From: Pseudomonadota bacterium
GTDB lineage: Bacteria; Pseudomonadota; Gammaproteobacteria; Burkholderiales; Burkholderiaceae_C
Direction: 5' to 3'
NCBI GenBank assembly: GCA_018241185.1
Contig: JAFEEH010000221.1
Location: forward strand, 1-58,907
DNA length: 58,907 bases
In this document: positions 1 to 58,907 of the stretch, in pieces
Layout of the letters: each line of letters starts with the position of its first letter
How positions within the stretch are numbered: position 1 is the stretch's first letter
The notes under the pieces: model-generated
The model's input: the letters and a program-made list of their open reading frames with translations, nothing else
The model's database searches: none
Told to the model about the DNA's origin: nothing
Position numbers and translations under genes: made by a program

Positions 1-94
1 GCCCTCAGGCGCGCCCCGTGGGGCGCCGGGACTGAGCCCGGGTGCCAGCTGGAGCCGCCCCTCGCACGGCGATGGACCCTGACGTCCGCCGCGC

Positions 95-100
95 CACAAT
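95..100 (+). promoter_or_regulatory. -10-like element of def (possible leaderless start)
   Basis: CACAAT lies exactly six bases before the def ATG, and TGGACC sits 16 bases further upstream (73-78). There is no purine-rich ribosome binding site between it and the ATG. If this is the -10, transcription starts at or next to the A of the start codon. This is inference from spacing only. Confidence 0.4.
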
Positions 101-106
101 CGGCGC

Positions 107-646
107 ATGACCGTCAGAGACATTCTCAAAATGGGCGACCCCCGCCTGCTGCGCATCGCGCAGCCGGTGAGGGCCTTCGATACCGACGAGTTGCACCTGC
201 TGGTGCGTGACATGTTCGAGACCATGCATGCGGTGAACGGTGCCGGCCTGGCTGCGCCGCAGATCGGCGTCGACCAGCAGATCGTGATCTTCGGCACCGA
301 TGCGCCCAACCCCCGCTACCCCGATGCGCCCGTGGTGCCACGCACCGTGCTCGTGAACCCGGTCATCGAGCCGATCGGGACTGAAGAGGAGGAGGGCTGG
401 GAAGGCTGCCTGTCGGTGCCCGGCCTGCGCGGCGTGGTACCGCGTTTTGCGCGTATCCGCTACACGGGCTTCGATCCGTACGGTGACCCGATCGACCGCA
501 CTGTCGACGGCTTTCACGCCCGCGTCGTCCAGCACGAGGTCGACCACCTGCTGGGCAAGCTGTATCCGATGCGGGTGCGCGACTTCAGCCGGTTTGGCTT
601 CACCGAGGTGCTCTTTCCGGGTCTGGACGCGAGCGAGGACGATTGA
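107..646 (+). CDS. def: Peptide deformylase
   Basis: Cytoplasmic metalloenzyme that removes the formyl group from the N-terminal methionine of nascent proteins. All three signature motifs are present: [10 protein letters not shown] (residues 45-54), EGCLSVPG (99-106, with metal-binding Cys101) and QHEVDHLLG (142-150, with His143, catalytic Glu144 and His147). At 179 residues it has the usual length. The family often sits beside fmt, but here the next gene is a convergent doxX. No Shine-Dalgarno sequence precedes the ATG, and a -10-like hexamer ends six bases upstream, so a leaderless mRNA is possible. The start [15 protein letters not shown] matches the usual N-terminus of the family. Confidence 0.97.
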
Positions 647-667
647 ATCCCGAGGACCGGCTCCATG

Positions 668-698
668 AAAAAACGGCCTGCGATGCAGGCCGTTGTCA
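668..698 (-). terminator. Terminator between convergent def and doxX
   Basis: A perfect 9-bp stem, ACGGCCTGC / GCAGGCCGT with a GAT loop (673-693), is flanked by a run of A on the plus strand. This gives a U run on the minus strand, so it is mainly a doxX terminator. It can also fold in the def transcript. Confidence 0.8.
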
Positions 699-718
699 TG
701 TTTGAGGCGTCAGGGCGC

Positions 719-1114
719 TCAGTTGAAGCGCCCACCGATGCCGATGCGCCCGCCGCCGAGGAAGGCCACCGCCAGCGCCGAGAAAAGGAACATGCCTTGC
801 AGTTCCAGGGCCCATCCACCCTGGCCATTGAGCGCGCCGAGGTCTTTCGTGTGCACCAGCCAGAGTGCCACCAGCATGTTGATGACCACGATCCACGCCG
901 CCGGCCGCGTGAACAGGCCCACGATCAGCAGCACGGGCGCCACGATTTCGCCGATGTACACGAGGTACGCGGCCGCCGCCGGCAGGCCGTGCGAAGCCAG
1001 CATGCCGCCGATGCCACCGACCCCCGTGTGCAGCTTGGCAATGCCATGCAGCAGGATGAGCACGCCCAGGGCGACACGCAGGATCAGTTTGCCGAAGTCG
1101 TCGGATTTGGTCAT
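719..1114 (-). CDS. DoxX family membrane protein
   Basis: A 131-residue inner-membrane protein with four predicted hydrophobic segments and the DoxX-type N-terminus (LILRVALGVLILLHGIAKL). The family is broad and poorly defined; members have been linked to quinone or thiosulfate oxidation and to detoxification, but no catalytic residue can be assigned here. The ATG at 1114 is preceded on its own strand by a TAACAT hexamer about 40 bases upstream, a possible -10. It ends against def through the shared hairpin at 668-698 and is divergent from the amino-acid transporter genes. Confidence 0.85.
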   Translation of the reverse strand: MTKSDDFGKLILRVALGVLILLHGIAKLHTGVGGIGGMLASHGLPAAAAYLVYIGEIVAPVLLIVGLFTRPAAWIVVINMLVALWLVHTKDLGALNGQGGWALELQGMFLFSALAVAFLGGGRIGIGGRFN

Positions 1115-1279
1115 GGAGGGATTCCGTCAGCGGTTGTGGTTGAAGGGGCCGAATGTTAGTGAAACTCCCCGGCCCGCGATAGCCGCGGGCGCAGCGGGCC
1201 GGCGCTGCGGCCCCCGGGCAGCGGCCGCGTCGCGTGCGTACACTGGCCGCGATCATCAGCCTGGAGAGGAACACACCCC

Positions 1280-2317
1280 ATGACCTACCGTCCCTTCGTT
1301 GCCCTGGCAGCCAGTGCCCTCGCGATGGCCGCGACCCTGGCCATGACCCCGGCCCATGCCGGCAAGACCCTCGATGCGGTCAAGCAGCGCGGCACCGTCA
1401 AGTGCGGCGTGACCAACGGCGTCGCCGGCTTCTCGGCGCCCGATACGCAGGGCAACTGGTCGGGCCTGGACGTCGACAGCTGCCGGGCCATCGCCGCTGC
1501 CGTGCTCGGCGACGCGAAGAAGGTCGAGTTCGTGCCGCTCAACTCGCAGCAGCGCTTCGCCGCCCTGCAGGCTGGCGAGGTCGACATCCTGGCGCGCAAC
1601 ACCACCTGGAACCTCACCCGCGACGCCTCGCTGGGCCTGAATTTCACCACCATCAACTACTACGACGGCCAGGGCTTCCTGGTGCCCAAGAAGATCAAGG
1701 TGACCAGCGCCAAGCAGCTCAAGGGCGCGACCATCTGCACCCAGTCGGGCACCACCAACGAGAAGAACGTGGCCGACTGGTCCAAGGCCCAGGGCATCCC
1801 GGTCAAGACGGTGGTGTTCGAAAGCTTCGAGGCCTCGTTCAAGGCCTTCTTCGCCGGCCGCTGCCAGGCCTTCACCACCGACACCTCGGCGTTGGCCGGC
1901 CTGCGCAACAAGGAAGCGCCCAACCCCGACGACTACGTCATCCTGCCCGAGCTGATCTCCAAGGAACCGCTGGCGCCGGCCGTCAAGCGCGGCGACGACG
2001 AGTGGTTCGCGATCGCCAAGTGGGTGCCCAACGCGCTCATCGAGGCCGAGGAGGTCGGCATCACGCAGGCCAACATCGACGCGCTCAAGGGCTCGAGCAA
2101 GGACCCGGCGCAGCAGCGCCTGCTGGGCACGGGCGACGACCTGGGCAAGCTGCTGGGCCTGGACAAGGAGTGGTCCTACCGCGCGATCAAGGCCGTGGGC
2201 AACTACGGTGAGATCTTCGAACGCAACGTCGGTCCCAAGTCGGTGCTGAAGCTGCCGCGCGGCGCCAACAACCTCTGGAACAAGGGCGGCCTGCTGTACG
2301 CACTGCCGGTGCGATGA
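1280..2317 (+). CDS. aapJ: Polar amino-acid ABC transporter substrate-binding protein (AapJ type)
   Basis: Periplasmic solute-binding protein (SBP family 3) for a general L-amino-acid ABC importer. Residues 1-27 form a Sec signal peptide ending AHA, followed by GKTLDAVKQRGTVKCGV, the usual AapJ mature start, and the two-lobe fold. At 345 residues it matches the family. A strong Shine-Dalgarno (GGAGAGG, from about 1263) precedes the ATG, and TACACT about 40 bases upstream is a possible -10. Its stop overlaps the start of the permease gene by four bases, so the three transporter genes form one operon. The substrate is inferred from family only. Confidence 0.92.
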   Translation: MTYRPFVALAASALAMAATLAMTPAHAGKTLDAVKQRGTVKCGVTNGVAGFSAPDTQGNWSGLDVDSCRAIAAAVLGDAKKVEFVPLNSQQRFAALQAGEVDILARNTTWNLTRDASLGLNFTTINYYDGQGFLVPKKIKVTSAKQLKGATICTQSGTTNEKNVADWSKAQGIPVKTVVFESFEASFKAFFAGRCQAFTTDTSALAGLRNKEAPNPDDYVILPELISKEPLAPAVKRGDDEWFAIAKWVPNALIEAEEVGITQANIDALKGSSKDPAQQRLLGTGDDLGKLLGLDKEWSYRAIKAVGNYGEIFERNVGPKSVLKLPRGANNLWNKGGLLYALPVR

Positions 2318-3327
2318 GCCGCGGGGCGCGGCGCGGCGCCGCATCCCGGCTCGCGCTGCCCGCGGGCCTGCAGGTGCTGCTGGGCGTGGCACTGGTCGCC
2401 GGCCTGCTGTGGCTGGCGCGTGGCCTGCCTGCCGTGGCGGGCTTCTGGCGCTGGGCCCATGCGCATTTCGACTTCCTCGGCCAGCCGGCCGGCTTCGGGC
2501 TGTCTGAAGGCTGGCTGGCATTCGATTCGGGCGAGCCCTTCTGGCGCGCCTTCCTCGCCGGGCTCGTGAACACGCTGCGCGCGGCCGTGCCTGCGGCCGT
2601 CCTGGCGGTGCTGCTGGGCACGCTGATCGGCATCGGCCGGCTCGCGCCGCATCGGCTGGTGCGCGGCATCTGCACGGCCTACGTGGAGACGCTGCGCCAC
2701 GTGCCGCTGCTGGTGCAGCTGCTGATGCTGTACTTCGCGCTCACGCAACTGCTGCCCGACTCGACCGAGCCGCTGCCCATCCTGCCCGGCGTGTGGCTCA
2801 GCAAGGGTGGCCTCGCGCTGCCCTGGCCGGTGGCCGAGGAGGGCGCCTTCTGGCCCAGCCGGATCGACTGGCCCGAACCGACCAGCTTCAACGTGATCGG
2901 AGGCGCCGCGCTGAGCCCGGAGTACCTGGCCATCGTGCTCGGCCTTGGGTTCTACACCGCGTCTTTCGTCGCGGAGATCGTGCGAGCGGGCATCCTCTCG
3001 GTTTCTACCGGCCAGAAGCTGGCAGCGCGCGCCCTGGGCCTCGTGCCAGGGCAGGAACTGCGGCTCGTCGTGCTGCCGCAGGCGCTGCGCGTCATCGTGC
3101 CCGCGCTGACCAACCAGCTGCTCAGCCTGACCAAGAACTCCTCGCTGGCCGTGGCGGTGGGCTACCCGGAGCTGGTGTCGGTCGCCAACACCTCGCTCAA
3201 CTCTACCGGCAAGGCCTTCGAGTGCATTGCGATCGTGATGGCCGTGTACCTCACGTTGTCGCTGCTCATCTCGGCGGCGATGGACGTCTACAACGCCCGC
3301 GTGGCGCTGCGGGGGTGGTCGTCGTGA
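2314..3327 (+). CDS. aapQ: Amino-acid ABC transporter permease (AapQ/BztB type)
   Basis: Inner-membrane permease of the HisM/GlnP class (337 residues) with a long N-terminal region before the transport domain, typical of AapQ. The cytoplasmic EAA loop that contacts the ATPase is visible as AARALGLVPGQELRLVVLPQ at about residues 233-252. It starts inside the end of aapJ (ATGA overlap) and ends in a GTGA overlap with the second permease, so translation is probably coupled. No ATPase gene follows the operon here. Confidence 0.9.
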   Translation: MSRGARRGAASRLALPAGLQVLLGVALVAGLLWLARGLPAVAGFWRWAHAHFDFLGQPAGFGLSEGWLAFDSGEPFWRAFLAGLVNTLRAAVPAAVLAVLLGTLIGIGRLAPHRLVRGICTAYVETLRHVPLLVQLLMLYFALTQLLPDSTEPLPILPGVWLSKGGLALPWPVAEEGAFWPSRIDWPEPTSFNVIGGAALSPEYLAIVLGLGFYTASFVAEIVRAGILSVSTGQKLAARALGLVPGQELRLVVLPQALRVIVPALTNQLLSLTKNSSLAVAVGYPELVSVANTSLNSTGKAFECIAIVMAVYLTLSLLISAAMDVYNARVALRGWSS

Positions 3328-4358
3328 CCGGTTGGCGCGCCGAGCTCTTCGGCTCGCCGGCGCGTGCCGCGGTGAGCCTGCTGCTGCTGGCCGGGCTCGG
3401 CTGGGCCGCCTGGCATGCCATCGACTGGGCGCTGCTGCACGCGGTGTTCCGCCCGGATGCCGAGGCCTGCCGTGCGGTGCACCATGGCGCCTGCTGGGGC
3501 GTCATTGCCGAGAAGTGGCGGCCCATGCTCTTCGGCCGCTATCCCTACGAAGAGCAATGGCGGCCGGCGGTCGCGGTGGCGCTGCTGTCGGCCACGACCC
3601 TGCTGAGCGCCTGGCCACGCTGCTGGCGCTGGTGGCTGCTGCCACTGTGGGCGGGCACGCTGGCCATCGCGGTGCTGCTGATGTTCGGCGGCGTGGCCGG
3701 GCTGTCGCCGGTGCCCACCAACCGGTGGGGCGGGCTGCCGCTGACCATCGGCCTGGCCGTGATCGGGCTGGCGCTGGCTTTCCCGTTGGCGCTGGTGCTC
3801 GCGCTGGCGCGGCGCTCGCCCTGGCCGGCGGTGCGCGCGCTGGCGGCGACCTACGTGGAGCTGATCCGCGGCGTGCCGCTGATTTCGGTGCTGTTCATGG
3901 CCTCGTACCTGCTGCCGCTGCTGTGGCCCGCGGGCTGGAAGCCCGACGTGCTCGTGCGCGTGCTGGCCGGCCTGAGCCTGTTCGTGGCGGCCTACCTGGC
4001 CGAAATCATCCGCGGCGGCCTGCAGGCGGTGCCGCGCGGGCAGACCGAGGCGGCGATGGCGCTGGGCTTCGGCCGCTGGCCGGTGCAGCGCGACATCGTG
4101 CTGCCGCAGGCGCTGCGCCTGGTGGTGCCGGCGCTGACCAACAGCGTGGTGGGCACGCTCAAGGACACCTCGCTCGTCACCATCGTCGGACTGTTCGAGC
4201 TGACCGGCGCGCTGGGCCTGGCGCTGGGGGGCGACCCGACCTGGCGGCCGTTCTACCTCGAGGGCTACCTCTTCATCGCGGCGGTCTACTGGGTGCTGTG
4301 CTTCGGCCTCTCGCGATACAGCGCCTGGCTGGAGCGGCACCTGGCCAGCGCCGCGTGA
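3324..4358 (+). CDS. aapM: Amino-acid ABC transporter permease (AapM/BztC type)
   Basis: Second permease subunit, 344 residues with a GTG start that overlaps the aapQ stop by four bases; earlier in-frame ATGs lie deep inside aapQ and are rejected. The transport domain occupies the C-terminal half and carries an EAA loop (MALGFGRWPVQRDIVLPQAL, about residues 245-264). AapM and BztC pair with AapQ and BztB. In known operons an ATPase gene (aapP/bztD) comes next; here the next element is the hom leader, so the ATPase must be supplied from elsewhere or is missing. Confidence 0.9.
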   Translation: MTGWRAELFGSPARAAVSLLLLAGLGWAAWHAIDWALLHAVFRPDAEACRAVHHGACWGVIAEKWRPMLFGRYPYEEQWRPAVAVALLSATTLLSAWPRCWRWWLLPLWAGTLAIAVLLMFGGVAGLSPVPTNRWGGLPLTIGLAVIGLALAFPLALVLALARRSPWPAVRALAATYVELIRGVPLISVLFMASYLLPLLWPAGWKPDVLVRVLAGLSLFVAAYLAEIIRGGLQAVPRGQTEAAMALGFGRWPVQRDIVLPQALRLVVPALTNSVVGTLKDTSLVTIVGLFELTGALGLALGGDPTWRPFYLEGYLFIAAVYWVLCFGLSRYSAWLERHLASAA

Positions 4359-4367
4359 AACCCGGCC

Positions 4368-4373
4368 TATACT
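4368..4373 (+). promoter_or_regulatory. -10-like element upstream of the hom leader
   Basis: TATACT lies about ten bases after the aapM stop and about 100 bases before the leader peptide. It matches other -10-like TANACT elements in this window (for example 13792 and 21426). No convincing -35 is visible. A start near 4380 would give a leader RNA of about 230 nt. Confidence 0.5.
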
Positions 4374-4469
4374 CGCCGCTCCATGTCGTGCCACCCGTTC
4401 CACCCCGCATCCGCCGCCCGTCCGGGCCGTCCGATGCCGTCCGCCGCGCGGCGGACACCGGACGCACGA

Positions 4470-4502
4470 ATGATGATTTCGATTACCACCACGGCCACCT
4501 GA
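4470..4502 (+). CDS. hom leader peptide (Thr/Ile-rich, regulatory)
   Basis: A ten-codon ORF reading MMISITTTAT then TGA. Four of the ten codons are Thr (ACC, ACC, ACG, ACC) and two are Ile (ATT, ATT), the two end products downstream of homoserine dehydrogenase. Codons 5-8 (Ile-Thr-Thr-Thr) form the likely stall site. Either ATG could start it; only a weak purine stretch precedes them. The function is inferred from composition and from the hairpins around it, by analogy with the thr operon leader of enterobacteria, to which it is not obviously similar in sequence. Confidence 0.8.
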   Translation: MMISITTTAT

Positions 4503-4566
4503 GCTCGTGCAGGTGGCCCGTTCCGGCAGCCACCTGGTGATCGATCTTCCTCCGAACGACTGACCC

Positions 4567-4595
4567 ACCCGGCCCGGCAGCCGGGTTTGTTTTTT
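4567..4595 (+). terminator. Attenuator terminator before hom
   Basis: A GC-rich stem, ACCCGG (4567-4572) / CCGGGT (4581-4586), or the alternative CCCGG / CCGGG with a three-base loop, is followed by TTTGTTTTTT. It ends less than 20 bases before the hom ATG and directly before its ribosome binding site, so it acts inside the leader rather than ending aapM alone. Confidence 0.85.
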
Positions 4596-4612
4596 GTCGT
4601 CAGGAGAAGTCC

Positions 4613-5974
4613 ATGTACCGCGATCCCGTTCCGTCCCTCGAAGCCCCCGGCCTGCTGCCGGCCGCCACCCGTGCGCTGCGCGTGGGCATGATCGGCATCG
4701 GCACCGTGGGCGGCGGCACCTTCCGCGTGCTGGCGCGCAACCAGCGGCTGATCGCCGCCCGCGCTGGCCGGGGCATCGAGATCGTGGCTGTGGCGGCGCG
4801 CGACCTGCCGCGCGCAGCGCGCATCGTCGGCGCGGCGGTGCCCGTCACGGCCGATCCCTTCGAGGTCGCGACCCATCCCGAAGTCGATGTGGTGGTCGAG
4901 GCGGCCGGCGGCACCGGGCCGGCGCGGGACTGGGTGCTGGCGGCCATCGCGCACGGCAAGCATGTGGTGACCGCCAACAAGGCACTGCTCGCGGTGCACG
5001 GCGAAGAGATCTTCGCGGCGGCGCGGGCGCGCGGCGTCGCGGTGGCCTACGAGGGCGCTGTGGCCGTGAGCATCCCGATCGTGAAGGCGCTGCGCGAAGG
5101 GCTGGTCGCCAACCGCGTCGAATGGCTGGCCGGCATCATCAACGGCACCAGCAACTTCATCCTGAGCCAGATGCGCGACGAGGGCATGGGCTTCGCGGAG
5201 GCGCTGACGCAGGCGCAAGCGCTGGGCTATGCCGAGGCCGACCCGGCCTTCGACGTGCAGGGCATCGACGCCGCCCACAAGCTCACGCTGCTGGCGGCCA
5301 ATGCCTTCGGCATGCCGCTGCGCTTCGCCGACGTGCAGGTCGAGGGCATCGACGGCCTGGAGGCGGCCGACGTGCGCGGCGCCGAGCAACTCGGCTTTCG
5401 CGTCAAGCTGCTGGGCGTGGCGCGCCGCACACCCGAGGGGGTCGCGCTCCGCGTGCAGCCCACGCTGCTGCCGGCGACGCACCTGCTGTCCCAGGTGAAC
5501 GGCTCGATGAACGGCGTGATGGTCAAGGGCGACGCGGCGGGCGTGACGATGTTCTACGGCGCCGGGGCGGGCGCGGAGCAGACCGCCTCGGCCGTCATCG
5601 CCGACCTGGTGGACCTGGCGCGCCTCGATGGTGTGCCACCAGCACAGCAGGTGCCGCACCTGGGTGTGCACCCGCACGCCACCGAGGTGCTGCCGGTGCT
5701 GCCGCGCGCAGCCGCCTTCGGCATGCACTGGCTGCGCGTGCCGCTGGATGCTGCCGGCAGCCTGCAGGCGCTGACGGACACGCTGGCCGCACACGGCGTG
5801 CCGTTGAGCCAGGTGGTGCTGGCACACGGTGCGCCGGCCGAGGCGCCCGAGGCGCTGTGCCTGACCGGACCCGTCGTCCAGGCTGTGCTGGATGACGCGC
5901 TCCATGCATGGGAGGGGCACGCGGCGGCACGGGGCGCGGTCAAGGCCCTGCCGGTCGAGACCCTGGACGGCTGA
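4613..5974 (+). CDS. hom: Homoserine dehydrogenase
   Basis: NAD(P)H-dependent reduction of aspartate semialdehyde to homoserine, the branch point to Thr, Ile and Met. The N-terminal Rossmann motif is GIGTVGGGT (28-36). TANKALLA (120-127), INGTSNFIL (176-184) and EADPAFDVQGIDAAHKL (208-224) make up the substrate-binding and catalytic core. The C-terminal ~90 residues are where an ACT domain usually lies but are diverged. Length is 453 residues, with no aspartokinase part. It stands alone: thrC, often beside hom in this group, is not present. AGGAGAAG (4602-4609) precedes the ATG. The attenuator just upstream suggests control by charged Thr/Ile tRNA. It may be a second hom paralog. Confidence 0.92.
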   Translation: MYRDPVPSLEAPGLLPAATRALRVGMIGIGTVGGGTFRVLARNQRLIAARAGRGIEIVAVAARDLPRAARIVGAAVPVTADPFEVATHPEVDVVVEAAGGTGPARDWVLAAIAHGKHVVTANKALLAVHGEEIFAAARARGVAVAYEGAVAVSIPIVKALREGLVANRVEWLAGIINGTSNFILSQMRDEGMGFAEALTQAQALGYAEADPAFDVQGIDAAHKLTLLAANAFGMPLRFADVQVEGIDGLEAADVRGAEQLGFRVKLLGVARRTPEGVALRVQPTLLPATHLLSQVNGSMNGVMVKGDAAGVTMFYGAGAGAEQTASAVIADLVDLARLDGVPPAQQVPHLGVHPHATEVLPVLPRAAAFGMHWLRVPLDAAGSLQALTDTLAAHGVPLSQVVLAHGAPAEAPEALCLTGPVVQAVLDDALHAWEGHAAARGAVKALPVETLDG

Positions 5975-5984
5975 TTCACCGGAG

Positions 5985-6048
5985 TGCTATCAATTCGATA
6001 GCTGCTCGCGCCCAGCCGGCGGGCGCTGCAGCCCGATTTGGCTTGAAA
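5985..6048 (+). repeat. Dispersed 62-bp palindromic repeat, copy A (intergenic)
   Basis: Starts TGCTATC, then TAGCTGC, GCGC, a spacer, GGGCGCTGCAGCCCGATTT and GGCTTGA. It fills the gap between convergent hom and glnD. It is used here as reference for the family; the GCGCC...GGCGC part can form a hairpin and may help to end transcription from both sides. Confidence 0.85.
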
Positions 6049-6055
6049 ACCCGAA

Positions 6056-8677
6056 TCAGGCGTCCAGCGCTTCGAGCAGCTCGGTCTCGATGGCGAGCTG
6101 CGCCTTCTGCCCCTGCAGTTCGGGCCCGCTGATGAGGAAGCTGTCTTCCACCCGCTCGCCCAGCGTGCTGACCTTGGCCAGCTGCAGGTTCAGGTGGTGC
6201 CGCGCCAGCACGCGTGCCACCGAATAGAGCAGCCCGACCCGGTCGCTGGCCGAGATGCTCAGCAGCCAGCGCTGCGCCTTCTCGTCGGGTGTGAGGTTCA
6301 CGCGTGGGCGGATCGGGAAGCTCTTCACGCGCCGCGACACGCGCCCGCGGCTGGGCGGCGGCAGCTCACCGGCGGTGTTCAGTGTCAGGGCGAGGTCGGT
6401 CTCGACCATGCTGATCAGTTCGCGGTAGTGCTCCGGCAGGAAGGTGGTCACGACCTGGAAGGTGTCGAGCGCGTAGCCGTTGCTGGCCGTGTGCACGCGC
6501 GCGTCCAGGATGCTGAAGGAGGCCTGGTCGAAGTAGCCGCAGATGCGCGCGAAGAGGTCGGGCTGGTCGGGCGTGTAGACCACCACCTGCAGCCCTTCGC
6601 CCAGTGGCGACAGGCGCGCCCGCACGATGGCTGGCGCATGCGGGTCGACCGGCACGTTCTTCGGCGGCACGAAGCGCGACAGCTTCTTGGCGTGCCACGC
6701 GATCTCGCCGGCGTCGTGCCGCATGAAATAGCCCACGTCCAGCGTGTCCCACAGCGCCTTCTGGGCGTCGAAGGGCAGGGCGTGGAGCTTGATCTCGGCC
6801 AGCGCCTCACGCTTGCGGGCCTCGACCTCGGCGTCGGGGTCGGGCATGCGGCCGCCGAGCACGCGCGAGGTGGCGCGGTACAGGTCTTCCAGCAGCTTGC
6901 CCTTCCAGGCGTTCCACACGCGTGGCGAAGTGCCGCGGATGTCGGCCACCGTCAGCAGGTACAGGGCCGTGAGGTAGCGCTCGTTGCCCACGCGGCGCGC
7001 GAAGGCGGCGATCACCTCGGGGTCGGACAGGTCCTGCTTCTGCGCCACCGTGCTCATGACCAGGTGCTCGGCGACGAGGAACTCGATCAGCTTCGCGTCC
7101 TCGCGCTCGATGCCGTGCTGCCTGCAGAAGCGGTGCACGTCGCGCGCGCCCAGCTCCGAGTGGTCGCCGCCGCGGCCCTTGGCGATGTCGTGGAAGAGGG
7201 CCGCGACGTAGAGGATCCAGGGCTTGTCCCAGCCGGCCGCCAGCTGCGAGCAGAAGGGGTACTCGTGCGCATGCTCGGCGATGAAGAAGCGCCGCACGTT
7301 GCGCAGCACCATCAGGATGTGCTGGTCCACGGTGTAGACGTGGAACAGGTCGTGCTGCATCTGCCCCACGATCTTGCGGAACACGCGCAGGTAGCGGCCC
7401 AGCACCGAGGTCTGGTTCATCAGCCGCATGGCATGCGTGATGCCTCGCGGCTCCACCAGCATGCGCATGAAGGTCACGTGGTTGACGTGGTCGTTGCTGA
7501 AGCGGCTGTCCATGACGTGGCGCGCGTTGTAGAGCGCGCGCAGCGTGCGGGCCGAGAGGCCGTTGACGCCCACCGTCTTCTGGTACAGAAGGAAAGTTTC
7601 CAGGATGGCGTGCGGCTCGCGGATGTACAGGTCGTCGCTCGCCACCTCGATGGTGCCGGCCTTCTCGAAAAAGCGGTCGTTGATGCGGGTGAGCGCGGCC
7701 GACTGCGGGTTGAGCCGCTCGGCGATGTTGAGCATCAGGATCTCGGTGAGCTGCGTCACCGCCTTGGCTGCCCAGTAGTAGCGCCGCATCAGCGCCTCGC
7801 TGGACTTGCGCTGGCCGCCCTCGTAGCCGAAGGTGCTCGCCACGGCGGTCTGCAGGTCGAACACCAGCCGGTCCTCGCGCCGGTTGGCCACCACGTGCAG
7901 GCGCGCGCGGATCAGCGACAGCGTCGCCTCGTTGCGCTTGAGCTGCAGCACCTCGAAGGGCGTGGCCAGGCCGTTTTTCGCGTAGTCGTCCCAGCGCTGC
8001 CCGAAGCCGGCCGCCTGCGCCACCCAGCGCACGGTCTGCAGGTCGCGCAGGCCGCCGGGCGACTCCTTGCAGTTGGGCTCGAGCGCGTAGGGCGTGTCGT
8101 CGTACTTGTGGTGGCGGTGCCGCATCTCCTGCGACTTGGCGGCAAAGAAGGCCTGCGGGTCGATGCTGCCGTCGAAGCGCTGGCGGAATTCGTCGTACAG
8201 GCGGCGGTGGCCGGTGATCAGGCGCGACTCCAGCAGCGAGGTCTGGACGGTCACGTCCTTGGCGGCCTCGGCCAGGCACTCGTCGACGCTGCGCACGCTG
8301 GAGCCGATCTCCAGGCCCGCGTCCCAGCAGCGGCCGATGAAGGCTTCCAGGCGCTGGGGGGCGATGCCGCCGGTGTCGCCGTCGGCAGCGCCTTCGGGCG
8401 CCGAGGGCAGCAGGAGCAGCACGTCGACGTCGGAATACGGAAACAGTTCGCCGCGGCCGTAGCCACCCACGGCGACCAGGGCGAAGGCGTTGCCGAACCC
8501 GGCGTCCTGCCACAGGGCGCGCAGCGCCTCGTCGGCGGCGCCGGCCATGCCGCGCAGCAGGCTGTGGATGTTGCGCACGCCGGTGGGCGAGCGCAGCCGG
8601 TCGAACAGGGCGCTCTTGCGCGCGCGCAGTTCGTCGCGCAGCGTGGCGGGCAGGTCGACGACCACGGAAAAGGCCAT
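6056..8677 (-). CDS. glnD: [Protein-PII] uridylyltransferase / uridylyl-removing enzyme
   Basis: Bifunctional sensor of glutamine that uridylylates and deuridylylates PII proteins, controlling nitrogen assimilation and NtrB/NtrC. Domains in order: nucleotidyltransferase with [17 protein letters not shown] (71-87); GlnD linker; HD hydrolase domain with [12 protein letters not shown] at about residue 500; and two C-terminal ACT domains that bind glutamine (roughly 690-770 and 800-873). At 873 residues it has the usual length. It lies 62 bases after map in the same direction, the arrangement also known in enterobacteria. The NtrC-type site and sigma-54 promoter of amt in this window fit the same circuit. 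Confidence 0.96.
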
Positions 8678-8739
8678 GGCTCAGCCCCGCGGACGGTCGG
8701 TGGACGGGCGGCGCGTCGCGCTGGCGGCGGTCGGCACGA

Positions 8740-9558
8740 TCAGCCGGCAGTCACGAAGGCCGGCGGCGGCGGGCTGCCCGCCGAGAGCGTCAGCACCTCG
8801 TACCCACTCTCGGTGACCAGCACGGTGTGCTCCCACTGGGCCGACAGCGAGCGGTCGCGCGTGACGATGGTCCAGCCGTCGTACTTGCCGCCGCGGTGGT
8901 CTTCCTTGATGTCGCGCTTGCCCATGTTGATCATGGGCTCGATCGTGAAGATCATGCCGGGCTTGAGTTCTTCCATCGTGCCCGGGCGGCCGTAGTGCAG
9001 CACCTGCGGTTCGGCGTGGAAGGTGCGGCCCACGCCGTGGCCGCAGAACTCGCGCACCACCGAGTAGCCGTTGCCCTCGGCGAACTTCTGGATCGCATGG
9101 CCCACGTCACCCAGGTGGGCGCCGGGCTTGACCTGCAGGATGCCGTGCCACATCGCCTCGAAGGTGACCTGGCACAGGCGCTTGGCCGCAATGGACGCAT
9201 CGCCGACCACGAACATTCGACTGTTGTCGCCGAACCAGCCGTTGTAGATGACGGTGACATCGATGTTCATGATGTCGCCCTTCTTCAGGGGCTTGTCGTC
9301 GGGGATGCCGTGGCACACCACGTGGTTGACCGAGGTGCAGAGCGACTTCGGGAAGGGCACGCTGCTGGCGCCCATGTAGCCCACCGTGGCGGAGGTGGTG
9401 CCCTGCTTGACCATGTATTCGGCGGCGAGGCGGTCGATCTCGTTGGTCGTGACGCCCGGCTTCACGAAGGGCGTGAGGTAGTCCAGCACTTCGGAAGCGA
9501 GCCGGCAGGCCGTGCGCATGTCGCCCAGGCTGGCCGGATCGTGGTAGGTAATGCTCAT
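8740..9558 (-). CDS. map: Methionine aminopeptidase, type I
   Basis: Removes the initiator methionine after deformylation. The pita-bread fold metal ligands are all visible: Asp in [11 protein letters not shown], Asp in GDNSRMF, His in [10 protein letters not shown], Glu in IEPMI and Glu in WEHTVLV. At 272 residues it is slightly longer than the E. coli enzyme. The start at 9558 ([12 protein letters not shown]) is chosen by homology; an ATG far upstream in the same frame would run across the purL promoter. No Shine-Dalgarno is present and a GATAAT hexamer sits six bases before the ATG, so the mRNA may be leaderless. Divergent from purL and probably cotranscribed with glnD. Confidence 0.95.
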
Positions 9559-9564
9559 CCTGCG

Positions 9565-9570
9565 ATTATC
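9565..9570 (-). promoter_or_regulatory. -10 element of map (possible leaderless transcript)
   Basis: On the minus strand GATAAT is followed by six bases and then the map ATG. The -35 is poor. On the plus strand, TAAAAT (9583-9588) is a candidate -10 for purL, so the two promoters overlap back to back in the 110-bp gap. Confidence 0.5.
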
Positions 9571-9668
9571 CCATTCGGCCCGTAAAATGCCGGGTTCTCC
9601 CGGATGGCCCCAGTCAGCGGTCGTCCGGTGCAAATCTCCATCTTCTGCCGGCCCCTGGCCCCACCACC

Positions 9669-12600
9669 GTGACGCAGCCCGCCCACACCGCCACCCCCGT
9701 CGTGACTGTCTCCGAGGGGGGCGCGGCGCTGAGCGACTTCCGGGCACGCCAACAGCTGCCCAAGCTGCAGGCCATCGAGCCCAAGATCCAGGCCTTGAGC
9801 GCGCGCTTCGTGCACCTGGTGCTCACCGAGACGGCGCCCGACGCCGCGGCGCGCGACCGCTTCGCGGCCCTCCTGACCTACGGCGACCCCTTCGACGCCG
9901 GCGCTGCGGACGGCACCAGCCTCGTGGTCACGCCGCGCCTGGGCACGGTCTCGCCCTGGGCCTCGAAGGCCACCGACATCGCCCACAACTGTGGCCTGGC
10001 ACTTCGCCGCGTGGAACGGGTGACGCAGTACTTCATTCACCTCAAGGCGCCGCTGCTGGGCAAGGCGCCGGTGCTCGAGGGCGAGGCGCTGGCCGAGGTG
10101 GCCGGATTGCTGCACGACCGCATGACCGAATCGGTGCTCCCGACGCTGGAGAACGCGGCGGCGCTGTTCTCGGAACTGCCGCCCCAGCCGATGGCGCACG
10201 TCGACGTGCTGGGCGGCGGGCGCACGGCGCTGGAGGCGGCCAACACCGGCTTCGGCCTCGCGCTGGCCGAAGACGAGATCGACTACCTGGTCGAGGCCTT
10301 CACCAAGCTGGGCCGCAACCCCACCGATGTCGAGCTGATGATGTTCGCGCAGGCCAACAGCGAGCACTGCCGACACAAGATCTTCAACGCCGACTTCACC
10401 ATCGACGGCGTGCGCCAGGACAGGAGCCTGTTCGGCATGATCCGCCACACACATGCCACGAACCCCCAGCACACGGTCATCGCCTACGCCGACAACGCCT
10501 CGGTGATGGAAGGCCACGCCATCGAGCGTTTCATGGCCAAATCGGCCTCCAACGCAGGCGGGGCGGGCGTACCCAGCTATCAAAAGGATAGCGCGACGCA
10601 CCATGTGCTGATGAAGGTGGAGACGCACAACCACCCGACGGCGATCTCGCCCTTCCCGGGCGCGTCCACCGGTGCCGGCGGCGAAATCCGAGACGAGGGC
10701 GCCACCGGCCGCGGCTCCAAGCCCAAGGCGGGCCTGACCGGCTTCACGGTGTCCAAACTGTGGGACGGCAGCTTCGGCAAGCCCGAGCACATCGCCAGCC
10801 CGCTGCAGATCATGACCGAGGGCCCGCTGGGCGGCGCGGCCTTCAACAACGAGTTCGGCCGGCCCAACCTGCTGGGCTACTTCCGCGAGTACGAGCAGAC
10901 CGTGGCCAGCGACGTCGACACGCTGCAGCGCGGCTACCACAAGCCCATCATGATCGCGGGCGGCCTGGGCCAGATCGACGCCATCCAAACCAGGAAGATC
11001 GAATTCCCCGCCGGCACGCTGCTGATCCAGCTGGGCGGCCCCGGCATGCGCATCGGCATGGGCGGCGGCGCCGCCAGCTCGATGGCCACCGGCGCCAACG
11101 CGGCCGAACTGGACTTCGACTCGGTGCAGCGCGGCAACCCCGAGATCGAGCGCCGGGCGCAGGAGGTCATCAACCACTGCTGGCAGCAAGGCGCGAACAA
11201 TCCCATCCTCGCCATCCACGATGTGGGCGCGGGTGGCCTGTCCAACGCCTTCCCCGAGCTGACCAACGACGCCGGCCGCGGCGCGCGCTTCGACCTGCGC
11301 GCGGTGCCGCTCGAGGAGACGGGCCTCGCGCCCAAGGAGATCTGGAGCAACGAGAGCCAGGAGCGCTACGTGCTGGCCATCGCGCCCGAATCGCTCGAGC
11401 AGTTCCGCGCCTTCTGCGAGCGCGAGCGCTGCCCCTTCGCGGTGGTGGGCGTGGCGACCGAGGAACGGCAGCTCAAGGTGGTGGACGAGACCGCCGGCGC
11501 GGCCGACCAGCCGGTCGACATGCCCATGGACGTGCTGCTGGGCAAGCCACCGAAGATGCACCGCGACGTGCAGGCGATCCGCCGCCGGTTCCAGCCGCTC
11601 GAACTCACCGGCGTCGAGCTGCAGAAGGCCGCCATCGACGTGCTGTCGCACCCGACGGTCGCGTCCAAGCGCTTCCTCGTCACCATCGGCGACCGCACCG
11701 TTGGCGGCCTGAGCCATCGCGACCAGATGGTCGGCCCCTGGCAGGTGCCGGTGGCCGACTGCGCCGTGACGCTGGCCGACTACCAGGGCTTTGCGGGCGA
11801 AGCGATGAGCATGGGCGAGCGCACCCCGCTGGCGGCCATGGACGCCGCCGCTTCGGGCCGGATGGCTGTCGCCGAGGCCATCACCAACCTGCTCGCTGCG
11901 CCGATCGATCTGAAGCGCGTGAAGCTCTCGGCCAACTGGATGGCCGCCTGCGGCGAGCCCGGCGAGGACGCGGCGCTGTACGAGACCGTGAAGGCCGTCG
12001 GCATGGGGCTGTGCCCCGCGCTGGGTGTGTCCATCCCGGTCGGCAAGGACTCCCTGTCCATGCGCACGCAGTGGGAAGAGGGCGGCGAGAAGAAGAAGGT
12101 CAGCTCCCCCGTGAGCCTGATCGTCACGGCCTTCGCCAGCCTCGACGACGTGCGGGGCACGCTCACGCCGCAGCTCGACGCGACCACCGACGACACGACC
12201 CTGGTGCTCGTCGACCTGGGGCGCGGCCAGCACCGCATGGGCGGCAGCATCCTGGCGCAGACGCTGGACCAGACCGGCGACCGCGTGCCCGACCTCGACG
12301 ACCCGCAATTGCTGGTCAAGCTGGTCGACGCGGTGAATCAGTTGCGCGCCGAGGGCAAGATCCTCGCCATGCACGACCGCAGCGACGGCGGTCTGTTCGC
12401 CACTGCCGCCGAGATGGCCTTCGCCGGCCACGTGGGCGTGGCGCTGAACGTCGACCTGCTGGTCACCGAAGGCGACGGCATCTCCGACAGCCGTATGGAA
12501 ACCGGCGACGCCAAGAACTGGGCGCAGCAGGTCAGCGCCAGGCGCGAGGAGCTCACGCTCAAGGCCCTGTTCAGCGAGGAGCTGGGCATGGTGCTGCAGG

Positions 12601-13706
12601 TGCGCACCGCGGAGCGCAATGAGGTGATGCAGACGCTGCGCGCGCACGGCCTCTCGGCCTTCAGCCACTTCGTCGGCAAGACGCGCCCGCAGAGCTCGCC
12701 GCTCGACGTCGGCAAGGGCAAGCTGGAGGTATGGCGCGACACCAAGGCCGTGTTCAGCGCCATGCTGGCCGACCTGCACCAGGTCTGGGACAGCGTGAGC
12801 TGGAAGATCTGCCGCGAGCGCGACAACCCCGAGTGCGCCGATGCCGAGCACGCTGCGGCTGGTGATCCGAATGACCCCGGAGCGCACGTCCTGCTTGCGC
12901 AAGGTGCTATGGAAAACGTAGCGGCACCGTTCCTGGGCGGGGCCCGGCCCAAGGTCGCGATCCTGCGCGAGCAGGGCGTCAACTCGCACGTCGAGATGGC
13001 CTACGCCTTCACCGAGGCCGGCTTCGAGGCCTTCGACGTGCACATGACCGACCTGCAGGCCGGCCGCGCCGACCTGGCCGACTTCAAGGGCGTGGTCGCT
13101 TGCGGTGGTTTCAGCTACGGCGACACGCTGGGCGCCGGCATCGGCTGGGCGCGCAGCATCACCTTCAACCCGGCGCTGGCCGAGCAGTTCGCGCGCTTCT
13201 TCGGCCGCACCGACACCTTCGGCCTGGGCGTGTGCAACGGCTGCCAGATGTTCGCCGAGCTGGCCGACATCATCCCGGGCGCGCAGGACTGGCCGCGCTT
13301 CACCACCAACCGCAGCGAGCGCTTCGAGGCGCGGCTGTCGATGGTCGAGGTGCTCGAATCGCCCAGCCTGTTCTTCCAGGGCATGGCGGGCAGCCGCCTG
13401 CCGATCGCGGTGGCGCACGGCGAGGGCTACGCCAACTTCAAGTACCGCGGCGACGCCGACACGGCCATCGCCGCCATGCGCTTCGTCGACAACACTGGCG
13501 CGGCCACCGAGCGCTACCCGTTCAATCCCAATGGCAGCCCGGCCGGCCTCACGGCGGTCACCACGGCCGACGGCCGCTTCACGGCCATGATGCCGCACCC
13601 CGAACGCGTGTTCCGCAACGTGCAGATGAGCTGGACCTCGGGCGACGTGAGCGAGCTGAGCCCCTGGATGCGCCTGTGGCGCAACGCGCGCCGCTGGGTG
13701 GGTTGA
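9669..13706 (+). CDS. purL: Phosphoribosylformylglycinamidine synthase, large single-chain type
   Basis: Fourth step of purine synthesis: FGAR + ATP + glutamine to FGAM. This is the 1345-residue fused proteobacterial form. Visible parts: N-terminal PurS-like domain; FGAM synthase core with [18 protein letters not shown] (about 313-330), KPKAGLTGF and [13 protein letters not shown]; and a C-terminal class I glutaminase with the nucleophile region GVCNGCQMF (about 1188-1196) and the HPERVFRN end. The start is GTG (MTQPAHTA by formyl-Met), without a clear ribosome binding site. Two stretches resemble the dispersed 62-bp repeat in the antisense orientation: one in the variable loop before MKVETHNH, and a weaker one in the linker before [12 protein letters not shown]. 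Confidence 0.97.
10531..10592 (-). repeat. Dispersed palindromic repeat, copy G, inside purL
   Basis: Read on the minus strand it gives GCTATCCTTTTGATAGCTGG, then CGCCCG, and GGAGGCCGATTTGGCC, matching the intergenic copy at 46213 closely at both ends. It is antisense to purL and encodes about 20 residues of a loop ([20 protein letters not shown]) just before the conserved MKVETHNH motif, a position that varies in length and sequence among PurL proteins. Confidence 0.75.
12866..12922 (-). repeat. Possible diverged repeat copy F, inside purL
   Basis: On the minus strand this resembles the repeat (GCTACGTTTT, ATAGC, CTTGCGC, GGACGTGCGCT) at roughly 65-70% by eye. The encoded linker aligns without a gap to E. 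coli PurL, so this may be chance or an old conversion rather than an insertion. Low confidence. Confidence 0.35.
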
Positions 13707-14085
13707 GCACCCGGGCGGCACCGCCCCGCGCGCGCCGGCGCAATCCGGCAAAGTGCCTGGGGTCATGCCCCGCACCGGCGCGCGATCGGCCTAGACTCGG
13801 GCGCATGTTCCTGTCGAGCAGCCTTGGCCTCCACGCCGCCGCGCAGCCCGCGCGGCGTGCTGGCGCTTGGTGGTCTGCTCCAGACGCCGCGCTTTCCTGA
13901 GCCCGGCGGCCTTTCTTCTCTCCTTCTTTCGCGCTGCGCGCACCTCCCGACCGCCGGGCCCACTGTTCGGGCCCCTGCGGGGTGCGCGCCCTTCGACGCT
14001 TCGTGCTCACAGGAAGACCTGGAGTTTCGATTCGTCACGTGGTGCCTGCGGGCCCGCATGCGCCACGTCCACCAGGAACCCTGCC
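13707..14085 (+). other. Gene-free region with structured leader before the Rnk-family gene
   Basis: 379 bases between purL and the next start. A -10-like TAGACT (13792-13797) is followed by about 290 bases rich in inverted repeats: CACGCCGC / GCGGCGTG (13832-13839, 13852-13859) and a nested hairpin with outer stem GCGCGCACC / GGTGCGCGC (13936-13944, 13981-13989) and inner stem GGGCCC / GGGCCC (13956-13961, 13969-13974). A 31-codon ORF (13805-13900) without family resemblance or ribosome binding site lies between. No strong terminator follows. It is most easily read as a long structured 5' UTR. Confidence 0.5.
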
Positions 14086-14532
14086 ATGACCATCTCCTCC
14101 GTCTCACCTTCCTCCAGCAGCTCGCTTCCCGCCCCGGAGGCGGCGCGCACCCTGACCGAACTCGACCATGCGCGCCTGACGCGCCTGCTCTCGCTGCAGC
14201 CCGCCCCGCACGAGGACCTGCAGGCCGTGCTGGACGAGGGCGAGCTCGTCGATCCGCGGGAGGTCGCGCCCGACGTCGTCACCATGAACTCGCGCGTGTA
14301 CCTGGCCGGCGAGGGCGATGGCCCGGCCGGCCAGGAACTGACGTTGAGCTACCCCTTGCAGGCACGCCCCTCGGACGCGCAGGTGTCGGTGCTGTCGCCG
14401 GTCGGCGCGAGCCTGCTGGGTGCACGCGTGGGCCAGACGGTGCAGTGGCGCCAGCCCGACGGCGCCTCGCGCACGGCACGCATCGTGGCGCTGGCCTACC
14501 AGCCCGAGGCGGCAGGCGACTACCTGCGGTAG
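14086..14532 (+). CDS. rnk: GreA/GreB-family factor, Rnk-like (regulator of nucleoside diphosphate kinase)
   Basis: 148 residues. The C-terminal half is the Gre/Rnk FKBP-like domain, with the hallmark VVTMNSRV at about residues 63-70 and the ending LAYQPEAAGDYLR. The N-terminal half is a short Ser-rich stretch plus a helical segment, shorter than the coiled coil of GreA, as in Rnk. Rnk-type proteins bind RNA polymerase without cleavage activity and affect nucleoside diphosphate kinase and polysaccharide production in pseudomonads. The start at 14086 has CAGGAA upstream; the frame is open further upstream but that part reads as structured leader. The assignment to Rnk rather than another Gre-like protein is moderate. 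Confidence 0.8.
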   Translation: MTISSVSPSSSSSLPAPEAARTLTELDHARLTRLLSLQPAPHEDLQAVLDEGELVDPREVAPDVVTMNSRVYLAGEGDGPAGQELTLSYPLQARPSDAQVSVLSPVGASLLGARVGQTVQWRQPDGASRTARIVALAYQPEAAGDYLR

Positions 14533-14544
14533 CGGCGACCGGCC

Positions 14545-14575
14545 CAAAAAGAAAAGCGGCCCGCGGGCCGCTTTC
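14545..14575 (-). terminator. Terminator of ppiC (bidirectional with the Rnk-like gene)
   Basis: The palindrome GCGGCCCGCGGGCCGC (14556-14571) is flanked by AAAAAGAAAA on the left, which gives a U-rich tail on the minus strand. On the plus strand the tail is only TTTCGTT, so it is stronger for the minus-strand operon. Confidence 0.75.
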
Positions 14576-14606
14576 GTTCGGTGGGGCATGGCCCAGGCGC
14601 TGGCAA

Positions 14607-15386
14607 TTACTCGACCTTGGCCTTCTCGCGCAGCGACTGCTGGTACTCCTGCAGCTTCTGCTGCTGGAGCTGCTGCGACAGCTGCGCCTTGATTTCGTCC
14701 AGCTTGGGGAAGGACTGCTCGCGCACGTCGTCCAGGCGGATGACGTGCCAGCCGAATTCCGACTTGACGGGCACCTGGGTCGTCTCGCCCTTCTTGAGCT
14801 TGATCATGGCCTGCGAGAACTCGGGCACCAGGCCGGCCGGGTTGGTCCAGTCCAGGTCGCCCCCGTTGGCGCCGGAGCCCGGGTCCTTCGACAGCTTCTT
14901 GGCCAGGTCCTCGAACTTCGCGCCTTTCTTCAGGTCGGCGATGACCTTCTTGGCCTCGTCCTCGGTGGCGACGAGGATGTGGCGGGCCTTGTATTCCTTG
15001 CCGCTGTTGGCCGCGACCAGCTTGTCGTAGGCGGCCTTGACGTCGGCGTCGCTCACGGGGTTGTTCTTGCGGTAGTCCTCGAAGAGCTGGCGGATCAGGA
15101 TGGCCTGGCGCGCCAGTTCCATCTGGGCCTTGAAGTCGTCGGTGGCGTCCAGCCCCTTCTTCTGGGCTTCCTGCATGAAGACTTCACGCGCGATGACTTC
15201 CTCGCGCAGCTGGCTCTGCATTTCGGGCGTGACCGGACGGCCTGCAGCGGCAAGCTGCTGCGCCAGCATGTCCATGCGCGCCTTCGGCACGGGCTTGCCG
15301 TTGACGATCGCGGCGTTCTGCGCGAAGGCAGGCACCGCACCCAGCAGCGCGGCGGCCGCGACAGCTTGCAGGAGTTGTTTTTTCAT
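14607..15386 (-). CDS. Periplasmic parvulin-type peptidyl-prolyl isomerase
   Basis: 259 residues. Residues 1-22 form a Sec signal peptide ending AFA, then a SurA/PrsA-like helical N-domain, then a parvulin domain (about 130-230) with KARHILVATEDEAKKVI and GGDLDWTNPAGLVPEFS, the family signature. It would assist folding of exported or outer-membrane proteins. It is the last gene of a minus-strand run from selO, separated from bolA by 121 bases, so it may also have its own promoter. Similar proteins in Burkholderiales lie beside bolA and yciB. Confidence 0.93.
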   Translation of the reverse strand: MKKQLLQAVAAAALLGAVPAFAQNAAIVNGKPVPKARMDMLAQQLAAAGRPVTPEMQSQLREEVIAREVFMQEAQKKGLDATDDFKAQMELARQAILIRQLFEDYRKNNPVSDADVKAAYDKLVAANSGKEYKARHILVATEDEAKKVIADLKKGAKFEDLAKKLSKDPGSGANGGDLDWTNPAGLVPEFSQAMIKLKKGETTQVPVKSEFGWHVIRLDDVREQSFPKLDEIKAQLSQQLQQQKLQEYQQSLREKAKVE

Positions 15387-15507
15387 GAAGGCAGACCTCG
15401 GGAACAGGAAGGCGCGTTGAACGTGCGACGCGATGAACGGAGGGACGAGAAGAAAACGGAAAGGAGGGGAGGGAAGTGCCGCCGTGGGATCCGGCGATCA
15501 GGACGGC

Positions 15508-15786
15508 TCAGAGCGTCTCGATGGCAATGGCGTGGAGGCCACGGGGGACAAAAACCTGCAGCGGATCATACACAAGCCGGTGTCGTGCAAGCCGTGACAG
15601 TCCCGTGAATCGGGGGGAGGCGACGCGCACGCGAAAGTGGGTGCCGTAGCCGGCCGGGCCGGCACCGGCATGGCCCGCGTGGGCCGCGCTTTCGTCGATG
15701 ACTTCGAGCGCGGTGGGCGCGAGCGCGGCGCGCAGCGCCGCTTCGAGTTCTTCGGCCGTGGGCAGGCTCATGACGGCGGCATTCAT
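15508..15786 (-). CDS. BolA family protein
   Basis: 92 residues. The BolA class II KH-like fold shows in [26 protein letters not shown] and a C-terminal HAIAIETL. BolA proteins work with monothiol glutaredoxins in Fe-S cluster handling. The His/Cys ligand region ([11 protein letters not shown]) lies before the conserved strand. The start at 15786 is chosen because it overlaps the yciB stop (ATGA); an internal ATG at 15771 is an alternative giving 87 residues. Part of the selO-msrB-yciB-bolA run, which has a redox theme. Confidence 0.88.
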
Positions 15787-16325
15787 TCGGCGGCGGACTC
15801 GTCGGACTTCAGGTGCGGCGCGATGTACAGCCCCTGCGCCACCAGGAAAGCGATGGGGAACACATAGCCCCAGAGCTTGAAGTTGACCCAAGCGTCGGTG
15901 CTGAAGTACAGCGCCACGTAGGCGTTGATGCCGGCCATGAACACGCAGTAGGCGATCCACGCCACGTTGAGCTGGTTCCAGATGCGCTCGGGCAGCTGCA
16001 GCTGGCTGCCCAGCAGCATCTTGAGAAAGTTCTTGCGCATGGCCCACAGCGCCACCGCGAGCGCGACGGCCATGGCGCCGTAGAGCACCGTCGGCTTCCA
16101 CTTGATGAAGCGGTCGTCGTGCAGCACGAGCGTGAGCGTGCCGAAGATGAGGATCAGTGCCAGCGTGGCCTTCTGCATCGGCTGCAGCCGTTTCTCGGTG
16201 GCGTAGACGATGGCCATCTGCACCGCCGTACCCGCCATCAGCACCCCCGTCGCGACATAGATGCCGTAGAGCTTGAAGGCACCGAAGAACAGGAGGATCG
16301 GGAAGAAGTCGAGCAGCAGTTTCAT
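15783..16325 (-). CDS. yciB: Inner-membrane protein YciB (IspZ, septation protein A family)
   Basis: 180 residues with five to six membrane segments and the family opening [18 protein letters not shown], plus NxAW-type motifs ([20 protein letters not shown]). It is implicated in cell-envelope synthesis and septation, and interacts with cell elongation and division proteins in E. coli. It begins one base into the msrB stop (TGATG) and ends in an ATGA overlap with bolA, so the three genes are almost certainly cotranscribed. Confidence 0.93.
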
Positions 16326-16747
16326 CAGGTCTTGTCGCCGGCTTCAAAGTCGAGCGAGGCGGAGTTCATGCAGTAGCGCAGGCCGGTGGGGGCCGGGCCG
16401 TCCGGGAACACGTGCCCGAGGTGCGCGCCGCAATTGGAACAGACCGTCTCGGTGCGCACCATGCCGTGCGAGCGGTCGACGATTTCGGTGATCGCGCCGG
16501 GCTCGGCCGCTTCCGAAAAGCTGGGCCAGCCGCAGCCGGCGTCGAACTTGGTGGCCGAGTCGAAGAGCTTGGCACCGCAGCAGATGCAGTGGTAGCTGCC
16601 GTCGGCCCAGTGGGCCTCGTACTTGCCGGTGAAGGGGCGCTCCGTGGCCGCGTGGCGCGTCACCTCGAAGGCGGCGCGCTCGGCGCCCTTGTCGGCGAGC
16701 AGGGCCTTCCATTCGGCGTCGGTCTTCTGGATCTTGGGAGTGGTCAT
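16325..16747 (-). CDS. msrB: Peptide-methionine (R)-S-oxide reductase
   Basis: 140 residues. Repairs methionine-R-sulfoxide in proteins using thioredoxin. Two zinc-binding CxxC pairs are visible (CICC in [11 protein letters not shown], and CSNC in [13 protein letters not shown]), with the catalytic Cys in [11 protein letters not shown] near the C-terminus. Full length for the family. The ATG overlaps the selO stop by four bases. Pairing with selO is notable because SelO AMPylates redox proteins. Confidence 0.96.
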
Positions 16748-18222
16748 GAGGAGCAGCTGATTTCGATCGTGGAAGCCCAGTCGGGCGGGAAGCCGGCCAT
16801 GGCGTCCATGCCCGGATGGTCGTCATATGGGGCCTGCAGGAGCGCCAGCAAGCGCGCGACCCCCGAGAAGTCCCGGCGCTGGGCCTGTTCGATGGCCTCC
16901 TGGGCCAGGTGGTTCCGCAGCACGAACTTCGGGTTGGCCTTGAGCATCGAATCGGGCTCCAGCGCCCGTGGCTCCTGCGCGAGGCGCTCCGAAAACGATA
17001 GCATCCAGGCATCGAAGCCGGCGCTGTCGAGGAACAGGTCGCGCACCGACGCCAAGTCCGCGCCGGCCCGGTGCTCGGCCAGGCGGCGCCAGAAGATGGG
17101 CCAGTCGACGCGGCCGGCGGCCAGGAGGCGCAGCAATGCCTCGACCAGCGCCAGGTCGTCCGGCCGCGCCTCGCCCAGCCCCAGCTTGGTGCGCATGCGG
17201 GCCTCGAACTCGGCCGGGAACAGCGTGCGGTACGAGGCCAGCGCGGCCATCGCGCGCTCCTCCTCGCCGATCAGCGGCAGCAGTGCCTGCGCCAGGCAGA
17301 ACAGGTTCCAGTACGCCACGTTGGGCTGCTGGTTGAAGGCATAGCGGCCGGAAGTGTCGCTGTGGTTGCAGATGTGCCCGGGGTCGAACGCGTCCAGGAA
17401 CTGGAAGGGGCCGTAGTCGATCGTCAGGCCCAGGATGCTCATGTTGTCCGTGTTCATCACGCCATGGCAGAAGCCGGCCGCCTGCCACTGCGCCATCAGC
17501 GCGGCCGTGCGCTCGCTCACGGCGTTGAGCAGGCTCGCGTAGGCGTTGCCGTCGAAACGGGCATCGTCGCGGCAGCGCGGGTAGAAACGGTCGACGACGA
17601 AGTCGGCCAGGGCGCGCAGCTCGTCATGCTGGCCGCGGGCCGCAAAGTGCTCGAAATGGCCGAAGCGAATGAAGCTGGGCGCGACGCGCGTGACCACGGC
17701 CGCGGTCTCGAGCGTCTCGCGTCGCACCGGGGCGTCGGAGCCGGTGACGCACAGGGCCCGCGTCGTCGGGATGCCCAGCCCGTGCATCGCCTCGCTGGCC
17801 AGGAACTCGCGGATGCTGGAGCGCAATACGGCGCGTCCGTCGCCCCCGCGGGAGTAGGGCGTGCGGCCGGCGCCCTTGAGTTGCACCTCGAGCCCGCCGG
17901 CCGTCTCGCCCAGCAGGATCGCGCGGCCATCGCCCAGCTGGCCGGCCCACACGCCGAACTGGTGCCCGCTGTAGACGGTGGCCAGCGGCCGGGTGCCCGC
18001 CACAGGCAGGTTGCCCGTGAGCGCCTGCAGGGCACTTGGCGTGCGCCAGTCCGGAGACAGGCCCAGCCACTGCGCGACCGCATCGCTGTGGCCGACCCAG
18101 TATGGGGCAGGCAGCGGGGTCGGGTGGAGGTGGGTGAAGAAGGCGGGCCCCAGCGACTCGAAGCCGGGCTTCCAGTGCAGGCCCAGGTCGGCGGACGCGG
18201 TGTCCTCGGCGGTCAGGCTCAT
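16744..18222 (-). CDS. selO: Protein adenylyltransferase SelO (YdiU/UPF0061)
   Basis: 492 residues. Pseudokinase-fold enzyme that transfers AMP to Ser/Thr/Tyr of target proteins, including glutaredoxin in E. coli. Seen: the [10 protein letters not shown] and [20 protein letters not shown] nucleotide-site motifs, the [20 protein letters not shown] helix and [13 protein letters not shown]. The C-terminus is ISCSS, where the Cys takes the place of selenocysteine in animal SelO. The start at 18222 is chosen by homology; the frame is open upstream into the AraC gene region. A stretch around codons 407-427 matches the dispersed repeat but keeps the family's length. Confidence 0.95.
16941..17003 (-). 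repeat. Dispersed palindromic repeat, copy J, in frame inside selO
   Basis: Read with the gene it gives TGCTATCGTTTTC, GCGC and then CGGGCGCTGGAGCCCGATTC, nearly identical to the repeat's 3' half. It codes for [20 protein letters not shown], between SelO helices that are poorly conserved. The family's VNPKYVLRN-like motif (here ANPKFVLRN) follows directly. Confidence 0.6.
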
Positions 18223-18280
18223 GCGCCGATTGTCGGGCTGCAGCTGTAACCCCAGGCCCGGCGGGCTCTCCCGGCCGCCG

Positions 18281-19366
18281 TCAGCGTGCGGCGACGGGGG
18301 CTGCCCAGATGCGCGCGCGGTACTGGGCCGGCGGCACGCCGAACCAGCGCTTGCAGGCACGGAAGAAGTTGCTCGTATCGACGAAGCCCAGGCGGTCGGC
18401 CACGTCGGCCAGGCTGTGGCGGTCTTCGGCCAGGTACTGCTGCGCGAGTTCGCGGCGCGTGCGCTCGAGCAACGCCTGGAAGGACACCGCTTCTTCCTGC
18501 AGCCGCCGCTGCAGCGTGCGGTCGGCCAGGCCCAGGCCCGCTGCCACATCCTGGCGGCGCGGCTCGCCATGCGGCAGGCGGCGCGCGATTTCGGCGCACA
18601 CCAGCGTGGCGGTGGTGGTCTGGCCCAGCTCTTCGAGCTGCGCATCGAGCAGCGTGTCGTGCATGCGGCCCAGTTCGGGATGGTGCGTGGGCAGGGGCAG
18701 CGCCAGGCAGGCGCTGGACACCAGCATGCGGTTGGCCGACGCGTTGAAGCGCAGCTCGCAGCCGTAGGCGTCGCGGTGCGGGCGGTCGTCGGTGGGCGGC
18801 GGGTAGACGAACTCCATCGCCAGCGGCTCGACCGCGCGCCGGGTGAGCCAGCGGCACTGCATGAGCACCGTGAGCAGCGCGTGTTCCAGTCGCTGGCGCG
18901 GGATCGGCAGCCGCCCGCCGGTGTGTTCCATGACCAGCCAGCAGCCGCGCGGGTCGGGCTGCATCGAGAAGGCGGTGCAGTCGGAGATGACGGGCATGTA
19001 GCGCACCAGCCGCTCCAGGCCGCCGCGCAGGTCGGCGCTGCAGGCCATGGCGTGGCCCACGGTGCTGGTGTTGCTGTGCGTGTCGGCCAGTTCGCGCTCC
19101 AGCCCCAGCGTGGGCCGGCCCGCGCGCGCCACGGCGAGTTGCCACAGCACGGTGATCTCGTCCACCGGGATGCGCGTGTTCTGCCGGTGCAGCGAGTCGG
19201 GGTCGAACCCCGCGTCGCGCAGCAGCGCGGGCACGGCCAGGCCCTCGGCCTCGAACATCGACAGCAGGCCGATCAGCCAGGCGGCGGAACTGGTGCGCTC
19301 CTCGGGTGGCGGCAGGCCGGCGGCTCGGCGGCGCGGCCGGTGGGGCAGGAGGGCAGGGGAAGTCAC
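18281..19366 (-). CDS. AraC family transcriptional regulator
   Basis: 361 residues from a GTG at 19366 ([13 protein letters not shown]); the exact start is uncertain because the frame stays open upstream and no clear ribosome binding site decides it. The N-terminal ~200 residues match the AraC-arabinose-binding-like domain of OruR/ArgR-type regulators ([20 protein letters not shown]). The C-terminal ~90 residues are the double helix-turn-helix ([18 protein letters not shown] and [20 protein letters not shown]). Divergent from the carboxylesterase across 134 bases, so regulation of that gene is possible but unproved. Confidence 0.88.
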
Positions 19367-19500
19367 TCGATTGGCGCGCTTCGGATAGTGGTCGGCCCGG
19401 AGGCGGACCCTAGGATTCGGCGGTTGCCGGCGAAGCAACGAGCATGGGCGCAGGGCGCCGATGCGTGAATTCCGATTAACCCGGTATGGAGACAGAACGC

Positions 19501-21339
19501 ATGCACGACAGCAGAACGCCGACGGGGTCCGCGGCGGTGCCCTTCCATTCGATCGCGATCGCGATCGCGGTGCGCGGCCTGGCCGTCGCGGCCGTGGCGT
19601 CCACCGGCCTCTTTCTGGCCGGCTGTGGCGGGGGATCGTCGGGGTCGCCCGGCGTGTTCCTGCCGGTGCCGCCGGCCCCCCCTCCGGCGCCCACGCCACC
19701 GGCCCCGCCGCCACCGCCTCCGGCGCCCGCCCCGGACCGCCCGATGGTGCGGCAGACCACCGCCGGCAAGATCGAGGGCGTGGACGACAGCGCTGGAACC
19801 GGCACCTGGTCCTGGAAGGGTGTGCCCTTCGCCAAGCCGCCCGTCGGCGACCTGCGCTGGGCGGCGCCGGCCGATCCCGCGCCCTGGGAGGGCGTGCGCG
19901 CCGCCTCGCAGTTCGGCCCCAGTTGCGCGCAGGGCGGTCGCTTCTTCAGTCCGGCGCCGGGCGGTGCACCCTACGGCCTGGCAGTGCGCGAGGGCTTCGG
20001 CAAGCCGGTCGGCGAGGAGGACTGCCTCACGCTCAACGTCTGGCGCCCCGCGAACACCGACGAGAAGCTGCCGGTGATCGTGTTCATCTATGGCGGCAGC
20101 AACATTTCGGGCTACACCGCCGACCCGAGCTACGACGGCGCGCAACTGGCGAAGCGGGCCAATGCGGTGGTCGTCACCGTCAACTACCGGTTGGGCTTCC
20201 TCGGCTGGTTCGATCTGCCGCAACTCAAGGTCGGCGAGCCGAAGAACGATTCCGGCAACTTCGCGCTGCTCGACCAGATGCAGGCGCTGAAGTTCGTCCA
20301 GGCCAACATCGGTGCCTTCGGCGGCGACGCCGGCAACGTCACGGTGATGGGGCAGTCGGCCGGCGCCGTCAACACCTGGGCCCTGGTCACCTCGCCCGCG
20401 GCGGCCGGCCTCCTGCACAAGGCCGTGCCCATGAGCGGCGGCATCGCCTTCTCGCCCCGCGCCACCGCGCAAACCTACGCCAAGGCGCTGGTCAACGCGA
20501 TCGTCATCGCAGACGGCAAGGCCACCGACGCCACCTCGGCGGCCAACTGGCTCGCCGGCCAGACCGACGCACAGGTGGCGAGCTACCTGCGCAGCCTGCC
20601 GGCCGACAGGCTACTGACCGTGATGCTGGCCAATCCGCAACTGGGCAATTCGCCGGCGCCGATCGAGGACGGAACGATCCTGCCCGTGAATTCGCGCGCG
20701 GTCGTGGCTGCCGGCAACTTCAACAGGGTGCCGATGATCGTGGGCAACACGCGCGACGAAGGCACGCTGTTCGGTGGCCTGTTCGGGCTTTACACGGGCA
20801 CGGGCGTGCCGGGCTTCAAGCTGAGCGACTACGACCGTTTCGGGCTGCAGTTCGGCTTCAACCCCGATGCGCCACCCAGCCTCACCGAGGCCGACCTGAT
20901 CAGTGCCCCGTATCTTCCGGTCAACACGCAGCAGACCGGGTGGAAGGCGGTGTCGGACGTGGTCACGCAGTCGATTTTCCTCAACGGCCTGTCGGCGCAG
21001 ATCGACTCCGTCGCCGCCCAACTGCCGACGAAGACCTGGTATTACCGCTTCGACTGGAGCCAGGAGGCCGCGCCGTTCAACACCGTCTACGGCGCCACGC
21101 ACGGCATGGACACGGTGTTCTTCTTCCACAACTTCGGCACCAACGTCTTCTCCTTCGCCTACGGCGAGGCGAACCGGCCGGGGCGGGAGGCGCTGTCGGA
21201 CGCGATGGTCGGCAGCCTGGCCGCCTTCGCGCGCACGGGCGATCCGAACCACGCCGGCCTGGGCGTCACCTGGCCGAACTGGCCGCGCCAGATCGTGTTC
21301 GACGCCAGCAAGACGCAACTGCAGAACAGCGCGCCGTGA
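19501..21339 (+). CDS. Type B carboxylesterase/lipase, predicted lipoprotein
   Basis: 612 residues. The N-terminus has a hydrophobic segment ending in the lipobox LAGC, followed by a Gly/Ser stretch and a long Pro-rich linker (roughly residues 50-80). The alpha/beta-hydrolase domain shows the oxyanion region FIYGGSN, the nucleophile elbow VMGQSAGAVN, TRDEG (acid) and ATHGMDTVFFFHNF (His). It probably hydrolyses short esters at the cell surface or in the periplasm. The start at 19501 is preferred over the ATG at 19486 because GGAG (19488-19491) is well placed for it. Overlapping GCGATCGC palindromes at 19554-19570 fall in the signal sequence. Confidence 0.88.
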   Translation: MHDSRTPTGSAAVPFHSIAIAIAVRGLAVAAVASTGLFLAGCGGGSSGSPGVFLPVPPAPPPAPTPPAPPPPPPAPAPDRPMVRQTTAGKIEGVDDSAGTGTWSWKGVPFAKPPVGDLRWAAPADPAPWEGVRAASQFGPSCAQGGRFFSPAPGGAPYGLAVREGFGKPVGEEDCLTLNVWRPANTDEKLPVIVFIYGGSNISGYTADPSYDGAQLAKRANAVVVTVNYRLGFLGWFDLPQLKVGEPKNDSGNFALLDQMQALKFVQANIGAFGGDAGNVTVMGQSAGAVNTWALVTSPAAAGLLHKAVPMSGGIAFSPRATAQTYAKALVNAIVIADGKATDATSAANWLAGQTDAQVASYLRSLPADRLLTVMLANPQLGNSPAPIEDGTILPVNSRAVVAAGNFNRVPMIVGNTRDEGTLFGGLFGLYTGTGVPGFKLSDYDRFGLQFGFNPDAPPSLTEADLISAPYLPVNTQQTGWKAVSDVVTQSIFLNGLSAQIDSVAAQLPTKTWYYRFDWSQEAAPFNTVYGATHGMDTVFFFHNFGTNVFSFAYGEANRPGREALSDAMVGSLAAFARTGDPNHAGLGVTWPNWPRQIVFDASKTQLQNSAP

Positions 21340-21384
21340 ATCGGGTGGGGCGATGGGCGATCGGGCGTGGGCGAATGCCCCCGA

Positions 21385-21431
21385 ATTGCGGGCAATCCCG
21401 CCTGCGGGCGGTGAGGGTGGTGCGTGATACT
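21385..21431 (+). promoter_or_regulatory. Shared promoter motif, copy 1 (acyl-CoA ligase)
   Basis: TTGCGGGCAATCCC (21386-21399), CC, TGCGGGCGGTG, then GATACT (21426-21431) 26 bases after the CCC. The same arrangement precedes the two binding-protein genes at 23183 and 24612. The GGG/CCC pair is an inverted repeat, so an activator or sigma-linked site is likely. Confidence 0.55.
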
Positions 21432-21484
21432 CGCCCCCGATCCATTTCCCATCGATTTTCCCAATCACCCGAGGAGCCTTCCCC

Positions 21485-23137
21485 ATGCTGGGTTTGATGC
21501 AAGACCGCCCGCTCTTGATCTCCAACCTGATCGAGTTCGTCGATCGCCACAACGGCGATGCCGAGATCGTCTCGAGACGCGTCGAGGGCGACATCCACCG
21601 CTACACCTGGCACGACTGCGCTGTGCGCGCGCGCCAAGTGGCCAACGCGCTGGACGGCGAGAAGCTGCTGTTCTCCGACCGCGTCGCGACGCTGGCCTGG
21701 AACGGCTACCGCCACCTGGAGCTCTACTACGGCGTGAGCGGCTCGGGCCGCGTGCTGCACACCATCAACCCGCGCCTGCATCCCGACCAGATCGCCTGGA
21801 TCGCCAACCATGCCGAAGACCAGATTCTGTGCTTTGACATGACCTTCCTGCCGCTGGTGCAGGCCGTGCACGCGCGCTGTCCGACGATCCGCAAGTACGT
21901 CGCGCTGTGCGATGCCGACAAGCTGCCGGCCGACACCGGCATCCCCAACCTGGTGAGCTACGAGGCCTGGATCGCCGACCAGCCGGCCACCTACGATTGG
22001 CCGGTGTTCGACGAGAACTCGGCATCGAGCATGTGCTACACGAGCGGCACCACGGGCAACCCGAAGGCCGCGCTCTACAGCCACCGCTCGACCACGCTGC
22101 ACGCCTATGCCGCCGCGCTGCCCGACGTCATGCGCCTGTCGGCGCGCGACTCGGTGCTGCCGGTGGTGCCGATGTTCCACGTCAACGCGTGGGGCATTCC
22201 GTATTCGGCGGCGCTGGTGGGCTGCAAGCTGGTGTTCCCTGGCGGTGCGATGGATGGCAAATCCATCTTCGAACTGATCGAGAGCGAGGGCGTCACCTTC
22301 GCCGCCGGCGTGCCGACGGTGTGGCAGATGATGCTGGGCCACATGCAGGCGGGCGGCCTGAAATTCTCGAAGCTCAACCGCACGGTGATCGGCGGCTCGG
22401 CCTGCCCGCCGGCGATGATCCGCGCGTTCCAGGACCAGTACGGCGTCGAGGTGCTGCATGCCTGGGGCATGACCGAGATGAGCCCGCTGGGCACGCTGTG
22501 CACGCTCAAGAACAAGCACGACGCGCTCGACGAAGCGGGCCGCCTGGCCATCCGCATGAAGCAGGGCCGCGCCATCTTCGGCGTCGACATGAAGATCGTG
22601 GACGGCGACGGCAACGAGCTGCCCTGGGACGGCAAGGCCTACGGTGACCTGCTGGTGAAGGGCCCCTGGATCGTCAAGGAGTACTTCAAGGGCGAGGGCG
22701 GCCATCCGCTGGTGAAGGACGCCAGGGGCGACGGCTGGTTCCCCACCGGCGACGTGGCCACCATCGACGCCGAGGGCTACCTGCAGATCACCGACCGCAG
22801 CAAGGACGTGATCAAGTCCGGCGGCGAGTGGATCAGCTCGATCGACATCGAGAACATCGCTGTCGCGCACCCGGCCATTGCCATTGCCGCGTGCATCGGC
22901 GTGTTCCATCCCAAGTGGGACGAGCGCCCCATCGTGGCCGTGGTGAAGAAGCCCGGCGCCGAAGTGACCCGCGAGGAACTGCTCAAGTTCTACGAAGGCA
23001 AGACCGCCAAGTGGCAGATCCCCGACGACGTGGTGTTCGTCGAGGCGATCCCGCTGGGTGCCACCGGAAAGATCCTCAAGACCAAACTGCGCGAACAGCT
23101 CAAGGACTACAAGCTCCCCTCGCTCGCGAGCGCCTGA
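21485..23137 (+). CDS. Medium/long-chain fatty-acid-CoA ligase (AMP-forming)
   Basis: 550 residues, AMP-binding superfamily. Forms acyl-CoA from a free acid, ATP and CoA. Motifs: CYTSGTTGNPKA (about 184-195), HAWGMTEMSPLG, DGWFPTGDVATID and the catalytic Lys in LGATGKILKTKL near the C-terminus. The overall match is to the AlkK / DmdB-like group, which takes medium-chain or methylmercaptopropionate substrates. GAGGAG precedes the ATG. It heads the region with the transporter and fadB-like gene, and shares its promoter motif with the binding proteins downstream. Confidence 0.9.
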   Translation: MLGLMQDRPLLISNLIEFVDRHNGDAEIVSRRVEGDIHRYTWHDCAVRARQVANALDGEKLLFSDRVATLAWNGYRHLELYYGVSGSGRVLHTINPRLHPDQIAWIANHAEDQILCFDMTFLPLVQAVHARCPTIRKYVALCDADKLPADTGIPNLVSYEAWIADQPATYDWPVFDENSASSMCYTSGTTGNPKAALYSHRSTTLHAYAAALPDVMRLSARDSVLPVVPMFHVNAWGIPYSAALVGCKLVFPGGAMDGKSIFELIESEGVTFAAGVPTVWQMMLGHMQAGGLKFSKLNRTVIGGSACPPAMIRAFQDQYGVEVLHAWGMTEMSPLGTLCTLKNKHDALDEAGRLAIRMKQGRAIFGVDMKIVDGDGNELPWDGKAYGDLLVKGPWIVKEYFKGEGGHPLVKDARGDGWFPTGDVATIDAEGYLQITDRSKDVIKSGGEWISSIDIENIAVAHPAIAIAACIGVFHPKWDERPIVAVVKKPGAEVTREELLKFYEGKTAKWQIPDDVVFVEAIPLGATGKILKTKLREQLKDYKLPSLASA

Positions 23138-23182
23138 ACGCGCTGTCGCCAAGGTGATAGGCCGGCCGCGCGGGCGGCCTGC

Positions 23183-23226
23183 CTTGCGGGCATTCCCTGT
23201 GCGGGGTGGAGAAGGGCGCTTGTACG
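23183..23226 (+). promoter_or_regulatory. Shared promoter motif, copy 2 (first binding protein)
   Basis: CTTGCGGGCATTCCCTG, T, GCGGGGTG, then TGTACG (23221-23226) 23 bases after CCC. It differs from copy 3 at only two of 26 positions in the core, whereas the surrounding bases diverge. Confidence 0.6.
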
Positions 23227-23271
23227 CTGCGCCCGGCGCGATCGAACCCATCCCACACCAGGAGACATGCC

Positions 23272-24507
23272 TTGAAATTTGCTATCAAAATCGTAGCTGC
23301 CTGCGCAATGGCAGCGGGCGCTGCGGGCGCTTTTGCCCAAAAAGGCGAGACCGTGAAGATCGCCTGGATGGACCCGCTGTCGGGACTCATGGCGGCCGTC
23401 GGCACGAACCAGTTGAAGACCTACCAACTGATGGTCGAGCACTTCAACAAGACCAACGCCTCGGGCGTGAAATTCGAGCTGATCTCGCTGGACAACAAGC
23501 TGAGCCCGCAGGAGACGACCGCTGCGCTGCGCTCGGCCATGGACCAGGGCGCGCGCTACGTGACCCAGGGCAACGGCTCAGGCCCCGCGCTTGCGATCAT
23601 CGACGCGCTGGAGAAACACAACGCGCGCAATCCCGGCAAGGAGGTCGTGTACTTCAACTACGCCGCGGTGGACCCGGACCTGACCAACAGCAAGTGCAGC
23701 TACTGGCACTTCCGGCTCGACGCCGATACTTCGATGAAGATGGAGGCGCTGACCACCTTCATGAAGGACCAGCCCGACATCAAGAAGGTCTACATCCTCG
23801 GACAGAACTACGCGCACGGCGTGCAGGTCAGCAAGTACGCCAAGGAGGGGCTCAAGGCCAAGCGCCCCGACGTGCAGATCGTCGGCGACGACCTGCACCC
23901 GCTGGCGCAGGTGCGCGACTTCTCGCCCTACATCGCCAAGATCAAGGCATCCGGTGCCGACTCGGTCATCACCGGCAACTGGGGCTCGGACCTGGCACTG
24001 CTGCTGAAGGCGGCGCAGGACGCCGGCCTGCTCGACACCGTCAAGTTCTACACCTACTACGCCTTCGGCTCGGGCGCGCCGACGGCCATGGGCGCGGGCG
24101 CCGCGGGCAAGGTGTACGTGGTGGGCTACGGCCACTACAACATGGGGCCGCCGATCCAGCCGCTGATGGCCGAGTTCAAGAAGCGCATGAACGACGACAT
24201 GACGCAGAACTCGATCTACCACACCTTCGCGCTGCTCGATGCGGCCTTCGTCAAGACGAAGTCGACCGACCCGGTGAAAGTGGCGGCCGCGCTCGAGGGC
24301 ATGAAGATCAAGAGCTTCAACGGCGAGGTCGAGATGCGCAAGGCCGACCACCAGCTGCAACAGGGCCTGTTCATCACGCGCTGGGAGAAGGCGGGCGGAA
24401 AGTACCCCTACGACGCCGAGAACACCGGATACACCTTCGTGCCGGTCAAGTACTACGAGCCCTACGTGGCCAGCACGCCCACCAGCTGCCAGATGAAGCG
24501 GCCCTGA
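23272..24507 (+). CDS. Branched-chain amino acid-type ABC substrate-binding protein (paralog 1)
   Basis: 411 residues from a TTG start with GGAG seven bases upstream; the open frame runs further back but lacks a signal peptide. Residues 1-22 form a Sec signal peptide ending AFA. The mature part (GETVKIAWMDPLSGLMAAVG) is a LivJ-like type 1 periplasmic fold (ANF receptor family). It is about three-quarters identical to the next gene, including the end TPTSCQMKRP. The signal-peptide DNA aligns with the 62-bp dispersed repeat. It has its own promoter motif and terminator, so it can be expressed apart from paralog 2. Confidence 0.92.
   Translation: MKFAIKIVAACAMAAGAAGAFAQKGETVKIAWMDPLSGLMAAVGTNQLKTYQLMVEHFNKTNASGVKFELISLDNKLSPQETTAALRSAMDQGARYVTQGNGSGPALAIIDALEKHNARNPGKEVVYFNYAAVDPDLTNSKCSYWHFRLDADTSMKMEALTTFMKDQPDIKKVYILGQNYAHGVQVSKYAKEGLKAKRPDVQIVGDDLHPLAQVRDFSPYIAKIKASGADSVITGNWGSDLALLLKAAQDAGLLDTVKFYTYYAFGSGAPTAMGAGAAGKVYVVGYGHYNMGPPIQPLMAEFKKRMNDDMTQNSIYHTFALLDAAFVKTKSTDPVKVAAALEGMKIKSFNGEVEMRKADHQLQQGLFITRWEKAGGKYPYDAENTGYTFVPVKYYEPYVASTPTSCQMKRP
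23280..23341 (+). repeat. Dispersed palindromic repeat, copy B, forming a signal peptide
   Basis: TGCTATCAA, TAGCTGC, GCGC and GCGGGCGCTGC align without gaps to copy A. Read in frame GCT-ATC-AAA it gives AIKIVAACAMAAGAAGAF, the hydrophobic core of the signal peptide. Copy E uses the same frame for the same purpose. Confidence 0.65.
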
Positions 24508-24521
24508 CGCCTCGAAAAGGA

Positions 24522-24541
24522 GGGCGGGCCCGCCCTTTTTC
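24522..24541 (+). terminator. Terminator after binding-protein paralog 1
   Basis: The palindrome GGGCGGGCCCGCCC (24522-24535) is followed by TTTTTCT. It separates the two paralogs, each of which has its own promoter motif. Confidence 0.85.
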
Positions 24542-24611
24542 TACCCGCGGGTAGCACAACTACGGTGCACGCTGTCGCGCGGGTGATAGAAAGCGCCGAA
24601 GCGGCGCTGAC

Positions 24612-24655
24612 CTTACGGGCATTCCCTGAGCGGGGTGCTCGTAAACACTTGTACT
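24612..24655 (+). promoter_or_regulatory. Shared promoter motif, copy 3 (second binding protein)
   Basis: CTTACGGGCATTCCCTGAG followed by CGGGGTG, then TGTACT (24650-24655) 23 bases after CCC, the same spacing as copy 2. No sigma-70 -35 is present at the usual distance; the motif core would sit near -40. Confidence 0.6.
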
Positions 24656-24694
24656 CTCGTCCCGATTTGCACCGTTCGACCCAGGAGACACAGA

Positions 24695-25924
24695 TTGAAA
24701 TTCGCTCTGAAATTCACCGCCGCCGCCATCGTCGCTGCCACGGCCACCGGTGCCCTCGCGCAGCAGGGTGAAACCGTCAAGATCGCCTGGCTCGACCCGC
24801 TGTCGGGCCTGATGGCCGCCGTGGGCACGAACCAGCTCAAGACCTTCCAGTTCTTCGCCGAGAAGTTCAACGCCAAGAACCCCGCAGGCGTGAAGTTCGA
24901 GATCATCGGCATCGACAACAAGCTCAGCCCGCAGGAGACGACGGCCGCGCTGCGCTCGGCCCAGGACCAGGGCGCGCGCTACGTGGTGCAGGGCAATGGC
25001 TCAGGCCCGGCGCTGGCCATCATCGACGCGCTCGAAAAGAACAATGCGCGCAACCCCGGCAAGGAGATGCTGTATCTCAACTACGCCGCGGTGGATCCCG
25101 ACCTGACCAACAGCAAGTGCAGCTACTGGCAGTACCGCTTCGATGCCGACACCTCCATGAAGATGGAGGCGCTGACCACCTACATGAAGGACCAGCCGGA
25201 CATCAAGAAGGTCTACATCATTGGCCAGAACTATTCGCACGGCCAGCAGGTCAGCAAGTTCGCCAAGGAGAACCTCAAGGCCAAGCGCCCCGACATCCAG
25301 ATCGTCGGCGACGACCTGCATCCGCTGGCGCAGGTGCGCGACTTCTCGCCCTACATCGCCAAGATCAAGGCGTCGGGCGCCGACTCGGTCATCACCGGCA
25401 ACTGGGGCTCGGACCTGGCACTGCTGATCAAGGCCGGCAACGACGCCGGCCTGAACGTCAAGTACTACACCTACTACGCCGTCACCAGCGGCACGCCCAC
25501 TGCCATGGGCGCGGCGTCGGACGGCAAGGTCTACCAGGTCGGCTACGCCCACTACAACATGGGCGGCGAGATGCAGAAGTACGCCGACGAGTTCAAGAAG
25601 CGCTTCAACGACGACCTCTACACCACCGACATCTACACCGTGTTCGTCGCCCTGTCCGAAGCCATGGCCAAGGCCAAGAGCACGGATCCGGTCAAGGTGG
25701 CTGCCACGATGGAAGGCATGAAGTTCAAGAGCTTCAACGGTGACGTGGAACTGCGCAAGGCCGACCACCAGCTGCAGCAGGGCCTCTATATCACCAAGTG
25801 GGAGAAGGCCAGCGCCAAGTACCCCTACAGCCCCGAGAACACGGGCTACACCCTGGCCCCGGTGAAGTTCTACGACGCCTACGTGGCCAGCACGCCCACC
25901 AGCTGCCAGATGAAGCGGCCATGA
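24695..25924 (+). CDS. Branched-chain amino acid-type ABC substrate-binding protein (paralog 2)
   Basis: 409 residues, again from a TTG start with AGGAGA upstream. Residues 1-22 form a Sec signal peptide ending ALA; the mature part is GETVKIAWLDPLSGLMAAVG and so on. Closely similar to paralog 1 along its whole length, which points to tandem duplication including the promoter. Its signal-peptide DNA does not carry the repeat, which suggests the repeat arrived in paralog 1 after duplication or was lost here. It is followed by a strong hairpin before livH, so the binding protein is probably made in excess over the membrane subunits. Confidence 0.92.
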   Translation: MKFALKFTAAAIVAATATGALAQQGETVKIAWLDPLSGLMAAVGTNQLKTFQFFAEKFNAKNPAGVKFEIIGIDNKLSPQETTAALRSAQDQGARYVVQGNGSGPALAIIDALEKNNARNPGKEMLYLNYAAVDPDLTNSKCSYWQYRFDADTSMKMEALTTYMKDQPDIKKVYIIGQNYSHGQQVSKFAKENLKAKRPDIQIVGDDLHPLAQVRDFSPYIAKIKASGADSVITGNWGSDLALLIKAGNDAGLNVKYYTYYAVTSGTPTAMGAASDGKVYQVGYAHYNMGGEMQKYADEFKKRFNDDLYTTDIYTVFVALSEAMAKAKSTDPVKVAATMEGMKFKSFNGDVELRKADHQLQQGLYITKWEKASAKYPYSPENTGYTLAPVKFYDAYVASTPTSCQMKRP

Positions 25925-25948
25925 GGGCAGCCAGGCTCTGAGCCAAGC

Positions 25949-25981
25949 AAGGCCCGCCGCCCTCAGGCGGGCCTTTTTTTC
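25949..25981 (+). terminator. Intra-operon terminator between binding protein and livH
   Basis: A 10-bp perfect stem, AAGGCCCGCC / GGCGGGCCTT (25949-25958, 25966-25975), is followed by eight T. Permease genes begin about 30 bases later without an obvious new promoter, so partial read-through is likely. Confidence 0.85.
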
Positions 25982-26013
25982 ATGTTCTCCGAGGGACGGG
26001 AGTCGATTCGATC

Positions 26014-26961
26014 GTGGAATTCTTTCTGATTTCGCTGCTCAACGGCGTCAGCTACGGGCTGCTGCTGTTCATGCTCAGCTCCGGGCTGACGCTCATCTTC
26101 AGCATGATGGGCGTGCTGAACTTCGCGCACGCCAGCTTCTACATGCTGGGCGCGTACTTCGCCTACGCCGTGTCCAACGTGGTCGGCTTCTGGCCCGCGC
26201 TGGTGATCGCGCCGCTGCTCGTCGGCGCGCTCGGTGCCGCCTTCGAGCGCTACAGCCTGCGCCGCGTCCACAAGTTCGGCCATGTACCGGAGCTGCTGGT
26301 CACCTTCGGCCTGTCGTACCTCATCCTGGAGCTGGTGCAGCTCGTGTGGGGCCGATCCACGGTGCCCTACGGGCTGCCGACGCAACTGCAGGGCCCGCTG
26401 TTCACGATCTACGGCACCCAGTTCCCCAAGTCGCGCTCCTTCATCATGCTGGTGGCGGTCCTGATGCTGATCTCGGTGTGGCTGCTGCTCACGCGCACCC
26501 GCATCGGCCTGGTCATCCAGGCGGCGCTCAAGCATCCCGAGATGGTCGAGGCGCTGGGCCACAACGTGCCGCGCGTGTTCATGCTGGTCTTCGGCGGCGG
26601 TGCCGCGCTGGCCGGCCTGGCCGGGGTCATCGGCGGCAACACCTACGTCACCGAGCCCGCCATGGCGGCGTCGGTGGGCTCGATCATCTTCGTGGTGGTC
26701 GTTGTGGGCGGCATGGGCTCCCTCGCCGGCGCGTTCCTCGCATCGCTGCTGATCGGTGTCATCCAGACCTTCGCGGTCGCCATCGACCAGTCGATGGCGA
26801 CGGGCCTGCAGGCGCTGGGCATGACGGTGACCGACCAGACCTTCGGCTATTCGCTGCTCAAGCTCACGCTGTCGCAGGTGGCGCCGATCCTGCCGTACCT
26901 CTTCCTGGTGCTCATCCTCATCTTCCGGCCCAAGGGCCTGCTCGGAACCCGGGAGGACTGA
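26014..26961 (+). CDS. livH: Branched-chain amino acid ABC transporter permease LivH
   Basis: 315 residues from a GTG start, with eight or so membrane segments. FLISLLNGVSYGLLLFMLSSG and GVLNFAHASFYMLGAYF are the family opening, and GGGAALAGLAGVIGGNTYV and VVGGMGSLAGAFLASLLIG are the permease coupling region. It ends three bases before livM. It forms the inner-membrane channel with LivM and probably serves both binding proteins upstream. Confidence 0.93.
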   Translation: MEFFLISLLNGVSYGLLLFMLSSGLTLIFSMMGVLNFAHASFYMLGAYFAYAVSNVVGFWPALVIAPLLVGALGAAFERYSLRRVHKFGHVPELLVTFGLSYLILELVQLVWGRSTVPYGLPTQLQGPLFTIYGTQFPKSRSFIMLVAVLMLISVWLLLTRTRIGLVIQAALKHPEMVEALGHNVPRVFMLVFGGGAALAGLAGVIGGNTYVTEPAMAASVGSIIFVVVVVGGMGSLAGAFLASLLIGVIQTFAVAIDQSMATGLQALGMTVTDQTFGYSLLKLTLSQVAPILPYLFLVLILIFRPKGLLGTRED

Positions 26962-26963
26962 CC

Positions 26964-28286
26964 ATGAGCAGCACCTCCACCGCCATGTCCTCATCGCCTG
27001 CCTACTACAAGTTCAAGCCGCTCAACGTCGGGCGCATCGTGATCTGGTCGCTGTTCGCGGTCGCGCTCATCGTCGCGCCGTGGATTTTCACCAGCAGCCT
27101 CGCGCTGACGATGCTCTCGCAGATCGGCTACCTCATCATCATCTGCCTGTCGTACAACATCCTGTTGGGGCAGGGCGGGATGCTGAGCTTCGGCCATGCC
27201 GTCTACACCGGCCTGGGTTCCTTCATCGCGATCCACGCGATGAACATGGCCACCAAAGGCCAGATCCCCGTGCCGCTGGTGCTCATTCCCGTCGTTGCCG
27301 GGCTGGCGGGTGCCTTCTTCGCGGTGCTCTTCGGCTACGTCACGACGAAGAAGTCGGGCACGACCTTCGCGATGATCACGCTGGGTCTGGGCGAACTGGT
27401 GGCGGCCATGGCACTGATGTTCCCGGGCTTCTTCGGCGGCGAGGGCGGCATCACGACCGACCGCACCTACGGCAAGTTCCTGATGTGGAACTTCGGCCCG
27501 CAGATCCAGGTGTACTACCTGATCGCCGTCTACTGCTTCGTGTGCACCGCACTGATGTATGCCTTCACTGGCACACCGCTGGGCCGCATCCTGAACGCCG
27601 TGCGCGACAACCCGGAGCGGGTCGAGTTCATCGGCTACAACACGCAGAAGGTGCGCTACTTCGCGTTCATCATCTCGGGCTTCTTCGCCGGCATCGGCGG
27701 CGGTCTGGCAGCGATCAACTTCGAGATCGTGAACGCGGCCGACAGCCTGAGCACCATCCGCTCGGGCGGCTACCTGCTGTTCACCTTCCTCGGCGGCGCG
27801 ACCTTCTTCTTCGGCCCGATCATCGGCGCCGTGCTGCTGGTCTTCGCGTCGATCCTGCTGTCCGAACTGAGCAAGGCCTGGCTGCTGTACATGGGCCTGG
27901 TCTTCCTGTTCATGGTCATGTTCGCGCCTGGCGGCATCGCCAGCCTGATCATGATGAACCTGCGCGTGGCCAAGTTCGGCAAGTTCAACCGCTTCTGGGG
28001 CCTGTACGCGGGCCTCTTTGTCACCGGTGCGCTGATGGTCGTCGGTGCCGCGGCCATCGTCGAGATGATCTACCACATCCAGCTCAACGCGGCGATGGGC
28101 CCGAAGGTGCATTTCTTCGGCTCCGAGCTCGACACGTCGTCCACCACCCATTGGGTCGGCGCCGTCGCGCTGATGGTGATCGGCGGCGGCCTCATGGAGA
28201 TCGTGCGCCGCCGCTTCGTGCGTACCTGGGGCACCGCCCAGGAAGAAATCGAGGCGCAGATCAAGCGCGCGGAGGCCGGCCTGTGA
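26964..28286 (+). CDS. livM: Branched-chain amino acid ABC transporter permease LivM, extended C-terminus
   Basis: 440 residues; most LivM proteins have about 320-360. Residues 1-330 are the usual permease (LGQGGMLSFGHAVYTGLGSF; GLGELVAAMALMFPGFFGGEGGI; RDNPERVEFIGYN). The extra ~100 residues hold two more hydrophobic segments, around GLYAGLFVTGALMVVGAAA and WVGAVALMVIGGG, with a polar stretch between, then a charged helix. The reading frame is uninterrupted and the GTG start of livG overlaps the stop, so this is the true end. What the extension does is unknown. Confidence 0.9.
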   Translation: MSSTSTAMSSSPAYYKFKPLNVGRIVIWSLFAVALIVAPWIFTSSLALTMLSQIGYLIIICLSYNILLGQGGMLSFGHAVYTGLGSFIAIHAMNMATKGQIPVPLVLIPVVAGLAGAFFAVLFGYVTTKKSGTTFAMITLGLGELVAAMALMFPGFFGGEGGITTDRTYGKFLMWNFGPQIQVYYLIAVYCFVCTALMYAFTGTPLGRILNAVRDNPERVEFIGYNTQKVRYFAFIISGFFAGIGGGLAAINFEIVNAADSLSTIRSGGYLLFTFLGGATFFFGPIIGAVLLVFASILLSELSKAWLLYMGLVFLFMVMFAPGGIASLIMMNLRVAKFGKFNRFWGLYAGLFVTGALMVVGAAAIVEMIYHIQLNAAMGPKVHFFGSELDTSSTTHWVGAVALMVIGGGLMEIVRRRFVRTWGTAQEEIEAQIKRAEAGL

Positions 28287-29053
28287 CCTATGCACTCGAA
28301 CTGAAGGACCTGCACAAGAGCTTCGGCAAGACGCCGATCATCCGCGGCGCCAACCTCGCCGTGACGGCCGGCGAGCGCATCGCGGTGATCGGGCCGAACG
28401 GGGCGGGCAAGTCGACGCTGTTCAACCTGATCAGCGGGCGCCTGCATCCCACGAGCGGGGAGGTGCTGCTCAATGGCGAGCGCATCGACGGCCTGCCGCC
28501 GTACGAGATCAACCGCAAGGGCCTCTCGCGCAGCTTCCAGATCACCAACATCTTTCCCAAGCTCAGCGTGTTCGAGAACCTGCGTTGCGGGGTGCTGTGG
28601 AGCCTGGGCTACCGCTACACCTTCCTGCGTTTCCTCTCGAACCTGGACGATGCCAACGAGCGTGCCGAACTGCTGCTGCGCCAGGTGGGCCTGGAGCGCA
28701 AGCGTGACGTGCTGGCCGTGAACCTCACCTACGCCGAGCAGCGCGCACTGGAGATCGGCATCACCATCGCCGGCGGTGCCAACGTCATCCTGCTTGACGA
28801 ACCGACGGCCGGCATGAGCAAGACCGAGACCGCACACTTCATCGCGCTGATCCGCGAGATCACAGTGGGCAAGACGCTGCTCACCGTCGAGCACGACATG
28901 GGCGTGGTGTTCGGCCTGGCCGACAAGATCGCGGTGGTGGTGTACGGCGAGGTCATCGCCTACGACACGCCCGAGGCCGTGCGCGCCAATGCGCGCGTGC
29001 AGGAGGCTTACCTCGGCTCCTCGGTCGCAGACGCACAGGGAGCGGGACACTGA
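28283..29053 (+). CDS. livG: Branched-chain amino acid ABC transporter ATP-binding protein LivG
   Basis: 256 residues from a GTG that overlaps the livM stop. Walker A is GPNGAGKST, Walker B LLDEPTAGM, with the H-loop in TVEHDMGVVF. The usual LSGGQ signature is replaced by NLTYAEQRALEI, which is common in LivG proteins of this group. The last residues (VQEAYLG) are typical for LivG. It energizes transport together with LivF. Confidence 0.93.
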   Translation: MTYALELKDLHKSFGKTPIIRGANLAVTAGERIAVIGPNGAGKSTLFNLISGRLHPTSGEVLLNGERIDGLPPYEINRKGLSRSFQITNIFPKLSVFENLRCGVLWSLGYRYTFLRFLSNLDDANERAELLLRQVGLERKRDVLAVNLTYAEQRALEIGITIAGGANVILLDEPTAGMSKTETAHFIALIREITVGKTLLTVEHDMGVVFGLADKIAVVVYGEVIAYDTPEAVRANARVQEAYLGSSVADAQGAGH

Positions 29054-29054
29054 C

Positions 29055-29750
29055 ATGTTGAAAATTCAGGACCTCCACGCCTACTACGGCAAGAGCCACG
29101 TGCTGCACGGCGTCTCCTTCGCCGTGAACCCCGGCGAGATCGTCGCGCTGCTGGGCCGCAACGGCTCGGGGCGCTCCACCACGGCCAAGGCCATCATGGG
29201 CCTGGTGCACGCCGAGGGCGACGTGCACTGGAAGGGCCAGGACATCCTGCGTCGCAAGGCCTACGAGATTGCGCACATGGGCATCGGCTACGTGCCCGAG
29301 AACCGTGACATCTTCCCCAGGCTCACGGTGCACCAGAACCTGCTGCTGGGCCAGAAGGGCAGCGGCAAGGGCAGCCGTTGGTCCTTCGAGGACATGTACG
29401 GGATGTTCCCGCGCCTGAAGGAGCGCCAGCACACCGAGGCCGGCGTGCTCTCGGGCGGCGAGCAGCAGATGCTCACGCTGTGCCGCACGCTCATGGGCGA
29501 CCCCGACCTCATCATCATCGACGAACCCACCGAAGGCCTGGCGCCAAAGATCGTCGAGCTGGTGGGGCAGTACCTCAAGACGCTCAAGGACAAGGGCATC
29601 TCGGTGCTGCTGATCGAGCAGAAGCTGACCATCGCCATGCAGATCTCCGACCGAGCCCTGGTGATGGGGCACGGCAGCATCGTCTTCGACGGTACGCCCG
29701 ACAGCCTGCGCGCCGATGCGTCCACGCGCAAGGAATGGCTCGAGGTGTGA
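29055..29750 (+). CDS. livF: Branched-chain amino acid ABC transporter ATP-binding protein LivF, atypical Walker A
   Basis: 231 residues. Walker A reads GRNGSGRST: the invariant Lys is Arg (codon CGC). Everything else is normal: signature VLSGGEQQML, Walker B LIIIDEPTEGLAP and the switch region LLIEQKLTIAMQISDRALVM. The other LivF in the window (40562) has GRNGAGKST. A Lys-to-Arg change usually impairs ATP hydrolysis, so either LivG carries catalysis or this is a tolerated variant of the subfamily. It starts one base after the livG stop. Confidence 0.93.
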   Translation: MLKIQDLHAYYGKSHVLHGVSFAVNPGEIVALLGRNGSGRSTTAKAIMGLVHAEGDVHWKGQDILRRKAYEIAHMGIGYVPENRDIFPRLTVHQNLLLGQKGSGKGSRWSFEDMYGMFPRLKERQHTEAGVLSGGEQQMLTLCRTLMGDPDLIIIDEPTEGLAPKIVELVGQYLKTLKDKGISVLLIEQKLTIAMQISDRALVMGHGSIVFDGTPDSLRADASTRKEWLEV

Positions 29751-29765
29751 GCACGTCGCGGGTGC

Positions 29766-29829
29766 TTTCAGGTCGAATCGGCCGGAACCGCCCGTCCAGC
29801 TTGCGCAACCAGCTATCGAATCGATAGCA
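29766..29829 (-). repeat. Dispersed palindromic repeat, copy C (intergenic)
   Basis: On the minus strand TGCTATCGATTCGATAGCTG, TTGCGC, GGACGGGCG and GGCCGATTCG follow the family order. It lies in the 311-bp gap between livF and the fadB-like gene. The rest of that gap holds the promoter and operator described next and nothing else recognised. Confidence 0.8.
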
Positions 29830-29919
29830 AGTCGACGGCGCGTGCCATGCTTGGCGCGCGCCGCTGTTCGCTTGCAGAATGGCCGTGCGACGCTTTGTCC
29901 CGCCAGCGACTGGCCTCGA

Positions 29920-29975
29920 TGGACGCATGCGTCGAATTGCCTAGAATCGCCGAAAAAGAACACTCGTGCTTTTTT
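29920..29975 (+). promoter_or_regulatory. Promoter with overlapping operator-like dyad upstream of the fadB-like gene
   Basis: TGGACG (29920-29925), a 16-base spacer and TAGAAT (29942-29947) make a plausible promoter. The expected start falls in a dyad AAAAAGaaCAC-tc-GTGCTTTTTT (29953-29975). Fatty-acid regulons of betaproteobacteria are often controlled by TetR-type repressors that bind such dyads; that assignment is inference. Confidence 0.45.
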
Positions 29976-30061
29976 GGGAGACAACGCCGCTCGGCCCGCG
30001 AGCGCCACGGTCTGCCCTCCGGTCCCGCCTCTTTCTTCTCCATCTTCCTAAGGAACGCAGC

Positions 30062-32164
30062 ATGACGGCTGAATACAAAGTGCACGGCGACATCGCCGTG
30101 ATCACCATGACCAACCCGCCGGTCAACGGGCTCGGCTATTCGACGCGCGTCGGCATCACCGATGGGCTGGCGAAGGCGCTGGCGGACGACGCCGTCAAGG
30201 CCATCGTGCTGACCGGTGCGGGCAAGGCCTTCTCGGGCGGTGCGGACATCAAGGAATTCGGCACGCCCAAGGCCCTGCAGGAGCCGAACCTGCTCTCCGT
30301 CATCCTGGCGCTCGAGGCATCGACCAAGCCGATCGTCGCGGCCATCCATTCCGTGTGCATGGGCGGCGGCCTCGAACTCGCCCTGGGCTGCCACTACCGC
30401 GTCGTCGCGCCGGGCACCAACGTGGCGCTGCCCGAAGTGAAGCTGGGCCTGATCCCGGGCGCCGGCGGTACGCAGCGCCTGCCTCGCGTGCTGGGCGTCG
30501 AAGCTGCCCTGAACATGATCGTGAGCGGCCAGGCCGTGAAGAGCGAACTGCTTGCCTCGGCCCCGGGTCAGAAGTTGTTCGACAAGCTTGCGGCCTCGCC
30601 CGAGTCGGTGTTCGACGAAGCCGTGGAACTGGCCAAGTCTGTGGCCGCCAAGGGTGGTGAACTGCCCCTCGTGCGCAACCTGCCGTGCAAGCACCCGCAG
30701 GGCGATGCCTACTTCCAGTTCGCGAAGAACATGGTGGGCGGCATGTCGAAGAACTTCCCCGCACCCCTGAAGTGCGTGGAAGCGGTGCAGGCTGCCACGC
30801 AGCTCAAATTCGACGCCGGCATGGCCAAGGAGCGCGAGATCTTCATCGCGCTGATGATGACGCCCGAGTCATCGGCGCTGCGCCACCTGTTCATGGCCGA
30901 GCGCGCCGCCAGCAAGATCCCCGACGTGCCCGAAGACACGCCCCAGCGCCCGATCAAGACCGTGGGCGTGATCGGTGCCGGCACCATGGGTGGCGGCATC
31001 ACCATGAACTTCCTGAACGCCGGCATCCCCGTCACCATGCTGGAGATGAAGCAGGAGGCCCTGGACCGCGGCGTCGCCACCATCAGGAAGAACTACGAAG
31101 CCCAGGTCAAGAAGGGCAAGCTCAAGCAGGACAAATACGAGCAGCGCATGGCGCTGCTGAGCACCACCCTGGACTACGCCGCCCTCAAGGACTGCGACCT
31201 CATCATCGAGGCCGTCTTCGAAGAGCTCGGCGTCAAGGAAAAGGTCTTCACCCAGCTCGACGAGATCGCCAAGAAGGGCGCCATCCTCGCCTCCAACACC
31301 TCCACCCTGGACGTGGACAAGATCGCGGCCTTCACCAAACGTCCGCAGGACGTGGTCGGCATGCACTTCTTCAGCCCCGCCAACGTCATGAAGCTGCTGG
31401 AAGTCGTGCGCGGCAAGCAAACCGCCAAGGACGTGCTGGCCACCGTCATGGCCGTGGCCAAGAAGATCAAGAAGACCGCCGTCGTCTCCGGCGTGTGCGA
31501 CGGCTTCATCGGCAACCGCATGATCGAGCAATACAGCCGCCAGGCCGGCTTCCTGCTCGACGAAGGCGCCACCCCGCAGCAGGTGGACAAGGCGATCGAG
31601 AAGTTCGGCTTCGCCATGGGCCCGTTCCGCATGGGCGACCTGGCCGGCAACGACATCGGCTGGGCCATCCGCAAGCGCCGCGCCACCGAGCGGGCCGACA
31701 TGAAGTACAGCAAGACCGCCGACAAGCTGTGCGAGCTGGGCCGCTTCGGCCAGAAGACCGGCGCGGGCTGGTACGACTACCAGGCCGGCAAGCGCGATGC
31801 GATCCCGAGCGAGCTGGTCAACAAGATGATCGAGGACCACCGCAAGGAACTGGGCATCACCCCGCGCAAGATCAGCGACGAGGAGATCGTGCAGCGGCTG
31901 GTCTACGCCCTGGTCAACGAAGGCGCGCACATCCTGGAGGACGGCATCGCCAGCAAGTCCGGCGACATCGACATGGTGTACCTCACGGGCTATGGCTTCC
32001 CGATGCACCGCGGCGGGCCGATGCACTACGCCAGCCAGGTGGGCCTGTACAACGTGGCCGAGACGATGAAGCGCTTTGCCAAGAACCCGCGCGACGACGC
32101 GGCCTTCTGGCAGCCGGCGCCGCTGATCCAGAAGCTGGTGGCGGAAGGCAAGTCCTTCGCCTGA
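30062..32164 (+). CDS. Bifunctional enoyl-CoA hydratase / 3-hydroxyacyl-CoA dehydrogenase
   Basis: 700 residues, FadB/peroxisomal-bifunctional type. The N-terminal crotonase domain has GAGKAFSGGADIKEFG, GGGLELALGCHYRV and LPEVKLGLIPGAGGTQRLPR, with both catalytic Glu positions present. NAD-binding starts at about residue 301 with GVIGAGTMGGGI; then HFFSPANVMKLLEVV and the C-terminal helical domains. It catalyses hydration and oxidation in beta-oxidation. The thiolase partner is not adjacent. The start at 30062 has AAGGAACG upstream; earlier in-frame codons lie in the leader. Codon choice is unusually uniform in its central part. Confidence 0.95.
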   Translation: MTAEYKVHGDIAVITMTNPPVNGLGYSTRVGITDGLAKALADDAVKAIVLTGAGKAFSGGADIKEFGTPKALQEPNLLSVILALEASTKPIVAAIHSVCMGGGLELALGCHYRVVAPGTNVALPEVKLGLIPGAGGTQRLPRVLGVEAALNMIVSGQAVKSELLASAPGQKLFDKLAASPESVFDEAVELAKSVAAKGGELPLVRNLPCKHPQGDAYFQFAKNMVGGMSKNFPAPLKCVEAVQAATQLKFDAGMAKEREIFIALMMTPESSALRHLFMAERAASKIPDVPEDTPQRPIKTVGVIGAGTMGGGITMNFLNAGIPVTMLEMKQEALDRGVATIRKNYEAQVKKGKLKQDKYEQRMALLSTTLDYAALKDCDLIIEAVFEELGVKEKVFTQLDEIAKKGAILASNTSTLDVDKIAAFTKRPQDVVGMHFFSPANVMKLLEVVRGKQTAKDVLATVMAVAKKIKKTAVVSGVCDGFIGNRMIEQYSRQAGFLLDEGATPQQVDKAIEKFGFAMGPFRMGDLAGNDIGWAIRKRRATERADMKYSKTADKLCELGRFGQKTGAGWYDYQAGKRDAIPSELVNKMIEDHRKELGITPRKISDEEIVQRLVYALVNEGAHILEDGIASKSGDIDMVYLTGYGFPMHRGGPMHYASQVGLYNVAETMKRFAKNPRDDAAFWQPAPLIQKLVAEGKSFA

Positions 32165-32189
32165 ACGCAGGTCGTAACGAATGTGACGA

Positions 32190-32240
32190 GTTTGGCGCCA
32201 GCGCCCGTCCCATGGGCGCTGGCGGCCGATAGCACTTTCT
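32190..32240 (-). repeat. Partial repeat copy H forming a strong hairpin
   Basis: An 11-bp perfect stem, CGCCAGCGCCC / GGGCGCTGGCG (32196-32206, 32214-32224), with a 7-base loop and TGCTATC (minus strand) beside it. Only the 3' half of the repeat is clear. It lies between convergent fadB-like and VOC genes and probably ends transcription without a U run. Confidence 0.55.
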
Positions 32241-32251
32241 CGTTTTGGGGT

Positions 32252-32995
32252 TCAGCGCGACGCTTGCCGCACGCGCAGGCCGGCAGCGATCCACGAACCA
32301 TCGTCTTCCACCGGCACCCCGTGCGCCGCCGCGCGCTGCGCGGTGGCCCGGGCGTCGGCGCTTGCGAGCACCAGCGCATCGACGCCGGCACCCTCGAAGG
32401 CCGAGGCCGCCACGAAGCGCACCGGCACCGGTGCCACATCCAGCCGCGGCACGCCGTCGGTGTCGCGGCCCAGCGGCGCACCGAGCAGGCGCGCCCAATG
32501 CACGGCCACGCTTTCGGGCGCGCGCACCCGCAGGTCGATGGCAGCCAGCCGCGGGCCGGCCGCTGCCGGCGCCGCAGCCACATCCTGGGGTTCGCGCAGC
32601 TCGACCGCGCAGGCGCCGGTGTCCACCGCCTCCAGGCGCAGGCCGGTGCTGCAGCCGAACTCGGCGCCGTCCAGCGCCGCCACGCCCAGGGTGGCGAGGT
32701 GGCGCCTTCGGTGGGCCAGGTCGCCCTGGCGCCACTGCAGGGCATCCACGCCGGCGGGGCGGCTCGTCTCGGGTCCCTGCCAAGCGGGCGCCACGGGTGC
32801 GCTGCGGACCTCCACGCGCAGCCCGCCGAGCGCATAGTGGCGCCGCGCAGGCCGTCCCGCCGCCGCGGGCGGCACGACCGGGATGGGCAGGAGGCCGAGC
32901 ACCTGTTCCAACAGCGCCGCGGCGGGCTCCAGCGCCGAGAAGCCGAGGCGCAGCCCGTGCAGGGCCGGCGCAATGGAAGGATGTGCCGCGCCCAC
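32252..32995 (-). CDS. VOC (glyoxalase/dioxygenase fold) family protein
   Basis: About 247 residues from a GTG at 32995, eight bases after the kinase gene stop; the start is uncertain. Two paired beta-alpha-beta modules are visible (LHGLRLGFSALEPAAALLEQ near the start, and IDLRVRAPESVAVHWARLLG at about residue 145), as in glyoxalase-like proteins, but the metal-binding His/Glu pattern is not clear. Very Ala/Arg-rich. It could be an isomerase or lyase for an acyl intermediate, or a binding protein. Probably cotranscribed with the kinase gene. Confidence 0.6.
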   Translation of the reverse strand: MGAAHPSIAPALHGLRLGFSALEPAAALLEQVLGLLPIPVVPPAAAGRPARRHYALGGLRVEVRSAPVAPAWQGPETSRPAGVDALQWRQGDLAHRRRHLATLGVAALDGAEFGCSTGLRLEAVDTGACAVELREPQDVAAAPAAAGPRLAAIDLRVRAPESVAVHWARLLGAPLGRDTDGVPRLDVAPVPVRFVAASAFEGAGVDALVLASADARATAQRAAAHGVPVEDDGSWIAAGLRVRQASR

Positions 32996-33002
32996 TGCCG
33001 AT

Positions 33003-34070
33003 TCAGCCTGCGGCGCGCGCGTGCCGCCAGCCCAGTTCCGCCAGCTGGCGCGCCTGCTGGCCCGCCTCCAGCGCGTGCGGGTTGGACGCATTGCCGGCCA
33101 GCGCGCGGCCCAGGATCCCCTGCGCGATCGCCGCCGCGCGAAAGAGGTTGAACGCGCCGTAGAACTGCCAGGTGGCGGCGTCGATGGCCGGCAGGCCCCG
33201 CCGCGCGAGGTAGCGCTGCAGGTAGTCGGGCACGGTGGGCAGGCTCAGGGCACGCAGGCCCGCGTCGTCCAGGTCACCCAGGCCGCGAAAGGGGGGCGGC
33301 AGCTGCCAGGCCATGCAGTGGTAGGCGAAGTCGGCGAGCGGGTCGCCCAGCGTCGAGAGTTCCCAGTCGAGCACCGCGACGACGCGCGGCGCATCGGCCG
33401 CGAACACCAGGTTGTCGAGCCGGTAGTCGCCGTGCACCAGGCGCGTGGCGCCCTCGGGCGGCTGGCGGGCGGGCAGCCAGTCGATGAGCTGTTCCATCGC
33501 GTCGATGCGCTCGGTCTCGCTGGCGCGGTACTGGCGGCTCCAGCGGTCGATCTGGCGCGCCACGTAGCGGCCGCTGCGGCCGTAGTCGGCCAGGCCGGCG
33601 GCCTGCACGTCGACCTCGTGCAGCGCGGCGATCACGCGGTTCATGTCGTCGCAGACCGCGGCGCGTTCGGCGTTCGAAACGCCGGGCAACTTGGGGTCCC
33701 AGAGGATCCGGCCCTCGACGAAATCCATGACGTAGAAGGCGGAGCCGATGACCGCGTCGTCTTCGCACAGCGCGTGCATATGCGGCACCGGCACGCCGGT
33801 GCCCTCGAGCGCCCGCATCACGCGGAACTCGCGGTCCACCGCATGGGCCGAAGGCAGCAGTTCGCCCATCGGCTTGCGCCGCAGCACGTAGCGGCGCTCG
33901 CCCGTGGCGGCCAGGAAGGTGGGGTTGGACTGGCCCCCCTTGAACTGCGACAGCGTGAAGGCTCGGCGGGCGCTGCCGTCGACGTGGTCGATGAACCAGT
34001 CGCGCAGGGCGGTCTCGTCGAAGCGGTGGCCCTCGCGGACGGGGGTGGTGCCGGTGAAGGTGTCGGACAT
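33003..34070 (-). CDS. APH-family kinase, ACAD10/11 kinase-domain type (acyl-CoA hydroxyl kinase candidate)
   Basis: 355 residues. Kinase fold with LSQFKGGQSNPTFLA, YVLRRKPMGELLPSAHAVDR, the catalytic loop LVHGDYRLDNLVF and the metal motif VLDWELSTLGDPLADF. These closely follow the N-terminal kinase of ACAD10/ACAD11 and the LvaA kinase of the levulinate pathway, which phosphorylate 4-hydroxyacyl-CoA, rather than antibiotic kinases. It starts at 34070 (MSDTFTG). Divergent from the LysR gene at 34211; a transport, CoA-ligase and dehydrogenase operon lies beyond. The substrate here is unknown. Confidence 0.82.
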   Translation of the reverse strand: MSDTFTGTTPVREGHRFDETALRDWFIDHVDGSARRAFTLSQFKGGQSNPTFLAATGERRYVLRRKPMGELLPSAHAVDREFRVMRALEGTGVPVPHMHALCEDDAVIGSAFYVMDFVEGRILWDPKLPGVSNAERAAVCDDMNRVIAALHEVDVQAAGLADYGRSGRYVARQIDRWSRQYRASETERIDAMEQLIDWLPARQPPEGATRLVHGDYRLDNLVFAADAPRVVAVLDWELSTLGDPLADFAYHCMAWQLPPPFRGLGDLDDAGLRALSLPTVPDYLQRYLARRGLPAIDAATWQFYGAFNLFRAAAIAQGILGRALAGNASNPHALEAGQQARQLAELGWRHARAAG

Positions 34071-34210
34071 GGGGGCGCCCGGTCGGGCGTGTCTCGTCGG
34101 GGAATGCGCAGCCCGCGGTGTGCAGGCATGATCGCGGCTCGAGCCGGCGAGGCTAAACGCGCCGGACCCGGCCGGCCAATGAATGCGCGGCATGCGCCCG
34201 GATACAGCCC

Positions 34211-35113
34211 ATGCATATCTCGAGGGTCGACCTCAACCTGCTCGTCGTTCTGGACACCATCTACACCGAGGGTGGCATCACCAAGGCGGCGGAGAAGCTG
34301 CACCTCACGCAGCCGGCGATCAGCCATGCCCTGGGGCGCCTGCGCGACCTCTTCAACGACCCGCTGTTCGAGCGCCAGGGCCACAAGATGGTGCCCACCG
34401 CGCTGACCAAGCGGATGATCGACCCGCTGCGCGGTTCGCTGCAGTCGCTGGGTGCGCTGCTCAACGACACGCAGAGCTTCGAGCCGGCCAGCACCAAGAA
34501 GCGTTTCGTCATCGGCCTGCGCGATTTCATGGAATCGACCGTGATGCCGCCACTGATGCGCACGCTCGCGCGCGAGGCGCCCGAAGTCGAGATCGCCAGC
34601 GTGCGCGCCAACCGCCGCAGCCTGGAGGGTGAGCTGGCCGCCGGCACGCTCGACCTGGCGGTCGACGTGCTGCTGCCTCTGTCGGATGCGGTGAAGTTCA
34701 CGCGCATCAGCGTCGACGGCGTGGCCGTGGTGGCACGCAAGGACCACCCGGCGATCCGCGGCAGCATCGACCTCGACACCTACCTGGCGCAGCGGCACAT
34801 CCTCGTCACCACCCGGCGCCAGGGGCCCGGCTTCGAGGACATCGAGCTGCGCCGGCTGGGCGTGCAGCGGCAGATCGCGCTGCGCTGCCAGTACTACTTC
34901 GCGGCCTGCCGCACCGTGTCGCAGACCGACCTCGTGCTCACCATGCCCGAGAGCTATGCGCACATGGCGAACCAGCAGTTCGGCAACCAGGTGCTGCCGA
35001 TGCCGGCACCGGTGTCCTCCATGGATGCCTACATGTACTGGCATGCCAGCACCGACAACGACGCCGCCAACCGCTGGCTGCGCTCGGTGATGCTGAGCTG
35101 CTACGCGCGCTGA
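34211..35113 (+). CDS. LysR family transcriptional regulator
   Basis: 300 residues. N-terminal winged helix (HISRVDLNLLVVLDTIYTEG; KLHLTQPAISHALGRLRDLF, about 27-46) of the NodD/NahR-like subgroup, then the effector domain. GATACA lies four bases before the ATG and there is no ribosome binding site. It is divergent from the kinase/VOC pair and upstream of the transporter operon, so it could control both. The inducer is not evident. Confidence 0.92.
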   Translation: MHISRVDLNLLVVLDTIYTEGGITKAAEKLHLTQPAISHALGRLRDLFNDPLFERQGHKMVPTALTKRMIDPLRGSLQSLGALLNDTQSFEPASTKKRFVIGLRDFMESTVMPPLMRTLAREAPEVEIASVRANRRSLEGELAAGTLDLAVDVLLPLSDAVKFTRISVDGVAVVARKDHPAIRGSIDLDTYLAQRHILVTTRRQGPGFEDIELRRLGVQRQIALRCQYYFAACRTVSQTDLVLTMPESYAHMANQQFGNQVLPMPAPVSSMDAYMYWHASTDNDAANRWLRSVMLSCYAR

Positions 35114-35259
35114 GCGCGGCGGCGCCGGCGTCTTCCTTCTCTCCTGCGTTTGCCCCTCCGCCCGCGTGTGCGGCACGCCCTTGCGCGCGCCGGTGCCGCA
35201 CCGCGTCTACGGGTTTGTGCCAGTGACAGCCGGTGCCCACATCTTCACCATCTGCAATC

Positions 35260-35269
35260 TGTTATAACA
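35260..35269 (+). promoter_or_regulatory. Palindromic TGTTATAACA in the upstream region of the second transporter operon
   Basis: A 10-bp perfect palindrome containing a TATAAC -10-like hexamer, about 50 bases before the first binding protein, in an otherwise GC-rich 204-bp gap. It may be promoter, operator or both. A good -35 is not visible. Confidence 0.4.
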
Positions 35270-35317
35270 AATCACGCAAAAGGCAGAGCATGCCGGCGTG
35301 CGCAGGAGACAAGAGCC

Positions 35318-36568
35318 ATGCAGATGAAGCGACGTCAATTCCTCCACGGCACCGCGGCCGCCGCCGTGCTCGGCGCGGTCGGCACGCGCCCGGCCTTCGC
35401 CCAGGGCGGGCCCATCCGCATCGGCCTGATGCTGCCGATGAGCGGCATCGGCGCGGAGGCCGGCGCCGCCTGGCTGGCCGGCGCCAAGGTGGCCGTGGGT
35501 CAGTGGAACGAGAAGGGCGGCGTGCTCAAGCGCCAGGTCGAACTGGTGGTGCGCGACGACAAGTTCACCAGCGCCGGTGCCGTTGCGGCGGCACGCGAGC
35601 TGGCCGGGAGCGGCGTCAATCTGCTGATCGGCGGCTCGCAGTCGCCGATGGCACTGGCCACGGCACCGATCCTCCCGGAGCTGAAGGCGATGATGGTCGC
35701 GCCGTGCCCCACGGTGATGTCGCTCACGCACGAAGGCTTCCAGAAGAATTTCTTCCGCCTGTCGTGGAACGCCTACATCGCCTTCGCCGGCATCGGCAAC
35801 ATGCTGACCGCCCGCTTCAAGGAGGTGCAGACCTGGTCTTGCATCGTGCCCGACAGCGAGAACGGCCGCGACATGGCGCGCTTTTTTACCATCGGCGTGC
35901 AGCGCGCGGCGCAGAAGGCCGGCCGCCAGGTCAAGGTGCTCGACCCGGTTTTCGCGAGCCTCAACAAGGCGGACTACAAGGTCGAGATCAACAGCCTCAT
36001 GAATGCGCCCTCGCAGGGCCTGTTCGTCGGCCTCACGGCGGCGCCGTGCATCAGCCTGCTGCAACAGGGCCGGGCCGTGGGCATGGACAAGAAGTTCAAG
36101 GTCATCGGCGATGCCGGCACCGAACTGATGATCGCCAAGGCGATGCAGAAGTCCACGCCGGCCAACCTGTGGAGCATCAGCTACTGGGTGCCCGGCACGG
36201 AGGCCGGGAAGAAGCACGCCATGAGCGCGGCGCTGTACGACGGCTACGTCAAGCTCACCAACGACAGGAACCCGCCCAGCATCGTGCATTCGAGCCACCG
36301 CTGCGCGCTGGCGCTGTTCAATGCGATCGAGAAGGCGAAGTCCACCGAGACCGATGCCGTGATCGCTGCGCTGGAAGGCCTGGACTTCGAGACCGCCACG
36401 GGCAAGTACCACATCCGCAAGGAAGACCACCAGGGCCTGGGCGAGGCCTACATCGCCAAGGTGGGCGCGCGCGACGCCGACCCCGGCTACGGGATCGTCG
36501 ATGCCATTGCCTACAACGAGGCAGACGTGGCCGAGCCGCCCAGCCCGGGCAAGCCCATCGCGCTGTGA
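35318..36568 (+). CDS. ABC transporter substrate-binding protein, Tat-type signal (first of pair)
   Basis: 416 residues. The N-terminus KRRQFLHGTAAAAVLGAVG with AFA before the mature part fits a twin-arginine signal. The mature domain (GGPIRIGLMLPMSGIGAEAG) is a type 1 periplasmic-binding fold of the LivJ/ANF class. Conserved RDDKFTSAGAVAA is shared with the next gene. AGGAG lies upstream; an ATG two codons further on is an alternative start. It opens an operon of nine genes ending with a CoA ligase. The ligand is probably a carboxylic acid, given the enzymes downstream; this is inference. Confidence 0.9.
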   Translation: MQMKRRQFLHGTAAAAVLGAVGTRPAFAQGGPIRIGLMLPMSGIGAEAGAAWLAGAKVAVGQWNEKGGVLKRQVELVVRDDKFTSAGAVAAARELAGSGVNLLIGGSQSPMALATAPILPELKAMMVAPCPTVMSLTHEGFQKNFFRLSWNAYIAFAGIGNMLTARFKEVQTWSCIVPDSENGRDMARFFTIGVQRAAQKAGRQVKVLDPVFASLNKADYKVEINSLMNAPSQGLFVGLTAAPCISLLQQGRAVGMDKKFKVIGDAGTELMIAKAMQKSTPANLWSISYWVPGTEAGKKHAMSAALYDGYVKLTNDRNPPSIVHSSHRCALALFNAIEKAKSTETDAVIAALEGLDFETATGKYHIRKEDHQGLGEAYIAKVGARDADPGYGIVDAIAYNEADVAEPPSPGKPIAL

Positions 36569-36584
36569 GCCAGCAGGAGGCCCC

Positions 36585-37841
36585 ATGAACATCCAGAGAC
36601 GTTCCCTCGTGCGCGCCGCCACCGCGGCGGCGGTCCTCGGCAGCACGGGCGCGCGGTTTGCACGCGCCCAGGGCGGGCCGGTGCGCATCGGCGCCATGCT
36701 CCCCATGAGCGGCATCGGCGCCGAGGCCGGTACGGCCTGGCTCAACGGCATCAAGGCCGCGCAACTGCAATGGAACGACAACGGCGGCCTGCTGGGCCGC
36801 CAGATCGAGATCGTGGTGCGCGACGACAAGTTCACCAGCGCCGGTGCCGTGGCGGCCGTGCGCGAGCTGGCGGGCGACGGCGTCAACGTGTCGATCGGTG
36901 CGGGGCAGTCGCCGATGGCGTTGGCCATTGCCCCGATCCTGCGCGAACTCAATGCCGTCGTCGTCGCGCCGGCGCCGACGGTGATGTCGGTCACGCACGA
37001 GAACTTCAGCCCCAATTTCTTCCGCGCCGCATCGAATGCGCTGATGCTCTACGGCGGCATCGGCAGCCTCATGGCCACGCGATTCGCCGACGTCAAGACC
37101 TGGGCCGTGATCGCGCCCGACAGCGAGAACGGCCGCGACGTGGTGCGCTTCTTCAACAAGGGCGTGACCGACGCGTCGGCCAAGGCCGGGCGGCAGGCGA
37201 AGTTCGTGGAGCCGGTGTATGCCTCGCTCAACAAGGCCGACTACAAGGTCGAGATCAACAGCCTCATGAACTCGGGCGCCGACGGGCTGTTCATCGGCAT
37301 CACGGCCGCGCCCTGCGTGAGCCTGCTGCAGCAGGGCCGCGGCGTCGGCATGGACAGGAAGTTCAAGGTCATCGGCGAGGCGGGCACCGAACTCATGATC
37401 GCCAAGGCCATGGGCAAGTCCACGCCCAACAACCTCTGGGGCACCACCTTCTGGGCGCCGGAGCTCGAACCGTTCAAGAGCCAGTTCCCGGTCAGCAAGC
37501 AGCTGTCGACCTACATCCAGAAGGTCGCCGGAACGCCCTGGGTGCCTGGCATCGTGCAGGCCTCGCACCGTTCGGCGCTGGCGATCTTCAACGCGGTGAA
37601 GAAGGCCAACTCGACGGAGACCGCCGCCGTGATCCAGGCCCTGGAAGGCCTGCAGTTCGACACCGCCGCCGGCCCCTACCGCATCCGCAAGGAAGACCAC
37701 CAGGGCATCGGCTCGTGCTACTTCGCCAAGATCGGCGCGCGCGACGCGGCACCCGGCTACGGCCTCGAAGAGGTGGTGCGGCTGGACGAGAACCTGATCG
37801 CCGAGCCCCCCGCGCCCGGCAAGAAGTACGAGATCGCATGA
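36585..37841 (+). CDS. ABC transporter substrate-binding protein, Tat-type signal (second of pair)
   Basis: 418 residues; signal QRRSLVRAATAAAVLGSTG with a RAQ cleavage region. About half to two-thirds identical to the preceding protein by eye, so a tandem duplicate that has diverged more than the pair at 23-26 kb. It ends in an ATGA overlap with the fused permease. Two binding proteins serving one channel would widen the range of ligands. Confidence 0.9.
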   Translation: MNIQRRSLVRAATAAAVLGSTGARFARAQGGPVRIGAMLPMSGIGAEAGTAWLNGIKAAQLQWNDNGGLLGRQIEIVVRDDKFTSAGAVAAVRELAGDGVNVSIGAGQSPMALAIAPILRELNAVVVAPAPTVMSVTHENFSPNFFRAASNALMLYGGIGSLMATRFADVKTWAVIAPDSENGRDVVRFFNKGVTDASAKAGRQAKFVEPVYASLNKADYKVEINSLMNSGADGLFIGITAAPCVSLLQQGRGVGMDRKFKVIGEAGTELMIAKAMGKSTPNNLWGTTFWAPELEPFKSQFPVSKQLSTYIQKVAGTPWVPGIVQASHRSALAIFNAVKKANSTETAAVIQALEGLQFDTAAGPYRIRKEDHQGIGSCYFAKIGARDAAPGYGLEEVVRLDENLIAEPPAPGKKYEIA

Positions 37842-39799
37842 CCAACGATCTTCTCTTCGCCTTCTTCAACGCCGCGGCCTTCGGCATGGCGATCTTCGTG
37901 GTCGCCGCCGGGCTCACGCTGATCTTCGGCCTGCTGCGCCTGCTCAACATGGCGCAGGGCGGCTTCTTCATGATCGGCGCCTACGTGGCCTACTCGGTCA
38001 TGGGGCGCGACGTGCAGTCGCTGGGGATGTTCCTGCTCGCGGCCCTGGCCGGCGGCGTGGTCACGGCGCTGCTCGGCCTCGTCACCGACCGGTTGGTGCT
38101 GCGGCGGCTGCGCAACGTCGACCCGCACTACGTGCTCATCGCCACCTTCGCGCTGATGATGGTGTGCACGGGCGTCACCAAGCTCATCTGGGGCGTCGAC
38201 TTCTTCTCGGTCAACCCGCCGCCGGGGCTGGACCAGCCGCTCAACCCCTTCGGCCTGTTCTTCTCGGCCTACCAGATCTTCGTCATCGCGGCGGGCGTGG
38301 TGGTGTACATCGTGCTGGAGGTCGCCATCCACCGCATGTGGTTCGGCAAGCTGATGCAGGCGCTGGCGGCCGATCCGTGGATGTCGGGCGTGCTCGGGCT
38401 GAACGTGTCCTTCGGCATTGCGCTGAGCGTGATGGCGAGCTTCCTGCTCGCCGGTCTGGCGGGCGGCCTGCTGTTGCCCAACCAGAGCCTGTCGACGGGC
38501 CTGGGCGATTCGTACCTCATGTACGCCTTCTTCGCGGTCATCATCGGCGGGCTGGGCAACATCCGTGGCGCTTTCATCGGCTCACTGGTGCTGGGGCTGG
38601 TGCAGAGCCTGAACACGGTGCTGCTGCCCTCGGTGCCGGGCCTGGCCATCTACGTGGTGCTGGCAGCCTTCCTGCTGTGGAAGCCCAACGGCCTGTTCCC
38701 GGCCGTGGGCATGCAGGCCGAGGGTGCGCATGAGGCGCACGGCGGCGGCGTGCTGCACCGGCCGCGTGTGCCGCGGCGTGTGTGGCAGGGCCTGGGTGTG
38801 CTGTTGGTCGCCGTGCTGGCCTCGCTGCCGCTGTGGGTGGGGGCCGGGCCGCTGTACGTCGTGGGCACGGTGCTCGTGCAGGTGATCTTCGCGCTGTCGT
38901 GGAACATCCTCTTCGGCTACACGGGGCTGGTGTCCTTCGGGCATGCGGGCTTCTTCGCCATCGGGGCCTACCTCACCGCGCTGGCGCTGCGCCATGTGGA
39001 GGGCGTGCCCTTCCTGGGCGTGCTGGCGGCGGCCGCGCTGTTCGGCGCCGTGGCAGCCTGGGGCATCGGCGCGCTCGCGCTGCGTCGCATGACCGGCGTG
39101 TTCCTGGCCGTGCTCACCGTGGCGCTGGCCGAGGCCCTGCGGCTCATCATCGGCTTCAGTTCCTTCCTCGGCCGCGAGGATGGCATCACGGACATTCCGC
39201 GTCCGAAGCTGGGCCTGGGTGTCGTGCAGATCGACCTCACGAACTCGAACGCGTACTACCTGTTCCTGCTCGCGGCCTGCGTGCTCATCACGGCGCTGCT
39301 GTGGTGGGTGCTGCACAGCCGCTTCGGCCGCACGCTGCAGACGATCCGGCAGGACCCGGAGCGCGCCGCCTTCATGGGCACCAACGTGGCGCGCTACCGC
39401 CTCGCGGCCTTCGTGATCTCCGGCTCGGTGGCGGCGGTCGCCGGTGCGCTGTACGCGCCCTGGTCGCGCATCGTCACGGTGGAAGAGGTGCACTGGCTCG
39501 CGTCGGCACAGCCGATGCTCAACACCCTGCTGGGCGGCGTGAGCTCGTTCTGGGGCCCTGTCGTGGGAGCGGGGCTGTTCGCGGCCATCACCTACGCCAC
39601 GCGCACGCTGGTCGGACTGTCGGAACTCATCGTCGGCTGCGGGCTGCTGGCCATCATCCTGCTCGCGCCGAACGGGGCCGTGGGCCTGTGGCGCAGCCTG
39701 GAGGCGCGCCTGTGGGGGCCGCGCGCACCGCGCGAGCCGCACAGTCCGCCCCGGCCGGTGGCCACCGGTGATGTGCAGCCGGCCGGGGGCGTGCGATGA
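37838..39799 (+). CDS. Fused LivH-LivM branched-chain-type ABC permease
   Basis: 653 residues, twice the usual permease length. Residues 1-290 are LivH (GLLRLLNMAQGGFFMIGAYV; IIGGLGNIRGAFIGSLVLG). A hydrophilic linker (about 291-312, His- and Arg-rich) follows, and about 315-640 is LivM (FGYTGLVSFGHAGFFAIGAY; FGRTLQTIRQDPERAAFMGT; GGVSSFWGPVVGAG). A Pro-rich tail ends it. No stop or frameshift is seen between the halves. The start is the ATG overlapping the preceding stop; a longer frame upstream is a shadow. One polypeptide would thus make the whole channel. Confidence 0.92.
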   Translation: MTNDLLFAFFNAAAFGMAIFVVAAGLTLIFGLLRLLNMAQGGFFMIGAYVAYSVMGRDVQSLGMFLLAALAGGVVTALLGLVTDRLVLRRLRNVDPHYVLIATFALMMVCTGVTKLIWGVDFFSVNPPPGLDQPLNPFGLFFSAYQIFVIAAGVVVYIVLEVAIHRMWFGKLMQALAADPWMSGVLGLNVSFGIALSVMASFLLAGLAGGLLLPNQSLSTGLGDSYLMYAFFAVIIGGLGNIRGAFIGSLVLGLVQSLNTVLLPSVPGLAIYVVLAAFLLWKPNGLFPAVGMQAEGAHEAHGGGVLHRPRVPRRVWQGLGVLLVAVLASLPLWVGAGPLYVVGTVLVQVIFALSWNILFGYTGLVSFGHAGFFAIGAYLTALALRHVEGVPFLGVLAAAALFGAVAAWGIGALALRRMTGVFLAVLTVALAEALRLIIGFSSFLGREDGITDIPRPKLGLGVVQIDLTNSNAYYLFLLAACVLITALLWWVLHSRFGRTLQTIRQDPERAAFMGTNVARYRLAAFVISGSVAAVAGALYAPWSRIVTVEEVHWLASAQPMLNTLLGGVSSFWGPVVGAGLFAAITYATRTLVGLSELIVGCGLLAIILLAPNGAVGLWRSLEARLWGPRAPREPHSPPRPVATGDVQPAGGVR

Positions 39800-40569
39800 A
39801 CGGCCCGCTGCTCCAGGTCGACGACGTGCGCAAGAACTACGGCCCGATCGAGGTACTGCACGGCGTGAGCCTGTCGGTCGACCGGGGCGAGGTGTTCGCC
39901 ATCATCGGCCCCAACGGTGCCGGCAAGACCACCATGTTCCGCGTGATGACCGGCGAGGTCGGCAGCAACGGCGGCACCATCCGCTTCGGCGGCGAGGATG
40001 TCACCCGCCTGCCGGCGCACGAGCGGGTGCGCCGCGGCTTCGGCCGCACCTTCCAGGTGGCGCGCGTGTTCCACGATTTCACGGTGCTCGACAACGTCGT
40101 GGTCGCCATCGAGGCCCGCCGCCGCCATACCGGGGAAGCGCTGGGCCCATGGCGGCGCTGCGCACCGTCGGACGAGGTGCAGGCCGAGGCGATGGCGCTG
40201 CTGACCGACCTCAAGCTGGACGGCCAGGCCGACCAGGGCGCACGCTTCCTCTCGCACGGCGACAAGAAGCGGCTCGAATTCGCCATTGCGCTGGCCGGCC
40301 GGCCCACCGTCCTGATGCTCGACGAGCCCACGGCCGGCATGTCGCCGAGCGACCGTGCCGACATCGCGCGCCTCGTCTCGCGCATCCAGCAGGAGCGCGG
40401 CATCACCGTGGTGATGACGGAGCACGACATGGACGTGGTCTTTGGCCTGGCGCACCGCATCATGGTCATGAACTACGGCGAGGTAGTCGCCACCGGCACC
40501 GTCGACGAGGTGCGGGCCAACCCCAAGGTGCGCGAGGTCTACCTCGGCAAGGAGATGGTCGGTGCTTGA
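39796..40569 (+). CDS. Branched-chain-type ABC transporter ATP-binding protein LivG
   Basis: 257 residues with normal Walker A GPNGAGKTT, Walker B LMLDEPTAGMS and the H-loop in MTEHDMDVVF; the signature region reads FLSHGDKKRLEF, as in many LivG. It overlaps the fused permease by four bases and the next ATPase by eight. Energizes uptake with the following LivF. Confidence 0.93.
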   Translation: MNGPLLQVDDVRKNYGPIEVLHGVSLSVDRGEVFAIIGPNGAGKTTMFRVMTGEVGSNGGTIRFGGEDVTRLPAHERVRRGFGRTFQVARVFHDFTVLDNVVVAIEARRRHTGEALGPWRRCAPSDEVQAEAMALLTDLKLDGQADQGARFLSHGDKKRLEFAIALAGRPTVLMLDEPTAGMSPSDRADIARLVSRIQQERGITVVMTEHDMDVVFGLAHRIMVMNYGEVVATGTVDEVRANPKVREVYLGKEMVGA

Positions 40570-41266
40570 CGTCCGCGACCTCGACGCCTTCTACGGCGAC
40601 AGCCACATCCTGTTCAACCTGCGCCTGGCCGTTGGCGCGGGGCAGCGCGTGGCGCTGCTGGGCCGCAATGGCGCCGGCAAGTCGACGCTGCTCAAGAGCG
40701 TGATGAACGCCGGCCCGCGCGTGCGCGGCACCGTGCGCTTCGACAACCAGGACATCGGCGCGCTGCCCACGCATCGCCGCACGCGGTTGGGCCTGTCGCT
40801 GGTGCCGGAGGACCGGCGCATCTTCACGCACCTGACGGTGGCCGAGAACATCGCCATGGCGCGCTACGGCGCGAGCACGCAGCGGCCGGCCGTGCCGGTG
40901 CCCGAGATCATGCAGCGCTTTCCCATGCTGGCGCCGCTGCAGCAGCGCTACGGCGGCCAGCTCAGCGGCGGCCAGCAGCAGCTGCTGGCCGTGGCGCGCG
41001 CGATGGCCGCCAGCCCGAGCCTGCTGCTGCTCGACGAGCCGACCGAAGGCCTGGCGCCCATCATCGTCGAGGAGATGGCGCACGACGTGGTGCGCAGCTG
41101 CACCGAGCGCAACGTGGCGCTGTTGCTGTGCGAGCAGAACATCTGGTTCGCGCGCCGCTGCACCCAGTACGTGTACGTCATCGACACCGGCCGCATCGTC
41201 TTCGAGGGCGACTGGGCCATCTTCGACGCCAACCCCCAAGTCCAGCAGCGCTACCTCGCGCTCTGA
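40562..41266 (+). CDS. Branched-chain-type ABC transporter ATP-binding protein LivF
   Basis: 234 residues from a GTG eight bases inside the end of the LivG gene. Walker A GRNGAGKST, signature QLSGGQQQLLAVARA, Walker B LLLLDEPTEGLAP. All motifs are intact, unlike the LivF at 29055. Followed 18 bases later by the first acyl-CoA dehydrogenase, which links transport and catabolism in one transcript. Confidence 0.93.
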   Translation: MLDVRDLDAFYGDSHILFNLRLAVGAGQRVALLGRNGAGKSTLLKSVMNAGPRVRGTVRFDNQDIGALPTHRRTRLGLSLVPEDRRIFTHLTVAENIAMARYGASTQRPAVPVPEIMQRFPMLAPLQQRYGGQLSGGQQQLLAVARAMAASPSLLLLDEPTEGLAPIIVEEMAHDVVRSCTERNVALLLCEQNIWFARRCTQYVYVIDTGRIVFEGDWAIFDANPQVQQRYLAL

Positions 41267-41284
41267 CCACTTTCCCTGCTTCCC

Positions 41285-42415
41285 ATGGACCTTCAATACA
41301 CCCCCGAACAGACCCAGCTGCGCGAGAGCGTCGAGCGCTTCGTGCGCGAGGCCTACGACTTCGCCCACCGCCGCAAGCTGGCCGCCAGCCCGCTCGGCCA
41401 TGACGAGGGCTGCTGGCGCCAGTACGCCGACTTCGGCTGGCTGGCCATTCCCTTCAGCGAGGAGGAGGGGGGCATTGGCGGCGACGCGACCGACACCGGC
41501 ATCGTGATGGAAGGTGTCGGTCGCGGCCTGCTGCTGGAGCCCTACCTGGCCAGCGTGGTGCTGGGCGGCGGCATGCTCAGTGCGCTGGGCAGCGCGGCGC
41601 AGAAGGCCGAGTGGCTGCAGCCCATGATGGGTGGCGAACGCAAGCTGGCGCTGGCCTATGCCGAGCCGGGTTCGCGCTACGAGATCACGTACTGCGAGAC
41701 AACGGCACGGCGAGACGGCGGCGGCTATGTGATCGACGGCACCAAGACGCTGGTGTACGGCGGCCCGACGGCCGACCAGTTCATCGTCGTCGCACGCACC
41801 GCGGGCGGCGCGGGCGAGCGCGACGGGCTGAGCGCGTTCGTGGTCGATGCCGGCACCGCGGGCGTGGCGCTCACGCCCTATGCGACGCATGACGGCCAGC
41901 GCGCGGCGGACCTCGTCCTCACCCAGGTCCGCGTCGACGCGGCGCGCCGCCTGGGCGAGGAGGGCGCCGCGGGCGAAGCGCTGGAACGCGTGATCGACCA
42001 GGGCATCGCGGCCCTCGCGGCCGAGGCCGTGGGCGCGATGGCGGTGCTGGTCGACAGCACGCTCGAGTACCTCAAGACCCGCCAGCAGTTCGGCCGCCCC
42101 ATCGGCACCAACCAGGCGCTGCAGCACCGCATGGTCGACATGTACATCGCGCTGGACGAAGCCCGCTCCATGGCGCTGTACGGCGCGCTGATGCTGCGCG
42201 AGGGCGACGCCGAAGCGCGGCGCAAGGCGCTGTCGGCCACCAAGATCGAGATCGACCGCACCGCCAAACGCGTGGGCCAGGAGGCGGTGCAGATGCACGG
42301 TGCCATGGGCGTGACCGAAGAACTGGCCGTGGGCCACTACTTCAAACGCCTGTCGATGATCGCCACCACCTTCGGCGACAGCGACTGGCACGTCGAGCGC
42401 TACATGGCGAGCTGA
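41285..42415 (+). CDS. Acyl-CoA dehydrogenase family protein, small-subunit type
   Basis: 376 residues, similar to PimD-like subunits of two-part acyl-CoA dehydrogenases. The fold is complete (N-terminal helical, beta, C-terminal helical with TRQQFGRPIGTNQALQHRMVDMY), but the C-terminal region reads MHGAMGVTEELAVGHYFKRL and lacks the GGxxE catalytic-base motif seen in the next gene. This points to a heteromeric enzyme in which this subunit may be non-catalytic or structural. The reaction and substrate are unknown. Confidence 0.88.
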   Translation: MDLQYTPEQTQLRESVERFVREAYDFAHRRKLAASPLGHDEGCWRQYADFGWLAIPFSEEEGGIGGDATDTGIVMEGVGRGLLLEPYLASVVLGGGMLSALGSAAQKAEWLQPMMGGERKLALAYAEPGSRYEITYCETTARRDGGGYVIDGTKTLVYGGPTADQFIVVARTAGGAGERDGLSAFVVDAGTAGVALTPYATHDGQRAADLVLTQVRVDAARRLGEEGAAGEALERVIDQGIAALAAEAVGAMAVLVDSTLEYLKTRQQFGRPIGTNQALQHRMVDMYIALDEARSMALYGALMLREGDAEARRKALSATKIEIDRTAKRVGQEAVQMHGAMGVTEELAVGHYFKRLSMIATTFGDSDWHVERYMAS

Positions 42416-42423
42416 GCCGCACG

Positions 42424-43623
42424 ATGGACCTGACGCTTTCCCCCGCCGAGCAGGCCTTCGAGGCCGAGGTGCGCGCCTTCATCGGCGAGCACCTGCCGGC
42501 CGACATCCGCGAGAAGGTGCGGCTGGACCGCTTCCTGGACCGTGACGACTTCATGCGCTGGCAGCAGATCCTCGGGCGCCAGGGCTGGTTCACCGGCGCC
42601 TGGCCGCGCACGCACGGCGGCCAGGCCTGGTCGGCCATGCAGACGATCATCTTCAACCGCGTGGCCGGCGAGATGCACTGCCCCGAGCTGCAGGTCTTCG
42701 GCCCGGCGATGGTCGGCCCGGTGATTTACACCTTCGGCACCGAGGCGCAGAAGGCGAAGCACCTGCCGGCAATCCGCGATTCGTCCGTGTGGTGGTGCCA
42801 GGGCTATTCGGAGCCCGGCGCGGGGTCGGACCTGGCCTCGCTCAAGACGCAGGCGGACGACCATGGCGACCACTTCGTCGTCAATGGCCAGAAGATCTGG
42901 ACCTCGTACGCGCACTTCGCCGACTGGATGTTCTGCCTCGTGCGCACCGGCCGCGAGGGCCGCAAGCAGGAGGGCATTTCCTTCCTGCTGATCGACATGA
43001 AGACGCCGGGCGTGACGGTGCAACCGATCCGCATGCTCGACGGCCGGCACTACCTGAACGCGGTGTTCTTCGACGATGTGAAGGTGCCGCGCGACAACCT
43101 CATCGGCGAGGCCGGCCGCGGCTGGACCTACGCCAAGTTCCTGCTCGAGCACGAGCGCGTCGAGAACGCCAACCTGCGCTTCATCACGCAGGAGCTGCAG
43201 AAACTGCGGCGCGTGGCCGGCGAGGTGCGCAGCGGCGGCCGGCGGCTGATCGACGACCCCGCCTTCGCGGCCGAGCTCGCGGGCGTGGAGGTGCAGTTCA
43301 AGGCGCTGGAGATCGGGCTGCTGCGCATGCTGTCGGACATGCACGCCGGCGCGCCGGCGGGGCCGGGCAAGTCCTCCTTCATCAAGATCCGCGGCACCGA
43401 GATTGCGCAGCGCATCACCGAGCTGCTGGTGCAGGCCGCCGGCCCCGACGGGCAGCGCTACCAGCCCGGCCCGCTGCTGGGCGCGAACGACGATCCGCTG
43501 GTCGGGCCCGAACACGCGCTCGGCCCCGTGCCGAGCTACCAGTTCTGCCGCGCCATGACCATCTATGGCGGCAGCACCGAGGTGCAGAAGAACATCATGG
43601 CCAAGCATGCGCTTGGGCTTTGA
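42424..43623 (+). CDS. Acyl-CoA dehydrogenase family protein, large-subunit type
   Basis: 399 residues, PimC-like. Motifs: WWCQGYSEPGAGSDLASL (FAD/substrate), VVNGQKIWTSYAHFADW, and the C-terminal MTIYGGSTEVQKNIMAKHALGL region whose Glu is the candidate base. Nine bases after the small subunit. Pairs of this kind oxidise dicarboxyl-, branched or cyclic acyl-CoA in other bacteria, which is as far as the family allows. Confidence 0.9.
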   Translation: MDLTLSPAEQAFEAEVRAFIGEHLPADIREKVRLDRFLDRDDFMRWQQILGRQGWFTGAWPRTHGGQAWSAMQTIIFNRVAGEMHCPELQVFGPAMVGPVIYTFGTEAQKAKHLPAIRDSSVWWCQGYSEPGAGSDLASLKTQADDHGDHFVVNGQKIWTSYAHFADWMFCLVRTGREGRKQEGISFLLIDMKTPGVTVQPIRMLDGRHYLNAVFFDDVKVPRDNLIGEAGRGWTYAKFLLEHERVENANLRFITQELQKLRRVAGEVRSGGRRLIDDPAFAAELAGVEVQFKALEIGLLRMLSDMHAGAPAGPGKSSFIKIRGTEIAQRITELLVQAAGPDGQRYQPGPLLGANDDPLVGPEHALGPVPSYQFCRAMTIYGGSTEVQKNIMAKHALGL

Positions 43624-43646
43624 TGAAGAGACATCGATCGTCCTGA

Positions 43647-43706
43647 CCGTTCGGGCTGAGCCTGTCGAAGTCCTGCGCGGCGCTTCGACAGGCTCAGCGT
43701 GAACGG
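43647..43706. repeat. REP-like inverted repeat (TTCGACAGGCTCAG type)
   Basis: 24-bp arms (43647-43670 and 43683-43706) with two mismatches and a 12-base loop; the core CTTCGACAGGCTCAGC is common as a dispersed unit in many proteobacteria. It sits inside the operon, between acyl-CoA dehydrogenase and CoA ligase, where it could stabilise or partly end the transcript. Confidence 0.8.
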
Positions 43707-43733
43707 ATGGGAGCATTGCCCTGGATGCCACTC

Positions 43734-45350
<1,617 letters not shown>

Positions 45351-45363
45351 ATCGCCGACTCGA

Positions 45364-45421
45364 ACGATTTCGGGCTGCACCGCCCGTCCGACGGGCGCGC
45401 GACGCTATCGAAAAGTGAGCA
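45364..45421 (-). repeat. Dispersed palindromic repeat, copy I (intergenic)
   Basis: On the minus strand: TTTTCGATAGC, GCGCGCCCGTCGGACGGGCG, GTGCAGCCCGAAATCG. The GCCCGTCGGACGGGC hairpin is perfect. It lies between convergent CoA-ligase and TSUP genes. Confidence 0.8.
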
Positions 45422-45430
45422 ATCGATGCT

Positions 45431-46189
45431 TCAGCGCAGGAAGGCGTCGTAGCCGGTCTTGAGGATCAGCGCGCCGACCACGAGCATGAACACCCCGCGC
45501 ACGAAGCCGGCGCCGTGCCTGAGCGCCACCCGCGCGCCGATCAGGCTGCCCGCGATGTTGGCCACGGCCATCATCAGCCCGTAGTGCCACCAGACGTGCC
45601 CCTTGAGCCCGAACAGCAGCAGCGCGCCGAGGTTGGTCATCACGTTGAGCACCTTGGCCGAGGCCGAGGCGTGCAGGAAGTCGTAGCCCAGCCAGCGCAC
45701 GAACAGGAAGATGAAGAAGCTGCCGGTGCCCGGGCCGAAGAAGCCGTCGTAGACGCCGATCAGCACGCCCACCGCGCCGGTGGCGGCCATTTCGGCGCGC
45801 CCGGTGAAGCGTGGCGCGTGGTGCTGCCCCAGTTGCTTCTTGGCCATCGTGTAGAGCAGCAGGCCCAGCAGGATGAAGGGCAGCAGCTTGCGCAGGAACT
45901 CGGCCGAGACCAGTGTGACGCCCCAGGCACCGGCCAGCGAGCCGCCGAAGGCCAGGGCCGCGGCCGGCAGGAGTGCGCGCCAGCGCAGGTCGACTCGGCG
46001 CGCGAACTGCACGCCTGCCGCCGCCGTGCCCCAGACCGAGGCGCTCTTGTTGGTGCCCAGCAGGGTGGCCGCGGGCGCACCCGGAAAGGCGGAGAACAGG
46101 GCGGGAACGAGCACCAGCCCGCCGCCGCCCACGATCGAATCCACGAAGCCCGCGAAGAGCGAGGCCAACCCCACGATCACCCAGTCCAT
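45431..46189 (-). CDS. TSUP (TauE/SafE) family membrane permease
   Basis: 252 residues and about eight membrane segments, with the duplicated family motif GFVDSIVGGGGLVLVPAL near the N-terminus and GVLIGVYDGFFGPGTGSFFIF in the second half. Such proteins export sulfite, sulfoacetate or similar anions. The start at 46189 (MDWVIVGLASLFAGF) is chosen by homology; the open frame extends further upstream through the repeat. No neighbour indicates the substrate. Confidence 0.9.
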   Translation of the reverse strand: MDWVIVGLASLFAGFVDSIVGGGGLVLVPALFSAFPGAPAATLLGTNKSASVWGTAAAGVQFARRVDLRWRALLPAAALAFGGSLAGAWGVTLVSAEFLRKLLPFILLGLLLYTMAKKQLGQHHAPRFTGRAEMAATGAVGVLIGVYDGFFGPGTGSFFIFLFVRWLGYDFLHASASAKVLNVMTNLGALLLFGLKGHVWWHYGLMMAVANIAGSLIGARVALRHGAGFVRGVFMLVVGALILKTGYDAFLR

Positions 46190-46212
46190 GGCCGGGATTC
46201 TCGCACCACAAA

Positions 46213-46274
46213 TGCTACTGTTTTGATAGCTGCTTGCGCCCGAAGGACGGGCGCTGGAGGCCGATTTGGCTTGG
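46213..46274 (+). repeat. Dispersed palindromic repeat, copy D (intergenic)
   Basis: TGCTACTGTTTTGATAGCTG, CTTGCGCCCGAAGGACGGGC, GCTGGAGGCCGATTTGGCTT: the cleanest copy in the window, with a perfect GCGCCCG...CGGGCGC hairpin. It lies in the 418-bp gap between tauE-like and amt genes; the gap also holds a minus-strand terminator, an NtrC site and a sigma-54 promoter. Confidence 0.85.
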
Positions 46275-46307
46275 AACTTCCAGGCGCGTGTGCGCCAGGC
46301 GCAGGCA

Positions 46308-46335
46308 AGAAAAAAGCGCCGACCAGCGGCGCTTT
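46308..46335 (-). terminator. Minus-strand terminator with no recognised upstream gene
   Basis: A 9-bp perfect stem, AAAGCGCCG / CGGCGCTTT (46313-46321, 46327-46335), has its long U run (TTTTTTCTT) on the minus strand. No minus-strand gene is seen between it and amt, so it would end a short RNA started at about 46400-46480, or act on a transcript antisense to the amt leader. Confidence 0.7.
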
Positions 46336-46463
46336 GAAATCGACTGGCACCTCGTGTGGCGGGCGCCTTGTTCTGTCTGTTCTGGTTCTTCGAAGGGGTT
46401 TGTCTCCTCGGTCCCTCGCGTGCCACGGGCGGGCCCGTTGCGAGTGCGCTGACTGTAGGGGCC

Positions 46464-46478
46464 GCACCGGAGCAGTGC
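46464..46478 (+). promoter_or_regulatory. NtrC binding site upstream of amt
   Basis: GCACCGGAGCAGTGC matches the NtrC pattern GCAC-N7-GTGC exactly. It lies about 75-90 bases upstream of the sigma-54 promoter at 46551, the usual enhancer position. Confidence 0.75.
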
Positions 46479-46550
46479 ATTGGTACTAACCCCCTGCGGG
46501 GCGCACCCATTTGCAGCAGGATGTTCCAAAAGTGACAGAAAGTTAATTGG

Positions 46551-46566
46551 TGGCACGTCTCGTGCT
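46551..46566 (+). promoter_or_regulatory. Sigma-54 promoter of amt
   Basis: TGGCACGTCTCGTGCT has GG and GC separated by exactly ten bases, the sigma-54 spacing, against consensus TGGCAC-N5-TTGCW. Transcription would begin near 46577, about 30 bases before the amt ATG. Confidence 0.8.
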
Positions 46567-46607
46567 CGCTCCGGCGCCTTCAGCATCTCCACCGCAAAGG
46601 ACGCCGG

Positions 46608-47843
46608 ATGGCCCTCGTTCCCCAGACCACCATCAACGGTGCCGACACCGCCTGGCTCATGACCTCGACCGCGCTGGTCCTGCTCATGACGCTGCCGGGC
46701 GTGGCGCTGTTCTATGCCGGCATGGTGCGCAAGAAGAGCGTGCTCAACACCATGGCCAACGTCGTCGGCGTGGCGGCCGTGGTGTCGATCGTGTGGTTCG
46801 CGCTGGCCTATTCGCTGGCCTTCGGGACCGGGTCGCGCTGGATCGGCAACCTCGACCGCGCCTGGTTCGCGGGCCTGGACTACGTCAAGGACGCGGGCAC
46901 GCTCGCGGTGAGCCACGTGGCGCCCAACGTGCCCGAATCGGTGTATGCGATGTTCCAGCTCAGCTTCGCCATCATCACGGCCGCGCTGGTGGTGGGCGCC
47001 TTCGTCGAGCGCATGCGCTTCTCGGCGGTGCTGTGGTTCGCCGCGCTGTGGAGCGTGCTGGTCTACGCCCCCGTCGCGCACTGGGTGTGGGAACCGGGCG
47101 GCTGGCTGGCCGAACTCGGTGCGCTGGACTTCGCGGGCGGCTCGGTGGTGCACGTCAATGCCGGCGTGGCGGGCCTGGTGTGCGCCTATGCGCTGGGCCG
47201 GCGAACCGGATACGGGCGCGAGCCCTTCGAGCCCTACAGCCTCGCCTTCACGATGGTGGGCGCGGGGCTGCTGTGGGTGGGCTGGTTCGGCTTCAACGCC
47301 GGCTCGGCCGTGGCGGCCGACGGGCGCGCCGGGCTCGCGTTGGCCGTGACGCACATCGCGGCCGCCGCCGGTGCGCTGGGCTGGATGGTGGCCGAATGGA
47401 CCGTGCGCCGCCGCCCCTCGCTGCTGGGCCTGTGCTCGGGCCTGGTCGGCGGGCTGGTGGCCATCACGCCGGCGGCCGGCTTCGTGCGGCCCGGCTCGGC
47501 GGCGCTGATCGGCCTCATCGCCGGGCTGGCCTGCTACTGGGGCGCCACCGCGCTGAAGCGGCTGCTGCAGGCCGACGATTCGCTCGACGTTTTCGGCGTG
47601 CACGGCATCGGCGGCATCGTCGGTTCGCTGCTCACGGGCGTGTTCGCCGACAAGCGCATCTCGGGGGTGAATGGTGACGTGCTCACGCAAGCCACCGCCG
47701 TCGGCGCCGTGGCGCTGTACAGCGCGATCGGCACGGCGGTGGTGCTCGTCATCGTGCGCGTGCTGGTCGGCCTGCGGGTCGATGACGAGGCCGAGCGACT
47801 GGGCCTCGATCTTGCTGAGCATCGGGAGCGCCTGGGCCACTGA
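46608..47843 (+). CDS. amt: Ammonium transporter (Amt family)
   Basis: 411 residues, about eleven membrane segments. TAWLMTSTALVLLMTLPGVA and LFYAGMVRKKSVLNTM are the classical Amt opening. The pore twin histidines lie in GSVVHVNAGVAG and DVFGVHGIGGIVG. The usual glnK partner gene is absent. Control by NtrC and sigma-54 is indicated by the upstream sites, so it is expected to be made under nitrogen limitation, linking it to glnD at 6-8.7 kb. Confidence 0.95.
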   Translation: MALVPQTTINGADTAWLMTSTALVLLMTLPGVALFYAGMVRKKSVLNTMANVVGVAAVVSIVWFALAYSLAFGTGSRWIGNLDRAWFAGLDYVKDAGTLAVSHVAPNVPESVYAMFQLSFAIITAALVVGAFVERMRFSAVLWFAALWSVLVYAPVAHWVWEPGGWLAELGALDFAGGSVVHVNAGVAGLVCAYALGRRTGYGREPFEPYSLAFTMVGAGLLWVGWFGFNAGSAVAADGRAGLALAVTHIAAAAGALGWMVAEWTVRRRPSLLGLCSGLVGGLVAITPAAGFVRPGSAALIGLIAGLACYWGATALKRLLQADDSLDVFGVHGIGGIVGSLLTGVFADKRISGVNGDVLTQATAVGAVALYSAIGTAVVLVIVRVLVGLRVDDEAERLGLDLAEHRERLGH

Positions 47844-47887
47844 AAAGGCCGCTGCGGGCGTGCAATACAACAAAAGGAGTCAGTCGC

Positions 47888-48202
47888 ATGACCGAGAGCG
47901 AACGCGTTGCCATCGCCGCTCGCCTGCATGTCGCCCTGCGACGCAAGACCGGCCGCGTGACCGACACCGAATGGATGGCCGTCAACGTCGAGTACGCCAC
48001 CGAAATGGTGCGCTTTGCGCGCGCCCACGCGGCCGAGACCAAGGATGCCGAGCTGGCCGAGATCGCGACACGGCTGGAAGAAGTGATGGCGCCGGTCGCG
48101 GCCGAGCAGCGCGTGCGCGCTGCCACGCAGCAGAGCGTGGCGGCGGGCACCGCCACCGCGCCGCAGCGCACGCTGGCGCGCTACATCGGCGGGCTGCGCT
48201 AG
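47888..48202 (+). CDS. Conserved hypothetical small protein
   Basis: 104 residues, with AAAAGGAG (from about 47872) well placed before the ATG. It looks soluble and mostly helical: an N-terminal basic segment (RLHVALRRKTGRVTDTEWM) and then Glu/Ala-rich helices ending LARYIGGLR. No Cys and no signal peptide. I do not recognise a family. It lies 44 bases after amt in the same direction and could be cotranscribed; whether it has a part in nitrogen use is unknown. Confidence 0.7.
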   Translation: MTESERVAIAARLHVALRRKTGRVTDTEWMAVNVEYATEMVRFARAHAAETKDAELAEIATRLEEVMAPVAAEQRVRAATQQSVAAGTATAPQRTLARYIGGLR

Positions 48203-48223
48203 GCGCCGCCGCTGCGCGCCGCC

Positions 48224-49891
48224 TCAGGCGCGCGCGTCCGCCCGCACCCAGCCCGCGGCCTTCTCGGCCATCATGAGCGTGGGGCTGTTGGTGTTGCCGC
48301 TGGTGATGGTGGGCATGGCACTCGCGTCCACCACGCGCAGGCCCTGCACGCCGCGCACGCGCAGGCGCGAATCGAGCACGGCCATCGGGTCGTCGGCGGC
48401 GCCCATCTTCACGGTGCCCACGGGATGGAAGATGGTGGTGGCGATGTCGCCGGCCAGGCGCGCCAGGTCCTCGTCGCTCTCGTACTGCGGGCCGGGCTTC
48501 CATTCCTGCGGCTGGTATTTCGCCAGCGCCGGCTGGGCGGCGATGCGGCGCGTCACGCGCAGCGAGTCGGCCGCCACCTGGCGGTCCTCGTCGGTCGAGA
48601 GGTAGTTGGGCGCGATGGCCGGCGCGTCCTCGTGCCGCGCGCTCTTGATGCGCACCGTGCCGCGGCTCGTCGGGTTGAGGTTGCACACGCTGGCGGTGAA
48701 GGCCGGAAAGCTGTGCAGCGGGTCGCCGAAGGCGTCGAGCGACAGCGGCTGCACGTGGTACTCGATGTTGGGCCACGCCCGTTCGGGCGAGCTGCGCGTG
48801 AAGGCGCCCAGCTGCGAAGGCGCCATGCTCATCGGTCCGCTGCGCTTGAGCACGTACTCCAGCCCGATCCTGGCCTTGCCCATCAGCGACGAGGCCAGCA
48901 CGTTCAAGGTCGGCGCGCCGTTGATCTTGTACACGGCGCGGATCTGCAGGTGGTCCTGCAGGTTGGCGCCCACGCCGGGCAGGTCGGCCAGCACCGGGAT
49001 GCCGTGCTGGTGCAGCAGGTCGGCCGGCCCGATGCCCGACAACTGCAGCAGTTGCGGCGAGCCGATCGCACCGGCGCACAGGATCACCTCGCGCGTGGCG
49101 TGCGCCGCCACCAGCTCGCTGCCGTTCCACACCATCGCGCCGGTGCAGCGCTGCGCGCCGTCGGCATTCTTCTCGATCGTCAGGCGCGTGACCTGTGCCC
49201 CGGTCCACAGCTCGAAATTGGGCCGGCCGTAGCAGGTGGGCCGCAGGAAGGCCTTGGCCGTGTTCCAGCGCCAGCCGGCCTTCTGGTTGACCTGGAAGTA
49301 GCCCACGCCCTCGTTGCTGCCGCGGTTGAAGTCGGTGGTGTGCGGCACGCCGGCCTCCTGCGCGGCCTGGGCGAAGGCGTCGAGGATGTCCCAGCGCAGG
49401 CGCTGCTTTTCCACGCGCCATTCGCCCCCGTGGCCATGGAAGTGCGCGAAGTCGGGGTCGCGTCGCGCGGCTTCGGCCGCATCGCCGAGGTAGTGGTCCT
49501 CATGCTTCATGAAGGCCGGCAGCACCTCGCCCCAGCGCCAGGTGTCGTCGCCCGTCAGTTGCGCCCACTGGTCGTAGTCGCGCGACTGCCCGCGCATGTA
49601 GATCATGCCGTTGATGCTGGAGCAGCCGCCCAGCGTCTTGCCGCGCGGATAGCGCAGCACGCGGCCGTTCAGGCCCGCATCGGGCTCTGTCTGGTAGAGC
49701 CAGTCGGTGCGCGGGTTGCCGATGCAATAGAGGTACCCCACCGGGATGTGGATCCAGTGGTAGTCGTCCTTGCGGCCGGCCTCGATGAGCAGCACGCGCA
49801 GGTTCTTGTCCGCGCTCAGCCGGTTGGCCATCAGTGCGCCGGCGGTTCCGGCGCCGATGACGATGTAGTCGAAGGTGGTGTCGCTGCTCAA
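48224..49891 (-). CDS. GMC family oxidoreductase (choline/alcohol dehydrogenase-like)
   Basis: 555 residues, FAD-dependent. The ADP-binding motif GAGTAGALMANRL (13-25), the GMC signature GGCSSINGMIYMRG (about 88-101) and the C-terminal active-site region FHPVGTVKMG (His at about 489) plus SGNTNSPTLMMAEKAA are all present. It oxidises an alcohol, likely at the quinone level as in BetA, but the betaine genes (betB, betI) are not beside it. It follows mmsA on the minus strand after a 160-bp gap that contains a repeat. Confidence 0.9.
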   Translation of the reverse strand: MSSDTTFDYIVIGAGTAGALMANRLSADKNLRVLLIEAGRKDDYHWIHIPVGYLYCIGNPRTDWLYQTEPDAGLNGRVLRYPRGKTLGGCSSINGMIYMRGQSRDYDQWAQLTGDDTWRWGEVLPAFMKHEDHYLGDAAEAARRDPDFAHFHGHGGEWRVEKQRLRWDILDAFAQAAQEAGVPHTTDFNRGSNEGVGYFQVNQKAGWRWNTAKAFLRPTCYGRPNFELWTGAQVTRLTIEKNADGAQRCTGAMVWNGSELVAAHATREVILCAGAIGSPQLLQLSGIGPADLLHQHGIPVLADLPGVGANLQDHLQIRAVYKINGAPTLNVLASSLMGKARIGLEYVLKRSGPMSMAPSQLGAFTRSSPERAWPNIEYHVQPLSLDAFGDPLHSFPAFTASVCNLNPTSRGTVRIKSARHEDAPAIAPNYLSTDEDRQVAADSLRVTRRIAAQPALAKYQPQEWKPGPQYESDEDLARLAGDIATTIFHPVGTVKMGAADDPMAVLDSRLRVRGVQGLRVVDASAMPTITSGNTNSPTLMMAEKAAGWVRADARA

Positions 49892-49962
49892 CGCGTTGTC
49901 TCCAGGTGCCGGCCGTGGTGGTCGGCTGTGGCGGGCCTCTGCGGGCCTGAAACCAGGGCTCC

Positions 49963-50050
49963 CGCGGAACCGGCTCTGCCGGGCCGCTGGGAGCGCCCCC
50001 TTGCAGGGGGGTGCCGGAGCGGACGAAGTCCGCGCAGGCTGGGGGTGGGC
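49963..50050. repeat. Dispersed double-hairpin repeat, copy 1 (after mmsA stop)
   Basis: About 88 bp, roughly 83% identical by eye to 58470-58559. Holds the palindromes CCCCCTTGCAGGGGG and GCGGACTTCGTCCGC (minus strand). Its edge is one base from the TAA stop of mmsA, so it probably acts as terminator or 3' mRNA end. Confidence 0.75.
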
Positions 50051-50051
50051 G

Positions 50052-51569
50052 TTATTTTGCCGTGGGCATCACGAACTCGGCGCCCTTGCCGATGCTCTCG
50101 GGCCAGCGCTGCATGATCGACTTCTGCTTGGTGTAGAAGCGCACGCCTTCCTCGCCGTAGGCATGCATGTCGCCGAAGAGCGAACGCTTCCAGCCGCCGA
50201 AGCCGTGCCAGGCCATGGGCACCGGGATCGGCACGTTGATGCCCACCATGCCCACCTGGATGCGGCGGCCGAACTCGCGCGCCACGTTGCCGTCGCGCGT
50301 GAAGCAGCTCACGCCGTTGCCGAACTCGTGGGCGTTGATCAGGTCGACGGCCTCCTTCAGGTCGGGCACCCGCACGCAGCTGAGCACCGGGCCGAAGATT
50401 TCTTCCTTGTAGATGCGCATGTCGGGCGTGACGTGGTCGAACAGCGTGCCGCCCATCCAGAAGCCGTTGTCGCAGCCGCTGCCGGCTTTCGCGCCGTCGA
50501 ACACGCGACCATCGGCCAGCAGCGTGGCGCCTTCCTTCACGCCGAGGTCGATGTAGCCGGTGATGCGTTCGTGCGCGGCCTTGGTGACGATGGGGCCCAT
50601 CTCGGCCTCGAGGTTCTCGCCGTCGAGCACCTTGAGCGTCTTGGTGCGTTCGAGCAGCTTGGGCAGCAGCCGGTCGGCCACGTCGCCCACCAGCACGGCC
50701 ACGCTGATCGCCATGCAGCGCTCGCCGGCCGAGCCGTAGCCAGCGCCGATCAGGGCATCCACCGCCTGGTCGATGTCCGCGTCGGGCATCACCACCATGT
50801 GGTTCTTCGCGCCGCCCAGGGCCTGCACGCGCTTGCCGTGGCGCGCGCCGGTCTCGTAGATGTAGTTGGCGATCGGCGTGGAGCCGACGAAGCTGATGGC
50901 CTTGATGTCCGGGTGCTCCAGCAGTGCGTCCACGGCCACCTTGTCGCCCTGCACGACGTTGAACACGCCGTCGGGCAGGCCGGCCTCCTTGAGCAGCTCG
51001 GCCATGCGCAGCGACGCGCTGGGGTCGGTCGGGCTGGGCTTGAGCACGAAGGTGTTGCCCGCCGCGATGGCGACCGGGAACATCCACATCGGCACCATCA
51101 CCGGGAAGTTGAAGGGCGTGATGCCGGCCACGACGCCCAGCGGCTGGCGCAGCGTCCAGTTGTCGATGCCGGTGGAGACCTGCTCGGTGAAGTCGCCCTT
51201 GAGCAGCTGCGGGATGCCGCAGGCGAACTCGACGATGTCGATGCCGCGCGTGACCTCGCCCTGCGCGTCGGTGAACACCTTGCCGTGCTCGGCGGTGATC
51301 AGGTGGGCCAGCTCGTCGCGGTGCTGGTTCAGCAGTTCGAGGAACTTGAACATCACGCGCGCACGCCGGATCGGCGGCGTGTCGGCCCAGGCCGGGAACG
51401 CGGCGGCCGCGGCCTTCACGGCGGCATCCACCTCGGCGGCCGAGGCCAGGCCCACCGCGCCGGTCACGGCACCGGTGGCGGGGTTGGTCACGTCCTGCGT
51501 GCGGCCCGAGGCGTTGGGCACCACGCGGCCGGCGATGTAATGGTCGATGGGGGTCTTGGTGATCTGCAT
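50052..51569 (-). CDS. mmsA: CoA-acylating methylmalonate-semialdehyde dehydrogenase
   Basis: 505 residues. Oxidises methylmalonate or malonate semialdehyde to propionyl- or acetyl-CoA with NAD+ and CoA, in valine and inositol breakdown. Seen: [40 protein letters not shown], the catalytic Cys (about residue 285) in [13 protein letters not shown], and EIFGPVLSC. The start [15 protein letters not shown] is typical. The divergent LysR gene and a perfect dyad between them suggest local control. The other valine genes (mmsB) are not in the window. Confidence 0.94.
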
Positions 51570-51671
51570 GGCGAAGGCCTTCCTGCGAGGGTGAGGGGAG
51601 GGCCGCGGAGGGCGGCAACGGCCGAAGTTTAGGAAGCGCCCTCTACCTCGCCAAGCCAGCAGGGTTGAATT

Positions 51672-51695
51672 GATTGTTCATCTTCATGAACAATC
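51672..51695. promoter_or_regulatory. Perfect 10-bp dyad between mmsA and lysR
   Basis: Arms GATTGTTCAT and ATGAACAATC are separated by CTTC. AT-rich against a GC-rich background, and placed just upstream of the LysR start. It includes a T-N11-A core, so it is a likely operator for the regulator itself, with mmsA about 100 bases away. Confidence 0.65.
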
Positions 51696-51700
51696 CGCGC

Positions 51701-52696
51701 ATGGATCGACAAAAGATCGAATCGCTCTGGCCTCATCTGCACTGGCTCACCGTGCTCGCGCAGGCGGGCAGCTTCACCGCAGCGGCGCAGCGCCTGGGCG
51801 TGAGCAAGGCGGGCATGAGCCAGCGCATCGCCGAGCTGGAGCGCGAAGCCGGGGTGCCGCTGGTGCAGCGCACCACCCGCAGCGTGCGGCTCACCGAGGC
51901 TGGCCAGCGGCTGGTCGACGAGACCCGAGCGCCCTTCGAGGCCATCGCCCACAGCTTCGCGCGCGTGCGCGACCTCGCCGATCTGCCCCGCGGCCAGCTG
52001 CGCGTGACGGCGCCGGTCGCGCTGGCGCGCCAGCAGATCGTCCCGCGGCTGCCCGACTTCCTGCGTGCGCACCCCGAGGTGCATGTGGAGCTGGACCTCT
52101 CCGACCGCCTCGTGTCGCTGGCCATGGAAGGCTTCGACCTTGCGATCCGCCACACCGCCGCGCCGCCCGACACGCACGTCGCCTGGACGCTGTGCCGCAC
52201 GCGCACCGTGCTGGTGGCCAGCCGTGCCTACCTGCGCCGTCGCGGCGTGCCGGCCGATCCGCAGGCGCTGAAGGCGCACGACTGCCTGTACTACCCCCGC
52301 GCCCAGGACACGCCGGCCTGGCATTTCCGCGCGCCGGATGCGCGCGGCACGGCGCCGCGCATCACCGTGCCGGTGCGTGGGCCCTTCGCCGCCAACAACA
52401 GCGAGGCGCTGCGCGACGCGGCGCTCGGCGGCCTGGGCATTGCGCTGCTGCCCGACTTCAGCGCCCAGGCGGCGCTCCAGGCCGGCAAGCTGGTCGAGGT
52501 GTTGCCGCGCTGGGCCTCGGTCGGCGCCTTCGGCGAACAGCTGTTCGCGATCCGTCCCTACGCGGCCCACGTGCCGCGCGCGGTGTCCGTGTTCGTCGCC
52601 TGGCTGCGCGAGGCGCTGGGTGCGGGCTTCCCGCTCGGCGAGTCGCATGCGCGCATCGCTGTCGGAGAGCGGCGCGAACCATCGGGACAGTCGTAA
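51701..52696 (+). CDS. LysR family transcriptional regulator (CrgA/PecT-like)
   Basis: 331 residues from ATG 51701 (MDRQKIESLWPHLHWL); ATGs at 51674 and 51686 are in frame but fall within the operator dyad. Winged helix at about 16-60 (SFTAAAQRLGVSKAGMSQRI), then an effector domain with RGQLRVTAPVALARQQIVP, the typical start of the CrgA-type subgroup. Divergent from mmsA; autoregulation and control of mmsA-GMC is the simplest reading. Confidence 0.9.
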   Translation: MDRQKIESLWPHLHWLTVLAQAGSFTAAAQRLGVSKAGMSQRIAELEREAGVPLVQRTTRSVRLTEAGQRLVDETRAPFEAIAHSFARVRDLADLPRGQLRVTAPVALARQQIVPRLPDFLRAHPEVHVELDLSDRLVSLAMEGFDLAIRHTAAPPDTHVAWTLCRTRTVLVASRAYLRRRGVPADPQALKAHDCLYYPRAQDTPAWHFRAPDARGTAPRITVPVRGPFAANNSEALRDAALGGLGIALLPDFSAQAALQAGKLVEVLPRWASVGAFGEQLFAIRPYAAHVPRAVSVFVAWLREALGAGFPLGESHARIAVGERREPSGQS

Positions 52697-52746
52697 CCAC
52701 CGGTTAGGATGCCCGGTCGATCAGCACCGGGTCCGCCATCGCCTCC

Positions 52747-53931
52747 ATGCCGTCCGCCGCGCCGCCTCCCGCGTTCACGGAACGCCGTGACGACGCGTCG
52801 CCGCGCGTCGAACGGGCGCAAGCCGAGGAGCACGGCCCGTGGACACCGCGTGGCCGCTGGACGGCGCTGGCCTTCTCGTCCCCGCGCCAGTGGGCTGCCC
52901 TCGAGAAATCGCTCGACGAAGCCGTGGGCCCGCAGGCCGGCGGCTCCACCGCGTGGGACCTGAGGGGCATCGAGGCGCTCGACCACATCGGCGCCCAGCT
53001 GCTGTGGAACCACTGGGGCCGGGCGTGGCCGGCGCAGATCGAGATGACGCCGACGCAGAAGGCCGTGCTCGACCAGGTGGCCCGCTACAGCACCGCCCCA
53101 CCGAAGGCGCCGCAGTTCACCTTCTGGGACGAGATCCGGCGCCACTTCGCCAAGGGGCCGGCCCTGCTGCGCCTGGCGCGCGACGCGATGGTGCTGGTCG
53201 GCCAGCTGGTGCTCGACCTGTTCAAGCTGCTGCGTGCACCGCACCGCGGGCCGTGGCGCGACCTGTCGGGCCACCTCTACCAGATGGGCACCACGGCACT
53301 GCCCATCACGGCGCTGGTGGGCATGCTCATCGGCGTGGTGCTGGCCTACCTCACCTCCAACCAGCTGCGCAATTACGGTGCCGAGGCCTTCATCGTCAAC
53401 ATCCTGGGGCTGTCGCTGATCCGCGAGCTCGGGCCCGTCTTGGCCGCGGTGCTGGTGGCCGGCCGCTCGGGCTCGGCCATCACGGCGCAGATCGGTGTGA
53501 TGCGCGTGACCGAAGAGCTCGATGCCATGCGTGTGATGGGCATCCCGCACGGCTTCCGCCTCGTCATGCCACGCGTGCTGGCCCTGGCCATCGCCATGCC
53601 GCTCATCAGCATCTGGACCTCGATTGCCGCGCTGCTGGGTGGCATGCTCGCGGCCGACTCGACGCTCAACATCTCGCCCGTGTTCTTCATCCAGCAGTTG
53701 CCGCGCGCCGTGCCTTTCAGCAACATCGTGCTGGCGGTCGCCAAGTCGGCGGTGTTCGGCGTGCTCATCGCGCTCATTGCCTGCCACTACGGCATGCGCG
53801 TCAAGCCCAACACCGAGAGCCTGGGCCGCGGCACCACGGCCTCGGTCGTGACCTCGATCACCATGGTGATCCTGGTCGATGCCCTGTTCGCCGTGCTGTT
53901 CCGCGGCATCGGTTTCCGGGCCGGCACATGA
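52747..53931 (+). CDS. mlaE: MlaE-type MCE transporter permease with N-terminal STAS-like domain
   Basis: 394 residues. The first ~115 residues resemble a STAS/MlaB-like domain (WDLRGIEALDHIGAQLLWNHWG), and the rest is MlaE (LSGHLYQMGTTALPITALVG; NILGLSLIRELGPVLAAVLVAGRSGSAI; EELDAMRVMG). The fusion puts the regulatory subunit MlaB onto the permease. It forms an inner-membrane complex with the next two genes for lipid or hydrophobic-compound movement between membranes. TAGGAT about 40 bases upstream is a possible -10. Confidence 0.9.
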   Translation: MPSAAPPPAFTERRDDASPRVERAQAEEHGPWTPRGRWTALAFSSPRQWAALEKSLDEAVGPQAGGSTAWDLRGIEALDHIGAQLLWNHWGRAWPAQIEMTPTQKAVLDQVARYSTAPPKAPQFTFWDEIRRHFAKGPALLRLARDAMVLVGQLVLDLFKLLRAPHRGPWRDLSGHLYQMGTTALPITALVGMLIGVVLAYLTSNQLRNYGAEAFIVNILGLSLIRELGPVLAAVLVAGRSGSAITAQIGVMRVTEELDAMRVMGIPHGFRLVMPRVLALAIAMPLISIWTSIAALLGGMLAADSTLNISPVFFIQQLPRAVPFSNIVLAVAKSAVFGVLIALIACHYGMRVKPNTESLGRGTTASVVTSITMVILVDALFAVLFRGIGFRAGT

Positions 53932-53992
53932 GCCCCCGTCAGGCCGCTCCGAAGGGGGCTCGCACCGCAGCGCGTCGCGCGGAGGTACGCCC
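53932..53992. repeat. Probable dispersed repeat filling the mlaE-mlaF gap
   Basis: Starts with GCCCCC and contains CCGAAGGGGGCTCGCACCGC and GCGGAGGTACGCCC up to the mlaF ATG. It can fold as AGCCCCC / GGGGGCT and supplies the ribosome binding site (GGAGG). I recall similar elements before genes in this family, but only one copy is in this window, so it is not proved here. Confidence 0.4.
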
Positions 53993-54895
53993 ATGAGCAC
54001 CTCGACCTGGCAACACCTGGACCATGGCGATGCGCCGGTGGTCGACATCCACGGGCTGTGGACCGTGTTCGCCAACGACAAGGGCGAGCAGGTGGTGCAC
54101 CGCGACCTGGAGCTCACCATCGAGCGCGGCGAAATCCTCTCGCTGGTCGGTGGCTCGGGCACCGGCAAGACGGTGCTGCTGCGGCAGATCCTCGGTCTCG
54201 AGCACCCCACGCGCGGCGAGGTGCGGGTGCTCGGCACGCCACCCAATGCACTGAGCGCCAAGGGCGCGGCGGTGGTGGGCATGCTGTTCCAGCACGGCGC
54301 GCTGTTCTCGGCCTTCAACGTCCTCGACAACATCGCCTTTCCGCTGCGCGAGCTCAAGCTGCTGCCGGAAGACCTGGTGATCGACGCGGCGCTGGTCAAG
54401 CTGCAGATGGTGGGCCTGGCACCCGAGCACGCCTACAAGATGCCGGCCGACCTGTCGGGCGGCATGATCAAGCGCGTGGCCCTGGCGCGCGCGCTCATCA
54501 TGGACCCGCCGCTGCTGCTGCTCGACGAGCCCACCGCGGGCCTGGACCCGGCCGCGTCGGACAGCTTCTGCGACCTGCTGCGCGGCCTTCACCGCGAGCT
54601 GGGGCTGACAGTGGTGATGGTGACGCACGACCTCGACACCCTGCTCGACCTGTCGACCCGCATCGCCGTGCTGGCCGACCAGAAGGTGATCGTCGCCGGC
54701 ACCGCCGAAGAAGTGACGCGCTTCGACCACCCCTTCATCCACGACTACTTCCTCGGCGGCCGCGGCCAGCGCGCGATGCTCGCCCTGAAAGACATGAAGG
54801 CCCCCACGCTCCCCGCTTCGCGAGGTTCGCTGCCCCCCGAGGGGGCGCCCGCCGCCTTCGGGCGGCCCGGCGGCGGCATCGCCTCCCCTGACTAG
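53993..54895 (+). CDS. mlaF: MlaF-type MCE transporter ATP-binding protein with repeat-derived C-terminus
   Basis: 300 residues. Walker A GGSGTGKT, signature LSGGMIKRVALARA, Walker B LLLLDEPTAGLDP. The normal end of MlaF (HDYFLGGRGQRAM) is followed by about 35 extra residues rich in Pro, Gly and Ala. Their DNA is a GC-rich dispersed-repeat sequence (54799-54885), so a repeat has apparently replaced or pushed out the original stop. The start MSTSTWQHL follows GGAGG. Confidence 0.9.
   Translation: MSTSTWQHLDHGDAPVVDIHGLWTVFANDKGEQVVHRDLELTIERGEILSLVGGSGTGKTVLLRQILGLEHPTRGEVRVLGTPPNALSAKGAAVVGMLFQHGALFSAFNVLDNIAFPLRELKLLPEDLVIDAALVKLQMVGLAPEHAYKMPADLSGGMIKRVALARALIMDPPLLLLDEPTAGLDPAASDSFCDLLRGLHRELGLTVVMVTHDLDTLLDLSTRIAVLADQKVIVAGTAEEVTRFDHPFIHDYFLGGRGQRAMLALKDMKAPTLPASRGSLPPEGAPAAFGRPGGGIASPD
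54799..54885. repeat. GC-rich repeat inside the mlaF 3' end
   Basis: Includes GGCCCCCACGCTCCCC, GCTTCGCGAGGTTCGCTG, CCCCCCGAGGGGGC and CCGCCTTCGGGCGG, the last two being perfect or near-perfect hairpins. The layout (tandem GC hairpins near a gene end) resembles the 88-bp repeat at 49963. Only one copy is present in the window; family membership is from memory of this bacterial group. Confidence 0.5.
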
Positions 54896-54906
54896 GACGA
54901 TTGATC

Positions 54907-55869
54907 ATGGAGAACAAAGCCCACGCCCTCGCCGCCGGTGCCTTCGTGCTCGGCCTGGTGGCCGTGCTGGTTGCGCTGATCCTCTGGTTCACGCGCGACA
55001 CGACGGTGCGCAACACCTACGAACTGTCCACCCGCGACGCGGTGAGCGGCCTGCAGCCCCAGGCCGCGGTGCGCTACCGCGGCATCATGGTCGGCAAGGT
55101 GACGGGGATCGATTTCGATCCCAAGCAGCGCGGCAACGTGCGGGTGCGCATCAGCGTCGACGAGCGCGTGCCGCTCACCACCTCCAGCTACGCCACGCTG
55201 GCCTACCAGGGCGTCACGGGCCTGGCCTTCATCGCCCTGGACGACAAGGGCAAGGGCGACGAGAAGCCGCTCGTGCCCAACAACGACGACCCGCCGCGCC
55301 TGCCGCTGCGTCCGTCGGCCCTGGCATCGCTGCAGGACCATGGCGAGACCATCCTCTCGCAGGTCGAGGAGATCACCCGCCGCGCCAACACCCTGCTCAA
55401 CGACCAGAACCAGCAGCGCATCGCCGACGCGCTGGAGAACATCGCCCAGGTCGCCGCCAGCGCCAACCGCGTGACGCAGGCCTTCGACAACACGCTGAAG
55501 ACCCGCATCGACCCGGCGCTCGCCGCCATCCCGCCGCTGGCCGGCAGCGTGCGCAGCACCGCCGCCGATTTCGCGCGCGTGGCGCAGACGCTCAACACCA
55601 CCATCACGCGCCTCAACGCCGAGGGCGGCACCATGGACCGCCTGGGCAGCGGCACGGCGGCGCTGCAGCAGACGCTCGAGTCCATCAACAACGGCACCTT
55701 GCCGCGCCTGAACCGCGCCGCCGACGACACCTCGCTGGCCGCGCGCCGCGTGGGCCGCCTGGCCGACACCATCGCCGACAGCCCGCAGTCGCTGGTCTAC
55801 GGCACCGGCACGCCGGCACCGGGCCCGGGCGAGGCCGGCTTCGTCGCGCCCACGGCCGCGGGCCGGTGA
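54907..55869 (+). CDS. mlaD: MCE-domain protein (MlaD family)
   Basis: 320 residues from ATG 54907. One N-terminal membrane anchor (ALAAGAFVLGLVAVLVALILW), a single MCE domain (about 38-125, VRYRGIMVGKVTGIDFDP, YQGVTGLAFIAL), then a long helical region (about 140-290), as in single-MCE proteins that form hexameric tubes. Periplasmic part of the transporter. The tail is Pro/Gly-rich. Confidence 0.92.
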   Translation: MENKAHALAAGAFVLGLVAVLVALILWFTRDTTVRNTYELSTRDAVSGLQPQAAVRYRGIMVGKVTGIDFDPKQRGNVRVRISVDERVPLTTSSYATLAYQGVTGLAFIALDDKGKGDEKPLVPNNDDPPRLPLRPSALASLQDHGETILSQVEEITRRANTLLNDQNQQRIADALENIAQVAASANRVTQAFDNTLKTRIDPALAAIPPLAGSVRSTAADFARVAQTLNTTITRLNAEGGTMDRLGSGTAALQQTLESINNGTLPRLNRAADDTSLAARRVGRLADTIADSPQSLVYGTGTPAPGPGEAGFVAPTAAGR

Positions 55870-55885
55870 GAAGGAGAATCCGAAG

Positions 55886-56560
55886 ATGGGACGATTTGCT
55901 ATGAAATCAGTAGCTGCTCGCGCAGGCGGGGCGGGCGCTGCAGCCGTTTTTGGCTTGAGTCTTCTGCTGCTTGCCGGCTGTTCGTCGCTTCCCGACAAGC
56001 CGCACCGCACGGTGCTCTACGACTTCGGCCCCGGGCCGCTGGCCGCCGCGGCCGCGCCAGGCGCCGCTGCGCTTCCGCCCATCACCCTCGCCGACCTCGA
56101 CACGGCAGCGTCGCGGCTGGAAGGCACGGCACTCAACTACCGACTCGGGTACGCCGACGCCAACGAACTGCGCCCCTACGCCGGCTCGCGCTGGACGCAG
56201 CCGCCGCTGCAACTCTTCCGCCAGCGCCTGCGCGACGGCCTCACGCCCAGCCGCACCGTGCTGGGCACACTGGAGGCCGCCAACCTCAGCCGCGAAGGCC
56301 GAAGCACCGACGTGCTGCGCATCTCGCTCGACGAGTTCAGCCACTACTTCGAGTCGCCCACCGCCAGCGTGGGGCTGGTGCGCGTGCGCGCCACGCTCGT
56401 GCGCGGCTCGCCGGCCGGCGAGCGCGTGCTGGGCCAGCGCGTGTTCACCGTGCGCCAGGCCGCGCCGACCAACGACGCCGCCGGCGGCGTGAAGGCCCTC
56501 ACGGCGGCCAGCGACGAGGCGGTGGGGCAGATGGTGGCGTGGGTGAACCAGGCGCGCTGA
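55886..56560 (+). CDS. ABC-type transport auxiliary lipoprotein (PqiC/LinN-like)
   Basis: 224 residues. Signal ending in the lipobox LLAGC (about 28-32), then the auxiliary-component fold (DFGPG; ALNYRLGYADANELRPYAGSRW). AAGGAG lies upstream of ATG 55886; ATG 55901 is a second option. In LinKLMN-type systems this protein works at the outer membrane with the MCE protein. The signal-peptide DNA is an in-frame copy of the 62-bp repeat, in the same frame as in the binding protein at 23272. Confidence 0.88.
   Translation: MGRFAMKSVAARAGGAGAAAVFGLSLLLLAGCSSLPDKPHRTVLYDFGPGPLAAAAAPGAAALPPITLADLDTAASRLEGTALNYRLGYADANELRPYAGSRWTQPPLQLFRQRLRDGLTPSRTVLGTLEAANLSREGRSTDVLRISLDEFSHYFESPTASVGLVRVRATLVRGSPAGERVLGQRVFTVRQAAPTNDAAGGVKALTAASDEAVGQMVAWVNQAR
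55897..55958 (+). repeat. Dispersed palindromic repeat, copy E, forming a lipoprotein signal peptide
   Basis: TGCTATGAA, TAGCTGCTCGCGC, GGGCGCTGCAGCC and TTTGGCTTGA line up with intergenic copy A without gaps, about 79% identical by eye. Frame GCT-ATG-AAA gives AMKSVAARAGGAGAAAVFGL, the n- and h-regions of the signal. Confidence 0.8.
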
Positions 56561-57702
56561 TGCATCGCGAGATGTCGCGACCTTTGGCGCAGCGTCGAAG
56601 GAAGTTGAGTAAGCCGGTAAGACGAAGCGCTCTCAGGCCCAGACCTTCGCTGCGGGTCGGCACTCGTTCAGCTCCACCTGCGCGCTCATACTGGCCTGAT
56701 TCAATTCGAGGAGCTTTCCTTTCGCTGGCTGAGATTCCCTGGACATCCTTGACAGTCATGTCCTCTGCGGCTGGCGTGGTGGTGCTTAGTAGCTACTTCA
56801 GGTTGATCGGTTTCGTACCGGATGCGAGTTCACTGATCGGCGCAAGCGTCTTGGCAACGGCTGCATTGCTGGCCTTGTTGACTGCGATCGTTTTGGTCAT
56901 GCAAGCGCCTGCAGCGCTGGTGCGCATTTATGGTTTGCCGTTACCGAACTGGTTTGATGCGTTTCTGGGTCAGATGCTGGTCACTGCGTTGATGGCCGAG
57001 ATCCTCGTTGTACACAGCTACGCGGGGAGCTACTGGGCAACTGCGGGGCTCCTCAGTTTTACGGGCGCGCTGATGCTCGTACTCTTCTTTCGCGTGAGTA
57101 AGCGAAAAGATTGTGTGTGGCGCTATTGCGCGGCTTTGATTACTGTTGGCGCAGCCTTTGTCTTCGTGATTCAAACAGCGCTGGTAGTAATCACCGCGGG
57201 AGCCGTAAACGTGACCGCGCCGGAATGGGCTGCTTGGCTCGGCTTAGCCGGCGTGCTTGTCGTCTCGAGCTTGCTTAGCAATTTGGCTCTGCTCGGTCAA
57301 AGACATGCCTGGAAGATATCTTCCGGCCTCTCTGCCGTGGTCGTCATACTTCTGCTTTGCTTCGCCACACCGAGTGGCTTTACAACCACCCGAGTCGCTC
57401 GGCTAATTGGCTTGACCATTCCAGGCCAGGTCGAACTGCGTGTGAACCGGGCAAACTGCCTTGCCATCTTGTCGTCGGTGCGACTTGCAGGGCAAAGCTC
57501 AGCTTTTGCCAAGGTGGAATCAGACGGGGACAGCCTCTGTCGCGAAATAGGCAATCGTGTCACTGCCAGCGTCGACTTCCGATGGAACAGTCGATGGCTA
57601 TTGCGTGTCGCCGCCGTCAACGGCATGTCCGTTGATCCGCTGTCCCCGCGCGTCACGATCTCTGATTCAGGCACCGAACTGGTTCTGCCACCACGCTCCT
57701 GA
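56560..57702 (+). CDS. Orphan polytopic membrane protein (lower GC, unknown function)
   Basis: About 380 residues from an ATG overlapping the preceding stop by one base, or 315 from ATG 56758 (MSSAAGVVVLSS); the basic first 60 residues make the start uncertain. Seven hydrophobic segments lie between about residues 65 and 285 (for example SVLATAALLALLTAIVLVM, GQMLVTALMAEILVVHS), then a soluble tail of about 95 residues with two Cys (RANCLAI, SLCREIGN). GC falls to roughly 52-55% and codon use differs from all neighbours, which suggests transfer. I do not recognise the family. Confidence 0.7.
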   Translation: MHREMSRPLAQRRRKLSKPVRRSALRPRPSLRVGTRSAPPARSYWPDSIRGAFLSLAEIPWTSLTVMSSAAGVVVLSSYFRLIGFVPDASSLIGASVLATAALLALLTAIVLVMQAPAALVRIYGLPLPNWFDAFLGQMLVTALMAEILVVHSYAGSYWATAGLLSFTGALMLVLFFRVSKRKDCVWRYCAALITVGAAFVFVIQTALVVITAGAVNVTAPEWAAWLGLAGVLVVSSLLSNLALLGQRHAWKISSGLSAVVVILLLCFATPSGFTTTRVARLIGLTIPGQVELRVNRANCLAILSSVRLAGQSSAFAKVESDGDSLCREIGNRVTASVDFRWNSRWLLRVAAVNGMSVDPLSPRVTISDSGTELVLPPRS

Positions 57703-57731
57703 GTCGATCGTCTAGGGCCGTCAATAAGGGC

Positions 57732-58385
57732 TCAACCCGTCCGCTCCAGGATCGGAAACAGCTTCCCCAACCCATTGGCCATCACCTCCACCGCCAGCGC
57801 GGCCAGGATCAGGCCCATGAGCCGGGTCATCACGTTGATGCCGGTCTTGCCGAGCACACGGGCGATGGGGTCGGCCAGGCGGAAGGCGAAGAGGGTGAGG
57901 ATGGCGACGACCACGCCGTAGCCCATCAGCACGGCCACCTCCCACCAATGGCGTGTCTGGGTGGCATAGATGACCATGGTCGAGATGGTGGCCGGCCCGG
58001 TGAGCAGCGGGATGGTGAGTGGCACCACCGCAATCGAAGCGCCCATTGCGGCCTTGACCTCGGTGGCGCGCACCTCCTCGGCGCTGGCCTTGGCCTCGGC
58101 CGGCTGGGCGTTGAGCATCGACAGCGAACTGATGAGCAGCAGCAACCCCCCGCCGACCTGGAAGCTCGCGATCGAAATGCCGAAGAAGCCGAGCAGCTGC
58201 TGGCCGATCAGCGCGCTGATGCTGATGACGAAGAAGGCGCTGATGGCCGACACCTTCGCCGTGCGCATGCGCTGGGCGTGGGTGTAGCCCTGCGTGTAGT
58301 GGATGAAGAAGGGCACGATGCCCAGCGGGTTGACGATGGCCACCAGCGTGACCAGCGGCTTGATGAGGTCCATCGAGGTGGCCAT
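57732..58385 (-). CDS. MarC family (UPF0056) inner-membrane protein
   Basis: 217 residues with six membrane segments. LVTLVAIVNPLGIVPFFIHYT at the start and IAVVPLTIPLLTGPATISTMVIYA in the middle are the duplicated MarC motifs. GGAGGG precedes the ATG at 58385. The function of the family is unknown despite its name; a role in antibiotic resistance was not upheld. Follows the SDR gene on the same strand after a repeat. Confidence 0.92.
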   Translation of the reverse strand: MATSMDLIKPLVTLVAIVNPLGIVPFFIHYTQGYTHAQRMRTAKVSAISAFFVISISALIGQQLLGFFGISIASFQVGGGLLLLISSLSMLNAQPAEAKASAEEVRATEVKAAMGASIAVVPLTIPLLTGPATISTMVIYATQTRHWWEVAVLMGYGVVVAILTLFAFRLADPIARVLGKTGINVMTRLMGLILAALAVEVMANGLGKLFPILERTG

Positions 58386-58469
58386 GGCTATCCCTCCGGT
58401 GTCGCTTCGCCAGTGGGCGCCAGCACGCCCCGGCGCGAGAGGCCGCGGAGCAGGCCATGCGGGAACATC

Positions 58470-58559
58470 CGCGGAACGGGCTCGGCCCGGCCGCAGGATG
58501 TGCCCCCTTGCAGGGGGTTGGCGGAGCGGAACGAAGTCCGCGAAGACTGGGGGTGGGCC
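58470..58559. repeat. Dispersed double-hairpin repeat, copy 2 (after SDR stop)
   Basis: Aligns end to end with 49963-50050, with CCCCCTTGCAGGGGG, GCGGAGCGGAACGAAGTCCG and CTGGGGGTGGGC. It starts two bases after the TAA stop of the SDR gene, the same placement as copy 1. Confidence 0.75.
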
Positions 58560-58561
58560 AT

Positions 58562-58907
58562 TTATCGTCCGCCGCCCACATCGAGCAGCGCACCGGTCGT
58601 GTAGCTTGCCTCGGGCGAGAGCAGCCACACGATCGCCGCCGCCACCTCGTCGGCCGTGCCCACGCGCTGCATGGGCACCTGGGGTGCGAGCTGATGGTGG
58701 CGATCGGGCAGGCCGCCCGAGGCGTGGATCTCGGTGTCGATGAGACCCGGGCGCACGGCGTTGACGCGAATGCCCTCGGCCGCCACCTCCTTGGCCAGGC
58801 CGAGCGTGAAGGTGTCGATCGCGCCCTTGCTCGCCGCGTAGTCGACGTACAGGTCCGGCGAGCCGATGCGCGAGGCGGCGCTGCCGACGTTGACGATGGC
58901 GCCGCCG
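58562..58907 (-). CDS. SDR family oxidoreductase (partial, N-terminus beyond the window)
   Basis: The last 114 residues or so. Catalytic Ser (NVGSAASRIG) and YxxxK (VDYAASKGAI) are both present, followed by VNAVRPGLIDTEI and the end TTGALLDVGGGR, typical of classical short-chain dehydrogenases such as FabG-like proteins. The NAD(P)-binding Rossmann half lies outside. Substrate cannot be judged. Confidence 0.9.
   Translation of the reverse strand, partial: GGAIVNVGSAASRIGSPDLYVDYAASKGAIDTFTLGLAKEVAAEGIRVNAVRPGLIDTEIHASGGLPDRHHQLAPQVPMQRVGTADEVAAAIVWLLSPEASYTTGALLDVGGGR

Follow-up and report, generated by a model that had tools for sequence, protein, structure and literature searches.

Our main finding is that hom2, one of two homoserine dehydrogenase genes in a member of the Burkholderiales, is very probably controlled by a leader-peptide attenuator with threonine and isoleucine control codons. 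The gene lies in a stretch of 58,907 nucleotides, called the window hereafter. Three elements were found together in the sequence ahead of it: an open reading frame (ORF) carrying control codons, conserved helices that exclude one another, and a terminator-like site with possible occlusion of the Shine-Dalgarno (SD) sequence. Comparison among relatives supports the leader gene, its control codons, the conserved helices, and a complementarity between a linker and the SD strand. We therefore describe the element as a candidate conserved Thr/Ile leader-peptide attenuator, in which the direction of the switch is possibly reversed. The preliminary description of this DNA had proposed a Thr/Ile attenuator on hom; the comparison bears this out, with the corrections that the leader is a probably near-leaderless gene of 39 codons and that its target is one hom of two. 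The features are as follows, with window coordinates, all on the forward strand.

4368..4373, +, -10-like hexamer TATACT (search for TANNNT before an in-frame ATG)
4383..4502, +, leader gene, 39 codons and TGA, MSCHPFHPASAARPGRPMPSAARRTPDARMMISITTTAT before the stop (in-frame ORF; 31-50 codons in 51/51 leaders)
4470..4502, +, control-codon tail, MMISITTTAT and stop, ATGATGATTTCGATTACCACCACGGCCACCTGA (4 Thr, 2 Ile)
4479..4487, +, segment 0, control codons (UCGAUUACC), partner of 4536-4544 (minimum free energy fold; swap test)
4491..4501, +, segment 1, from codon -3 to the second base of the stop (1:2 paired in 93.6% of cells, 51 leaders)
4510..4521, +, segment 2, partner of segment 1 or 3 (2:3 paired in 90.7% of cells)
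4523..4537, +, segment 3 (RNAalifold; 3:5 paired in 87.8% of cells)
4536..4544, +, segment 3b, partner of the control codons (minimum free energy fold; swap test)
4542..4561, +, pyrimidine-rich linker (anti-SD), complementary to the hom SD strand (duplex energies, own versus swapped)
4567..4573, +, segment 4, 5' arm of the terminator (4:5 paired in 95.6% of cells)
4580..4586, +, segment 5, 3' arm of the terminator (terminator search; conservation of helix 4:5)
4587..4596, +, U-rich tract, TTGTTTTTTG following the terminator (terminator search; T count in leaders)
4595..4612, +, hom SD strand with AGGAG at 4602-4606, partner of the linker (read in the sequence; duplex energies)
4613..5974, +, hom2, homoserine dehydrogenase of 453 aa (Pfam Homoserine_dh, E 5.5e-62; NAD_binding_3, E 2.8e-21)

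The source genome is Xenophilus-like; Xenophilus aerolatus supplies its closest named relatives, with Hom 87-90% identical. The other hom of the source genome (G000:C108) is 57% identical to that of the window and matches an ACT domain (E 1e-9); a Pfam search of the window's Hom gave no ACT match, and a search with the leader model around the other copy (locus L082) found nothing. The hom behind the leader is the second, or spare, copy, hence the label hom2. It is not followed by thrABC: the next long ORF lies on the opposite strand (6056-8677) and presumably encodes a glnD-like protein. Positions 1280-4358, directly 5' of the leader, hold genes that by eye encode an amino-acid ABC transporter, with two permeases and a binding protein, and the -10-like box sits just past the stop of the last permease gene. 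On the other side of hom2, at 5985-6050, is a dispersed repeat of about 65 bp. Together with this one, the source genome has at least 40 places that match it with an identity of 81% or higher; the scoring took in 40 of 505 candidates.

With the window's own region as DNA query, nine of 40 genomes were matched, its own being counted among the 40. Eight hold the leader, as judged on the matched loci or their duplicates; the locus of the ninth (L091 in G006) was rejected as a leader by inspection. Used as a query, the leader L006 matched 50 of the 399 genomes sampled in the family, and a leader could be read in 45 of these, which represent 17 of 141 genera. The five that were not counted comprise G082 and G225, whose loci (L139, L140) are not leaders, and G277, G360 and G398, with short, weak matches of 26-43 bases; L138, at another site in G292, was likewise found not to be a leader. 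The alignment used throughout contains 51 distinct leaders, 45 from the sampled family genomes and six others, duplicates being omitted (L003, L004, L084-L088, L092, L106-L108, L110, L111 and L113). Conservation in close relatives had been set beforehand as a test of the proposal, and the Thr/Ile-rich end of the ORF, the stop within segment 1, the pairing and the hairpin ahead of hom are kept in Xenophilus, Variovorax and Acidovorax, and across the 45 of 399 family genomes.

Downstream of the leader, Hom is encoded in 48 of the 51 cases. The other three, all from genus g88 (L177, L178 and L179), are followed by a protein of 114-119 aa, which aligns with the C-terminal part of a congener's Hom2 (Smith-Waterman scores of 237, 167 and 174, against 77 at most for shuffles). 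Scores against the window's Hom (47, 36 and 38) fall below shuffled maxima of 59-68, and a Pfam search of two of these remnants gave no match. The full hom2 is kept in the congener (L180), whereas L177, L178 and L179 seem to have lost its catalytic part with the Thr leader kept intact. When 399 family genomes were searched with the protein, the 21 best-scoring hom genes (at least 516 bits) all lay just 3' of a match to the leader query. Just under 516 bits, the hom of G255 (L183) has a different Ile/Thr leader, MRPQPIAITITTTTAQRDVAVGI before the stop, matched by model R1 (E 2.6e-5, eight loci searched) and with a terminator, by eye, directly before the SD; for that of G228, neither the eye nor the model found a leader.

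As the whole leader, the preliminary description had taken the ten codons of MMISITTTAT, with their four Thr and two Ile. This sequence is indeed present at 4470-4502, but it is the last quarter of the 39-codon ORF that starts at ATG 4383. The start was sought in the 51 leaders as a TANNNT hexamer lying 4-12 nt upstream of an in-frame ATG. All 51 have one, in the form of a TANNCT box (TACACT in 38, TATACT in five, TATGCT and TAAACT in three each, TAGACT in two), separated by 6-10 nt from an ATG that is 31-50 codons ahead of the stop; the gap in the window is 9 nt. This upstream ATG, equivalent to 4383, is thus found in 51/51 leaders, and the inner Met at codon -10 in 42/51. Across the leader ORF, frame +1 is open in 1/51 leaders and frame +2 in 39/51; because frame 0 is open by the way the ORF was picked, it is the hexamer-ATG spacing that carries the weight. 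A scan of 3800-5000 with the sigma-70 consensus gave no promoter-like site. Transcription usually starts about 7 nt from the hexamer, and the predicted start in the window would fall at about 4380-4383, no further than about 3 nt from the leader ATG. Since ATG 4383 is just 9 nt past the TATACT box, the message is probably leaderless, or nearly so, and the leader gene is probably read from it in this form.

The control codons are concentrated at the end of the gene. The last ten codons contain three to six Thr per leader (mean 4.2, 51 leaders), and the remainder of the gene has 6.0% Thr and 1.3% Ile. Thr occupies codon -5 in 47 of the 51, -7 in 40, -4 in 37 and -8 in 34, and Ile codon -9 in 38 and -6 in 35. 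A Thr codon is present between -12 and -7 in 46/51 and between -6 and -3 in all. In the window's own genus (five of the 51 leaders), the tail has its first Thr at -5 and the control codons upstream of it are Ile only, at -8 and -6. Upstream of the tail, we detected no amino-acid constraint among 44 of the 51 leaders, in 10 groups: differences are spread evenly over codon positions 1, 2 and 3 (773, 807 and 772), and the single-base codon changes comprise 281 synonymous and 569 non-synonymous ones. This suggests that the leader gene is read for its frame and its tail, and that the peptide itself is not what counts. The stop codon falls inside hairpin 1:2 in 51/51 leaders.

The RNA parts that had been described at the outset were all recovered. 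A perfect 8-bp stem joins GGCCACCT (4493-4500) to AGGTGGCC (4511-4518), with the stop codon (4500-4502) beginning at the end of its 5' arm; GCCACCTG (4529-4536) can pair with segment 2; and the terminator, ACCCGGC-CCGGCA-GCCGGGT at 4567-4586, and its T-rich run come just before the ribosome binding site of hom (AGGAG at 4602-4606, ATG at 4613). That account of the switch was incomplete, lacking the pairing of segment 3 with the terminator arms, the linker:SD and control-codon:3b pairings, and the leaders of thrS elsewhere. Within segment 3, CCGGCAGCC is able to pair with the 3' arm of the terminator (4576-4584), CUGG with the 5' arm (4569-4572), and GCCACCUG with segment 2. Two overlapping terminator-like sites were found in 3800-5000, against a mean of 0.2 in shuffles, and the RNA of 4467-4612 folds better than 200/200 dinucleotide shuffles (z -4.2).

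Two mutually exclusive sets of helices are kept among the 51 leaders. The set 1:2 + 3:5 is paired in 91.0% of cells, against 27-48% when the partner is slid by 1-3 columns, and the set 2:3 + 4:5, which contains the terminator, in 92.8%, against 22-58%. In each set, none of 500 shuffles exceeded the paired cells, the both-side cells or the covariation score. Changes on both sides occur at 2 of 11 pairs in 1:2, 2 pairs in 3:5, 1 of 10 pairs in 2:3 and 3 of 8 pairs in 4:5. Slid registers do as well: 1:2 + 3:5 at slide -2 gives 4 both-side pairs and 18 cells, equal to the 4 and 18 observed, and 2:3 + 4:5 at slide +3 gives 4 pairs, 17 cells and a score of 0.099, against 4, 15 and 0.096. The number of changed pairs was matched by 25/500 shuffles for 1:2 + 3:5 and 3/500 for 2:3 + 4:5, and the number of further pair types by 21/500 and 426/500, respectively. 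Since slid registers and shuffles match the both-side counts, the covariation is thin, and it is the pairing percentage that bears the claim for the helices. The central 3:5 pair is G-C in 14 of the 51 leaders, U-A in eight and unpaired in 29; counted by genus (17 genera), it is G-C in seven, U-A in four, A.A in four and G.A in two, C being found solely opposite G. In the RNAalifold consensus of the stretch from segment 3 to the terminator, segment 3 pairs with the 5' and the 3' arm alike. The pairing CUGG:CC[AG]G is formed in 99.0% of cells, and is nearly invariant, with no both-side change at all; these data are compatible with a pairing of CUGG with the 5' arm, short of proving it. At least six T are found in the 10 nt past the hairpin in 48/51 leaders; the exceptions, L116, L120 and L123, keep the hairpin without the U-tract. 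Compared with 3:5 alone, helix 4:5 has the higher stability in 23/51 leaders, the lower in 26 and the same in two; with the CUGG pairing allowed, it is still the more stable in 16/51.

The ribosome is given as covering about 12 nt beyond the translated codon in a published study (PMC4833913), and a shadow of 12 nt was used in equilibrium folding of the window and the 51 leaders. With codon -8 of the window in the A site, the probabilities of 1:2, 3:5 and 4:5 are 1.00, 1.00 and 0.00; with the ribosome at the stop, those of 2:3 and 4:5 are 0.94 and 0.90. Going from stall to stop, the terminator becomes more probable by over 0.1 in 25/51 leaders and less probable in one; in 25 the change is 0.1 or less. 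A stall at codon -5, the commonest Thr codon, gives the OFF state in folding (mean 4:5 probability 0.94). In the window's genus Ile rather than Thr would be the main signal, because no Thr precedes codon -5 in the tail.

From these results we infer which fold is ON, that termination itself occurs, and what the physiological signal is; with moderate confidence, we favour a switch in which an early stall means ON and arrival at the stop means OFF, by the following mechanism. Transcription would start at or within about 3 nt of ATG 4383, and the leader gene would be translated leaderless or nearly so. When Ile-tRNA or Thr-tRNA is short, the ribosome would slow on the early control codons, covering segment 0, with its front edge short of segment 1. 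Segment 1, left free, would form hairpin 1:2, so that segment 3 is not taken up by segment 2 and can pair with the terminator arms, through CUGG:CC[A/G]G and then CCGGC-GCC:GGC-GC[U/C]GG; no terminator would form, and hom2 would be ON. Under good supply, the ribosome would reach the stop inside segment 1 and block 1:2; 2:3, perhaps together with 0:3b, would take up segment 3, the terminator 4:5 would form, and the linker flanking it would tie up the hom SD as a second lock, leaving hom2 OFF. Without translation of the leader, hom2 is predicted to be ON.

The classical direction would have the stalled ribosome mask segment 1, with 2:3 as antiterminator, 3:5 as terminator and the untranslated leader OFF. 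Several observations speak for it: the commonest Thr codons, -5 and -4, would put the ribosome over segment 1, Thr occurs between -6 and -3 in every leader, and 3:5 is conserved, its 3' strand adjoining the U-tract as in trp and thr of enterobacteria; the window's own genus fits it best. Against it stands the local hairpin 4:5 before the U-tract, which is conserved (95.6% paired, both-side changes at three pairs). Helix 2:3 overlaps segment 3 and leaves the terminator arms free, and because 4:5 forms along with 2:3 in folding, the 2:3 state should also terminate; 3:5, for its part, also ends near the U-tract. We regard the classical direction as unlikely, though worth keeping in mind.

The second lock of the favoured mechanism, early stall ON and stop OFF, draws on the linker. 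The duplex of a leader's own linker and SD strand has a mean energy of -15.8 kcal/mol, against -12.8 for swapped partners, and 0/5000 swaps were as good; with one leader per genus (200 draws), z is -5.4 and 0/40000 swaps were as good. The own SD is the best partner for 6/51 linkers and in the better half for 45/51 (median rank 11 of 51). Examples are UCAUUCC with GGAAUGA (L090, L122), CUUCUCC with GGAGAAG (L009) and CUCUCUGAAC with GUUUGGAGAG (L123). The three leaders without a U-tract, with duplex energies of -7.0 (L116), -10.7 (L120) and -13.8 kcal/mol (L123), are possibly translation-only versions of the switch. The pairing 0:3b is also stronger between own than between swapped partners (0/5000 swaps; with one leader per genus, z -3.2 and 62/40000). 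In fixed columns it is weak (58.2% paired), slid registers having as many changes, and its register varies between genera. Folding of the full message leaves the SD paired in both states, and freer by more than 0.1 in 3/51 leaders; the idea that the 3:5 fold frees the SD is unsupported by folding.

Similar leaders are found beyond hom2. An order-wide search of 399 genomes with the model, whose filters were strict, so that weak matches were lost, matched six genomes, three of them members of the family. Outside the family, L144 and L145 are leaders 5' of thrS, and inspection showed L146 to be a terminator matched by chance. A further genome in the genus of L145 holds a third leader of thrS (L148, the same place as L187). 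In a follow-up, 3/10 genomes were matched in the family of G679 and 2/5 in that of G439; L185, L186 and L188 were discarded on inspection as chance matches. The thrS leaders thus occur in two families beyond that of hom2, one with two genomes and one with a single thrS leader. They end in VTTTTTTTSMAT, VTTTTTTSTAT and FTTTTTTSTAT, each followed by a stop that lies in the same kind of hairpin; they have a segment GGCUGCC and no U-tract, and complementary strands were seen by eye ahead of the SD. G439 (L145) and G483 (L148) each have another thrS, 61% identical to that of L145, and in both genomes the leader is on one of two thrS copies. Other Burkholderiales have a short leader of another kind close to thrS, with a run of Thr and a terminator-like hairpin just before the gene (L152, L171, L173 and L175, reading MAVRTTTTHP, MFRTSTTTQS, MSFRTTTTGTLNQG and MFRTCTTTWC before the stop, starts picked by eye); this leader is a candidate for a second, simpler Thr attenuator.

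These data bear on the proposal that the attenuator is mainly translational, the linker:SD helix acting on the hom SD, with 4:5 structural and termination secondary or clade-specific. The linker:SD complementarity is the strongest sequence-specific signal, the hairpin is kept without a U-tract in three leaders, and the thrS leaders have complementary strands ahead of the SD, by eye, and no U-tract. However, such a reading leaves unexplained why at least six T follow the hairpin within 10 nt in 48/51 leaders, equilibrium folds keep the SD paired in the stall state, and just 6/51 linkers pair best with their own SD, whose median rank is 11 of 51; we consider it improbable, and slightly more so than the classical direction. 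A conserved terminator with a decaying small ORF and no Thr/Ile regulation, for example an intergenic termination site, would agree with the unconstrained upstream codons, but is very improbable given the restriction of the Thr/Ile enrichment to the tail, the stop placed inside segment 1, the ATG-hexamer spacing in 51/51 leaders, the conserved mutually exclusive helices and the similar leaders ahead of thrS.

With the reading that we prefer, an early stall being ON and arrival at the stop OFF, the leaders may together form a Thr/Ile class of the Burkholderiales with reversed ribosome logic, in which a finished leaderless leader means OFF through terminator and SD occlusion, the control codons themselves pair, an untranslated leader means ON, and spare copies are served (hom2 in Comamonadaceae, thrS in two other families). 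We put this synthesis forward tentatively, as a proposal that may well fail in one part or another. To our knowledge, Thr attenuators are known only from gammaproteobacteria. According to one paper (PMC3766115), it may be in that class that the amino-acid attenuators included in Rfam at the time arose. The parts of the literature covered by our search (including PMC1262725, PMC2965389, PMC3766115 and PMC4833913) contain no description of the hom2 leader; Vitreschak 2004 and Lopatovskaya 2010, which lie outside it, could list it. If our reading holds, a separate class acts on the second hom in a betaproteobacterial family, where 17 of the sampled genera have it, and control of the branch point of the aspartate pathway by translation speed arose or spread beyond gammaproteobacteria. 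One RNA may combine termination, SD occlusion and leaderless translation, with the clear prediction that absence of leader translation means ON.

The nearest known system is enterobacterial thrL-thrABC (Rfam Thr_leader), where a Thr/Ile-rich leader peptide and a terminator precede genes of the aspartate family, including homoserine dehydrogenase. The hom2 leader shares with it the run of Thr/Ile control codons, the terminator, the homoserine dehydrogenase target and the same two amino acids. It differs in its 31-50 codons, its probable (near-)leaderless reading, the stop inside the hairpin and the linker:SD helix, and in controlling one hom of two rather than thrABC. There is no Thr_leader match at the site: Rfam gave no family for the whole window at gathering score, and a lax search of 4340-4660 (up to E 10) gave five families, with no amino-acid leader and no Thr_leader among them. 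In trp and his attenuators, the position of the ribosome on the control codons decides between mutually exclusive helices, and the hom2 leader resembles them in having such helices overlap the control-codon ORF. Unlike in trp, its segment 3 could compete with either arm of the terminator, and helix 2:3 seems to promote the terminator, contrary to the textbook arrangement. Some leader genes of the kind found in Sinorhizobium meliloti and actinobacteria are leaderless. Leader-peptide attenuators outside gammaproteobacteria are described for S. meliloti trpL/peTrpL (PMC7298713) and for actinobacteria (PMC1262725). These differ from the hom2 leader in amino acids, genes and RNA structures. Finally, spare synthetase genes such as thrZ in Firmicutes are controlled by T-boxes, which bind uncharged tRNA directly; unlike these, hom2 has a leader gene with control codons, and like them it would place a second gene copy under the control of Thr starvation.
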